A stretch of DNA of 36,106 bases, taken from NCBI RefSeq assembly GCF_016888165.1, contig NZ_JACSWC010000318.1:1-36106 (forward strand), read 5' to 3'. This DNA is from Halomicronema sp. CCY15110. GTDB taxonomy: Bacteria; Cyanobacteriota; Cyanobacteriia; Phormidesmidales; Phormidesmidaceae. The translations under genes were made by a program, and so were the position numbers. Shown in pieces: positions 1 to 36,106 of the stretch (position 1 is the stretch's first letter; each line of letters starts with the position of its first letter). The notes beneath the pieces were generated by a model. The model did not search any database. It was not told the DNA's origin and was given only the letters and a program-made list of their open reading frames with translations.

Positions 1-1
1 A

Positions 2-64
2 TTTGTAACTGACGCTCATGGACTTGCCCTGACAGATGCTGGCAAAGGCTACCACGAAAGTTAA
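2..64 (+). CDS. 3' end of an unidentified gene (partial)
   Basis: Reading frame 2 is open from the window edge to a TAA at 62-64 and encodes about 20 residues ending LTDAGKGYHES. The composition is protein-like, but only the tail is visible and no family can be named. It may equally be chance. From here to the TetR stop (65-244) I see no gene or clear signal. Confidence 0.25.
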   Translation, partial: FVTDAHGLALTDAGKGYHES

Positions 65-244
65 GTTGACAGTTCCGGCATGAGACAAGAAGGGGGAAAA
101 TAATTGAGAGTTACCTTGACTATAGAGAAGAAAAGATAAAGGGAAGACGGGCAAGCGATCCGGTTGATGATGCCGCTCTTTGAACGGTGAGGCAAGGGCG
201 TTTAGACCAATTCTCCGGTCTTGCGAAGAAGTCAGCCGGGAAAA

Positions 245-823
245 TTAAGCCGCCCGTATGAGCATTTCAGCAGCAGCCTTAGCCTGGACTGCTGCCGCAG
301 GATTCCGGCGCATCATGGCGACCACGATCGCCCCTTCCAGCAGCAGCAACAATTGCTCAGCCACCGCGTCAGGATCATCGATTTCGGCGGCTTTCACCAG
401 TTGCAGAATATAGTCATAAATTGCCTGTTGGTGCTCGATCGCCACCTGATAGCCGGGATGCTCAGGATCTACCAGTTCGACTGAAGAATTGATAAAGGCA
501 CAGCCGCGAAAGTCAGGTTGAGAGAACCATTCCTCTAGAGCATCGAACATGGCCAGAAGGCGTTCGGTGGGTGCCGTCGCCTGTTTTTCTACCGTTTCCT
601 GAAACCATTCCCGCCAATTAGCATCGCGCTGCTGCAGCCAGGCAGCAATCAAGGCGTCTTTGGACTTGAAGTGGTTGTACAAAGACATTTTCGCCACGCC
701 TGACTCAGCGATGATGCGATCAATGCCGACGTTTTGCGTTCCTTCTTGATAAAACAAGGTGGAGGCGGCTTGCATGATGCGATCGCGGGCCGAGGGCTTT
801 GCCGATGATTTAGGACGAGGCAT
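245..823 (-). CDS. TetR/AcrR family repressor
   Basis: A 192-residue transcriptional repressor. Residues about 10-60 form the TetR helix-turn-helix, with a typical recognition stretch (GVAKMSLYNHFKSKDAL). The C-terminal part is an effector domain carrying a single cysteine, Cys108, in the motif DFRGCAF. In E. coli NemR, a TetR protein that controls glyoxalase and reductase genes, the reactive cysteine is Cys106, so an electrophile sensor is plausible here (inference). The gene diverges from the detoxification run starting at 1142. A 20-bp dyad just before its start codon recurs in the opposing promoter, which suggests autoregulation and control of the run. The ATG at 823 is the natural start. 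The family is certain; the ligand is not. Confidence 0.93.
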   Translation of the reverse strand: MPRPKSSAKPSARDRIMQAASTLFYQEGTQNVGIDRIIAESGVAKMSLYNHFKSKDALIAAWLQQRDANWREWFQETVEKQATAPTERLLAMFDALEEWFSQPDFRGCAFINSSVELVDPEHPGYQVAIEHQQAIYDYILQLVKAAEIDDPDAVAEQLLLLLEGAIVVAMMRRNPAAAVQAKAAAEMLIRAA

Positions 824-837
824 ATTAGAAACAAATC

Positions 838-857
838 TATACAGACTTGTCTATATA
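838..857. promoter_or_regulatory. TetR operator, copy 1
   Basis: TATACAGACTTGTCTATATA is an inverted repeat with half-sites TATACAGAC and GTCTATATA around a TT centre; eight of nine positions are complementary. It lies 15 bp before the TetR start codon. The same dyad is found at 1074-1093. Two copies flanking a divergent TetR gene are the usual arrangement for repressor operators. Confidence 0.75.
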
Positions 858-1010
858 GTAGCACTTTTGCTTCAGATTTGTATTTAACCCAATCTTTGCC
901 AGCGCGGGCGACATCCTCGAATTGCCTGCCTTGAGCCGGGTTCTATGGTACGGGGAGACCTCCTCTGTTCAACTTAACTAGCCCAGATCACCCTCAGAAA
1001 TTTGACTACA

Positions 1011-1051
1011 TTTCCTGACTTAGGAGCTAAAAATGCTCCTAAGTCAGGAAA
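1011..1051. repeat. Perfect 17-bp inverted repeat (hairpin)
   Basis: The arms 1011-1027 (TTTCCTGACTTAGGAGC) and 1035-1051 are exactly complementary, with a 7-nt AT-rich loop. The hairpin ends 15 bp before the -35 box of the detoxification promoter. It has no adjacent T-run on either strand, so it is not a classical intrinsic terminator. It could be a binding site, a relic of a small repeat, or a transcription barrier between the divergent units. The rest of 858-1010 shows nothing recognisable. Confidence 0.8.
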
Positions 1052-1066
1052 CAAAGAATATGCCGC

Positions 1067-1095
1067 TTGACAATATACAGACTTGTCTACATACT
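1067..1095 (+). promoter_or_regulatory. Promoter with embedded TetR operator, copy 2
   Basis: TTGACA at 1067-1072 is a consensus -35 box. A 17-bp spacer leads to CATACT at 1090-1095, a good -10 match. The dyad TATACAGACTTGTCTACATA (1074-1093) fills the spacer and runs into the -10 box. A repressor bound there would directly block polymerase. The ribosome-binding site AAAGGAGG follows at 1126-1133. Confidence 0.75.
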
Positions 1096-1141
1096 CAGCT
1101 TAGACAGACCGTTCTACATTAGTTCAAAGGAGGACACCTCC

Positions 1142-1606
1142 ATGCCTGAACTCGCTACCCCCGCTCAACTCGCCGTTGACGCCGCTGAAAGCAGGCCACC
1201 GCTGCCGCCCTTCACGCTGGAAACGGCAAAGGCCAAAGTAAAAGCCGCTGAAGATGCCTGGAATAGCCGTAACCCTGAAAAAGTTGCTCTGGCCTACACC
1301 GTGGATTCGCAGTGGCGCAATCGCTCGGAGTTCATCCAAGGTCGTGACCAGATTCGCGAGTTCCTTACCCGCAAATGGAGCACCGAGTTGGACTATCGCT
1401 TACAGAAAACCCTGTGGAGCTTCACCGAAAACCGCATCTCCGTGAAATTTGAGTACGAGTACCACACCGACTCGGGCCAGTGGTATCGCGCTTACGGCAA
1501 CGAAAACTGGGAATTTGCCCCTAACGGCCTGATGCAGCGACGGGAAGCCAGCATCAACGACGTCCCCATTCACGAGTCTGAGCGCAAGTTCCGCTGGAAA
1601 CGGTAG
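1142..1606 (+). CDS. DUF1348 / NTF2-like (SnoaL-fold) protein
   Basis: A 154-residue protein of the DUF1348 group of the NTF2-like superfamily, small cone-shaped alpha+beta barrels that bind or convert hydrophobic ligands. Recognisable stretches are [24 protein letters not shown], and the aromatic-rich end ([14 protein letters not shown], then FRWKR). The start is set at 1142, where AAAGGAGG precedes ATG by 8 nt. An upstream in-frame start at 1067 would lie inside the promoter. It is the first gene of the run under the TetR-type promoter. The reaction is unknown; its company suggests a role against reactive small molecules (inference). Confidence 0.85.
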
Positions 1607-1645
1607 ACCGACCTGTATTTCTGAGCCCAAGTTAAGAGAATTGTC

Positions 1646-2041
1646 ATGCTAGCTGCTCCCCCAACGCCTGAAACGACTCCCTGCGACGGACTGCATACCC
1701 TGCCGCTCTACCTGGGTGGAGAACGGGAAAGCCTCCCGACTGACTGTGGCTCCAGTTCCGTTCTGACAGCCGCCCAGTCTCGCGCTCATCCTACAACCGT
1801 CACCTTGGCGGACTACCGCCACAGCCTCCGAAATCCTGCCTTTGTGCCGCAGGCGGTGCGCATGGCGCTGATCATCGGTTCTCTGGTGTTTGCTATGAAC
1901 CACGGCAAAGCCTTACTGCAACGCGAAATGGACCGCGATCGCTGGTTATCGGGAGCCTTATCTTTCGTGACGCCTTACCTCGTCAGCATCTACGGCCAAG
2001 CCCAGTGCCAGATCCGCCGTTCTGATGAACCAGAACCCTGA
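1646..2041 (+). CDS. NrtS-like small membrane protein
   Basis: A 131-residue protein whose C-terminal half, about 66-120, resembles the NrtS family of cyanobacterial nitrate/nitrite transport proteins: a first hydrophobic helix (VRMALIIGSLVFAMNHG), a polar loop, and a second helix with TPYLVSIYG. The N-terminal 60 residues are Pro/Ser/Thr-rich and lack family features, so a later internal start is possible. The spacer from the previous stop is 39 bp, consistent with one transcript. Its presence in a detoxification run rather than beside nitrate genes is unexpected. The fold assignment is from memory of the family motif and is moderately sure. Confidence 0.6.
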   Translation: MLAAPPTPETTPCDGLHTLPLYLGGERESLPTDCGSSSVLTAAQSRAHPTTVTLADYRHSLRNPAFVPQAVRMALIIGSLVFAMNHGKALLQREMDRDRWLSGALSFVTPYLVSIYGQAQCQIRRSDEPEP

Positions 2042-2087
2042 CGTCCATCCATCTATATCTGCTTCTTGACCTTAAGGAGATTGATCC

Positions 2088-2765
2088 ATGATTGACCTGT
2101 ATACCTACACCACCCCCAATGGCCGCAAGCCTGCCATTCTGCTCGAAGAACTCGAACTGCCTTACACCATCCACAAAATCGACATCGGCAAAGGCGACCA
2201 GTTTAGGCCCGAGTTCAAGGCCATTAACCCCAATAGCAAGATTCCGGCCATCCGCGATCGCGACAACGACCTGACCATTTTTGAATCCGGGGCCATCCTG
2301 ATTTATCTGGCAGAAAAAGCGGGCAAGCTGCTGCCCACGGACGTAGCCGGTCGCGCCAAGGTGATGGAGTGGCTGATGTTCCAGATGGCCAGCGTGGGAC
2401 CGATGTTTGGTCAGCTCGGCCACTTCCACAATGCGGCACCCGAAAAGATTGCTTATGCCGTAGAACGCTATCACCGGGAGACCCTGCGGCTGCTCGACGT
2501 GCTCGATCGCCAGCTCGAACACCATCCCTACATCGCGGGCGATTACTCCATCGCCGACATTGCCACGTTTCCCTGGGTGGCGGCGGCCAAAACCCCTTAC
2601 CTGGGCATTTCCCTCGCGGCGTTTCCCAACGTCGATCGCTGGGTTGAAACGATGAAAAAGCGTCCCGCTGTGCAGGTGGGCATGGATATTCTCCAACCCA
2701 ATTTCAACAGTGATTTTGGGCGGCTAGCGGTTTCTCATTCGACGGCGCAACTGACTACTGCGTAA
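2088..2765 (+). CDS. Glutathione S-transferase
   Basis: A 225-residue cytosolic GST of the bacterial Ure2p/YfcG-like type. The N-terminal thioredoxin-fold domain (1-80) begins IDLYTYTTPNGRKPAILLEEL, with the Thr/Asn region that contacts glutathione in this subgroup. It holds the invariant cis-proline site NSKIPAI and ends with the ESGAILIYLAEK motif. The helical C-terminal domain contains GDYSIADIATFPWV, the conserved N-capping box. It would conjugate or reduce electrophilic compounds with glutathione. AAGGAG stands shortly before the ATG, and it follows the NrtS-like gene by 46 bp. Confidence 0.93.
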   Translation: MIDLYTYTTPNGRKPAILLEELELPYTIHKIDIGKGDQFRPEFKAINPNSKIPAIRDRDNDLTIFESGAILIYLAEKAGKLLPTDVAGRAKVMEWLMFQMASVGPMFGQLGHFHNAAPEKIAYAVERYHRETLRLLDVLDRQLEHHPYIAGDYSIADIATFPWVAAAKTPYLGISLAAFPNVDRWVETMKKRPAVQVGMDILQPNFNSDFGRLAVSHSTAQLTTA

Positions 2766-2843
2766 CCATTGCCAGAGTTTTATCCGCTTACCCGCGCTCC
2801 GTTGCCAACTTTCTAGACGTTGCTGAAGTGACGCTCATTAGTC

Positions 2844-3764
2844 ATGACACAATCCACCCGCTTATCCGGTTCATCAGGGGCTTTGGCGATCGCCAATCGG
2901 CCCCCGGCCCCCCCGCTCCCCCGCAGCGGCCAAACATTAGCGGTACCGCTATCCCCCACCCCGGTTTATCCGTTCTTTCCTCCTAGCCCAGCGTCACAAC
3001 GGGACTTAGCCCGGCGCATCTCTCAGCGCGAGCAGGCCCTCTCTGCGGAGGTGGCTCATTACCGGGAAGCGGTGCGATCGCTGCGCCAGCAACTCGCAGA
3101 ACAGAGGCATCTGGCCGCAGTCGGCACCCTGGCCGCCAGTATTGTTCACGAGATCCGAAATCCCCTGACCACCCTCGGGCTGTGGCTGGACTATTGCCAG
3201 CGTCAAGACCTGCCGGAACCTGCCCAGCAACGGTTGGCTTTAGCGGTAGAGGATGGCGATCGCCTGCAACGCCTGCTCGATCAAATTTTGCTCTACGCCA
3301 AGCCCCAAACCTTGCATCGGCAAGCCGTTGACCTCAATCAACTGGTGGCGGAAACGCTGGAAAGCTTGCGGCATACTCCCGCCGCCCGTAACCGTCAATT
3401 GGAATTCTGGCCGAGCCGGACCCCAATCACCATAACCGCTGATCCCGACAAGCTGAAACAGGTGCTGATCAACCTGGTGACCAATGCTTGTGAGGCAGTC
3501 TCTGACGGCGATCGCGTCCACATCAGCGTTGTATCCAGGGGGAGCGATCGCAGGTGTCTCCAGGTTCACAATGGCGGTCGCCCCATTCATCCCAAACAGC
3601 TCGCTAAGCTCACCGAACCGTTTTTCACCACCAAAGCGACGGGCACCGGACTGGGATTGGCGATCGTGCAACAGATTATCAACGCCCACGCCGGATCGCT
3701 CAAGATCGAGTCAGCCGCCACCGCTGGCACCACCGTCACCGTCACCCTACCCGGTCAGCACTAA
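2844..3764 (+). CDS. Soluble sensor histidine kinase
   Basis: A 306-residue histidine kinase with no membrane segment. Residues 1-50 are Pro/Ser-rich and probably disordered, and 52-92 form a coiled coil. The dimerisation/phosphotransfer helix carries H-box [13 protein letters not shown] with His102. The ATPase domain has N-box [31 protein letters not shown] (F and G2 boxes) and a terminal beta strand. It resembles the cytoplasmic NtrB/ZraS-type core. No response regulator gene is adjacent and no sensor domain is recognisable, so it is an orphan. It sits 78 bp after the GST gene and 211 bp before the cysteine hydrolase gene. The start ATG has no good Shine-Dalgarno match. Confidence 0.92.
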
Positions 3765-3975
3765 ATTTTTCTGTCAAGTTTCTCGAAGTGCCTGCTATTC
3801 AAACGTTTCAAAGCTGGCTTCGATCCCGCGTTCACGTTGCCGTGAATCGTCCCGACCTCAGAGTCGGTGACTCCATCAGGGCGCCTCTCTGCCGTTCATC
3901 GGCAGGCAGGTGTTCTGCGCCCAGGTTCTCATGAACCGTCATTAACCCACTAACCACTTTAGGAGATTTTTCACT

Positions 3976-4668
3976 ATGGCTTTACCGAATCCCGGCATGA
4001 CCATTGACGCCCAACGAACCGCGATCGTCATCATCGACCCGCAAAACGATTTCCTTAGCCCCAGTGGCGTTGCCTGGGGAGTGGTGGGCGAAAGCGTCAC
4101 CGAAAACAATACCGTCGCCAATATTGAGGCTTTGATGAAAGCCGCTAAAACCTACAATCTGCCCCTGTTCATCTCGCCGCACTACTATTTCCCGGCGGAT
4201 CATCGCTGGAAGTTTGAAGGGGCGCTGGAAAATCTCATGCACAGCATTGGCATGTTCGATCGCCCCGGCCCGTTGCAGCTAGAGGGGCTGGAGGGCTCCG
4301 GCGCGGACTGGGTCGATATCTACAAGCCCTATATCGAGGATGGCAACACGGTGATTTGCAGTCCCCACAAGGTCTATGGCCCCGAAAATAATGACCTGAT
4401 TCTGCAACTGCGCAAACAGCGGATCGACAAAGTCATCCTCGGCGGCATGTCGTCGAACCTCTGCGTGGAATCGCACTTACGGGAACTGCTGGAACAGGGC
4501 TTTGAAGTCGCCGTGGTGAAGGACGCCACCGCTGGCGCGAAAGTCCCCGAGGGTGACGGTTACGCCTCGGCGCTGGTGAACTATCGCATGTTGGCCAACA
4601 CAGTCTGGTCCACTCAAGAGGCGCTACAAGTGCTAGAGCAAAGCCTGCCTAGCTTGCAGCCTGCGTAA
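3976..4668 (+). CDS. Isochorismatase-like cysteine hydrolase
   Basis: A 230-residue alpha/beta hydrolase of the isochorismatase/nicotinamidase superfamily. The likely catalytic triad is Asp21 (IIDPQNDFLSP), Lys132 (SPHKVYG) and Cys163 (GGMSSNLCVESHLRELLEQG), preceded by the cis-peptide region. The superfamily hydrolyses amides or vinyl ethers such as nicotinamide, ureido compounds or isochorismate; the substrate cannot be told from sequence. TAGGAGAT precedes the start. It belongs by position to the detoxification run. The 211-bp leader contains small hairpins (for example TTCACG/CGTGAA near 3830-3845), so a local promoter or processing site is possible. Confidence 0.92.
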   Translation: MALPNPGMTIDAQRTAIVIIDPQNDFLSPSGVAWGVVGESVTENNTVANIEALMKAAKTYNLPLFISPHYYFPADHRWKFEGALENLMHSIGMFDRPGPLQLEGLEGSGADWVDIYKPYIEDGNTVICSPHKVYGPENNDLILQLRKQRIDKVILGGMSSNLCVESHLRELLEQGFEVAVVKDATAGAKVPEGDGYASALVNYRMLANTVWSTQEALQVLEQSLPSLQPA

Positions 4669-4836
4669 GAACTGCCAGTCATTGGGGGGTGAGTACCCTA
4701 ACGCGCCCCTCAGCATTGCTAGAAATCCGGTTTCTTCGTCAGTTATGGCTATAAACCCCTAATTTTTTTTCGAAGAAGTTGGGCGCGACTATCCCATTAA
4801 ACCCGTCAGCTTAGTCACTATTTGAGGACACCCATC

Positions 4837-5505
4837 ATGACCACGATTCTGCAAATTGATGCCAGCGCTCGCGTCACCCGTTCTCTGAGTCGCGGACTGA
4901 CCGCCGCGTTTGTCGAACACTGGCAAACGATCCGTCCCAACGACACCTGGATCACACGAGATGTGGGGCTTAATCCTCCATCCGCCATGAGTGAGAACTG
5001 GATTGCCGCCGCGTTCAAACCCGTCGATCAGCGCACTTTCGAACAGGTCACCGCCCTGCGAGAATCCGACGAACTCCTGGCAGAGTTAGAGCCCGCCGAG
5101 GTTATCGTCATCGGCACCCCGATGTACAACTACGGCATGCCGTCGGCGCTCAAAGCCTGGATTGATCAGGTGATTCGTATCGGACGCACCTTTTCTTTCG
5201 ATCTAGCGCGGGGAGAGCAACCGATTGAGCCCATTCAAACCGGCAAAATTCTGGTCATCTTGACTGCCTCTGGCGAGGGGGGCTTTGAATTTGGCGGCGT
5301 GCACGCGGCACAGAATCATCTGGATACGGCCATCATCACCGCTTCCCGCTTACTGGGGGTGAGCGAACACCACGTCATTCGCATTGAATATCAGGAGTTT
5401 GGCGACGATCGCCACCAGCAGTCCAAAGCAGCGGCCTATGCGGCCATTCCTCAACTGGTGGAACAGCTTAGCCAAAAAGTAGGCATCCCTACCGTCGCCG
5501 CGTAA
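4837..5505 (+). CDS. azoR: FMN-dependent NADH azoreductase (AzoR family)
   Basis: A 222-residue flavodoxin-fold enzyme of the AzoR/AcpD family, which uses FMN and NADH to reduce quinones, azo and nitro compounds. Seen are the phosphate-binding N-terminus (ILQIDASARVTRSLSRGLT), the flavin-loop motif PMYNYGMPSALKAWIDQVIRIGRTF, and TASGEGGFEFGG. The ATG at 4837 is chosen because GAGGA lies 8 nt upstream; an in-frame TTG at 4822 would add five residues. The upstream spacer contains a T8 run and an imperfect TTTCTTCG/CGAAGAA inverted repeat. It is consistent with the quinone and electrophile theme of the run. Confidence 0.93.
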   Translation: MTTILQIDASARVTRSLSRGLTAAFVEHWQTIRPNDTWITRDVGLNPPSAMSENWIAAAFKPVDQRTFEQVTALRESDELLAELEPAEVIVIGTPMYNYGMPSALKAWIDQVIRIGRTFSFDLARGEQPIEPIQTGKILVILTASGEGGFEFGGVHAAQNHLDTAIITASRLLGVSEHHVIRIEYQEFGDDRHQQSKAAAYAAIPQLVEQLSQKVGIPTVAA

Positions 5506-5570
5506 CCCACCCATTCCCCAACATTCATCTTGCTTCGACTGACCTTTTATCCCTACGAGGAATTTTGACC

Positions 5571-5972
5571 ATGGCTTTGACTCAAGGCATCCATCACGTC
5601 GGTCTGACCGTTCCCGACATCAACGCGACCCGCGATTTTTTCGTAAACGTACTGGAATTTCAACAAGTCGGTGAAGTGCCCGACTATCCCGCTTACTTTG
5701 TCTCAGATGGCACCAGTTTATTGACGCTCTGGCAGGCCATAGAACCCGATCACGCCATCCCCTTTAACCGCAAAACCAACATCGGCCTGCATCACTTTGC
5801 CTTCAAAATAGACGGCATCGAAATCCTCAAGGCCATTTACGAAAAGCTCAAAATCGCCCCAGGCGTCGAGATTGAATTCGCGCCAGAACCGTTGGGCGGT
5901 GGCCCCACTCAGCACATGATGTTCGCCATTCCCGGCGGTATTCGCATGGAGTTGACTGCTCCTGCCCGTTAA
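5571..5972 (+). CDS. VOC (glyoxalase/dioxygenase) family protein
   Basis: A 133-residue single-module pair, one complete vicinal-oxygen-chelate domain. Probable metal ligands are the His of GIHHVGLTVPD, the His of GLHHFAFKI and the Glu of IRMELTAP near the C-terminus. Family members are glyoxalase I, fosfomycin-type thiol transferases and extradiol dioxygenases. Together with a GST and an azoreductase, a thiol- or aldehyde-detoxifying role is the best inference. The ATG at 5571 follows GAGGAA by 8 nt and is preferred over a TTG six bases earlier. Confidence 0.9.
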   Translation: MALTQGIHHVGLTVPDINATRDFFVNVLEFQQVGEVPDYPAYFVSDGTSLLTLWQAIEPDHAIPFNRKTNIGLHHFAFKIDGIEILKAIYEKLKIAPGVEIEFAPEPLGGGPTQHMMFAIPGGIRMELTAPAR

Positions 5973-5995
5973 CTCAAAAGATCAGACCAACCCCT

Positions 5996-6022
5996 GTAGG
6001 GGCGAGGTCACCTCGCCCCTAC
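5996..6022. repeat. 27-nt near-perfect palindrome
   Basis: The arms GTAGGGGCGAGGT (5996-6008) and its exact complement (6010-6022) are separated by one base. It lies in the 87-bp spacer between the VOC and PNPOx-like genes. GC-rich palindromes of this kind are often dispersed repeats in cyanobacterial genomes. It would form a strong hairpin in the mRNA and may stabilise or limit the upstream message. Confidence 0.75.
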
Positions 6023-6059
6023 TAAAACCATTGTTTTCAGGATTCAGGAGACCGACATC

Positions 6060-7022
6060 ATGGCAATCCCCGGTTGGCAACGGACAGAATCGCCCTTTCA
6101 TCGTGGGGAGCGGGCGATTCAAGAACGTCTGGGTGCTTTAGAGCAGATGGACAACTTTGGCCGACGAATCATTCGCGAATTTTTGCCCGAGCAGCATCGC
6201 CAGTTCTACGCGCAGCTTTCTTATTTTCTAGTCGGCACGGTGGATAGGGCCGGAAATCCCTGGGCGTCTATCCTGGTAGGTGAACCGGGCTTTATCTCAA
6301 CGCCCAATGATCATACTCTGCACATTGCTGCTCAGCCCCTATCCGGCGATCCGCTCGCTGAGACGCTACAGGTCGGTAGCGATATTGGCTTTCTCGGCAT
6401 CGAACTGCACACTCGTCGCCGGAATCGTGTTAATGGGGTAGTGAGTGCGATCGCGCCCGACGGCATGGAAGTTCAAGTCAGCCAAACCTTTGGCAACTGT
6501 CCCAAATACATCCAGGCGCGCCAGTTCGATCTCGCTGCTTTTGACCCGACTGCGGTCAAGCTCATCCACACCCTGACCACCTTGGGGGCAGCGGAACGTC
6601 AGGCGATCGCGGCGGCCGACACCTTCTTTATCGCCACTGCTTATCTGAATGACGCGGCTGGAGCCGCCAAAGGCGTCGATGTCTCCCATCGGGGCGGCAA
6701 ACCCGGCTTTGTGCGCATCGATGGCGATACCCTCACCGTGCCCGACTTTGCTGGCAACTGCCACTTCAACACCTTTGGCAACATCGAGGTTAACCCGCGG
6801 GCGGGCCTACTGTTCATTGATTTTGAGCAGGGCAATGTGCTTTACCTCACTGGCACCGCCGAGGTCATTTGGGACGGGGATCCAGAAATTGCCGCCTATG
6901 CAGGCGCGGAACGGCTGTTCAAATTTCATCTCACCCAGGGCATCCGGGTAGAGGGCAGCTTGCCTTTAACCTGGTCTACGCCTGAGTACTCCCGGTTTTT
7001 GGCAGAGACCGGTCCTTGGTAA
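6060..7022 (+). CDS. Pyridoxamine-5'-phosphate-oxidase-like flavin-binding protein
   Basis: A 320-residue protein of the split-barrel FMN-binding superfamily. Two barrel-like halves are visible: FLVGTVDRAGNPWASILVGEPGF (about 55-80) and FFIATAYLNDAAGAAKGVDVSHRGGKPGFVRI (about 190-220), the second followed by GNCHFNTFGNIEVNPRAGLLFIDFEQGNVLYLTGTAEVIW, the typical strand pair of PNPOx-like proteins. It is longer than simple PNPOx enzymes because of the duplicated or extended N-terminal half. No ferredoxin-like C-terminal Cys motif is present, so electrons would come from elsewhere. CAGGAG precedes the start. It is the last gene of the run; substrate unknown. Confidence 0.85.
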   Translation: MAIPGWQRTESPFHRGERAIQERLGALEQMDNFGRRIIREFLPEQHRQFYAQLSYFLVGTVDRAGNPWASILVGEPGFISTPNDHTLHIAAQPLSGDPLAETLQVGSDIGFLGIELHTRRRNRVNGVVSAIAPDGMEVQVSQTFGNCPKYIQARQFDLAAFDPTAVKLIHTLTTLGAAERQAIAAADTFFIATAYLNDAAGAAKGVDVSHRGGKPGFVRIDGDTLTVPDFAGNCHFNTFGNIEVNPRAGLLFIDFEQGNVLYLTGTAEVIWDGDPEIAAYAGAERLFKFHLTQGIRVEGSLPLTWSTPEYSRFLAETGPW

Positions 7023-7049
7023 GGCGCAATGCCCCCAATCCCTCCGCAC

Positions 7050-7455
7050 TTATCCAGGCTTTTTAGCCACGATGAAGACGGCTTTATCCTGACCCGGTTG
7101 CCACTGGTAGTCCAGCTCAAATCCGGCCTGGGTCAGGCTATTCTCTAACGCCTGGGTGGTGAAGATGGCGACGAAGGGAAAAAACCAAACAGTCGGCCAA
7201 CAGGTGCGATCAGCTTAAACCAGCTCATGGTATCGCTCAGGCAGCTGGTACTGGTAACAAAAATGCCCTCTGGTTTGAGCATTTGGTAGCCCCGATCGAT
7301 GGCCGCCTCTTTGTCTTTCAACAAATGCAAAATGCTGAGTCCCAGCACCGCATCCAGGCTCTGATCCGGGATGTCGAGGTCTTCAACGGTGGCTGCTCAA
7401 AGGTGACGTTATCGATGTGCTCCGCCTCGGATTTGCCTGGGCGATCGCGCCTCAC
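7050..7455 (-). pseudogene. Class I SAM-methyltransferase, 5'-truncated and frameshifted
   Basis: Read on the minus strand, three frames join into one methyltransferase C-terminal half: EAEHIDNVTFEQ, then DLDIPDQSLDAVLGLSILHL through KPEGIFVTSTSCLSDTM, then FTTQALENSLTQAGFELDYQ and a stop at 7050-7052. One break falls near 7393-7400. The other is at an A6 run at 7179-7184, where one extra base would restore the frame. The N-terminal part with the glycine-rich SAM-binding loop is missing, replaced by unrelated sequence at about 7455. The gene is therefore dead unless the A6 site is a sequencing error, which would not repair the missing front. Confidence 0.75.
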
Positions 7456-7582
7456 TGAAATCAGCAAAATGCTTGATAGTATTGCGGCTGAGGTAAAACT
7501 GTTGACCGCTTTCTGTGTTGCTCAAGCCTTTGACAATGAGATGCAGGACTTCGCGCCAGCCACCATATTCTGGTTCCCGTGG
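7450..7582 (-). pseudogene. Fragment of a LuxR/NarL-type helix-turn-helix domain
   Basis: The minus strand encodes WREVLHLIVKGLSN followed by GQQFYLSRNTIKHFADF, which matches the LuxR-type HTH pattern (REREVL.LI..GLSN.EIG..L.LS.NTVK.H) with decayed positions. No receiver domain or start codon precedes it and it runs out of frame into the methyltransferase remnant. It is a degraded end of a regulator gene, probably joined to the neighbouring remnant by a deletion. Confidence 0.55.
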
Positions 7583-7605
7583 CCTCTTTCAGGCTATGTC
7601 CGGCT

Positions 7606-8163
7606 TTAGTCTAAGTTCAACCGATAGCCCTCGAAGGTGACCTCAAAGCCATCGCCATCGGGGGAAGCACACATCAAACCGACCTGAAGCGTCTCCGCAG
7701 GCAGATACGCCAGTCTAAACCTATTGAAGCTTCCGGCTTTGTCCAGGTACGAGATATGAATCGCTTCTTGCCGCCGCTCGACCCGCAAACGCAAGACCTC
7801 AGGAGGATGTGTGAGGGGAATAACCGACCAGTCCGAGTACTCGTGGGTGACAACCGCGCTGAGATTTTGCACCCCCTCGACGTATTCAATCCCGGTTTTG
7901 ATCCAGTGCTGGTCATCAACGCGCAGCATGATGCCCGCCTGATCGTACAGATCCCGATAGCGGCCACGAATGCCGACTTCTACTACAAAATCGCTGCTCA
8001 CTGTCTCAAAGTAGAAATGGCCGTTATCGCGGATAAAGTCGTAGTGGGTAATGCGCCAAAAGTCCGTTTTGGGAGCGGTTTTGACGGTTAAGCGATGCTC
8101 CTCTAGAGCGGCTACGCCAACGCCGTCTTGGTGCCAATGGGGCGGTTCATTGAGCCATTGCAT
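7606..8163 (-). CDS. DUF1349 (concanavalin-A-like) protein
   Basis: A 185-residue protein of the DUF1349 family, a beta-sandwich with the lectin/glucanase fold. Typical features are LTVKTAPKTDFWRITHYDFIRDNGHFY, then YDQAGIMLRVDDQHWIKTGIEYVEG and the closing stretch LQVGLMCASPDGDGFEVTFEGY. No signal peptide is visible, so it is cytoplasmic. The start ATG lies inside the 3' end of the GNAT gene (17-bp overlap, 8147-8163), so the two are translated from one message. Function is unknown; carbohydrate binding is suggested only by fold. Confidence 0.88.
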   Translation of the reverse strand: MQWLNEPPHWHQDGVGVAALEEHRLTVKTAPKTDFWRITHYDFIRDNGHFYFETVSSDFVVEVGIRGRYRDLYDQAGIMLRVDDQHWIKTGIEYVEGVQNLSAVVTHEYSDWSVIPLTHPPEVLRLRVERRQEAIHISYLDKAGSFNRFRLAYLPAETLQVGLMCASPDGDGFEVTFEGYRLNLD

Positions 8164-8593
8164 CGTTTTCGATTAACTCCATTTGAATGAGCGTTTGTCC
8201 AGTTTCGCCATGGCAGGACTGACCCATCGATACAAACCCATAGCGATCGTAAAACCGTTGCCCGATCGCGTTCTGCTCAAACACTTCAACGTCCAAGGGG
8301 CCTCGAAGCTGAACGGCATGATCCATCAGCGATCGCCCGATCCCCTGGCCCTGCATTGCCGGGTCTACAAAGAACCCGCCGACCGTTTGTCCCAACAGAG
8401 AAATGAAGCCCACCACTTCTCCCTGATGTTCATAAACCCAGGTTTCGGCCACTGGCAGATACTGGGTGGCGATCGCCGCCCGCTCTTGCTCAAAGTGCTC
8501 GGCGGGCAGAAAGGGGTGAGCGATCGCCGCTGCTCGATACCACACTGCCAGTAGAGCAGCCTGATCAGCCTCCTGGTAAAGACGAATAATCAT
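8147..8593 (-). CDS. GNAT family N-acetyltransferase
   Basis: A 148-residue acetyl-CoA-dependent acetyltransferase. Motif A is GGFFVDPAMQGQGIGRSLMDHA, with the Q/R-x-x-G-x-G/A pyrophosphate loop (QGQGIG). Motif B is FEQNAIGQRFYDRYGFVSMG. The N-terminus (IRLYQEADQAALLAVWYRAA) is that of RimI/YjaB-like proteins. It overlaps the DUF1349 gene downstream by 17 bp. The 222-bp stretch on its 5' side (8594-8815) has no convincing gene; a 71-codon minus-strand frame there lacks protein character. Substrate unknown. Confidence 0.92.
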   Translation of the reverse strand: MIIRLYQEADQAALLAVWYRAAAIAHPFLPAEHFEQERAAIATQYLPVAETWVYEHQGEVVGFISLLGQTVGGFFVDPAMQGQGIGRSLMDHAVQLRGPLDVEVFEQNAIGQRFYDRYGFVSMGQSCHGETGQTLIQMELIENDAMAQ

Positions 8594-8815
8594 GGTTCAC
8601 AGGACCTTTGGCGCAATGCAGATCGGGTGGGATGCGCTAATAGTAGCGATACGGAGGCCAGCCGTGCGGGTAGCGTTCGACAAACTGTTACCCAGTCAGC
8701 AAGGCGAAGTTGAAAGGTCAGGACGGTCATGGCTGAACTCCGTTTCATCAGCGGTAATACAGGTTGGGTGAGCGATCGTTGCAGCTCCCGGTTCTGACCG
8801 CACACCGGAGGAGCC

Positions 8816-9472
8816 TCAGGGACGACTGTTACAGATCATGGCTGTGGCGGCTGGCTGCGGCTGATCCCGTTCAAAGTGCAGGCGTTGAGCGGGGAAGTAG
8901 ATGGTTTCATAGGCCGCAACAGTTGCGTCTGGGGAGAGTCCTTCTTGCGATCGCGCGATCGCCCGCTTCAGAGCCGTTTCAAAGCTGCATTCAATCCACA
9001 ATGACAGGTCGTAAGTGGACTGAAATGGCCGCTTCAGTAAGAAAATCCCTTCCAGCAGAATGACGTCGATGTCCTGATATTGATAGACGTGCTTGCGGTA
9101 GTCTGTAGCGGTTTCTTCGGTGTAATCTGCCTCTAACTCAAGGGAACGGCGTTTTCGCAGAGGCAACACCAGTTGAGCGAACAACTCATCAAAGCGAATG
9201 GCGTGATGGTAAAAGTGCTCGGGTGGGTTGATGTTGCTAAATCGCTGGTGAGGTAAATGCAGCCAGCCATCGATATTAATAACAGCGGTTTTTAGCTGCT
9301 GCCGTATCAGCAACTCGGCCATTATGTCGGTGATATAGCCCTTGCCTGAACCATCAATGCCAGAAATGACGACCAGTAATGCTCTTGACGCGATCAGCCG
9401 TTCCCGCTGCTGCCTGATTTGAGCGATCGCAGGGGCCAGGTGGGGACTGTAGAAGATTTCAGGTCTTGCCAT
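8816..9472 (-). CDS. Uridine-kinase-like P-loop kinase
   Basis: A 218-residue P-loop NTPase with the fold order of uridine kinase/phosphoribulokinase: Walker A region VVISGIDGSGKGYITDIMA (about 34-52), a substrate-side aspartate in NIDGWLHLP, the lid-associated YQDIDVILLEGIFLLKRP with Walker-B-like hydrophobics, and ALKRAIARSQEGLS for the lid arginines. The position after the P-loop lysine is Gly instead of the usual Ser/Thr. It ends the leftward series SDR, regulator, DMT, kinase, 27 bp after the DMT stop. Phosphate acceptor unknown. Confidence 0.82.
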   Translation of the reverse strand: MARPEIFYSPHLAPAIAQIRQQRERLIASRALLVVISGIDGSGKGYITDIMAELLIRQQLKTAVINIDGWLHLPHQRFSNINPPEHFYHHAIRFDELFAQLVLPLRKRRSLELEADYTEETATDYRKHVYQYQDIDVILLEGIFLLKRPFQSTYDLSLWIECSFETALKRAIARSQEGLSPDATVAAYETIYFPAQRLHFERDQPQPAATAMICNSRP

Positions 9473-9499
9473 GGGAATGGGTTGTGTAGTGACGACTAT

Positions 9500-10429
9500 C
9501 TAGGGCAGCGGGCATTTGGCCGGATGCACCGGATGGGGGGGACACGGCATCGCAGCAGGCGCGGAGTGGGGATGGGCATTGATTGTTTGCCCCAACAAAA
9601 CGCTGACAAAAATCAGGGTGATGCCGACCAGTTGAACTGGCGTAAGGGCTTGCTGGAGCCACAGGAAGCCGATCAATGTCGCCATCACTGGGCTCAGCAA
9701 CCCCAGATAGGACACCGCAGCGGCGGAAAGTTGACCAATACCCCGCATCCATAGCAGGTAAGCGAATCCGGTACTGAAAACGCCCAGGTAGATGAGGGCT
9801 TGCAGGTTGGTGCGGGTCAAGGTGGCGAAGGGGCCTTCGACGATGAGAGCGATGGGGAGTAATAGAGCCCCGCCCACGGTGAGTTGCCATGCGGTGAAGA
9901 CCAGCAACGGCACAGGTCGCGACCAGTGTTTCACCAATACTGTGCCGAGGCCCATTGTGGCTGCCCCTGCCAGGGCAGCGCAAATGCCGACCGGATCAAG
10001 TCGGGCAGCGGGACCGAGCACTAACAGGGCAATACCGACAAAGCCCGCGATCGCGACGGGAAAGGCTCCTTTAGCGGGCTTTTCTTGCAAAATCAGCCAG
10101 GAAAATAAGACGACCAACAACGGCTGAATTGCCCCTGCGGTCGCGGCGACACCACCGGGGAGACGATAGGCCGCCACAAACAGCAACCCCTGAAACACCC
10201 CAATGTTCAACCCGCCCAAAATGAGGATGCGCCACCACCAAATGCCCTGGGGTAGCTTGCGAAAGGTGAGGGTGAGCAGCAGACCGATGGGAAGCGATCG
10301 CAGCGCCGCCACCAGCAAAGGATGTCCGGGGGGCAAAAATTCTGTCGCCACGATGTAGGTGGTGCCACAGGCCAGGGGCGCGATCGCGGTGAGGGCAATA
10401 TCGCCCAGAGACACAGTCGAAGATTTCAT
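9500..10429 (-). CDS. EamA/DMT family transporter
   Basis: A 309-residue inner-membrane protein with about ten transmembrane helices in two EamA repeats (about 8-135 and 150-290); GLNIGVFQGLLFVAAYRLPGGVAATAGAIQPLLVVLFSWLIL ends repeat one, and IYLGVFSTGFAYLLWMRGIGQLSAA with PVMATLIGFLWL lies in repeat two. The drug/metabolite superfamily exports amino acids, purines or drugs. Start ATG is at 10427-10429, where MKSSTVSLGDIAL begins; a longer frame to 10663 is an overlap artefact. The start overlaps the stop of the regulator gene as ATGA, implying translational coupling. Confidence 0.92.
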   Translation of the reverse strand: MKSSTVSLGDIALTAIAPLACGTTYIVATEFLPPGHPLLVAALRSLPIGLLLTLTFRKLPQGIWWWRILILGGLNIGVFQGLLFVAAYRLPGGVAATAGAIQPLLVVLFSWLILQEKPAKGAFPVAIAGFVGIALLVLGPAARLDPVGICAALAGAATMGLGTVLVKHWSRPVPLLVFTAWQLTVGGALLLPIALIVEGPFATLTRTNLQALIYLGVFSTGFAYLLWMRGIGQLSAAAVSYLGLLSPVMATLIGFLWLQQALTPVQLVGITLIFVSVLLGQTINAHPHSAPAAMPCPPHPVHPAKCPLP

Positions 10430-11205
10430 GAATTCAGTCCTGAAGAATGGGAGTGTAGCGGGAGAGAGGGAGCGTGCGCGTCGACGGCAGGGCGGATCTG
10501 ACCGCTGGGGGCGACTGGGAGCATTTGGGGCGATCGCAGGGCATAGCCCACGCCCCGGACGGTCTGAATCAACGGCGGTTGACCGGGCCATTCCAACTTG
10601 AGCCGCAGGTAACGGATGTAGACTTCCACCACATTGGTCTTGACCTTCACCGTGTCGGCCCAAACCTGATCGAGAATCTGTCGTCGGCTCAACACCTGGT
10701 GGGGATGGGCCATCAAAAAAGCCAGCAGGTCAAATTCTTTCGCTGTCAACTCGATCAAGCGCTGACAGCGGTAAACTTCGCGGGTGTCGAGATTCAGCGC
10801 CAGGTCCGCCAACGATAGGATGGGGTCTGGCCTTTCCCAGCGACTCCGGCGTAACCGCGATCGCACTCGGGCCAGGAGTTCTGCCGTGGCAAAGGGCTTC
10901 ACCAGCACATCATGCGCCCCAGCCTCCAACCCCTTGACGCGATCGCAAATCTCAGTCGCCTCATTCAGCAAAATGATGGGCAACTGCGGCTCCGTGACCT
11001 GAAGCTGCTGACACACCTGCCGTCCCGTCAGGTCGGGCAACTGCGACGCGACCAGCACGACGTGAGGGCGCAGGTGACGCGCTAGATGCAATCCCACCAG
11101 CCCTTGCGCGACGTGGATCACCTGGTAGCGACTCGCCTCTAGGTTGGGCACCAGCGCTGCTGCCAGCGGGGCGTCTGGTTCGATCAATACAATATTCGGT
11201 GTCAT
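10426..11205 (-). CDS. OmpR/PhoB-type regulator with a pseudo-receiver
   Basis: A 259-residue protein with an N-terminal receiver fold (1-120) and a C-terminal winged helix (about 130-225: LTAKEFDLLAFLMAHPHQVLSRRQILDQVW, VVEVYIRYLRLKL, TVRGVGYAL). The receiver keeps acidic Glu9 and Asp11 and Lys103 (VLVKPF). The phospho-acceptor Asp is replaced by Ala53 (VVLVASQLPDLTG) and the switch Thr by Asn81, so it should not be phosphorylated. The start at 11205 is chosen for GGAGG 8 nt upstream. A proline- and histidine-rich tail follows the DNA-binding domain. It is coupled by ATGA to the DMT exporter, which it may control. Confidence 0.9.
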   Translation of the reverse strand: MTPNIVLIEPDAPLAAALVPNLEASRYQVIHVAQGLVGLHLARHLRPHVVLVASQLPDLTGRQVCQQLQVTEPQLPIILLNEATEICDRVKGLEAGAHDVLVKPFATAELLARVRSRLRRSRWERPDPILSLADLALNLDTREVYRCQRLIELTAKEFDLLAFLMAHPHQVLSRRQILDQVWADTVKVKTNVVEVYIRYLRLKLEWPGQPPLIQTVRGVGYALRSPQMLPVAPSGQIRPAVDAHAPSLPLHSHSSGLNS

Positions 11206-11272
11206 GGGACACACCTCCGATAGCGAGAACCGCAAGACGGAGGCGATGACGCGCCGCCGCCCTGCTCATGCA

Positions 11273-12175
11273 CTAAGCCGCGATCGCCTCGGAGCGATCA
11301 GATTCTTGAATGAGATCGTCAAGCACTGAGATCGCTGTCGGCTGCCAGCCCAAAAGTTGGTGAGCGCGATCGCTCGTCACCTGCTGATCCAGCGCTAGAG
11401 CATCAGCCAGGGCACCCCACCGTTCGCGAGCATTAGCCAAACTGAGAGACTGCACCTGTCCATCCATACCCAGGGATTGGGCGATCGCATCAGCGACCTG
11501 ACCCATCGTGATGGCGGCATCGTTGGCTCCAATCAGCACCGTTCCGGCGGGGGCCGATTCCATCGCTTGCACATACAGCCGCGCCAGATCATCCACATGC
11601 ACAAACGCCCCGTGATAGTCGCCGCTCTCGATCATCGGGACGGCTCCCGTGGCTTGGCCTGTCTGCCGCAACATTGCGAGCAGCCCGCCCCCGTGGCCGT
11701 ACACCAAACCAGGACGAATCACGAGCGATCGCACCCCAGCTTGTGCCGCCGCCAACACCAACTCTTCAACCGCCGGTCGCCACGCCACAATCGGGGTGGG
11801 GTCAAAGGGCCACGTTTCATCTGCCACCTGTCCCTTCGTATTGCCCATCACCCAAATGCCGCTGGTATAGACAAACGGCTTTGGGGTATCCGCCAACGCA
11901 GCCAACAAGACTTGGGTGGCTTGCTGATCCACCGTGGGCATCGCGGCATCGTTGGTGGCGGCAGTGTGAATGACCGCATCGGCCTGGATTGCCGCCGCCT
12001 GTAGACTGGCGGCATCCGTCAAATCGCCTCGATGGGGTTGAATGCCAGCGTCCTGCAAGCGCTGGGCCGCTGCCGCCGATCGCGCCAGTCCCACCACAGC
12101 ATGACCTGAATTCATGAGCGATCTCGCCACCGCACCGCCGATATACCCCGTCGCACTCGTTAAAAATACCTTCAT
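11273..12175 (-). CDS. NAD(P)-dependent extended SDR / epimerase-like protein
   Basis: A 300-residue Rossmann-fold protein. The nucleotide-binding motif is TSATGYIGGAVARSL (GxxGxxG), with Arg in GLARSAAA indicating NADP(H) preference, and AVIHTAATND follows as the fourth strand. The usual Tyr-x3-Lys is not obvious, as in atypical SDRs that act on NAD(P)-linked ketones or serve as sensors. LVIRPGLVYGHGGG and HVDDLARLYVQAM are typical of the NAD-dependent epimerase group. The second of two ATGs (12175) follows AAGGAGA at better spacing. It diverges from the MarR gene, its likely regulator, and the OmpR-type gene follows 67 bp downstream. Confidence 0.88.
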   Translation of the reverse strand: MKVFLTSATGYIGGAVARSLMNSGHAVVGLARSAAAAQRLQDAGIQPHRGDLTDAASLQAAAIQADAVIHTAATNDAAMPTVDQQATQVLLAALADTPKPFVYTSGIWVMGNTKGQVADETWPFDPTPIVAWRPAVEELVLAAAQAGVRSLVIRPGLVYGHGGGLLAMLRQTGQATGAVPMIESGDYHGAFVHVDDLARLYVQAMESAPAGTVLIGANDAAITMGQVADAIAQSLGMDGQVQSLSLANARERWGALADALALDQQVTSDRAHQLLGWQPTAISVLDDLIQESDRSEAIAA

Positions 12176-12209
12176 CATGATCTCCTTCGAGCGGTTGAAC
12201 GCCCGACAC

Positions 12210-12276
12210 ATTTATCTTGGCATCAAGTTATTCGACCCAAAGATAAATGTCAAGAATCTCGATATCGAGATATAAT
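12210..12276. promoter_or_regulatory. Divergent SDR/MarR control region with a 16-bp palindrome
   Basis: ATCTCGATATCGAGAT (12256-12271) is a perfect 16-bp palindrome lying directly before and overlapping a TATAAT -10 box (12271-12276) seven bases from the MarR start. A weak -35 (TGTCAA, 12248-12253) is 17 bp upstream. A second inverted repeat, ATTTATCTT (12210-12218) and AAGATAAAT (12240-12248), sits nearer the SDR gene. Either fits a MarR dimer; the palindrome is the stronger candidate for an operator serving both directions. Confidence 0.72.
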
Positions 12277-12282
12277 TGAGCT

Positions 12283-12792
12283 ATGACACAAGACCGCATC
12301 GACGAAATTTTGACGCAGTGGCAGCAAGAAGCCCCCGACCTGGATCTCTCATCCCTGGCGGTGGTGGGGCGGATCTTGCGGCTCGCTCGCCTGCTGGAAA
12401 AGCAGCGTGAAACAGTGCTCGCCGACTTTGACCTGAATGTCTGGTCCTTTGATATGTTGGCGACGTTGCGGCGGCAAGGACCCCCCTATCAGCTCAAGCC
12501 CACAGATTTGTATGGCTTGCTCATGCTGTCTTCAGGCGCGATGACCAACCGCATCGATCGTCTGGAAAAAGAGGGTTTAGTTACCCGTCTGCGAGATCCC
12601 AATGACCGTCGCAGTGTCATGGTGCAGCTAACCGATCAGGGGATGCAGCGCGTTGATACGGTTATGCCTGTGCTGTTTGAACGCGAAAATCAGCTTTTGA
12701 CAGAGCTGAGCGAAACCGAAACGGAAACGTTGATTGCTCTCCTCAAGCGGCTTTTAGCGATCGTGAATCGAAATGTATACTTTTCCCCATAG
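12283..12792 (+). CDS. MarR family transcriptional regulator
   Basis: A 169-residue winged-helix dimeric regulator. The HTH and wing are at about 72-120: LKPTDLYGLLMLSSGAMTNRIDRLEKEGLVTRLRDPNDRRSVMVQLTDQG, with the wing signature DPNDRRS. N- and C-terminal helices form the dimer interface. There is no cysteine, so it more likely senses a bound ligand than oxidation. It diverges from the SDR gene over a region holding two inverted repeats, and the nitroreductase follows 13 bp downstream, so it probably controls both as well as itself. Confidence 0.94.
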   Translation: MTQDRIDEILTQWQQEAPDLDLSSLAVVGRILRLARLLEKQRETVLADFDLNVWSFDMLATLRRQGPPYQLKPTDLYGLLMLSSGAMTNRIDRLEKEGLVTRLRDPNDRRSVMVQLTDQGMQRVDTVMPVLFERENQLLTELSETETETLIALLKRLLAIVNRNVYFSP

Positions 12793-12805
12793 GAGGAATT
12801 TACCG

Positions 12806-13483
12806 ATGACATCAACTTCCCCAGCGGCCACCGCCCCTTTGGATGCCAGTCAAGTCTTGCAGCAGTTGCACTGGCGCTATGCCACCAAAAAATTCGACCC
12901 AGCTCGAAAAATTCCCGCCCATACCTGGCACGCCCTGGAGCAGAGCCTGGTGCTAGCGCCCTCGTCTTTTGGGCTACAGCCCTGGAAGTTCTTTGTGATT
13001 CGCAATCCCGAAATTCGCCAGCAGCTCCAGGGGGCGGCTTGGGGACAGTCTCAGGTGGTGGATGCCTCTCACCTCGTCGTCTTGGCCATCAAACAGGATG
13101 TGAATGCTGGCGATGTTGCCCCCTACCTCGATCGCATGGCCGACGTTCGCCAGACCGCTAAAGAAAATCTGCAAGGGTTGGAGAACATGATTAAAGGCTT
13201 TCTGAAGGAGCCTCCATTTCCGCTGGATCCCAATGCCTGGTCAGCCCGGCAGGTGTATATTGCTCTGGGCTTTTTCCTTTACAGTGCAGCGATGCTGGGG
13301 GTCGATGCCTGTCCCATGGAAGGATTTGTGCCAGCCCAGGTGAATGAGATTCTAGGACTGCCCGAACAGGGTTATGGGGCAGTGGTGCTCTGTGCCGCTG
13401 GCTATCGGGCTGCTGACGATAAATATGCTGATATGGCTAAGGTGCGCTTCCAAACTGAGGAGGTCGTTCAATACATTGATTGA
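12806..13483 (+). CDS. NAD(P)H-dependent nitroreductase family oxidoreductase
   Basis: A 225-residue flavoprotein of the NfsB-like nitroreductase family, which binds FMN as a dimer and reduces nitro compounds or quinones. Motifs: LHWRYATKKFDPARKIP (FMN phosphate arginine and lysine), LAPSSFGLQPWKFFVI, SARQVYIALGFFLYSAAMLGVDACPMEGF and the C-terminal CAAGYRAADDKYADMAKVRF. AGGAGG at 12791-12796 fixes the ATG at 12806; an in-frame start at 12773 lies inside the MarR gene. It is transcribed with marR and probably induced when MarR is released. Confidence 0.93.
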   Translation: MTSTSPAATAPLDASQVLQQLHWRYATKKFDPARKIPAHTWHALEQSLVLAPSSFGLQPWKFFVIRNPEIRQQLQGAAWGQSQVVDASHLVVLAIKQDVNAGDVAPYLDRMADVRQTAKENLQGLENMIKGFLKEPPFPLDPNAWSARQVYIALGFFLYSAAMLGVDACPMEGFVPAQVNEILGLPEQGYGAVVLCAAGYRAADDKYADMAKVRFQTEEVVQYID

Positions 13484-13498
13484 GCGTCCTGAACTGAG

Positions 13499-13714
13499 GT
13501 GACGACGCATTTGCAGCAGATCTATGACTTATCCTCTCGATCATATGCTGGTCCGGTGATATGTCCGGATGGATGCAGAACCGATATCTTTGGTAGGTTA
13601 TCGGAGGCACAACGGTGGTCTTGGGATGAGCGGTGTGTGGAGAGCGCGAAGGCGATCGCTCGGCATCTGGAGGAGTCCGGTGGGGTGCCAAAAAGAGTGC
13701 ATGTTTCTGGATAG
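13499..13714 (+). CDS. Possible small hypothetical protein
   Basis: A 71-codon frame beginning with GTG shortly after the nitroreductase gene. The composition is protein-like (RRxSxDERCVESAKAIARHLEESGG near its centre), but there is no clear ribosome-binding site and I recognise no family. The 288-bp gap 13484-13771 holds nothing else. It could be the antitoxin-sized partner of the following gene or simply an open frame. Confidence 0.28.
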   Translation: MTTHLQQIYDLSSRSYAGPVICPDGCRTDIFGRLSEAQRWSWDERCVESAKAIARHLEESGGVPKRVHVSG

Positions 13715-13771
13715 GGAAAAGGGGCCTGTCGGCAATATGCTGGAAGGTGAATCTTTTGTCGTTGTTGAGCG

Positions 13772-14338
13772 ATGGTGCAACTGCCCGTCAGTCTCGTTCG
13801 AGGCCACGATCAGCAGTCTGTTGAAGCCCGGTTACTGGATTTACAACCGAGGCATGTGGCGGATTTTCAGTCGCTTTGGCAAGCTCAGCTCCGACAATTC
13901 TCCCAAGCAGATAAATACTGGGATTGGGCGTTCAAAGAGCGCCTCACCATTCGCAATGCTAATTATGAAGGCTATGCCGTTGAGTATGGGGGTCGTACCC
14001 ACGGTCTCATGATGTTGGAGACCCAGTGGCATTCCTCACAGTTTTATCCGGGTCAAAGGCTGGTCTATGTGGCCGCGTTATCGGTCGCGCCGTGGAATCG
14101 GCTCCCCATCCAGAACCCACCTCAGTTCAAGACGGTAGGCAGTGCTTTGCTGTCTTTTTCTCGGCTCCGGAGTGTTGAGTTAGGCTATGGAGGTCGGGTG
14201 GGACTCCATGCTCTCCCTGGAGCCACTGGGTTTTATGAGCGCAAAAATATGATGCGGCTTGATCCTGACCTGGATGACCGCATTGATGCGGATGAAGAAG
14301 CGCTCACATATTTTGAGTATCCTGCTTTGAACAGGTAG
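13772..14338 (+). CDS. GNAT-fold protein
   Basis: A 188-residue protein with features of the GNAT fold: a beta strand YAVEYGGRTHGLMMLET, a splay-region strand LVYVAALSVAPWNR, a glycine-containing helix start FKTVGSALLSFSRLRSVELGYGGRVGLHALPGATGFYERKNM. The last block (GLHALPGATGFYERKNM) matches motif B of this superfamily. The acetyl-CoA loop (here KTVGSALL) is degenerate relative to RxxGxG. It is followed after 9 bp by an unknown gene, so the two are co-transcribed. Substrate unknown. Confidence 0.7.
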   Translation: MVQLPVSLVRGHDQQSVEARLLDLQPRHVADFQSLWQAQLRQFSQADKYWDWAFKERLTIRNANYEGYAVEYGGRTHGLMMLETQWHSSQFYPGQRLVYVAALSVAPWNRLPIQNPPQFKTVGSALLSFSRLRSVELGYGGRVGLHALPGATGFYERKNMMRLDPDLDDRIDADEEALTYFEYPALNR

Positions 14339-14347
14339 TGAAAGACT

Positions 14348-14872
14348 ATGGCCTCTCAACGTTCCGATGATTCTCGATTAGCCCTCGATCTCATGGCCCA
14401 GTTGCGAGATCCGCAATGGGCGTTGGAGGCGGCACGAATTGAGGAGGAGGCTCACTGTGACATCAGCGCAGGGCCAGAATTCGGGGCGCGATTGGGGCAG
14501 TTCATGGCGGATCCGCACAGTTTTCATCAGTTCCAGCGGTTACGAGATTTAGTGCTGAGGGAGTTTCGGCAATTACTCACGGACGGCAATCTAGGCGTGG
14601 GCACTGATGCGGCTTGGAGCGTGGGACAAGAACGGTTAATGCTACGGCTGAAGCAGCCCAGTCCTAACATTCAGGCACAACTCAAATTGGTGTTGGCAGA
14701 GGACTTGGCGACAACAGAGAATGAGCCGTTATCGGCAGATGCTTTGGCACTTTTTCAACAAGCCGTTTATGCTGCGCTGACACCCGAAGATTGGGATGAT
14801 ATCGCCGCCGCCGCCGCTAAGGCTGTTCAAATGCATGTGAAACGACAGCTTAAGTTGCAACAATCCGCGTAG
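14348..14872 (+). CDS. Hypothetical protein paired with the GNAT-like gene
   Basis: A 174-residue, mostly helical soluble protein that I do not recognise. It has acidic, alanine- and leucine-rich stretches (for example LVLAEDLATTENEPLSADALALFQ and LTPEDWDDIAAAAAKAVQ) and ends in a basic helix. No membrane segments, cysteines in pairs or nucleotide-binding motifs are seen. The 9-bp spacing to the GNAT-like gene points to a functional pair, for instance enzyme and partner or modified target; this is inference only. Confidence 0.7.
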   Translation: MASQRSDDSRLALDLMAQLRDPQWALEAARIEEEAHCDISAGPEFGARLGQFMADPHSFHQFQRLRDLVLREFRQLLTDGNLGVGTDAAWSVGQERLMLRLKQPSPNIQAQLKLVLAEDLATTENEPLSADALALFQQAVYAALTPEDWDDIAAAAAKAVQMHVKRQLKLQQSA

Positions 14873-14965
14873 GGAGACTGGGGGGGCTGTCGTTTGATTG
14901 AGGGAGTAAAACACGACAGAAAAGCCTGAAACTGTGGCACCAGAATAATCCGAAACGCTAAAGAT

Positions 14966-16447
14966 CTAGTCGTGACTGATCGCTGGTCGGATGTCTCGTA
15001 CAAGACGAATCAAGCCCACTAAAACGGTCAAAAATTCTAGCCGTCCTAAAAACATCGCGACAATCTCGGTCCATAGCAAAGTTGTGGGGGCATCCGGTGC
15101 GGTCACTCCAACCGAGAGACCCACGGTACTCATGGCGCTCGCAGTTTCAAACAGGCTTTCGTCAAGGGAATAGCCATGCCCTGCCATGATCAGGCTAATG
15201 ACTCCGTAAGTAGCCAGATAGAGAAAGACAAACAGAGCGGTTTGCCGAACTTGCTCATCGCTGATGAAGCGGCGATTGTTGGTCTGCCAGATTCTAGGTT
15301 CACTCACTAAGCGATCGGGCATCAGCATTCGCTGAATTTCCCATAACAGGCTGCGATAGAGGATATAGATCCGCATTTGCTTGATGCCGCCAGCCGTTGA
15401 GCCTGCTCCTCCGCCAACCAGCATCAACAGAATTAAAATAAGCCAGCCCAAACCACTCCAGTCGCCATAGCCCACAGTCGAAAATCCGGTTGTGGTTAAG
15501 GCTGAAATGGGCTCAAACACTGCCACCCGAAATGCTTTGCCGACAGAACCGTAAATTGCTCCAGTGATCCCCAACCACAACACGATCGCACTGCCACCAA
15601 TGAGCACTATTTGCAACCGCACCTGCCCATCACGCCAGAGGCTCGACCATTTGCCCCGGAGGATGAGGTAACTCAGCACGAAGTTGAAGCTGCCTAGCAG
15701 CATCAGCACCCAGGTTACGACTTCTACCGGCACGCTATCCCAGTAGCCAATGGAGTCAGGGCGGGTAGAGAACCCCCCGGTTGATAATGCTGCAAAGGCG
15801 TGATTAACGGCATCAAACCAGTCCATCCCCGCAATGCGGAGGGCAAGGATACCGATCGCCACATAGCCGGAGTAAATGCTGAGGACCAGTTTGGCGGAAC
15901 GACGAACATGGGGAGCCAATTGCTCACTGCGCCCTTCGGCACTGGAGAGCCCAGAACCCGAGGGACCGGCGATCGCACTCAGGGTAATGATCGCTAACCC
16001 AGCTCCCCCATAGAGTTCTGTAATGCTGCGAAACAGCAAGATCAAGCGGGGAGCCTGGGTCACATCGACGACCGAAAGGCCCGTGGTCGTCCAGCCGCTG
16101 GTGGACTCAAAGACAGCCTGGGTGAAGGTGAGGCCGGAGATCCAGATAAACGGCACCGTACCCACCAGAATCACAAGCAGCCAAGATAGCACCACAATGA
16201 CAGAGCCTTCTTGCAGCGTCAAACTGCGTCCGGTTTTCGGCGTCAGCCAGCGCCAAGCCGCCCACCCAAATGCTGACAGTAGCAGCCCCGGCACGAGAAA
16301 ACCGCCTGCCAGTACCCATTCTTCGGAATAAAAGATCAACGCCAGCAGCGGGGACAAAATACCGATCCCAGCAATGAGACAAACCAATCCGGTATAACCA
16401 CCGACGGCCCGATAACGCTGACGCAGAAACGCTTGATAGCGGCCCAT
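14966..16447 (-). CDS. trkH: TrkH/KtrB-type potassium transporter, pore subunit
   Basis: A 493-residue membrane protein with four M1-P-M2 units. The four selectivity-filter stretches are readable: STSGWTTTGLS, ALSTGGFSTRP, ALTTTGFSTVGYGD and SAMSTVGLSVGV, each with the conserved glycine. Length and the extra N-terminal helices fit TrkH. It moves K+ inward, gated by cytoplasmic RCK (TrkA/KtrA) rings. Its ATG abuts the stop of the RCK gene at 16448 without spacing, so it is the last gene of a tight operon. Confidence 0.96.
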   Translation of the reverse strand: MGRYQAFLRQRYRAVGGYTGLVCLIAGIGILSPLLALIFYSEEWVLAGGFLVPGLLLSAFGWAAWRWLTPKTGRSLTLQEGSVIVVLSWLLVILVGTVPFIWISGLTFTQAVFESTSGWTTTGLSVVDVTQAPRLILLFRSITELYGGAGLAIITLSAIAGPSGSGLSSAEGRSEQLAPHVRRSAKLVLSIYSGYVAIGILALRIAGMDWFDAVNHAFAALSTGGFSTRPDSIGYWDSVPVEVVTWVLMLLGSFNFVLSYLILRGKWSSLWRDGQVRLQIVLIGGSAIVLWLGITGAIYGSVGKAFRVAVFEPISALTTTGFSTVGYGDWSGLGWLILILLMLVGGGAGSTAGGIKQMRIYILYRSLLWEIQRMLMPDRLVSEPRIWQTNNRRFISDEQVRQTALFVFLYLATYGVISLIMAGHGYSLDESLFETASAMSTVGLSVGVTAPDAPTTLLWTEIVAMFLGRLEFLTVLVGLIRLVRDIRPAISHD

Positions 16448-17110
16448 CTAACTGATGTCTCCCATAATCACCTGATACGCCGCTTCGTAAGCTCCGGCTT
16501 GACTGATGACAATCAGGCGATCGCCTGCCTGCAACTGGCTATTCCCTTTCGGAATCATGACTGTGCCTTGACGCACGATACAGGCAATAATGGCCGCTTG
16601 CAGATTCAAGTCCTTCAAGCTCTGACCAACCGCTGGACTATCGGCCTGAAGGGTCACCTCCGCGAGATGCACGTCTCCATCAGCCACGGGCACCAGCGCT
16701 TTAATGTCTTTGTAATCCGTTTGCTGCTCAATGAGCTGGCCTAAAATTTCGGTAGCGGAGAAGACGACCGATACCCCCAACTGCTTAAACACCGCTTGGT
16801 TAGCCGGATCGTTCACGAGCGCGATCGTTCGGGGCACTCCAAAACGCTTTTGAGCAATCTGGCAAGCCACCAAATTGTCTTCATCTTGGCCCGTCAAGGC
16901 TAACAATACATCGGCTCGGTAAGCCCCAGCATCCTCTAATACTGCGGGTTCGCTGCCATCACCATGCAGGACAGTCGCTTGCAATTTATGAGACAGCGCC
17001 AATGCTTCCTCCCGCCGAGCGGTAATCAGGGTTAAAGCATACCCTTTAGCAACAAAATGCTTGCCTAAAAAGTACGCCAGCTTGTCTTGACCAATCACAA
17101 TCACTCTCAT
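16448..17110 (-). CDS. trkA: TrkA/KtrA-type gating subunit (RCK_N + RCK_C)
   Basis: A 220-residue cytoplasmic regulator of a K+ channel. Residues 1-120 form the Rossmann RCK_N domain (MRVIVIGQDKLAYFLGKHF; acidic HGDGSEPAVLEDAGAYRADVLLALTGQDEDNL). The first glycine motif is imperfect: GQDKLAYF instead of GxGxxG. Residues about 140-218 form RCK_C (LAEVTLQADSPAVGQSLKDL, LQAGDRLIVIS). Its start overlaps the stop of the preceding RCK_N gene by 4 bp (ATGA), and its stop abuts trkH. Confidence 0.93.
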   Translation of the reverse strand: MRVIVIGQDKLAYFLGKHFVAKGYALTLITARREEALALSHKLQATVLHGDGSEPAVLEDAGAYRADVLLALTGQDEDNLVACQIAQKRFGVPRTIALVNDPANQAVFKQLGVSVVFSATEILGQLIEQQTDYKDIKALVPVADGDVHLAEVTLQADSPAVGQSLKDLNLQAAIIACIVRQGTVMIPKGNSQLQAGDRLIVISQAGAYEAAYQVIMGDIS

Positions 17111-17535
17111 GGCATCACTAATGGGCTTTGGTGCAAAATGTTGAGCAACGCATCGGCAGAAAGCTGGGTCGGGCTAATGGTATCGATACCAAACTCTTTG
17201 TAGATAGCCTCTCGGGTGGGGTCATAGACCCGAGCAATGACGGTGGATACTTCAAACATCGTGCGGGCAACTTGAGCCACCATTAAATTGATGTTGTCTT
17301 GGTCGGTAACGGCTAGCAAACAGTCCGCTCGGTTAATTCGAGACTGTTCTAAAATCGCCATTTCAGTTGCATCACCGACGACCGTAAAGCCGCTAAACTC
17401 AGCCGATAACTGATCAAAAGCAGCCTCGCGAGCATCCACAATCACAACGTTGTGCCCTTCGTTACTTAGATAGCTGGCCAGTAGGGAACCTAACCGTCCG
17501 CACCCAACGACAACAATCTCCTGAGTTTTTGCCAC
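17107..17535 (-). CDS. Stand-alone RCK_N (TrkA-N) protein
   Basis: A 142-residue protein with only the nucleotide-binding half of TrkA/KtrA. The NAD(H)/ATP loop is intact, VVVGCGRLGSLLASYLSNEGHNVVIVD, and the acidic tip GDATEMAILEQSRINRADCLLAVTDQDNIN is present. It ends after GIDTISPTQLSADALLN where an RCK_C would begin. It overlaps the next RCK gene by 4 bp. A separate RCK_C-like protein is encoded at 17918-18175, so the second ring could be assembled from split subunits, or this one could pair with the full-length protein. Confidence 0.93.
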   Translation of the reverse strand: MAKTQEIVVVGCGRLGSLLASYLSNEGHNVVIVDAREAAFDQLSAEFSGFTVVGDATEMAILEQSRINRADCLLAVTDQDNINLMVAQVARTMFEVSTVIARVYDPTREAIYKEFGIDTISPTQLSADALLNILHQSPLVMP

Positions 17536-17612
17536 TAACCTGCTCTCCCTAGTAAATGCTGCGGCCAGTCATTCCTGGTTACTAGTTCTGTTATCATCCT
17601 TATCATCCAGCG

Positions 17613-17789
17613 CTAGCTCCGTCCCCAACACTCTGACCGCTGAGAGTCTGAGTCATCGCCATCAGGATGCCGGCGGCGGTGGCGATCGCGCAACTGCTCC
17701 ATCTCAGCATCTTGGCGGGCACGCCGCAAACGGGCCAAGCGGAATTGTTCTCGGATTTGCTCAACAAATTCTCTAAATTTTTCTAACAT
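17613..17789 (-). CDS. Basic microprotein (58 aa), paralogue of the kdp microprotein
   Basis: A 59-codon frame, ATG at 17787-17789 and TAG at 17613-17615. It starts MLEKFREFVEQIREQFRLARL and continues to LRDRHRRRH, then turns acidic and polar. It aligns without gaps over 31 residues to the microprotein at 20224-20370, with 20 identities by my count (shared QIREQ, RL.RL, RDRHRRRH). It looks like one long amphipathic, arginine-rich helix; no known family. The Shine-Dalgarno match is weak (GAGAA). It lies 77 bp upstream of the RCK_N-trkA-trkH operon on the same strand. Part of the shared block comes from a HIP1 site read as RDR. Confidence 0.6.
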   Translation of the reverse strand: MLEKFREFVEQIREQFRLARLRRARQDAEMEQLRDRHRRRHPDGDDSDSQRSECWGRS

Positions 17790-17917
17790 GGTGCAAAATT
17801 CTCGTTATAAAGAGGCCCCCGAATTCCTCGTCATTCATCATCATAAACGCTGATCTCACGTCAATCATTAACTATGGAAATTTCGCCAAGCTGCCTCCAA
17901 ATCCCCGATTTCTGTTG

Positions 17918-18175
17918 TTAGTTCTGAGGAATAGATTGTTGCAAACATACTTCCAGTTCTGGCAATAACATCTCATTTAAGGTAATCGCGACAACCCAAT
18001 CCTGCTCAGTAATTTCAGGGTCATCCCTCAGATCAAACAATTGATCTCCTCGCACTAAACCTAACAAATAGCACTGCTCTGGCAGTTGAACTGCACTAAG
18101 CCGAGTTCCTAAGTAAGCACTGTTGAAATACATTTGATGCACATAGGTCAACGGCTTTGTACTGGATAATGACAT
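17918..18175 (-). CDS. Stand-alone RCK_C (TrkA-C)-like protein
   Basis: About 85 residues resembling the ligand-binding C-terminal RCK domain: YLGTRLSAVQLPEQCYLLGLVRGDQLFDLRDDPEITEQDWVVAITLNEMLLPELE follows the family plan (G..L..L.LP....L....R.....P....I...D.V...). This domain binds c-di-AMP or other small ligands in K+ channels and in some anion channels. The start ATG at 18175 is preferred over a TTG at 18193. It lies between truncated kdpD and the trk operon on the same strand and may serve either system. Confidence 0.68.
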   Translation of the reverse strand: MSLSSTKPLTYVHQMYFNSAYLGTRLSAVQLPEQCYLLGLVRGDQLFDLRDDPEITEQDWVVAITLNEMLLPELEVCLQQSIPQN

Positions 18176-18309
18176 CTCAAATCTAGAATCCAAAAGTTAA
18201 AACAACATATAAAATAACTAAGCAGCCTAGAATCCGGATTGCTCTAAACCAACCTTCATTAGGCTTGACTCACTGGGCAGCAATTCAAAAGACAGAACAT
18301 GAATATATC

Positions 18310-18334
18310 ACAGAAGACATACAAGGTCTTCTGT
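18310..18334. repeat. 9-bp inverted repeat after kdpD
   Basis: ACAGAAGAC (18310-18318) and GTCTTCTGT (18326-18334) enclose a 7-nt loop in the AT-rich spacer between kdpD and the RCK_C gene. No T-run follows on the minus strand, so termination is not proven; it may mark the end of the kdp transcript or be a processing signal. Confidence 0.5.
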
Positions 18335-18424
18335 CTAAAGATACACGCTTGAATTCAGTAATATTTCAAGAAAGTACATCTCTAAATATTTTTTAATTAT
18401 TAAACTCAAAAATAGTCAAGCTGG

Positions 18425-19555
18425 TTAGTTATTGGCAATAATATGGAGATCAACTTGAGGTAGTGCTCGCATTAGTCGCTGCACGATAGAGCCTTTGAAT
18501 AACAATTGAAAACGAGATCGACGTGTTTCACCTAAAACAATCTGAGTGATGCGTTCTTGAGTCGAAACTTCAACGATAGCGGTCACAATATCCGGCGATT
18601 GTTTTCTAAGAAATTCCCCTTCAAACTCCTGACATAAACGTTCACAGGTTTCAATATGCAGCGCTTCTGATTTTGTTAAAAATTTGCCTTCAGGAGCAAC
18701 AAATAAAACGAACAGTCGACCATTCATATGATTGGTAATCCGAGCCCCTCGCCGCAAAAGCTGAATCGAATTGGGATAGGTTGAAATACACACCAAAACC
18801 CGCTCTTGAATATTACAGTGAGGATTTTGATCGGTAGCAACCGATTCTTCTTCGATGTTGTCGGCAATTTCGCGCAGGGCTAATTCTCTTAAGGCAATCA
18901 GATTACTGCGACGAAAAAAGTTGTGCAGGGCCTGGTCAATCTTTTCAGGCGCATAGATTTTGCCTTCCTGAAGCCGTTCTTGCAGCATCTCTGGGGTGAC
19001 ATCGACCACGACGATTTCATCCGCGTCATCAATCACGCGATCGGGAATGCGCTCCCGCACGACCACCCCAGAAATGCGATGCACCAGATCATTCAAGCTC
19101 TCTAAGTGCTGAATATTGACAGTTGAATAAACGTCAATTTCAGCGTCTAGAATTTGTTCGACATCCTGATAGCGTTTCTCCCGTTGAGAACCCGGTATGT
19201 TGGTATGGGCCAACTCATCCACCAGTACCAGTTGAGGAGCTCGCTCCAGAATGGCTTCTGTATCCATTTCTTGCAGCATGACTCCTCGGCAATTGACTCG
19301 TTTACGGGGGATCAGGTCTAACCCTTCTGCCTTGAGAGCTGTCTCCTCCCGACCGTGAGTTTCTAATAATCCCACAATCACATCGACGCCATCTTGCTTG
19401 AGCGCGTGCCCTTCTTCGAGCATGCGGTACGTCTTGCCGACGCCGGGAGCCATGCCAATGAAGATTTTGTGTTTACCTCGGCGGTGGGGTTTTTGGTAAC
19501 TGGCAGAGGCGTTGGCGAAGCCTCCAGGAACGGGAATCGCAGCGGGGTTATACAT
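18425..19555 (-). CDS. kdpD: Truncated KdpD (KdpD domain + Usp domain, no kinase)
   Basis: A 376-residue protein equal to the N-terminal half of enterobacterial KdpD (about 900 residues). Walker A is GMAPGVGKT (34-42) and Walker B is LVLVDELAHTN, followed by NIQHLESLNDLV. The C-terminal part (about 250-376) is a universal-stress-type domain (RVLVCISTYPNS, QIVLGETRRSRF). Membrane helices and the histidine-kinase core are absent, as known for cyanobacterial KdpD. It cannot signal by phosphotransfer itself. It ends the kdp cluster. Confidence 0.95.
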   Translation of the reverse strand: MYNPAAIPVPGGFANASASYQKPHRRGKHKIFIGMAPGVGKTYRMLEEGHALKQDGVDVIVGLLETHGREETALKAEGLDLIPRKRVNCRGVMLQEMDTEAILERAPQLVLVDELAHTNIPGSQREKRYQDVEQILDAEIDVYSTVNIQHLESLNDLVHRISGVVVRERIPDRVIDDADEIVVVDVTPEMLQERLQEGKIYAPEKIDQALHNFFRRSNLIALRELALREIADNIEEESVATDQNPHCNIQERVLVCISTYPNSIQLLRRGARITNHMNGRLFVLFVAPEGKFLTKSEALHIETCERLCQEFEGEFLRKQSPDIVTAIVEVSTQERITQIVLGETRRSRFQLLFKGSIVQRLMRALPQVDLHIIANN

Positions 19556-19588
19556 AGCAAGAAGAGGGAGGGATTGGAGCGATGGAAC

Positions 19589-19596
19589 GTTTTAAC
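19589..19596. repeat. GTTNNAAC site A (kdpC/kdpD junction)
   Basis: One full unit, GTTTTAAC, flanked by the half units GGAAC before and GTTGATC after, in phase at 8 bp. The kdpC stop codon lies inside the unit. It is the smallest of six sites of the same repeat in the kdp cluster. Confidence 0.7.
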
Positions 19597-20164
19597 GTTG
19601 ATCTAGAGAGAGGTTTAGCGTGACCGTATTGACAGCGGGCTCACCAAAGATGCCTAAGAATCGTCCTTCGGTGTTTTGTGTGATGAGGGTTTGCAGGTCG
19701 TCGAGTGAAAGGTTGCGAACAGCGGCGATGCGGTCAATTTGAGCGATCGCGCTCGCTGGTGAAATATGGGGATCCAGACCAGAACCGGAACTATAGAGCA
19801 GGTCAGCGGTCGGTGCGATGTTGGCAGCTTGCAAAATTTCCGCTCTTTCTTCGGTTAATGCCAGCAGGTCAGGGTTGCTGGGGGCCAGGTTAGTCGCGCC
19901 TGATAGCCCGGTAGGGGCAGCCGCTTCACCGATGCTGTAATCGACGGCACTAGGGCGACTCCAGAAATATTCTTCGCTGCTAAAGGCTTGACCGATCAGG
20001 GTAGAGCCGATGACTTGACCCTGATCATTCACAATCAGGCTGCCGTTAGCTTGAGCGGGAAAGATACCCTGGCCGATTACCAAAATCAGCAAGGGGTAAA
20101 TCAGGGCGGTGAGCAGCCAGAGAACGACCGTGGTGCGGATGCTGGTCGTGATGTCTTGAATCAT
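19592..20164 (-). CDS. kdpC: KdpC, K+-transporting ATPase subunit C
   Basis: A 190-residue single-span membrane subunit of the KdpFABC complex. The N-terminal helix is TTVVLWLLTALIYPLLILVIGQ. The KdpC signatures follow: GSTLIGQAFSSEEYFWSRPSA, GLSGATNLAPSNPDL, GSGLDPHISPASAIAQIDRIA and the C-terminal GRFLGIFGEPAVNTVTLNLSLD. It stabilises ATP binding by KdpB. No good Shine-Dalgarno match precedes it; the upstream array B and microprotein gene lie in the spacer to kdpF. Confidence 0.97.
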   Translation of the reverse strand: MIQDITTSIRTTVVLWLLTALIYPLLILVIGQGIFPAQANGSLIVNDQGQVIGSTLIGQAFSSEEYFWSRPSAVDYSIGEAAAPTGLSGATNLAPSNPDLLALTEERAEILQAANIAPTADLLYSSGSGLDPHISPASAIAQIDRIAAVRNLSLDDLQTLITQNTEGRFLGIFGEPAVNTVTLNLSLDQR

Positions 20165-20206
20165 GGTTTTTAGGGGTAATTAGGGTTTGTGGAAAGGGAT
20201 CGGAGC

Positions 20207-20238
20207 GTTAAAACGTTGGAACGTTAGAACGTTTTAAC
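20207..20238. repeat. GTTNNAAC array B (kdpC/microprotein junction)
   Basis: Four contiguous 8-bp units with middle dinucleotides AA, GG, AG and TT, then a partial unit GTTCGA. The first and fourth are reverse complements of each other. The microprotein's last codons and stop are written in the array. Confidence 0.88.
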
Positions 20239-20370
20239 GTTCGAGAATTTATCCTGATGGCGGCGGCGATGGCGATCGCGATACCGTTCAAGTTGTGCCT
20301 GCCGGATCTGTCGCTTCAGTCGCCCCAGACGGATCTGTTCGCGAATCTGATTAATGAGTCTTTTCAACAT
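20224..20370 (-). CDS. Basic microprotein (48 aa) inside the kdp operon
   Basis: A 49-codon frame, ATG at 20368-20370 and TAA at 20224-20226, beginning 2 bp after the kdpF-like stop. A GGAGA ribosome site within the kdpF end lies about 11 nt upstream. It starts MLKRLINQIREQIRLGRLKR and continues to RYRDRHRRRHQDKF, a predicted arginine-rich amphipathic helix. It is paralogous to the microprotein beside trk (20 of 31 aligned residues identical by my count). The last residues (SNVKTF) are encoded by the GTTNNAAC array, suggesting the repeat invaded the gene end. The tight spacing after kdpF supports real translation. No known family. Confidence 0.65.
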   Translation of the reverse strand: MLKRLINQIREQIRLGRLKRQIRQAQLERYRDRHRRRHQDKFSNVKTF

Positions 20371-20372
20371 GA

Positions 20373-20624
20373 TCAAAATTTCTCCGGTTTCAAAATGACG
20401 GTGGTGAGATACGCGGCCAGTCCGATGACGACCAGACCGAGCAGCCCAAGAGCATAGGCATTACCTCGGGCGAGACTGTCGGTAGCGGCATAGAGGGCAG
20501 GCGCGATCGCCAGGTTTAAGCACAGAGCGATGAAAAGTCCTACAGCAATTCGGGCGCGGCGTTGCTGTAAGTGCTCTAACCAGTCGTTACAAGTTTCAAG
20601 GGGTCGCAAGGTAAATCTATTCAT
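20373..20624 (-). CDS. kdpF: KdpF-like small membrane subunit with N-terminal extension
   Basis: An 83-residue protein with two membrane helices (about 27-47 and 56-77). The C-terminal third, LGLLGLVVIGLAAYLTTVILKPEKF, matches KdpF, the 29-residue lipid-like stabiliser of KdpFABC, including the final P-E-K/R-F. The extra N-terminal helix is not in E. coli KdpF. A small gene at this place, between kdpB and kdpC, is called kdpG in some cyanobacterial literature (from memory). GGAG before ATG 20624 fixes the start; a TTG at 20663 falls in array C. Confidence 0.82.
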   Translation of the reverse strand: MNRFTLRPLETCNDWLEHLQQRRARIAVGLFIALCLNLAIAPALYAATDSLARGNAYALGLLGLVVIGLAAYLTTVILKPEKF

Positions 20625-20656
20625 CAGCGGATCTCCAAGTAGTAGGTTGCTTAAAC

Positions 20657-20680
20657 GTTCCAACGTTCGAACGTTTCAAC
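20657..20680. repeat. GTTNNAAC array C (kdpF/response-regulator junction)
   Basis: Three contiguous units with middles CC, CG and TC, flanked by degenerate units (GCTTAAAC before and GTTTAG after). It fills most of the 62-bp spacer. Confidence 0.85.
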
Positions 20681-20686
20681 GTTTAG

Positions 20687-21481
20687 TTAAAGGGCATCGT
20701 CAAAGCAGGGGCGCGCTCTCAAGTTGGTGGTGGCACGATGCAGATTGGCTTCAGCGGGCTGATAGGTTGGATCTAGTCCTAGTGCAGCTCGGTAGAGTTT
20801 GAGGGCTTCTAAGCGATCGCCCAAGCATTCAGTAATCAAACCCAACAACGTTAAAGACTCTGGCCGTTCAGGAGCTTGCTTCATCGCTTCGCCGATGAGC
20901 TTGCGGGCCTGGTCAAATTCGCTTTGTCGGGCACACTGACGAGCCAGTTTGATCAGCTCATCGAAGTCGCCTGTGGGGACTCCAGCAGCAGGGGGATGAT
21001 TCAGGGCTTCAGCGACGACGGTGCGAATGCGATCGGGTTCAAAGGGGCGTTGGAGGTAGCCGTGGGGCTCATGAATGAAATCTACCGCCCCCTGTTTCAT
21101 GGCATTGACGGCATCTTCCAGGCTGCAATGGTCGCAAATCATCACGACCCGAATATGGGGATAGAGCGAGAGCAGTTGCCCTAAGCGCCCGCCTTCAGCT
21201 TGTTGAGAAATGGCGAGATCCAAAATCATCAGGTCAATAGCCTGTTGTTGCAATTGCTCAAAGGCAGCTTCCCAATCGGCTGCCCCGTAGATGTGGTAGC
21301 CTTCGGGTTGCAGAAAATCAGTCAATATCAGTCGGGTCGCCGTCTCGTGATGCACGATCAGTAGGCTGGCCGGAGACACACGCTCCTCTAATAGTTCAGG
21401 GACAGCGATCGCTTGGGCTTCTGAAGGTCGATCATCGGGTAATGAGAAATCCGATGAAGTTTGAGAAGAAAAAAGAGTCAT
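20687..21481 (-). CDS. Degenerate response regulator with TPR-like C-terminus
   Basis: A 264-residue protein. Residues about 38-160 form a receiver fold. The acceptor Asp88 (LMILDLAIS) is kept, but the acidic pair is HisHis (LLIVHHETATR, 44-45), the switch Thr is Cys116 and the Lys is Arg145 (YLQRPFEPDRI), with a short insertion before it. Mg2+ binding and normal phosphorylation are thus doubtful. Residues about 173-250 are helical repeats of TPR type (ARQCARQSEFDQARKLIGEAMKQAPERPESLTLLGLI then ALKLYRAALGLDPTYQPAEANL). AGGAGG sets the start. It sits 13 bp after kdpB, an unusual place for a regulator; there is no DNA-binding domain. Confidence 0.88.
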   Translation of the reverse strand: MTLFSSQTSSDFSLPDDRPSEAQAIAVPELLEERVSPASLLIVHHETATRLILTDFLQPEGYHIYGAADWEAAFEQLQQQAIDLMILDLAISQQAEGGRLGQLLSLYPHIRVVMICDHCSLEDAVNAMKQGAVDFIHEPHGYLQRPFEPDRIRTVVAEALNHPPAAGVPTGDFDELIKLARQCARQSEFDQARKLIGEAMKQAPERPESLTLLGLITECLGDRLEALKLYRAALGLDPTYQPAEANLHRATTNLRARPCFDDAL

Positions 21482-21494
21482 CGTGTAAAACCTC

Positions 21495-23582
21495 CTACGC
21501 TAAACCAACGCTGCCGACGATGAGATCGATGAGCTTGATGGCGATAAAGGGCGCGATGACACCCCCCAAGCCAAAAATCAGCATGTTGCGCTGTAGCAGT
21601 TGATTGGCGGTTAATGGACGGAACTTCACTCCCTTTAGAGCTAGGGGAATCAGGGCGGGAATAATCAGCGCGTTGTAGATCAGGGCAGACAGTACCGCCG
21701 ACTGGGGGCTATTCAGACCCATGATGTTGAGGGCACCGATGCCCGCTGCCGCAAACATCGCCGGAATGATGGCGAAATATTTGGCAATGTCATTGGCAAT
21801 GGAAAAGGTGGTCAGTGCGCCGCGCGTAATCAGCAACTGCTTACCAATGGTGACCAGGTCAATCAGCTTGGTGGGGTCGGAGTCGAGATCGACCATGTTG
21901 GCGGCTTCTTTGGCGGCTTGGGTCCCAGAGTTCATCGCCACCCCGACGTTAGCCTGGGCCAGCGCTGGCGCATCGTTGGTGCCGTCGCCGGTCATCGCCA
22001 CCAGCTTGCCTTCGGCCTGTTCGGCTTGAATCACCTGGATTTTGTCTTCGGGGGTGGCTTCGGCGACAAAGTCATCGACTCCGGCTTCGCGGGCAATCAC
22101 TTCGGCAGTGATGCGGTTGTCACCCGTCAGCATCACAGTGCGCACCCCCATGCGCCGCAGTTGGTCAAACCGTTCATGAATGCCGGGTTTGATGATGTCT
22201 TTGAGGTAGATGACGCCGTAGATGTCATCATTCTGGCAAAGCGCCAGCGGTGTGCCGCCTAAACGGGAAACTTTTTCAAAGGCGTGATCCAGCCCTTCTG
22301 GAACGTGGCCGCCGCGCGATCGCACAAAGCCGCGAATGGCATCCACTGCCCCTTTACGAATTTCGCCGCCATCGGGCAGGTTGGTGCCGCTCATGCGGGT
22401 GCGGGCGGAAAAATCTACCGCTTCCGCTGTGCGCTGGTCGAACGCCAGGGATGCTCCCTGCTGCTGTGCCAACCGCACGATGGATTTGCCTTCGGGAGTC
22501 GTATCAAAGATGCTGGCAGCCAGCGCCACCGAAGCCACCTTATCGGGGCTGTGGCCATTCAGGGGAATAAATTCTTCGGCCAAACGGTTGCCCAGGGTGA
22601 TGGTGCCGGTCTTATCCAGCACCAGCGTATTGATGTCGCCACAAGCTTCGACCGCTCGACCAGAGGTAGCGACCACGTTGAACTGCGCGACGCGATCCAT
22701 CCCGGCAATCCCGATCGCGCTCAGCAATCCCCCAATCGTGGTGGGAATCAGCGCCACCAGCAGGGCAATCAAAATGGCGACGCTGACGGGACTGTCGATA
22801 TAGGCTGCCGGAGTCGGGAGGGTGGCGATCACAATCAAAAACACCAGGGTCAGCACCGCCAGCAGCACCGTCAGGGCAATTTCGTTGGGGGTTTTGCTGC
22901 GCTCAGCCCCTTCGACCAGGGCAATCATGCGGTCAATAAAGCCCTTACCAGGGTCAGCGGTCACCTGAAGCGTCAGTTCATCCGAAATAATCTTGGTGCC
23001 GCCGGTGACGGAGCTAGCCACATCCGAGCCTGCTTCCTTCAACACCGGAGCCGATTCCCCAGTAATGGCTGATTCATCCACCGAAGCGACGCCATCCAGC
23101 ACTTCCCCATCAGCAGGGATAACGTCACCGGCGATGACCTTGATGCGATCGCCCCGGCTCAAGCTGGTGGAATACACTTCCTCGGTGGAGCCATCGGCCA
23201 AAATCTTGCGCGCGGTCGTCTCTGACTTGGTGGAGCGCAGCGCATCCGCCTGAGCCTTACCTCGCCCCTCTGCCACCGCTTCGGCGAAGTTAGCAAACAC
23301 GATAGTCAAGAACAGAATGATGGCAATCAGGCCGTTAAACAGCACCGGATTATCCGGTACCGGACCAAAGAGCCCAGGATTGAAGGTCAGCAGAACCGTG
23401 ATGATGGTGCCCACCCAGACCACAAACATGACGGGGTTTTTCACCATCACGCGCGGATCAAGCTTGAAAAATGCTTCTTTGAAAGCCCGCTGGTAAAGGC
23501 CCGACATATCCACTTTCGGCGTATGTCGTCGCCCTTCGCGGGGTCCACCGGGCTGATGGTGGTGTTGTGTAGAACTAGTCAT
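21495..23582 (-). CDS. kdpB: KdpB, K+-transporting P-type ATPase catalytic subunit
   Basis: A 695-residue P-type ATPase. The phosphorylated residue is Asp323 in [12 protein letters not shown]; the actuator loop is ITGES (173-177); the hinge is [22 protein letters not shown], with [32 protein letters not shown] before it. Membrane segments occur at about 52-68, 81-100, 235-290 and in the last 110 residues. It hydrolyses ATP to drive K+ uptake through KdpA. A His-rich N-terminal extension (TQHHHQPGG) precedes the usual start. Part of a leftward operon, but separated from kdpA by an antisense gene. Confidence 0.98.
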
Positions 23583-23628
23583 GACGGTTATGGAATGAAA
23601 GAACTAAAGGTTGAATGAGGGAGGGAAA

Positions 23629-23676
23629 GTTAGAACGTTTAAACGTTGCAACGTTCTAACGTTTGAACGTTCTAAC
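23629..23676. repeat. GTTNNAAC array D (kdpB side of the inserted gene)
   Basis: Six contiguous 8-bp units with middles AG, TA, GC, CT, TG, CT. Units 1 and 4 (also 1 and 6) are reverse complements. Together with array E it brackets the antisense four-helix-bundle gene. Confidence 0.92.
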
Positions 23677-23727
23677 GGTGGGTAAATGGGGGAATTTTAG
23701 GGGCATGATTTCAGGGTTAGGTACAAC

Positions 23728-24099
23728 ATGGGCACGATTCGGAGGTTTGAGGATATTGAGGCTTGGCAGACGGCGCGGATAATGACTCGGTTTGTTTATC
23801 GGGTTTCGAGTGAGGGGCATTTCGCACGGGATTTTGGCCTCAAAGATCAGATGCGACGGGCGGCGGTTTCGGTGATGTCGAATATTGCGGAAGGGTTTGA
23901 AAGCCGGACACCGAAGCTGTTTATCAACTATTTGGGCATTGCCAAGGCATCGGCGGGGGAGTTGCGATCGCAGGCTTATATCGCTCTCGATGCGGGTCAT
24001 ATTAATCAAGCCGAATTTGAGCAGTTATTTGATCTGGTAGAAAAATGCAGTTGTCAGCTCAGTCGGTTTATGACGTATTTACAGTCCCAGCTTCGATAG
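23728..24099 (+). CDS. Four-helix-bundle protein (S23/IVP type)
   Basis: A 123-residue helical protein of the family first known from 23S rRNA intervening sequences and related to diversity-retroelement Avd proteins. Signatures: RFEDIEAWQTARIMTRFVYRVS, DQMRRAAVSVMSNIAEGFESR and the closing FEQLFDLVEKCSCQLSRFMTYL. It is the only plus-strand gene between kdpB and kdpA and lies between arrays D and E, so it is antisense to any kdpAB message. No clear ribosome site is seen. Members of this family are often found in odd places and may travel as small cassettes; the function is unknown. Confidence 0.9.
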   Translation: MGTIRRFEDIEAWQTARIMTRFVYRVSSEGHFARDFGLKDQMRRAAVSVMSNIAEGFESRTPKLFINYLGIAKASAGELRSQAYIALDAGHINQAEFEQLFDLVEKCSCQLSRFMTYLQSQLR

Positions 24100-24108
24100 C
24101 TTGAGTTC

Positions 24109-24164
24109 GTTAGAACGTTAGAACGTTAGAACGTTAGAACGTTAGAACGTTGGAACGTTTCAAC
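24109..24164. repeat. GTTNNAAC array E (kdpA side of the inserted gene)
   Basis: Seven contiguous 8-bp units: five identical GTTAGAAC copies, then GTTGGAAC and GTTTCAAC. It ends 8 bp from the kdpA stop. The identical copies suggest recent slippage expansion. Confidence 0.94.
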
Positions 24165-24171
24165 GGTTTTC

Positions 24172-25866
24172 TTACCCTCCGGCAGCAGCTTTGGCGATCG
24201 CAAAGCCTTCCGCGATTGGCCCTAACGCCAGCACCGGCAAGAAGGTCAGTGCCCCAAGAATGAGAATGGTGCCTGCGGTCACGCCTGTGAACAAAACGCT
24301 GTCGGTGTAAAGCGTGCCCGCCGTTTCGGGGACGGGCTGCTTCTGGGCCATGCTGTCGGCCAGGTAAATCAGCGCAACAATCGGGATATAGCGACCGACC
24401 AGCAGTGAGAAGCTGGCGCTGAGGTTCCACCAGAGGGTATCGTCGCCCAGCCCCTCAAAGCCGGAGCCATTGTTGGCCGCAGCGGAGGCATATTCATAGA
24501 TCACCTGGGAAATGCCGTGGAAGCCGGGGTTGCTGATGCCCGCTAAGGTTTCAGGAAAAGCCAGGGTAATCGCGCCGGGAATGAGAATCGCGATGGGGTG
24601 AGCCAGCAAGATGATGCTAGCCAGAACGATTTCGCGCTTCTCAATTTTGCGGCTGAGGAATTCGGGGGTGCGGCCTACCATCAAGCCTGTGAGGAACACC
24701 GTCAAAATCAGAAAGACAAACAGGTAGGCCGTGCCGGTGCCCTGACCACCCCAGACAATTTGCAGGAACATGTCAGAGAGGGTGGCAAAGCCACCAGGGG
24801 GCATTAGGGAATCGTGCATGCCATTGACGGCACCACACATCGTTCCGGTGGTTGAAACGGCCCAGAGTGCCGTCAGCGCCCAGCCAAACCGCACCTCTTT
24901 ACCTTCTAGGTTGGGGGCTTGCTCGCCCAGAATGCCGTTGACCAGCGGATTGCCCTGGAACTCGCCCACCGCCGCGATCGCGATTAGGGCAGCGTAGAAG
25001 ACGAACACCATGCCAAAGATGAACCAGCCCTGACGCGGTTTGCCCGCCATGATGCCGTAGGTCAAAATCAGCCCCGCCGGAATGACCAGCATGATGATGT
25101 TGGTCAGCAGATTCGTGAAGTTGTTCGGGTTTTCGTAGGGGTGGGCCGAGTTGATGCCGAAGAAACCACCGCCGTTTTCGCCCAGCTCCTTGATGATTTC
25201 GAAGTGGGCCACCGGGCCACGGGCGATATATTGAGTCGCCCCTTCTAACGTTTGAGCGACAGCGGGACCTGCGAAGGTTTCTGGCACTCCGGCAATCACG
25301 AGGGCGATCGCCCCCACAATCGAAATCGGCAGCAAAATCCGGGTAATCGATAGGGTCAGGTCAACATAAAAGTTGCCTAGCGCATTCCCCGTTAGACCTC
25401 GGATGAAGGCGATCGCGACCGCAATTCCCGTTGCCGCTGAGGTGAACATTAAAAAGCCCAGCGCCCCGGCTTGTGAAAAGTAGGTATAGGTGGTTTCGCC
25501 AGAATAATGCTGCTGATTCGTATTGGTGACAAACGAAATAGCAGTGTGCAGTGCCAAATCCCAGTTGGGTGCATCTAAACCAGTCGGATTCAGCGGCAGC
25601 ACCCCTTGCAGCATGAAGATGAGAAATACCAAAATTCCCATCACCAAATTGCTTACCAAAATGGCTCTGATATATTGCCCCCCCGTCATGGAGGGTTGAT
25701 TTGAAAAACCACCAGTGCTAAACAACAGTCGCTCTAGAGGACTGGCAACGGGATCAAGCACCGTCCTCTGCCCCATAAACACCCGCGCCATATATTTGCC
25801 TAAAAACGGCGCGACTACTAACAGAATCGCCAAGGCGATCGCGAGTTGAAAAAATCCCTGAGCCAT
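24172..25866 (-). CDS. kdpA: KdpA, K+-transporting ATPase channel subunit
   Basis: A 564-residue membrane protein related to TrkH, binding K+ in a four-fold filter. The filter stretches are visible: [55 protein letters not shown] and [13 protein letters not shown]. The N-terminus ([25 protein letters not shown]) with [17 protein letters not shown] is typical. GGAG precedes the ATG at 25866. It is the promoter-proximal kdp gene. Array F and a 250-bp control region lie upstream. Confidence 0.98.
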
Positions 25867-25901
25867 GAAAAAACTCCTAACTAACTAAAGGGAAATTAAA
25901 C

Positions 25902-25942
25902 GTTCAAACGTTGGAACGTTAAAAACGTTTGAACGTTCAATC
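25902..25942. repeat. GTTNNAAC array F (kdpA leader)
   Basis: Units GTTCAAAC, GTTGGAAC, a 9-bp variant GTTAAAAAC, GTTTGAAC and GTTCAATC. The first and fourth are reverse complements. It is in the presumed 5' leader of the kdp mRNA, 35 bp from the kdpA start. Confidence 0.88.
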
Positions 25943-26218
25943 CCGTATCCATCAGCCTTAAAAACGAACGTTGATTACACCCTCACTATTCCGCCTCTAA
26001 AGCTGTTTTGACAAGGTATAGAACAGTGTTTATATAGGATTTATATTGCCAGGATTAGGCAACCAGACTAGAGGCGTTTAGAAGTGTTTAGATGAAATCA
26101 ATAAATGCCTATATCATCTGATATAAATTCAAGCTACTTATTCAATTCAGCTCTTAGAATAGATTGACAAATAGATTAAGTTATTCCCTATTTATTGACC
26201 ACCCACCCAGTTGCTCCT
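25943..26218. promoter_or_regulatory. Divergent control region kdpA / histidine kinase
   Basis: This AT-rich spacer has no gene. On the plus strand, TTGACA at 26164-26169 is a -35 candidate, with TATTTA at 26189-26194 as a loosely spaced -10 for the kinase gene. A dyad TATATCATCTGATATA lies at 26110-26125 (7-bp arms). The direct repeat GTTTAGA occurs at 26076-26082 and 26086-26092, period 10 bp. A TTGCC/GGCAA inverted repeat lies near 26047-26063. Several TATA-rich stretches could be the kdpA -10. No c-di-AMP riboswitch pattern was recognised. Confidence 0.5.
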
Positions 26219-27346
26219 ATGCCAAGGTCTAGACCTGTCTCCTATTTCGATCAGTTGATCCAGGCCTGTCATCGCATTCACTGGCTGATTGGGGTCATCT
26301 TCGTCTTGGTCATCTTGCTGGAGTACAGTACGCCGCCGCCCTATGTGTTTGGCTATCTGTATGTCGGGGCGGTGCTGATTGCTAGCACTCGGCTCAGTCG
26401 TCGCGCCACCCTTTGGGTAACCGCTGTGGCGATCGCCTTTACCTTGCTCAATCTGTTTGTTCCAGGGGTCGCCGCCATTACGCCGGATACCGTTGCCAAT
26501 CGAGTGATTACCGTGCTGGCGCTGGGGGTTACGGGCTGGCTCGGCGATCGCCTCCAATCCTACGAGCAGGCGATTACGCGGCAACGCTTACAACTCCAGG
26601 CGCAGGAACAGCTCGCCCAAATGCGGGAAGACTTTGTCTCGACCCTCACCCATGATTTGAAGACGCCGTTATTGGGTGCTTTGGAGACGTTGCGGGCGTT
26701 GCGCACTGAAAACTTTGGCCCGGTTTCGCTGCCCCAACGCCGGGTTTTTGAGGTGATGACCCGCAGCCATCAAAAGACGCTGCAACTGGTGGAAACCTTG
26801 ATGGACGTTTATCGCAACGATGCCGAAGGGCTGAGGCTGCACCGCCAACGGCTCGATCTGCTCACCCTGGCGGAGGATGCCGTCGCTGATGTGGTGCCCT
26901 TGGCCACCTCGCGCCAAATCCATCTGCGGGTCAAGGACGAAACTTCGGAGTTTCGGCGGTCTTACTGCGTCCATGGCGATGCTTTGCAGCTTTCGCGGGT
27001 GCTGGTGAATCTGCTGTCGAATGCTGTCAACCATTCCCGGCGGGGGAGTTCGGTGCAGGTGGTAATGGGCACGGCCAACGGTCACTGCCAGGTACAAATC
27101 ATCGACGAGGGGCAGGGCATACCCGCTGATGAGCTGCCGCATTTGTTCGATCGCTTCTATCAGGGGCAGAGCGATCGCCAAGCGAAAGGCACCGGGTTAG
27201 GACTTTATCTCAGTCGTCAAATTGTGGAGGCCCACGGCGGTAAAATTTGGGCAGAGTCTCGCGCTAATGGCGCAGTCTTTGCGTTTCGGCTCCCCGCCTG
27301 CGTAAATGAGTTGCCTTTACCCGCTACGAGCAAATCGACGGCATGA
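26219..27346 (+). CDS. Membrane sensor histidine kinase, candidate kdp regulator
   Basis: A 375-residue kinase. Residues about 18-110 hold three to four hydrophobic segments (WLIGVIFVLVILLEY, YVFGYLYVGAVLIAS, ATLWVTAVAIAFTLLNLFV, VITVLALGVTGWLGD) with very short loops, so it senses within the membrane or cytoplasm. A coiled coil leads to H-box FVSTLTHDLKTPLLG with His145, N-box LVNLLSNAVNHS, and DEGQGIPADEL, FDRFYQG and GTGLGLYLSRQIVEAHGG. ATG 26219 is taken; a TTG at 26195 is the alternative. It overlaps its regulator gene by 4 bp and is divergent from kdpA. Confidence 0.93.
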   Translation: MPRSRPVSYFDQLIQACHRIHWLIGVIFVLVILLEYSTPPPYVFGYLYVGAVLIASTRLSRRATLWVTAVAIAFTLLNLFVPGVAAITPDTVANRVITVLALGVTGWLGDRLQSYEQAITRQRLQLQAQEQLAQMREDFVSTLTHDLKTPLLGALETLRALRTENFGPVSLPQRRVFEVMTRSHQKTLQLVETLMDVYRNDAEGLRLHRQRLDLLTLAEDAVADVVPLATSRQIHLRVKDETSEFRRSYCVHGDALQLSRVLVNLLSNAVNHSRRGSSVQVVMGTANGHCQVQIIDEGQGIPADELPHLFDRFYQGQSDRQAKGTGLGLYLSRQIVEAHGGKIWAESRANGAVFAFRLPACVNELPLPATSKSTA

Positions 27347-28038
27347 CCCCTCCCCTCAAAATTTTATTAGTTGAAGACGACGAGCTGTTTCGGCTGGGAT
27401 TAGCCACGCGACTCCAGCAAGAACCGATGCTCGAAATCGTGGCTGAAGCCGAAGACGGTGAAACCGCCCTCGATCGCGTGACGCAGCAGGCGTTTGACAT
27501 CGTGATTTTGGATGTGGGTTTACCGGGCATCGGTGGGGTCGAAACCTGTCGGCAAATCAAGCAACTGTTGCCCCAGTTACCCATTCTGGTATTGACCTCC
27601 CATTCTCAACCCACGCTGATCAACCGCCTGATTGAAGCCCAGGCCCAGGGCTATTGCGTGAAAGGGGTGGCCGCCGAATCGTTGATTTTGGCGATTCAGT
27701 CAGTGGCCGCCGGGGCTTCCTGGTGGGATGCTCAGGCCACCGAGCAGATTCGCGCCCAGTTTCAGCAGCCCCCGGCTAAAGTACCTCCATCCGCCTCGGT
27801 GCCCGATAACCCTCTGACCCAGCGAGAACGGGAGATTTTAGCGCTGATCGCCAGCGGCAAAAGCAATTCTGAAATTGCCGAATCCCTTTACATCGCCGCC
27901 GGTACGGTTCGCGTTCATGTCCACGCGATTTTGCAAAAACTGGAGGTGCGCGATCGCACTCAAGCGGTCGTCATTGCCCTGCGCAATGGGTTAATCGATA
28001 CCGAAGGCATACCCCCAAATCCGGCGATCGAGGGTTAA
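27343..28038 (+). CDS. NarL/FixJ-family response regulator
   Basis: A 231-residue regulator with a complete receiver (LLVEDDE at 9-14, acceptor Asp57 in VILDVGLPGIGG, switch Thr in LVLTSHSQ, Lys in GYCVKGVAAESL) and a LuxR-type HTH (about 157-220: LTQREREILALIASGKSNSEIAESLYIAAGTVRVHVHAILQKLEVRDRTQAVVIALRNGLI). Its start overlaps the kinase stop (ATGA), so they form a two-component pair. With KdpD lacking a kinase here, this pair next to kdpA is a candidate controller of K+ genes (inference). Confidence 0.95.
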   Translation: MTPPLKILLVEDDELFRLGLATRLQQEPMLEIVAEAEDGETALDRVTQQAFDIVILDVGLPGIGGVETCRQIKQLLPQLPILVLTSHSQPTLINRLIEAQAQGYCVKGVAAESLILAIQSVAAGASWWDAQATEQIRAQFQQPPAKVPPSASVPDNPLTQREREILALIASGKSNSEIAESLYIAAGTVRVHVHAILQKLEVRDRTQAVVIALRNGLIDTEGIPPNPAIEG

Positions 28039-28095
28039 GCCCCATCACCGATTCCATCTTTCCTGAATTCAGTCCTCTACCCAGATACCTATTCC

Positions 28096-30162
28096 ATGAC
28101 CACTTTGCTTGAGCACTTAAACGGCGAACCGATCGTAGCGTTTGCCGTTTTGGTCGCCGTCATCCTGATCGTGCCGCTCTTGTTTGAGCGCATTAACTTA
28201 CCGGGTTTGGTGGGGCTCCTCGCCGCAGGCATTCTGTTTGGTCCCCACGGGTTAAACCTGCTCAACACCGAAGACCCGGTGATGCAGCTCCTCTCGGATG
28301 TGGGTCTGCTCTACCTGATGTTTGTCGCGGGTCTGGAAATCGACATGGCCGAGTTCCAGAAAATGAAGTATCGGGCCGCAGGCTTTGGCAGTCTGACCTT
28401 TGGCTTACCGCTGCTGGCCGGGACGGGACTGGGACTGGTGGCCGGATTTCCCCTGGTCAGTGCAGTGCTGATCGGGTCGCTGATTGCCTCTCACAGTTTG
28501 CTCACCTATCCCATCGTGCGCCAGTATGAGGTCACTCGCAATCCCGCCGTGATCACGACTCTGGGCGGTACCATCTTCACCGATATTGGGGCGCTGATTG
28601 TCTTAGCCATTTGCATCAGCGCTGGCACGGGCGATTTCACCCTGGCGAGTTTGGGGCAGTTGCTGGGTGGGTTGGCCGTCTACACCCTGATCATTCTGTG
28701 GGGCTTCGATCGCTTAGGGCGTGAATTTTTTCGGCGCTCCGGCGACAACCAGGGCAATCAGTTCTTGTTCATTCTGCTGGTGATCTTTGTCGCGGCCATC
28801 GGCGCAGAACTTATTGGCGTCGAAAAGATTGTGGGAGCCTTTCTCGCCGGACTTGCCGTCAATGAAGTGGTGGGTAACACCCTGGTAAAAGAGAAAATCG
28901 TCTTTGTCGGTAATGTCCTCTTTATCCCGATCTTTTTTGTGGATATTGGTCTGTTGATTGATGTGCCGGCCTTCTTTGGCAGCCTGAGAGCCTTGAGCTT
29001 TTCCGTCAGCATTTTGGCCGCCCTGCTCATCAGCAAGTTTCTCGCCGCCTTTTTGGCCCAAAAGCTGTTTCGTTTCCGTCGCCTGGAAATGCTGACCATG
29101 TGGGGTATGAGCATTCCTCAGGTGGCCACGACCCTGGCGGCAGCACTGGTCGGTCACCAGGCTGGGCTCCTGACTGATGCGGTGCTCAATGCCGTCGTCG
29201 TGATGATGCTGGTAACGGCTATTTTGGGGCCGCTGATTGTGCGGCAAACGGCGCGATCGCTGCCCGTACCCGAAACGGAACTGCCTGCTGAAACCGCTGA
29301 AGCCGGGCCAGAAACGCTTGATCGTCCGTTTACCATCGTCGTTCCCGTCTACAATCCCCGCACGGAGCAATACCTGATTGAACTGGCCGCGCTGATCGCG
29401 GAGTACCGGAAAGGCGTGATCAAGCCATTGGCGATCGCCAACGCCCAGTCGCAAATGGACTCGCCCCGCATGAACCGCATCTTTCAGCAGCGCGAAACGC
29501 TACTGGTCAACGCGACCAAAATTGGGCAATCTCTGAATGTGGCGGTTGATCCACTATTGCGTATCGACAATAGCGTCGCTGAAGGCATCAGCCGCACCGC
29601 GAGAGAGCAAAAGGCTAACCTGGTCATCATGGGCTGGAGTGAACGCCATACCTTGACTGCTCGCCTGTTTGGCACCTTGATTGACAGCGTGCTGTGGTCT
29701 ACCCACTGTCCCCTGGCCATTTCCTATCTCCGCATGTCGCCCCGAAAAATGACTAGTTGTTTGGTGCCCATCAAGCAATTTACCGCCGCCGAAGCCCACA
29801 AAGTGCAAATTGCTCTCGCGATCGCCCAGCACAGCCATGCTCGCGTCATCCTGCTCCATGTCACCACGAGAAAAGCTTCCATCAATCGGGAAATCGATCT
29901 CCAGAAGAGAATGCAAGCCCTCGCTGGAGACCGGGCTGAGAAGATTGACCTCCAACTCAAAGTGCTATGCCAGGTTGACACTGCCCAAGCCATTTTGAAT
30001 GAAGCTAAATTTTGTGACCTTGTCGTTATGCGCACTTATCGCCGACGCAGCAGCACAGGCGATATCCGCATCAGCGATATCTCTAACCAGGTCGCCCGTC
30101 AACTCAACTGCTCTCTCATTTTGCTTGGCGAGCCCCGTGCTAACTGGCTAAATCCCGCTTGA
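28096..30162 (+). CDS. CPA2 cation:proton antiporter with C-terminal Usp domains
   Basis: A 688-residue protein. Residues about 10-390 are a Na+/H+-exchanger-type membrane domain (RINLPGLVGLLAAGILFGPHGLNLL, DVGLLYLMFVAGLEIDM, GTIFTDIGALIVLAI, VEKIVGAFLAGLAVN, MSIPQVATTLAAALVG). The cytoplasmic remainder has two universal-stress-like domains (about 410-545, ending NLVIMGWSERHTLTARLFGTLIDSVLWSTHCPLAI, and 555-680, with FCDLVVMRTYRR). It would exchange Na+ or K+ for protons. It follows the two-component genes by 57 bp on the same strand. Confidence 0.94.
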   Translation: MTTLLEHLNGEPIVAFAVLVAVILIVPLLFERINLPGLVGLLAAGILFGPHGLNLLNTEDPVMQLLSDVGLLYLMFVAGLEIDMAEFQKMKYRAAGFGSLTFGLPLLAGTGLGLVAGFPLVSAVLIGSLIASHSLLTYPIVRQYEVTRNPAVITTLGGTIFTDIGALIVLAICISAGTGDFTLASLGQLLGGLAVYTLIILWGFDRLGREFFRRSGDNQGNQFLFILLVIFVAAIGAELIGVEKIVGAFLAGLAVNEVVGNTLVKEKIVFVGNVLFIPIFFVDIGLLIDVPAFFGSLRALSFSVSILAALLISKFLAAFLAQKLFRFRRLEMLTMWGMSIPQVATTLAAALVGHQAGLLTDAVLNAVVVMMLVTAILGPLIVRQTARSLPVPETELPAETAEAGPETLDRPFTIVVPVYNPRTEQYLIELAALIAEYRKGVIKPLAIANAQSQMDSPRMNRIFQQRETLLVNATKIGQSLNVAVDPLLRIDNSVAEGISRTAREQKANLVIMGWSERHTLTARLFGTLIDSVLWSTHCPLAISYLRMSPRKMTSCLVPIKQFTAAEAHKVQIALAIAQHSHARVILLHVTTRKASINREIDLQKRMQALAGDRAEKIDLQLKVLCQVDTAQAILNEAKFCDLVVMRTYRRRSSTGDIRISDISNQVARQLNCSLILLGEPRANWLNPA

Positions 30163-30181
30163 ACGAAAATAGCGACGCATT

Positions 30182-30205
30182 CCCCCACCTCGATACAGGT
30201 GGGGG
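30182..30205. repeat. Left-end IS hairpin
   Basis: A 9-bp perfect stem with a 6-nt loop, the counterpart of the hairpin at 32058-32083. Both ends carry it in the same orientation, as expected for recognition of one strand by the HUH transposase. It begins 19 bp after the antiporter stop. Confidence 0.82.
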
Positions 30206-30223
30206 TCAAGGAGCAGCGAAGTC

Positions 30224-30643
30224 TTAATCGTCATAGCCCTGGTTCTCGATGTATTGTTTCAGAACAGATAAGGGAGCACCACCACATGAGATGGCACTAA
30301 ACCCACGCTTCCAGAAAACAGGCTTCCAGTAATACGGTTTTAACTGCTCAGCGTAACGTCTGCGAATCTCTCGGCTGGTAACAGTTTTGAGGGTGTTGCA
30401 AAGCTTGGAGACTGACACCTTTGGAGCCAGGTCAATCAATAAGTGGATGTGGTCTTTATCGCCCAGGTCTGCCTTCGCATCCTCCAATATGCAGTCGTTC
30501 TTGGCACAGATACTTTCAGTCAAAGCCTTAATGTCGGCCTCTATTTCGTCAGTTATGACGGGATGCCGGTATTTCGTGACAAACACGATATGCACCTTGA
30601 GCAAGGCGACACTATGAGAGAACGACCTAAGCTTATTTGCCAT
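30224..30643 (-). CDS. tnpA: TnpA, IS200/IS605 HUH (Y1) transposase
   Basis: A 139-residue single-strand transposase. The HUH metal-binding motif is DKDHIHLLIDL (His65 and His67) and the nucleophile is Tyr131 in VLKQYIENQ near the C-terminus. VFVTKYRHPVI and KTVTSREIRRRY are family marks. Its length is normal and all key residues are present, so it looks active. It diverges from tnpB across a 53-bp spacer. Confidence 0.96.
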   Translation of the reverse strand: MANKLRSFSHSVALLKVHIVFVTKYRHPVITDEIEADIKALTESICAKNDCILEDAKADLGDKDHIHLLIDLAPKVSVSKLCNTLKTVTSREIRRRYAEQLKPYYWKPVFWKRGFSAISCGGAPLSVLKQYIENQGYDD

Positions 30644-30696
30644 CTATCAATGCTTTCAGTCAAAACAAAATGCTGTCACTGTGATATTATAAGGGC

Positions 30697-32052
30697 ATGA
30701 AAGTCAAAAATCCTTCCAAAATTATTCGCACTGACAAATGGGCATTAAACCCGACCGCTGAACAGCGTCATCTGTTCGGCGAGACGGTGAATGTCTATCG
30801 TCGGGTGTGCAGATATTTGGTCGGCATTGTCTTGACGCACTGGCCAGAGTTAGGGGTTTTATCGCCGGATGAGCAGATCCCCGCTGTAGAGCGATTGATG
30901 CACTCGACGGCAAATCGGGCCATTGTGAAATATCCGCAGATTAACCGGGTGTTTCATAAGTTCCCCAGCTACTATCGCAGGGCTGCAATCAGCTTTGCGA
31001 TAGGGCAGGTTAGCAGCTACATAACTCGGTATCGAGACTGGCAAAGCGGTCTATCCCGTAAACGACGGGATGCTAAGCCGCCTACGCTCAATGCGGATGC
31101 ATGCTGCTACCCTACCCTCTACAAAGGCCAGTGCTACAAGTTGCATGGCTACGACGCGGTTGAGATCAAGGTGTTTACAGGGTCTGACTGGATCTGGACA
31201 ACGGTTCAGATTAGTGGACTTCGAGAACGCCATGAAGTACCGGGCAACAAAATGCTGTCGCCGTCTCTAATCTTCAACCGCAAAGCCTGCCATCTCTCGG
31301 TTCCGTTTCACTGTGTTCCTCCAAAGCGGAAACCTGACGAAAATGTTGTCGCCGTTGACTTGGGCATCAATACCACGGCAACGGTCACGGTCGTAACGTT
31401 CGACGGTACTGTAATCCATCGTGAGTTCATTCACCCTGGAAGAGACATAGACCGTCGAGACAAGCGGCTCAAGTCCGTTTCGATGCGGGCCTCTAAAACA
31501 ATGGGTAAAGGTGGGAAGCTGCACAAAGGCTTCTGCGCCAATACCTATCGCAAATGCCAGAACATCAACAACCAGATTGGGCACGTCGTTTCTAAGCGGA
31601 TTGTCCAGATTGCCAGTGAGTTCAACTCAGAGGCCATCGTCTTCGAGAATATGAAAGGCTGGAAGGCAACGGGTGGGCGAAAACGCTCAAACCTGCGTCA
31701 ACGCTTTCATGGCTGGCTCAAGGCAAAAATCCGCGACTACACCGAGATGAAGTGGCGAGAGGCTGGCGGCAAAGTGATTGATGTCGTTGCCGCCTATACC
31801 TCGAAGATGGCTTATGACGGTTCTGGCATCGTTAAGCGAGATTCCAAAAACTATGCTCTGGCAACGTTCCCGTCAGGTAAGCGCATCAATGCGGATCTGA
31901 ATGGGTCGTACAACATCGCCGCCAGGGGCATCATTAAGCTCACGCGCAGCAATGACCGTGAGGACCGTTCCAGCAAACGTTCTGGACGGTCGCCTAGAAG
32001 TTGGGCTTGTCTGTGTGATCTCTGGACTCAGGATAGTCTGAGATTAGCATAG
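30697..32052 (+). CDS. tnpB: TnpB, RuvC-like RNA-guided nuclease, zinc-ribbon-less variant
   Basis: A 451-residue TnpB. The RuvC catalytic residues are Asp221 (VVAVDLGINTTATV), Glu317 (AIVFENMKGWK) and Asp400 (INADLNGSYNIAARG). The zinc ribbon normally found between the second and third motifs is reduced to TSKMAYDGSGIVKRDSKNYALATFPSGKRINAD, with no cysteine. The N-terminal recognition part (1-210) is present. TnpB proteins cut DNA guided by an RNA from the element's right end. The spacer to tnpA contains TATTAT as a possible -10. The frame is intact. Confidence 0.94.
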   Translation: MKVKNPSKIIRTDKWALNPTAEQRHLFGETVNVYRRVCRYLVGIVLTHWPELGVLSPDEQIPAVERLMHSTANRAIVKYPQINRVFHKFPSYYRRAAISFAIGQVSSYITRYRDWQSGLSRKRRDAKPPTLNADACCYPTLYKGQCYKLHGYDAVEIKVFTGSDWIWTTVQISGLRERHEVPGNKMLSPSLIFNRKACHLSVPFHCVPPKRKPDENVVAVDLGINTTATVTVVTFDGTVIHREFIHPGRDIDRRDKRLKSVSMRASKTMGKGGKLHKGFCANTYRKCQNINNQIGHVVSKRIVQIASEFNSEAIVFENMKGWKATGGRKRSNLRQRFHGWLKAKIRDYTEMKWREAGGKVIDVVAAYTSKMAYDGSGIVKRDSKNYALATFPSGKRINADLNGSYNIAARGIIKLTRSNDREDRSSKRSGRSPRSWACLCDLWTQDSLRLA

Positions 32053-32056
32053 GACA

Positions 32057-32083
32057 CCCCCACCTCGGCTCTGCCAGGTGGGG
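32057..32083. repeat. Right-end IS hairpin and probable guide-RNA scaffold region
   Basis: An 8-bp GC-rich stem (32058-32065/32076-32083) with an inner GGC/GCC pairing, 5 bp after the tnpB stop. In IS200/IS605 elements this end is transcribed as the 3' part of the omega/reRNA, whose guide is the flanking genomic DNA. That role is known for the family and only inferred here. Confidence 0.7.
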
Positions 32084-32136
32084 AGAGCTTCATCACAAGG
32101 CGAGTAGGAGAGTCTGACGTGGGTGTTGCGACAACA

Positions 32137-32985
32137 TCAACCCACCTTTGGGCGGGATGAGAGCGTTGTGTCATCGGCTTGCCTGCCAAACGGCAGCAGT
32201 AGCATCCAGGGCAGTTGAGCCACCCGCAGCGTGTTCTGATACTCCGTCAAACCAATGGTCATTCCCTGATTGCCCTTGGCTGCACGGGCTCGATAGGTAC
32301 CAAACAGGTAGTCCCACCAGGGCAGGTTAAACCCGTAGTTGCTGTTGGTTTCTTGAGGAATGACTGAATGGTGAATCCGGTGCATGTCAGGAGTCACCAC
32401 CACCCAGCGCAGCAGTCGATCCAGGGGACGGGGCAAACTCACATTGCCGTGGTTGAACATGGCGGTGGCATTGAGCAGGATCTCAAAAATAAGCACTGCC
32501 ACCGGGGGGGCACCTAGCAGGGCGATCGCGACAATTTTCATCCCCATGGACAGGAAAATTTCAATCGGGTGAAACCTCAGTCCGGTAGTGACATCAAAGT
32601 CGCGATCGGCGTGATGCACCTTGTGCAACCGCCAGAGGGTGGGCAGGGCATGGAACATGACATGGTGCAAATAGACCACCAGATCCAGTGTCATCACCGA
32701 CAGCAGGATGACCAGCCACCCCGGTAGCTCCAGCACGTTGAATAACCCCCAGCCCTGTTCAGCCGCGATCGCCGCAAACCCCACCGCTGCCAGGGGAAAA
32801 ACTGCCCGCAGCAGCACCGTATTCAGCACCACCAACCCCAAATTACTGCCCCACCGCAGCGGCTTGGACACCGACAGACGACGACTGGGGGAGAGCCGCT
32901 CCCAGAGGATCATGATCCCTAAGATGCCAAAGAAGAAAGCAGCGCGAATGAGCGGTTCTTGAGTTAGCAGGGTGTCTTCCAGCAT
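32137..32985 (-). CDS. Sterol-desaturase/fatty-acid-hydroxylase superfamily protein
   Basis: A 282-residue integral membrane di-iron oxygenase. The histidine clusters are HHVMFH (preceded by VVYL), HKVHHADRDFDVTTGLRFHP and MHRIHHSVIPQETNSNYG, as in the family. About five hydrophobic segments are seen (for example AAFFFGILGIMILW and WGSNLGLVVLNTVLL). It would hydroxylate or desaturate a lipid, sterol or carotenoid substrate; which one cannot be told. It lies 54 bp downstream of the ArsR-rhodanese gene on the same strand and may share its promoter. Confidence 0.93.
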   Translation of the reverse strand: MLEDTLLTQEPLIRAAFFFGILGIMILWERLSPSRRLSVSKPLRWGSNLGLVVLNTVLLRAVFPLAAVGFAAIAAEQGWGLFNVLELPGWLVILLSVMTLDLVVYLHHVMFHALPTLWRLHKVHHADRDFDVTTGLRFHPIEIFLSMGMKIVAIALLGAPPVAVLIFEILLNATAMFNHGNVSLPRPLDRLLRWVVVTPDMHRIHHSVIPQETNSNYGFNLPWWDYLFGTYRARAAKGNQGMTIGLTEYQNTLRVAQLPWMLLLPFGRQADDTTLSSRPKVG

Positions 32986-33039
32986 GGTGAGTGGTCTCCT
33001 AGGTCAGATTCAATGGGCCATAACGGACTACTGAGCGAT

Positions 33040-33699
33040 TTAGCTGTGAACAGGCAAGCCTTCGGCTTTCCATTCGGGATAGCCTTCCTGCAACCGCAGG
33101 GCGGTAAATCCCTGCTGCTGTAGTAACGCCGCCGCGTCATGGGACAGGGCGCAGTAGGGACCACGGCAATAAGCCACCACCTCACAATCAGCGGGCAATT
33201 CCCGTAATCGCTGGGTCAGTTCCGCCAGGGGAATATTGATCGCCCCCGGCAGATGACCAGCGGCGTACTCCTCCGCAGGCCGGACATCCAGCAGGGTGAC
33301 GCTGCCTGCCTGGAGGCGGTCTACCAAATCGGGAATGGTAATGGCCTCCAGACCATCACCGCCCTGGAAATATTGCGTCATCAGCTGCTGCACCTCGGCC
33401 AGATTCCGCTCAGCTACCCGTCGCAGAAAGCGGGTCAACTGCACCACCTCGTCATCAGCCAGGTGGTAATACACATAGCGCCCCGCTTTGCGGGTCGTGA
33501 CCAGTCCACTGCGGCGCAGGTGTTGCAGGTGTTGAGACACCGTGGCGATAGGCAGGTTCATCAGTTGGGTTAGGCTCTCGACACTGCGATCGCCCTGGGC
33601 AATCAACTCCAACAGCTCCAGGCGGTACTCATGCCCCAGGGCTTTGGCCAGAGTCGCCAACTGCTCTAGCAATTGCCGTTTGCGATTTGTGGCTGACAT
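33040..33699 (-). CDS. ArsR-type regulator fused to a rhodanese domain
   Basis: A 219-residue fusion. Residues about 10-105 form an ArsR winged helix (ALGHEYRLELLELIAQGDRSVESLTQLMNLPIATVSQHLQHLRRSGLVTTRKAGRYVYYHL). It lacks the ELCVCDL metal-binding motif. Residues about 118-216 form a rhodanese domain with VTLLDVRPAEEYAAGHLPGAINIPL and the active-site loop VAYCRGPYCALS; Cys178 would carry persulfide. Such fusions sense sulfur species or thiol state rather than metals in known cases (from memory). ATG 33699 is used; TTG 33708 is in frame. A 25-bp inverted repeat starts five bases upstream. Confidence 0.93.
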   Translation of the reverse strand: MSATNRKRQLLEQLATLAKALGHEYRLELLELIAQGDRSVESLTQLMNLPIATVSQHLQHLRRSGLVTTRKAGRYVYYHLADDEVVQLTRFLRRVAERNLAEVQQLMTQYFQGGDGLEAITIPDLVDRLQAGSVTLLDVRPAEEYAAGHLPGAINIPLAELTQRLRELPADCEVVAYCRGPYCALSHDAAALLQQQGFTALRLQEGYPEWKAEGLPVHS

Positions 33700-33703
33700 A
33701 AAT

Positions 33704-33763
33704 GGCAAGACTCTCTATTATTCAATTAATATACAGAATAATTGAATAATAGAGAGTCTTGCC
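33704..33763. promoter_or_regulatory. Perfect 25-bp inverted repeat before the ArsR-rhodanese gene
   Basis: The arms 33704-33728 and 33739-33763 are fully complementary, with a 10-nt spacer. The inner part, TATTATTCAATTA / TAATTGAATAATA, resembles ArsR/SmtB operators (TTCA..TGAA). The remaining spacer to the transporter gene (33764-33864) holds another TGAATAATT half-site at 33764-33772 and a possible TATACT -10 near 33831. It would control both directions, and in the regulator's mRNA it would fold into a hairpin touching the start codon. Confidence 0.82.
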
Positions 33764-33864
33764 TGAATAATTTTGTGCCTGGGGGCAAGGGCCGGTTCAG
33801 CACTGGTGTAGCCGTCAAACTTACATCCCTATACTGCTCTTGAGCCAATCAGCCCCAACTAGCT

Positions 33865-34860
33865 ATGACCTGGTTTGAACGCTTTCAGCCCTTTTTGATT
33901 CTCACTGCCGTACTGCTAGGACTGGGGCTGGCTCAGATAGCCGGTGTATCGGCAGTGGCCAGTATCCTGATCACGCCACTGCTGATGGGTATGCTCTATG
34001 CTGCATTTTTGCCGATTTCGCTACGACACTTTGGCAGCGCCTTCCGCAACTATCGGGTAACCCTCACCAGCCTGATCATCAACTTCCTGTGGACGCCACT
34101 GCTGGCCTGGGGCTTAGGGGCACTGTTCCTTGCCAATGCCCCCGATTTGCGGGTTGGACTGTTGATGCTGATGGTCACCCCCTGTACCGACTGGTATCTG
34201 GTGTTTACGGGCATCGCCAAGGGCAACGTGGGGTTAGCAACGGCATTGTTACCGCTGAACTTGGTTTTGCAGATGGTGCTGCTGCCCGTTTACCTGGCGG
34301 TGTTTGCCCAGTCCCTGGTGAGCCTGAATCTCTGGGTATTGGGTAGCAAAGTCGCAATAGTGCTGTTGGTGCCACTAGCTCTGGCGATGTTGTCACGGGT
34401 CTTCCTGGTGCGATGGCAGGGAAACGCCTGGTTAGCGGGTCATTTGCCGAAGGTGGCGATCGCTCAACTTCTCTGTCTCAACCTGGCGATCGCCGCTATC
34501 TTTGCTGCTGAGGGGGCAACGCTGATCCAACGTCCAGACCTGTTGCTGCGGTTACTGGTGCCGATCGGCTTGTTTTTTATCATCAACTTCGTCTTGGCCC
34601 AGCAGGTTGGACGAGTTTTAAAGCTGGCCTATCCAGAGGTTGCCTGCCTGACCTGCACGACACTGGCGCGGAATTCTCCGGTCGCTCTAGCCGTGGCCGC
34701 CTCAGCCTTTAGCGATCGTCCCCTCATTGCCTTAACTTTGGTCATGGGTCCCCTGTTAGAGCTACCAATTTTAGCTTTAGTGTCACAGATACTCTTGCGA
34801 TTCAGCTCTTCACATTCTTCACAGCTTGAGGTTTTTCATGAAGATGATAAAGTTGGCTGA
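33865..34860 (+). CDS. Acr3/BASS-superfamily transporter (arsenic-resistance-like)
   Basis: A 331-residue protein with about ten transmembrane helices of the bile-acid:Na+ symporter/Acr3 superfamily. The motif LMLMVTPCTDWYLVFTGIAKGNVGLATALLPLN contains the Pro-Cys-Thr essential in Acr3, and YPEVACLTCTTLARNSPVALAVAASAFSDRPLIALTLVMGP is the second-repeat counterpart. Acr3 exports arsenite; some relatives move other anions. It faces the ArsR-rhodanese gene across the 25-bp dyad. The C-terminal tail is charged and short. Confidence 0.85.
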   Translation: MTWFERFQPFLILTAVLLGLGLAQIAGVSAVASILITPLLMGMLYAAFLPISLRHFGSAFRNYRVTLTSLIINFLWTPLLAWGLGALFLANAPDLRVGLLMLMVTPCTDWYLVFTGIAKGNVGLATALLPLNLVLQMVLLPVYLAVFAQSLVSLNLWVLGSKVAIVLLVPLALAMLSRVFLVRWQGNAWLAGHLPKVAIAQLLCLNLAIAAIFAAEGATLIQRPDLLLRLLVPIGLFFIINFVLAQQVGRVLKLAYPEVACLTCTTLARNSPVALAVAASAFSDRPLIALTLVMGPLLELPILALVSQILLRFSSSHSSQLEVFHEDDKVG

Positions 34861-34918
34861 TGATTGCACCAGCATCTCTTGCTCAAGCAACCCATTAAAC
34901 TGCTTTAATTCACCTCAA

Positions 34919-35200
34919 CTAGGCCACAAACTGGGAGTTTGAGATCACCTTTAGAGCAATCCCCGCGATCGCATACAGAATGCAGTTTCGCTCAAATTTC
35001 ACCCGTGACTGCACCCGACCGATACCCCGACGGGCTTGGATGGACTCGTACAGATAGGCTAGGGACAGGGCCATGCAGACAATCTCGGCCAGGTCGAAGG
35101 TAAACGTCTGCCGCCAGGGCGTGGTTGGTACTGACACAAACAACAGCAGGTACACGACCAACAATGCGCCCAGGGTGACTTTGAAAGTTGAATCATTCAT
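34919..35200 (-). CDS. Small hypothetical membrane protein
   Basis: A 93-residue protein with two or three hydrophobic segments (VTLGALLVVYLLLFVSV, FDLAEIVCMALSLAYLYES, CILYAIAGIALKVIS) separated by a basic loop (QARRGIGRVQSRVKFERN). I recognise no family. Its ATG shares a base with the stop of a truncated upstream frame (TAATG), so it was originally translated by coupling. Convergent with the transporter gene; the spacer 34861-34918 shows nothing. Confidence 0.72.
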   Translation of the reverse strand: MNDSTFKVTLGALLVVYLLLFVSVPTTPWRQTFTFDLAEIVCMALSLAYLYESIQARRGIGRVQSRVKFERNCILYAIAGIALKVISNSQFVA

Positions 35201-35344
35201 TACAGCTCGACTCCTGATGATGGCTGGTCTGGGGCATTCACCCCATGCTGTTGCCGTGATTGATAAAGCGCCTTGAGATTATCAGGCGACCTGGAAGCCG
35301 AAATTTCCCAGTTCTGGCGATCAGCTTCAGTGAGGTTGGCTACC
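35200..35344 (-). pseudogene. 3' fragment of a gene cut by the transposon-end-like array
   Basis: On the minus strand an open frame ending in TAA (35200-35202) encodes about 47 residues with good protein character: VANLTEADRQNWEISASR, then LKALYQSRQQHG and PDQPSSGVEL. It overlaps the next start codon by one base, an operon-like junction. Going upstream the frame runs into the repeat array at 35345 and meets a stop at about 35371. The gene's front half is therefore missing from this side. No family recognised. Confidence 0.55.
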
Positions 35345-35610
35345 TGTAGTGACCTGCAAACGAAATCTTAAGAACCTGCAAACAAGGCATTTTTGAACCG
35401 GGATTATCTGACAATAACGCCCCCTTCAAACCGGGATTATCTGTAGCGGCTCGCAAACAGCGGAGCCCGTGCTCGCAAACAAGACGATTTTGAGCTCAGA
35501 TTATCTGCGAATAAGAGTGCCTTGATGCTCACATTATTTGCAAACAGGCTCAGATTAAGTGCGAACAGCTTGCAAACAAGATTTTCGGCTCACATTAACT
35601 GCAAATAAGC
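35345..35610. repeat. Degenerate repeat array resembling a Tn7-like transposon end
   Basis: At least nine related copies of a motif close to CACATTANNTGCAAACAAG are spread over 260 bp: clear ones at 35401-35419, 35434-35460, 35497-35515, 35530-35547, 35551-35568 and 35591-35609, with half copies (TGCAAACAAG type) at 35355, 35377, 35471 and 35571. All point the same way. The left boundary reads TGTAGTGAC, and the ends of cyanobacterial type V-K CAST elements begin with TGTA-like termini followed by such TnsB-binding repeats (from memory). Spacing is irregular, so it is not a CRISPR array. Confidence 0.55.
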
Positions 35611-36106
35611 CGAAAGCCTTTGTCAGCATAACATTCAGCGATTTTTGGCCGACTTGAATAGCTGCTGGGTGACGCAACTATCCAAATTTTGAGAAATCGC
35701 TTAAAGTCCTGACAGGAAGAGGATTTCCACGACTGCACTGGGGACAGTGCCAGTTCCTGAGTCTCACGGATTTCTAACGTTTGATGGCTGTGACAGTTGA
35801 CGCAAACAGTCCCGTTTTAGGCCAGGCGATTTTGACGATGTTGAGACTCATCAGGAGATGATCGCATTGTGAGGTAAGCCCTTGCCAGGTCGTGCCAAGT
35901 TTCTACGGGAGCGGTTTTGGACCTCCAGCCGTAAAGTAAGTTTCTTAATGCAAAGCCAATTGCCCCTGGTCAAACTCAAAAGCTACGGGACTAGACGCAA
36001 AGACTGGGGATTAGTTGCCTGAAAGCTTTACCCCTTAGTGGTGCAGAAAAGTCCTGAGAGTATTGATGTAGCTAGATTCTCAGATTGAGAAGGGGAGCCA
36101 TCTGTG
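35611..36106. other. Stretch without an intact gene to the window end
   Basis: No credible full-length reading frame is found on either strand. On the minus strand at about 35700-35806 two frames join into a cysteine-rich piece, VCVNCHSHQTLEIRETQE then HCPQCSRGNPLP, which looks like a decayed zinc ribbon. The remainder has no recognisable tRNA, CRISPR repeat or promoter of note. If the array at 35345 is a left transposon end, this would be the sequence between it and the first gene of the element. Confidence 0.4.

Follow-up and report, generated by a model that had tools for sequence, protein, structure and literature searches.

An 8-bp repeat built on AACGTT in the kdp cluster of Halomicronema sp. 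CCY15110 and at gene borders in other bacteria

The kdp cluster and its arrays

The kdp cluster of Halomicronema sp. CCY15110 lies in a 36,106-nt stretch of contig NZ_JACSWC010000318.1, the whole of which is called the window here. On the minus strand the cluster comprises kdpA (24172..25866; PF03814), kdpB (21495..23582; PF00122 and PF00702, named by its place between kdpA and kdpC), a gene coding for a response-regulator receiver and TPR protein (RR-TPR, 20687..21481; PF00072 and PF07719), an ORF with a C-terminal KdpF domain match (20373..20624; PF09604), a small conserved ORF (20224..20370), kdpC (19592..20164; PF02669), and kdpD-N (18425..19555), which codes for KdpD sensor and Usp domains (PF02702 and PF00582) with no kinase domain matched. 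A gene for an S23, or 23S rRNA intervening-sequence-type, protein (23728..24099, plus strand; PF05635) is situated antisense between kdpA and kdpB. The KdpF ORF is listed from a TTG at 20663 and likely starts at the ATG at 20624.

Six gaps of the cluster carry one array each of the form AACGTT(NN AACGTT)n, with coordinates counted from the palindromic core AACGTT and not from the GTTNNAAC register. Array A (19586-19599, two cores) provides kdpC with its stop codon and precedes the kdpD-N start by 30 nt. Array B (20212-20241, four cores) precedes the kdpC start by 47 nt and extends over the end of the small ORF, including its final codons and stop. Array C (20654-20683, four cores) is in the gap separating RR-TPR from kdpF; the kdpF ATG at 20624, a start assigned by eye, follows about 29 nt downstream. 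Array D (23634-23671, five cores and two one-mismatch edge units) lies between the divergent kdpB and S23 genes, 51 nt upstream of the kdpB start. Array E (24114-24159) has six cores, joined by four AG spacers and one GG spacer, and lies where kdpA and S23 converge. Array F (25899-25937) consists of a three-core block (25899-25920) and a two-core block (25924-25937) separated by a 3-nt spacer; it stands between kdpA and a divergent histidine kinase gene, 32 nt before the start of kdpA. Five of the six arrays thus have a start codon 29-51 nt downstream, in each case that of a kdp gene. Arrays D and F sit in divergent gaps, and array E precedes no start codon.

The six sites are where the preliminary description had placed them, with 1, 4, 3, 6, 7 and about 4 units in the GTTNNAAC register, in which array F is broken by a 9-mer. 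Its five identical GTTAGAAC units in array E were found again, as was the reverse complementarity of the first and fourth units in arrays B, D and F. The two-unit pattern with at most one mismatch has 21 matches in the window; 100 dinucleotide shuffles of the window average 0.04. The hairpins that had been proposed are borne out by predicted folding on the kdp strand, with z-scores of -2.1 to -7.0. A search of positions 19000-26500 against Rfam 15 (E up to 5) gave no match at the gathering score; three weaker matches, the best with E 0.083, fell far short of it, each to a microRNA family.

Core and spacer of the repeat unit

The core is conserved and the spacer dinucleotide is free. When adjacent units are compared with no phase set beforehand, the core phases of the window (4 clusters) match at 0.78-0.97 and its spacer phases at 0.28-0.31; the values for the array-bearing genome G390 (24 clusters) are 0.81-0.91 and 0.40, respectively. 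Changes number 4/180 in the core versus 19/46 in the spacer in the present genome (G000) and 6/204 versus 22/54 in its relative G008, counts that are tilted in favour of the core by the limit of one core mismatch set on each unit. An adjacent low-match pair is also seen in other G390 repeats, both of period 8 (0.441 versus 0.558 permuted) and heptameric (0.502 versus 0.578), so the freedom of two bases may extend beyond AACGTT.

Neighbouring spacers are identical more often than the null predicts in other Chloroflexota (42/153, null 15.4) and in non-Chloroflexota (47/112, null 13.1). The kdp arrays show this excess weakly, their values being reached in 80 and 30 of 1000 shuffles; no excess was found in G390 or in the genome G032. 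Strand bias of the spacers is not significant in G390 (14 purine-purine, 19 pyrimidine-pyrimidine) or in other Chloroflexota (25 and 39), and is significant in KSB1 (12 and 0), where arrays are few.

If long hairpins were selected, spacers should be complementary about the array centre. Such complementarity does not exceed the null in other Chloroflexota (11/88, null 9.0) or in non-Chloroflexota (7/62, null 6.3), while the kdp arrays (0/7 and 0/8, null only 0.4) form too small a set to tell. G390 gives 11/35 (null 5.4), a value reached in 19 of 2000 shuffles and in 112 of 2000 when spacers are shuffled within arrays. Hairpin selection on the spacers was dropped as a general proposition, values above the null being confined to G390 and the MITE-rich G032 sample; for the latter, shuffling within arrays does not discriminate.

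The arrays in this genome and in related kdp clusters

The 6.15-Mb assembly has 19 exact two-core sites, every one inside the kdp cluster, and the same is true of its 12 exact three-unit places (reversed control, 0), so the earlier remark that no comparable array occurs elsewhere extends from the window to the whole assembly. With one mismatch allowed, nine isolated two-core places appear on other contigs; this is chance level, since the reversed pattern gives 16.

Arrays are present in all six kdp gaps, those of arrays C and E included, in both G000 and G008: the two genomes differ at 479 of 1282 fourfold sites, yet the six gaps keep their arrays, with different spacers. The gap of array B carries an array also in G046, G048 and G055, that of array D has two cores in G045, and that of array F two cores on the kinase side in G032 and G049. 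The number of units at one gap varies among relatives: at site B, G046, G048 and G055 differ by unit indels. G008 also has an additional array within its RR-TPR coding sequence, which in the window is free of arrays. In relatives, these gaps of the kdp cluster also hold 8-bp arrays of units that are not fully palindromic (GTTNNCAC, GTTGGAAG-like and, by eye, GCG-type), and the period may thus outweigh the palindrome in importance.

Among the 15 genomes of the family with kdpA, an array lies in or beside the kdp cluster in eight and is absent from it in seven. Other genomes have arrays away from, and far from, kdp. The kdp cluster itself seems to have moved between lineages, distant relatives apparently having it in common through transfer. 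KdpA shares 93% identity with that of another genus and 75% with that of a congener, as against 69% and 83-95%, respectively, for GyrA in the same comparisons. The argument draws on G022, G046, G048 and G055 besides G008, whose assembly has a listed contamination of 6% and consists of 910 contigs, which makes a foreign origin of its kdp contig conceivable. Horizontal arrival of the cluster would account for the confinement of the arrays to kdp in this genome.

Position relative to genes

Border statistics cover 134 arrays at 115 of the at least 117 loci of a genome scan (L116 and L186, both cyanobacterial, were left out) and rest on home-made gene calls, in which the choice of start favours Shine-Dalgarno matches. 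Among the matches listed, the arrays lie mainly outside called genes (104/134, versus 375/2300 random places), with 30/134 inside them (random, 1925/2300). Of the intergenic arrays listed, 54/104 have a stop codon within 60 nt (random, 73/375), 47/104 have a start at most 60 nt downstream (85/375), and only 3/104 are in divergent gaps (59/375). Such a start follows 0/13 of the listed arrays of Bacteroidota, while in the G390 sample 13 of 14 intergenic arrays finish 17-44 nt before a start codon.

Under a stricter test (start 16-60 nt downstream) the proportions are 29/137 for arrays and 95/1220 for random places, with 24/195 for single AACGTT sites and 13/227 for TTGCAA sites. The same test gives 12/16 versus 167/2000 in G390, 2/7 versus 36/1000 in the window and 0/27 versus 134/2000 in the G032 sample. 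A start within 60 nt follows 10/12 AACGTT clusters of G390, and also 17/40 and 8/19 of its other 7-bp and 8-bp repeats; the position was therefore not retained as specific to AACGTT. A role of the arrays in supplying stop codons in all frames was likewise dropped, as the commonest spacers, GG and CC, create none.

Occurrence in other bacteria

The scan for AACGTT arrays returned at least 117 stretches labelled with about a dozen phyla, several of them represented by one MAG contig each. The pattern comes up repeatedly across phyla; reversed, it yields 0 matches, or 0-2 in a set of 12 genomes that were picked because they had matches. In two 400-kb samples AACGTT alone among the 64 palindromic hexamers is in excess at period 8, with 32 and 47 pairs as against at most 1 for any other hexamer; the sampled contigs of G390 and G032 were picked as large and already known to bear arrays, the positions within them not being picked. 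Similar repeats thus lie between genes in many unrelated bacteria, and the AACGTT repeat is probably not a potassium-specific signal.

Across 777 kb of G390 the 23 arrays show no significant clustering (six gaps shorter than 6 kb versus 3.6 expected; 243 of 2000 shuffles as high), and local spread was abandoned as a general rule. Nor is S23 (PF05635) a general partner: an HMM built from the S23 of the window matched 4 of 122 loci (E up to 0.01), and its matches lie at most 4 bp from an array at two loci, one being the G008 kdp cluster itself.

Relation to known repeats

REP/BIME elements are extragenic palindromes located after stops and between cistrons, thought to act on mRNA; their units are longer and many are linked to RAYT transposases. 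The AACGTT arrays resemble them in being palindromic, in lying between cistrons or after stops and in their scarcity in divergent gaps (arrays D and F of the window excepted), and differ in being simple 8-bp arrays. STRR heptamers are intergenic short tandem repeats of cyanobacteria, in which we know of no fixed-plus-free two-base architecture. The arrays share their intergenic tandem form, consisting of contiguous short units placed head to tail and changing in number among relatives, but the unit is 8 bp and not 7 bp as in STRR or TAACTGA repeats proper.

A close likeness is to the TAACTGA direct repeats, heptamers placed head to tail and scattered among Beggiatoaceae, Cyanobacteria and Bacteroidetes (MacGregor 2015, PMC4679880). 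Those of BOGUAY are reported to be mostly intergenic and just upstream of starts, some overlapping the stop of the upstream ORF; two Cyanothece strains share positions, with indels mostly in 7-nt steps, and horizontal spread was suggested. Both families have a short head-to-tail unit, a scattered phylogeny and an intergenic location that can include an upstream stop, nearness to a start being mixed among the AACGTT arrays, but TAACTGA is a fixed, non-palindromic 7-bp unit mostly oriented to the downstream gene, whereas the AACGTT arrays combine a palindromic hexamer with a free dinucleotide in an 8-bp unit, occur in convergent gaps as well and have no significant spacer strand bias in the large groups. 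The (GGGANTN)n, or GGGAATC, repeats of Xanthomonas and Nostoc, described in a paper that also mentions Calothrix heptanucleotides (PMC4692102), are 89% and 93% intergenic in two xanthomonads and lie mostly between the same gene pairs in relatives, with varying length and sequence. They resemble the AACGTT arrays in having heterogeneous units with some positions fixed, and differ in being G-rich heptamers that could form G-quadruplexes and lie nearer the next 5' ORF. Searches of one open-access library yielded no description of the octamer family, and a search on the unit itself returned only a Caldithrix paper (PMC5317091). It describes intergenic AACCGTTnnAACGGTT palindromes with a two-base centre, at convergent ends and rare between divergent genes; these are single 18-nt palindromes of another sequence, with no 8-bp tandem array. 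We read the AACGTT arrays as octamer relatives of the known intergenic heptamer repeats.

Origin and possible role of the arrays

On balance, and by a modest lean, we favour the view that the arrays belong to a widespread intergenic 8-bp family, (AACGTTNN)n, which changes by slippage, sits at gene borders, came to this genome with a mobile kdp cluster and would form mRNA hairpins between cistrons. Slippage would add and remove units while the self-complementary hexamer is retained and the spacer left free. Gene borders are the main location of the arrays, on or directly behind a stop codon that they sometimes form and, in Chloroflexota and this window, also a short way upstream of the next start. 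Our best guess is that each array folds into a stem-loop in the operon mRNA, since any two AACGTT cores can pair regardless of their spacers; this structure would affect the stability of its neighbours or their translation start.

The same slippage and unit copying could renew the core in gaps that merely tolerate insertions, making the arrays neutral. The unit indels at site B, the identical neighbouring spacers of two groups, the extra array in the G008 RR-TPR gene and the presence of other 7- and 8-mers in such gaps, some also with an adjacent low-match pair, agree with this, but point mutation and copying should not yield six fixed and two free positions, nor the same hexamer across phyla with its reversed form nearly absent (0 or 0-2 matches). 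Neutrality also sits poorly with the persistence of arrays in all six gaps despite large synonymous divergence and with the overall avoidance of divergent gaps, and we hold it to be improbable. A fixed palindrome with a free spacer is likewise the trace expected of a symmetric reader, and the lack of significant strand bias in the two largest groups suits one: the arrays could be sites, not specific to kdp, for a DNA-binding protein (one dimer per palindrome, every 8 bp) or a methyltransferase or other DNA-modifying protein. We know of no protein that recognises AACGTT arrays. Divergent, promoter-rich gaps are avoided overall, relatives hold non-palindromic units in the same gaps, and in the G390 sample single AACGTT sites outnumber arrays (107 versus 16) with a near-average coding share (81/107, as against 84% coding), G032 differing in this respect (17/52 coding); such a reader is therefore unlikely. 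ECF-sigma promoters were set aside, two-core arrays being too short for the consensus.

The preliminary description had proposed sites binding the potassium operon together. Every exact array of this genome is indeed in the kdp cluster, with six gaps common to G008 and site B common to G046, G048 and G055, so the even scatter over the genome that was to count against the proposal is not seen; but transfer of the cluster explains this confinement. With seven of 15 family clusters arrayless and arrays elsewhere in array-rich genomes, and far from kdp, a kdp-specific role is unsupported, and we consider it very unlikely. The other reading offered there, a slippage-prone local micro-repeat, fits better: unit-number change, identical neighbouring spacers in some groups and the extra G008 array speak for it, although local spread is not general. 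Least credible of all is an origin from a mobile element (MITE), of which the arrays would be remnants or components. A crude test for flanking TAGC/GCTA was passed by 15 of the 27 arrays of the G032 sample, and long imperfect inverted flanks are visible by eye around one or more copies in each of G046, G048, G049, G053, G054, G055, G022 and G008; no such flanks were seen by eye at the kdp gaps, or in the 45-base Chloroflexota flanks inspected, and this origin was rejected for the kdp arrays.

A broader speculation, which we think rather doubtful, is that the arrays form an unrecognised, horizontally spread cis-element, with border AACGTT cores at exact 8-nt steps read by a spacer-blind oligomeric RNA- or DNA-binding factor, the core having either arisen in or been brought to about a dozen phyla and being carried by moving operons such as kdp. 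TRAP, which reads spaced triplets, offers an analogy for such an oligomeric reader.

A repeat restricted to one operon can thus be a footprint of transfer rather than a sign of operon-specific function. If the core/spacer rule is functional, it would provide a searchable mark of a gene-border element in many uncultured phyla and, with core, spacer and period separable, a clean test of why bacteria retain 7-8-bp intergenic repeats.

Arrays in the kdp cluster

The kdp cluster of Halomicronema sp. CCY15110 (own genome, G000) lies on the minus strand and comprises, in this order, kdpA, kdpB, a gene for a receiver-TPR protein (RR-TPR), a KdpF-domain ORF, a small ORF, kdpC, and a gene for a KdpD-sensor/Usp protein, while a histidine kinase, a LuxR-type regulator, and a Na+/H+ exchanger are encoded divergently upstream of it. 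TrkH/TrkA genes are situated close to kdp (14966-17110), and an IS605 OrfB/TnpB-like gene downstream of the exchanger (30697-32052). As the preliminary description had it, six gaps of the cluster carry arrays with 8-bp steps; their AACGTT cores are separated by dinucleotide spacers: A (kdpC/kdpD-N), B (kdpF/kdpC), C (RR-TPR/kdpF), D (kdpB/S23), E (kdpA/S23), and F (upstream of kdpA). The window contains 21 pattern matches with at most one mismatch, against 0.04 expected by chance. The earlier statement that no comparable array occurs elsewhere extends to the entire 6.15-Mb assembly, in which all 19 exact two-core places fall within the kdp cluster. Arrays D and F are in divergent gaps, and arrays A and B overlap and supply a stop codon.

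The division into core and spacer emerges from period-8 clusters found without fixing the phase beforehand. The adjacent-unit match is 0.78-0.97 in core phases versus 0.28-0.31 in spacer phases in the window (four clusters), 0.77-0.89 versus 0.44-0.47 in the cyanobacterium G008 (seven clusters), and 0.81-0.91 versus 0.40 in the Chloroflexota genome G390 (24 clusters). Purine-pyrimidine spacers (AC, AT, GC, GT) are rare (27/596).

The small basic ORF between kdpF and kdpC (20224-20370, minus strand) is present in six clusters, in five of which its stop codon falls within array B or borders it. The S23-type gene (23728-24099) runs antisense in the space separating kdpA from kdpB, with arrays D and E on either side of it. 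It is found in the cluster stretches of G008, G046, G032, and G045, and is absent from those of G022, G048, G055, G028, and G038; it may be an insertion into a single array, splitting it into two.

Relatives and probable transfer of the kdp block

An exact three-core site is present in 11 of 95 genomes and a four-core site in eight of the 388 genomes of the class, the own genome included in both counts; all eight belong to one family. kdpA occurs in 15 of the 57 family genomes, and eight of these 15 carry arrays of at least two exact cores inside or adjoining the kdp cluster: G000 and G008 at all six gaps, G046, G048, and G055 at site B, G045 at site D, and G032 and G049 on the kinase side of site F. 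No such array was found in the kdp stretches, some of them short contigs, of G004, G009, G022, G028, G038, G047, and G056. The cluster of G049 (L097) is cut down to a kdpA piece beside a kdpD piece, apparently by deletion. In G008 (L047, 7670-7691) a three-core array, read through in frame, lies within the RR-TPR coding sequence near the N-terminus; the window gene is without it.

At several gaps of relatives other 8-bp units replace the AACGTT arrays, namely GTTNNCAC in G032, a GTTGGAAG-like unit in G045, and, judged by eye, a GCG-type array in G046. The kdpC/kdpD gap of the latter combines more than one kind of repeat, the heptamer CCTCCCA and GCACCCC-like repeats following the GCG-type octamers (L087, ~14440-14600, by eye). 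The site-B spacers, GG-GA in G046, GG-AG-GA in G055, and GG-AG-GA-GA after one mutated core in G048, form a series that looks like gain and loss of units.

GyrA of G000 shows 95, 89, 84, 83, and, in a split hit, 81-92% identity with that of its five congeners, and 68-69% with that of G008, G022, G055, G046, G048, and G032; for MurJ the values are 85-96% with congeners, 73-80% with G008 (a hit in two pieces), and 67-69% with the rest. The order is opposite for kdpA, with 93% identity to G008, 91% to G022, 90% to G046 and G048, and 86% to G055. Among the congeners G004 alone has a match, at 75%, and G001, the nearest of them, lacks one. For TrkH and for the SBF transporter of the window, G008 offers nothing close beyond a 42-residue SBF fragment. 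Because of this reversed order and the lack of close TrkH and SBF matches, the kdp block most likely moved between lineages along with its arrays. The upstream kinase and regulator share 91-93% identity with their G008 counterparts and 85-86% with those of G004, so this part may have a history separate from that of the block. The shared block is not recent: across seven genes, G000 and G008 differ at 479 of 1282 fourfold sites. Over this divergence AACGTT arrays have been retained at all six gaps, while spacers and unit numbers changed.

Wider occurrence and position relative to genes

A scan of one genome per species gave at least 117 stretches. Among the matches listed, titles name mainly Chloroflexota, and also Bacteroidetes, KSB1, Latescibacterota, Poribacteria, Acidobacteria, Thermoanaerobaculales, Abditibacteriales, Verrucomicrobia, Planctomycetota, one proteobacterium, one Roizmanbacterium, and Cyanobacteria. 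Twelve genomes picked from the matches contain 7 to 259 two-core sites versus 0 to 2 with the reversed pattern. AACGTT forms 32 period-8 pairs in 399 kb of G390 and 47 in 400 kb of the cyanobacterium G032, samples of contigs already known to carry arrays, in which no other palindromic hexamer exceeds one pair. The G032 signal stems in part from a larger inverted-repeat element centred on the array. In the g12 cyanobacteria (L030, L041, L103, L111, L044, L031) dispersed copies of the array form the centre of a ~105-bp (by eye) imperfect palindrome, which starts near TATAGCTGTAGCCAGTCTGG and has the complement of this sequence near its end, an element that is MITE-like with the AACGTT array as apex. 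G390 (L234-L253) has a second octamer family, roughly GCGAATNN, likewise with two freer bases (e.g., contig C1 107152-107296 and 121793-121890), and numerous heptamer arrays.

Among the matches listed (115 loci, 48 assemblies, 134 arrays), 30 of 134 arrays lie inside called genes, versus 1925 of 2300 random places. Of the 104 intergenic arrays, 47 lie at most 60 nt upstream of a start (random 85/375), 54 have a stop within 60 nt (73/375), and three are in divergent gaps (59/375). Of the 16 arrays in the first G390 sample, 14 are intergenic, 13 of these 14 ending 17-44 nt before a start codon, and one array near a start sits in an 818-bp gap. Other short repeats of G390 are also placed near starts, if less strictly; such placement was not seen in Bacteroidota or in the G032 sample. 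Like A and B, some arrays elsewhere overlap a stop codon and supply it. At apparently matching gene ends of the Anaerolineae loci L171 and L197 (by eye), cores are retained with spacers TA-TA-CA versus TG-CC-GA.

Nature of the arrays

Form, spread, and position are most simply explained by a family of short intergenic tandem repeats whose octamer is built on a palindrome. Known repeats of the same kind, TAACTGA (PMC4679880) and GGGAATC (PMC4692102), are heptamers, whereas the AACGTT unit is an octamer.

As to their action, the repeat may be neutral or may be read by a protein. Two things speak most strongly against a hairpin: relatives have octamers that are not palindromic in the corresponding gaps, and in most genomes the spacers show no complementarity, none being added outside G390 and the MITE copies. 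The kdp arrays, with 0 of 15 complementary pairs versus about 0.8 expected, are too few to count either way. The six sites are predicted to fold as RNA at -3.5 to -25.9 kcal/mol (z -2.1 to -7.0), as is to be expected of a palindromic core. An mRNA hairpin between cistrons is the preferred and most likely action, because the self-complementary core would pair irrespective of the spacers.
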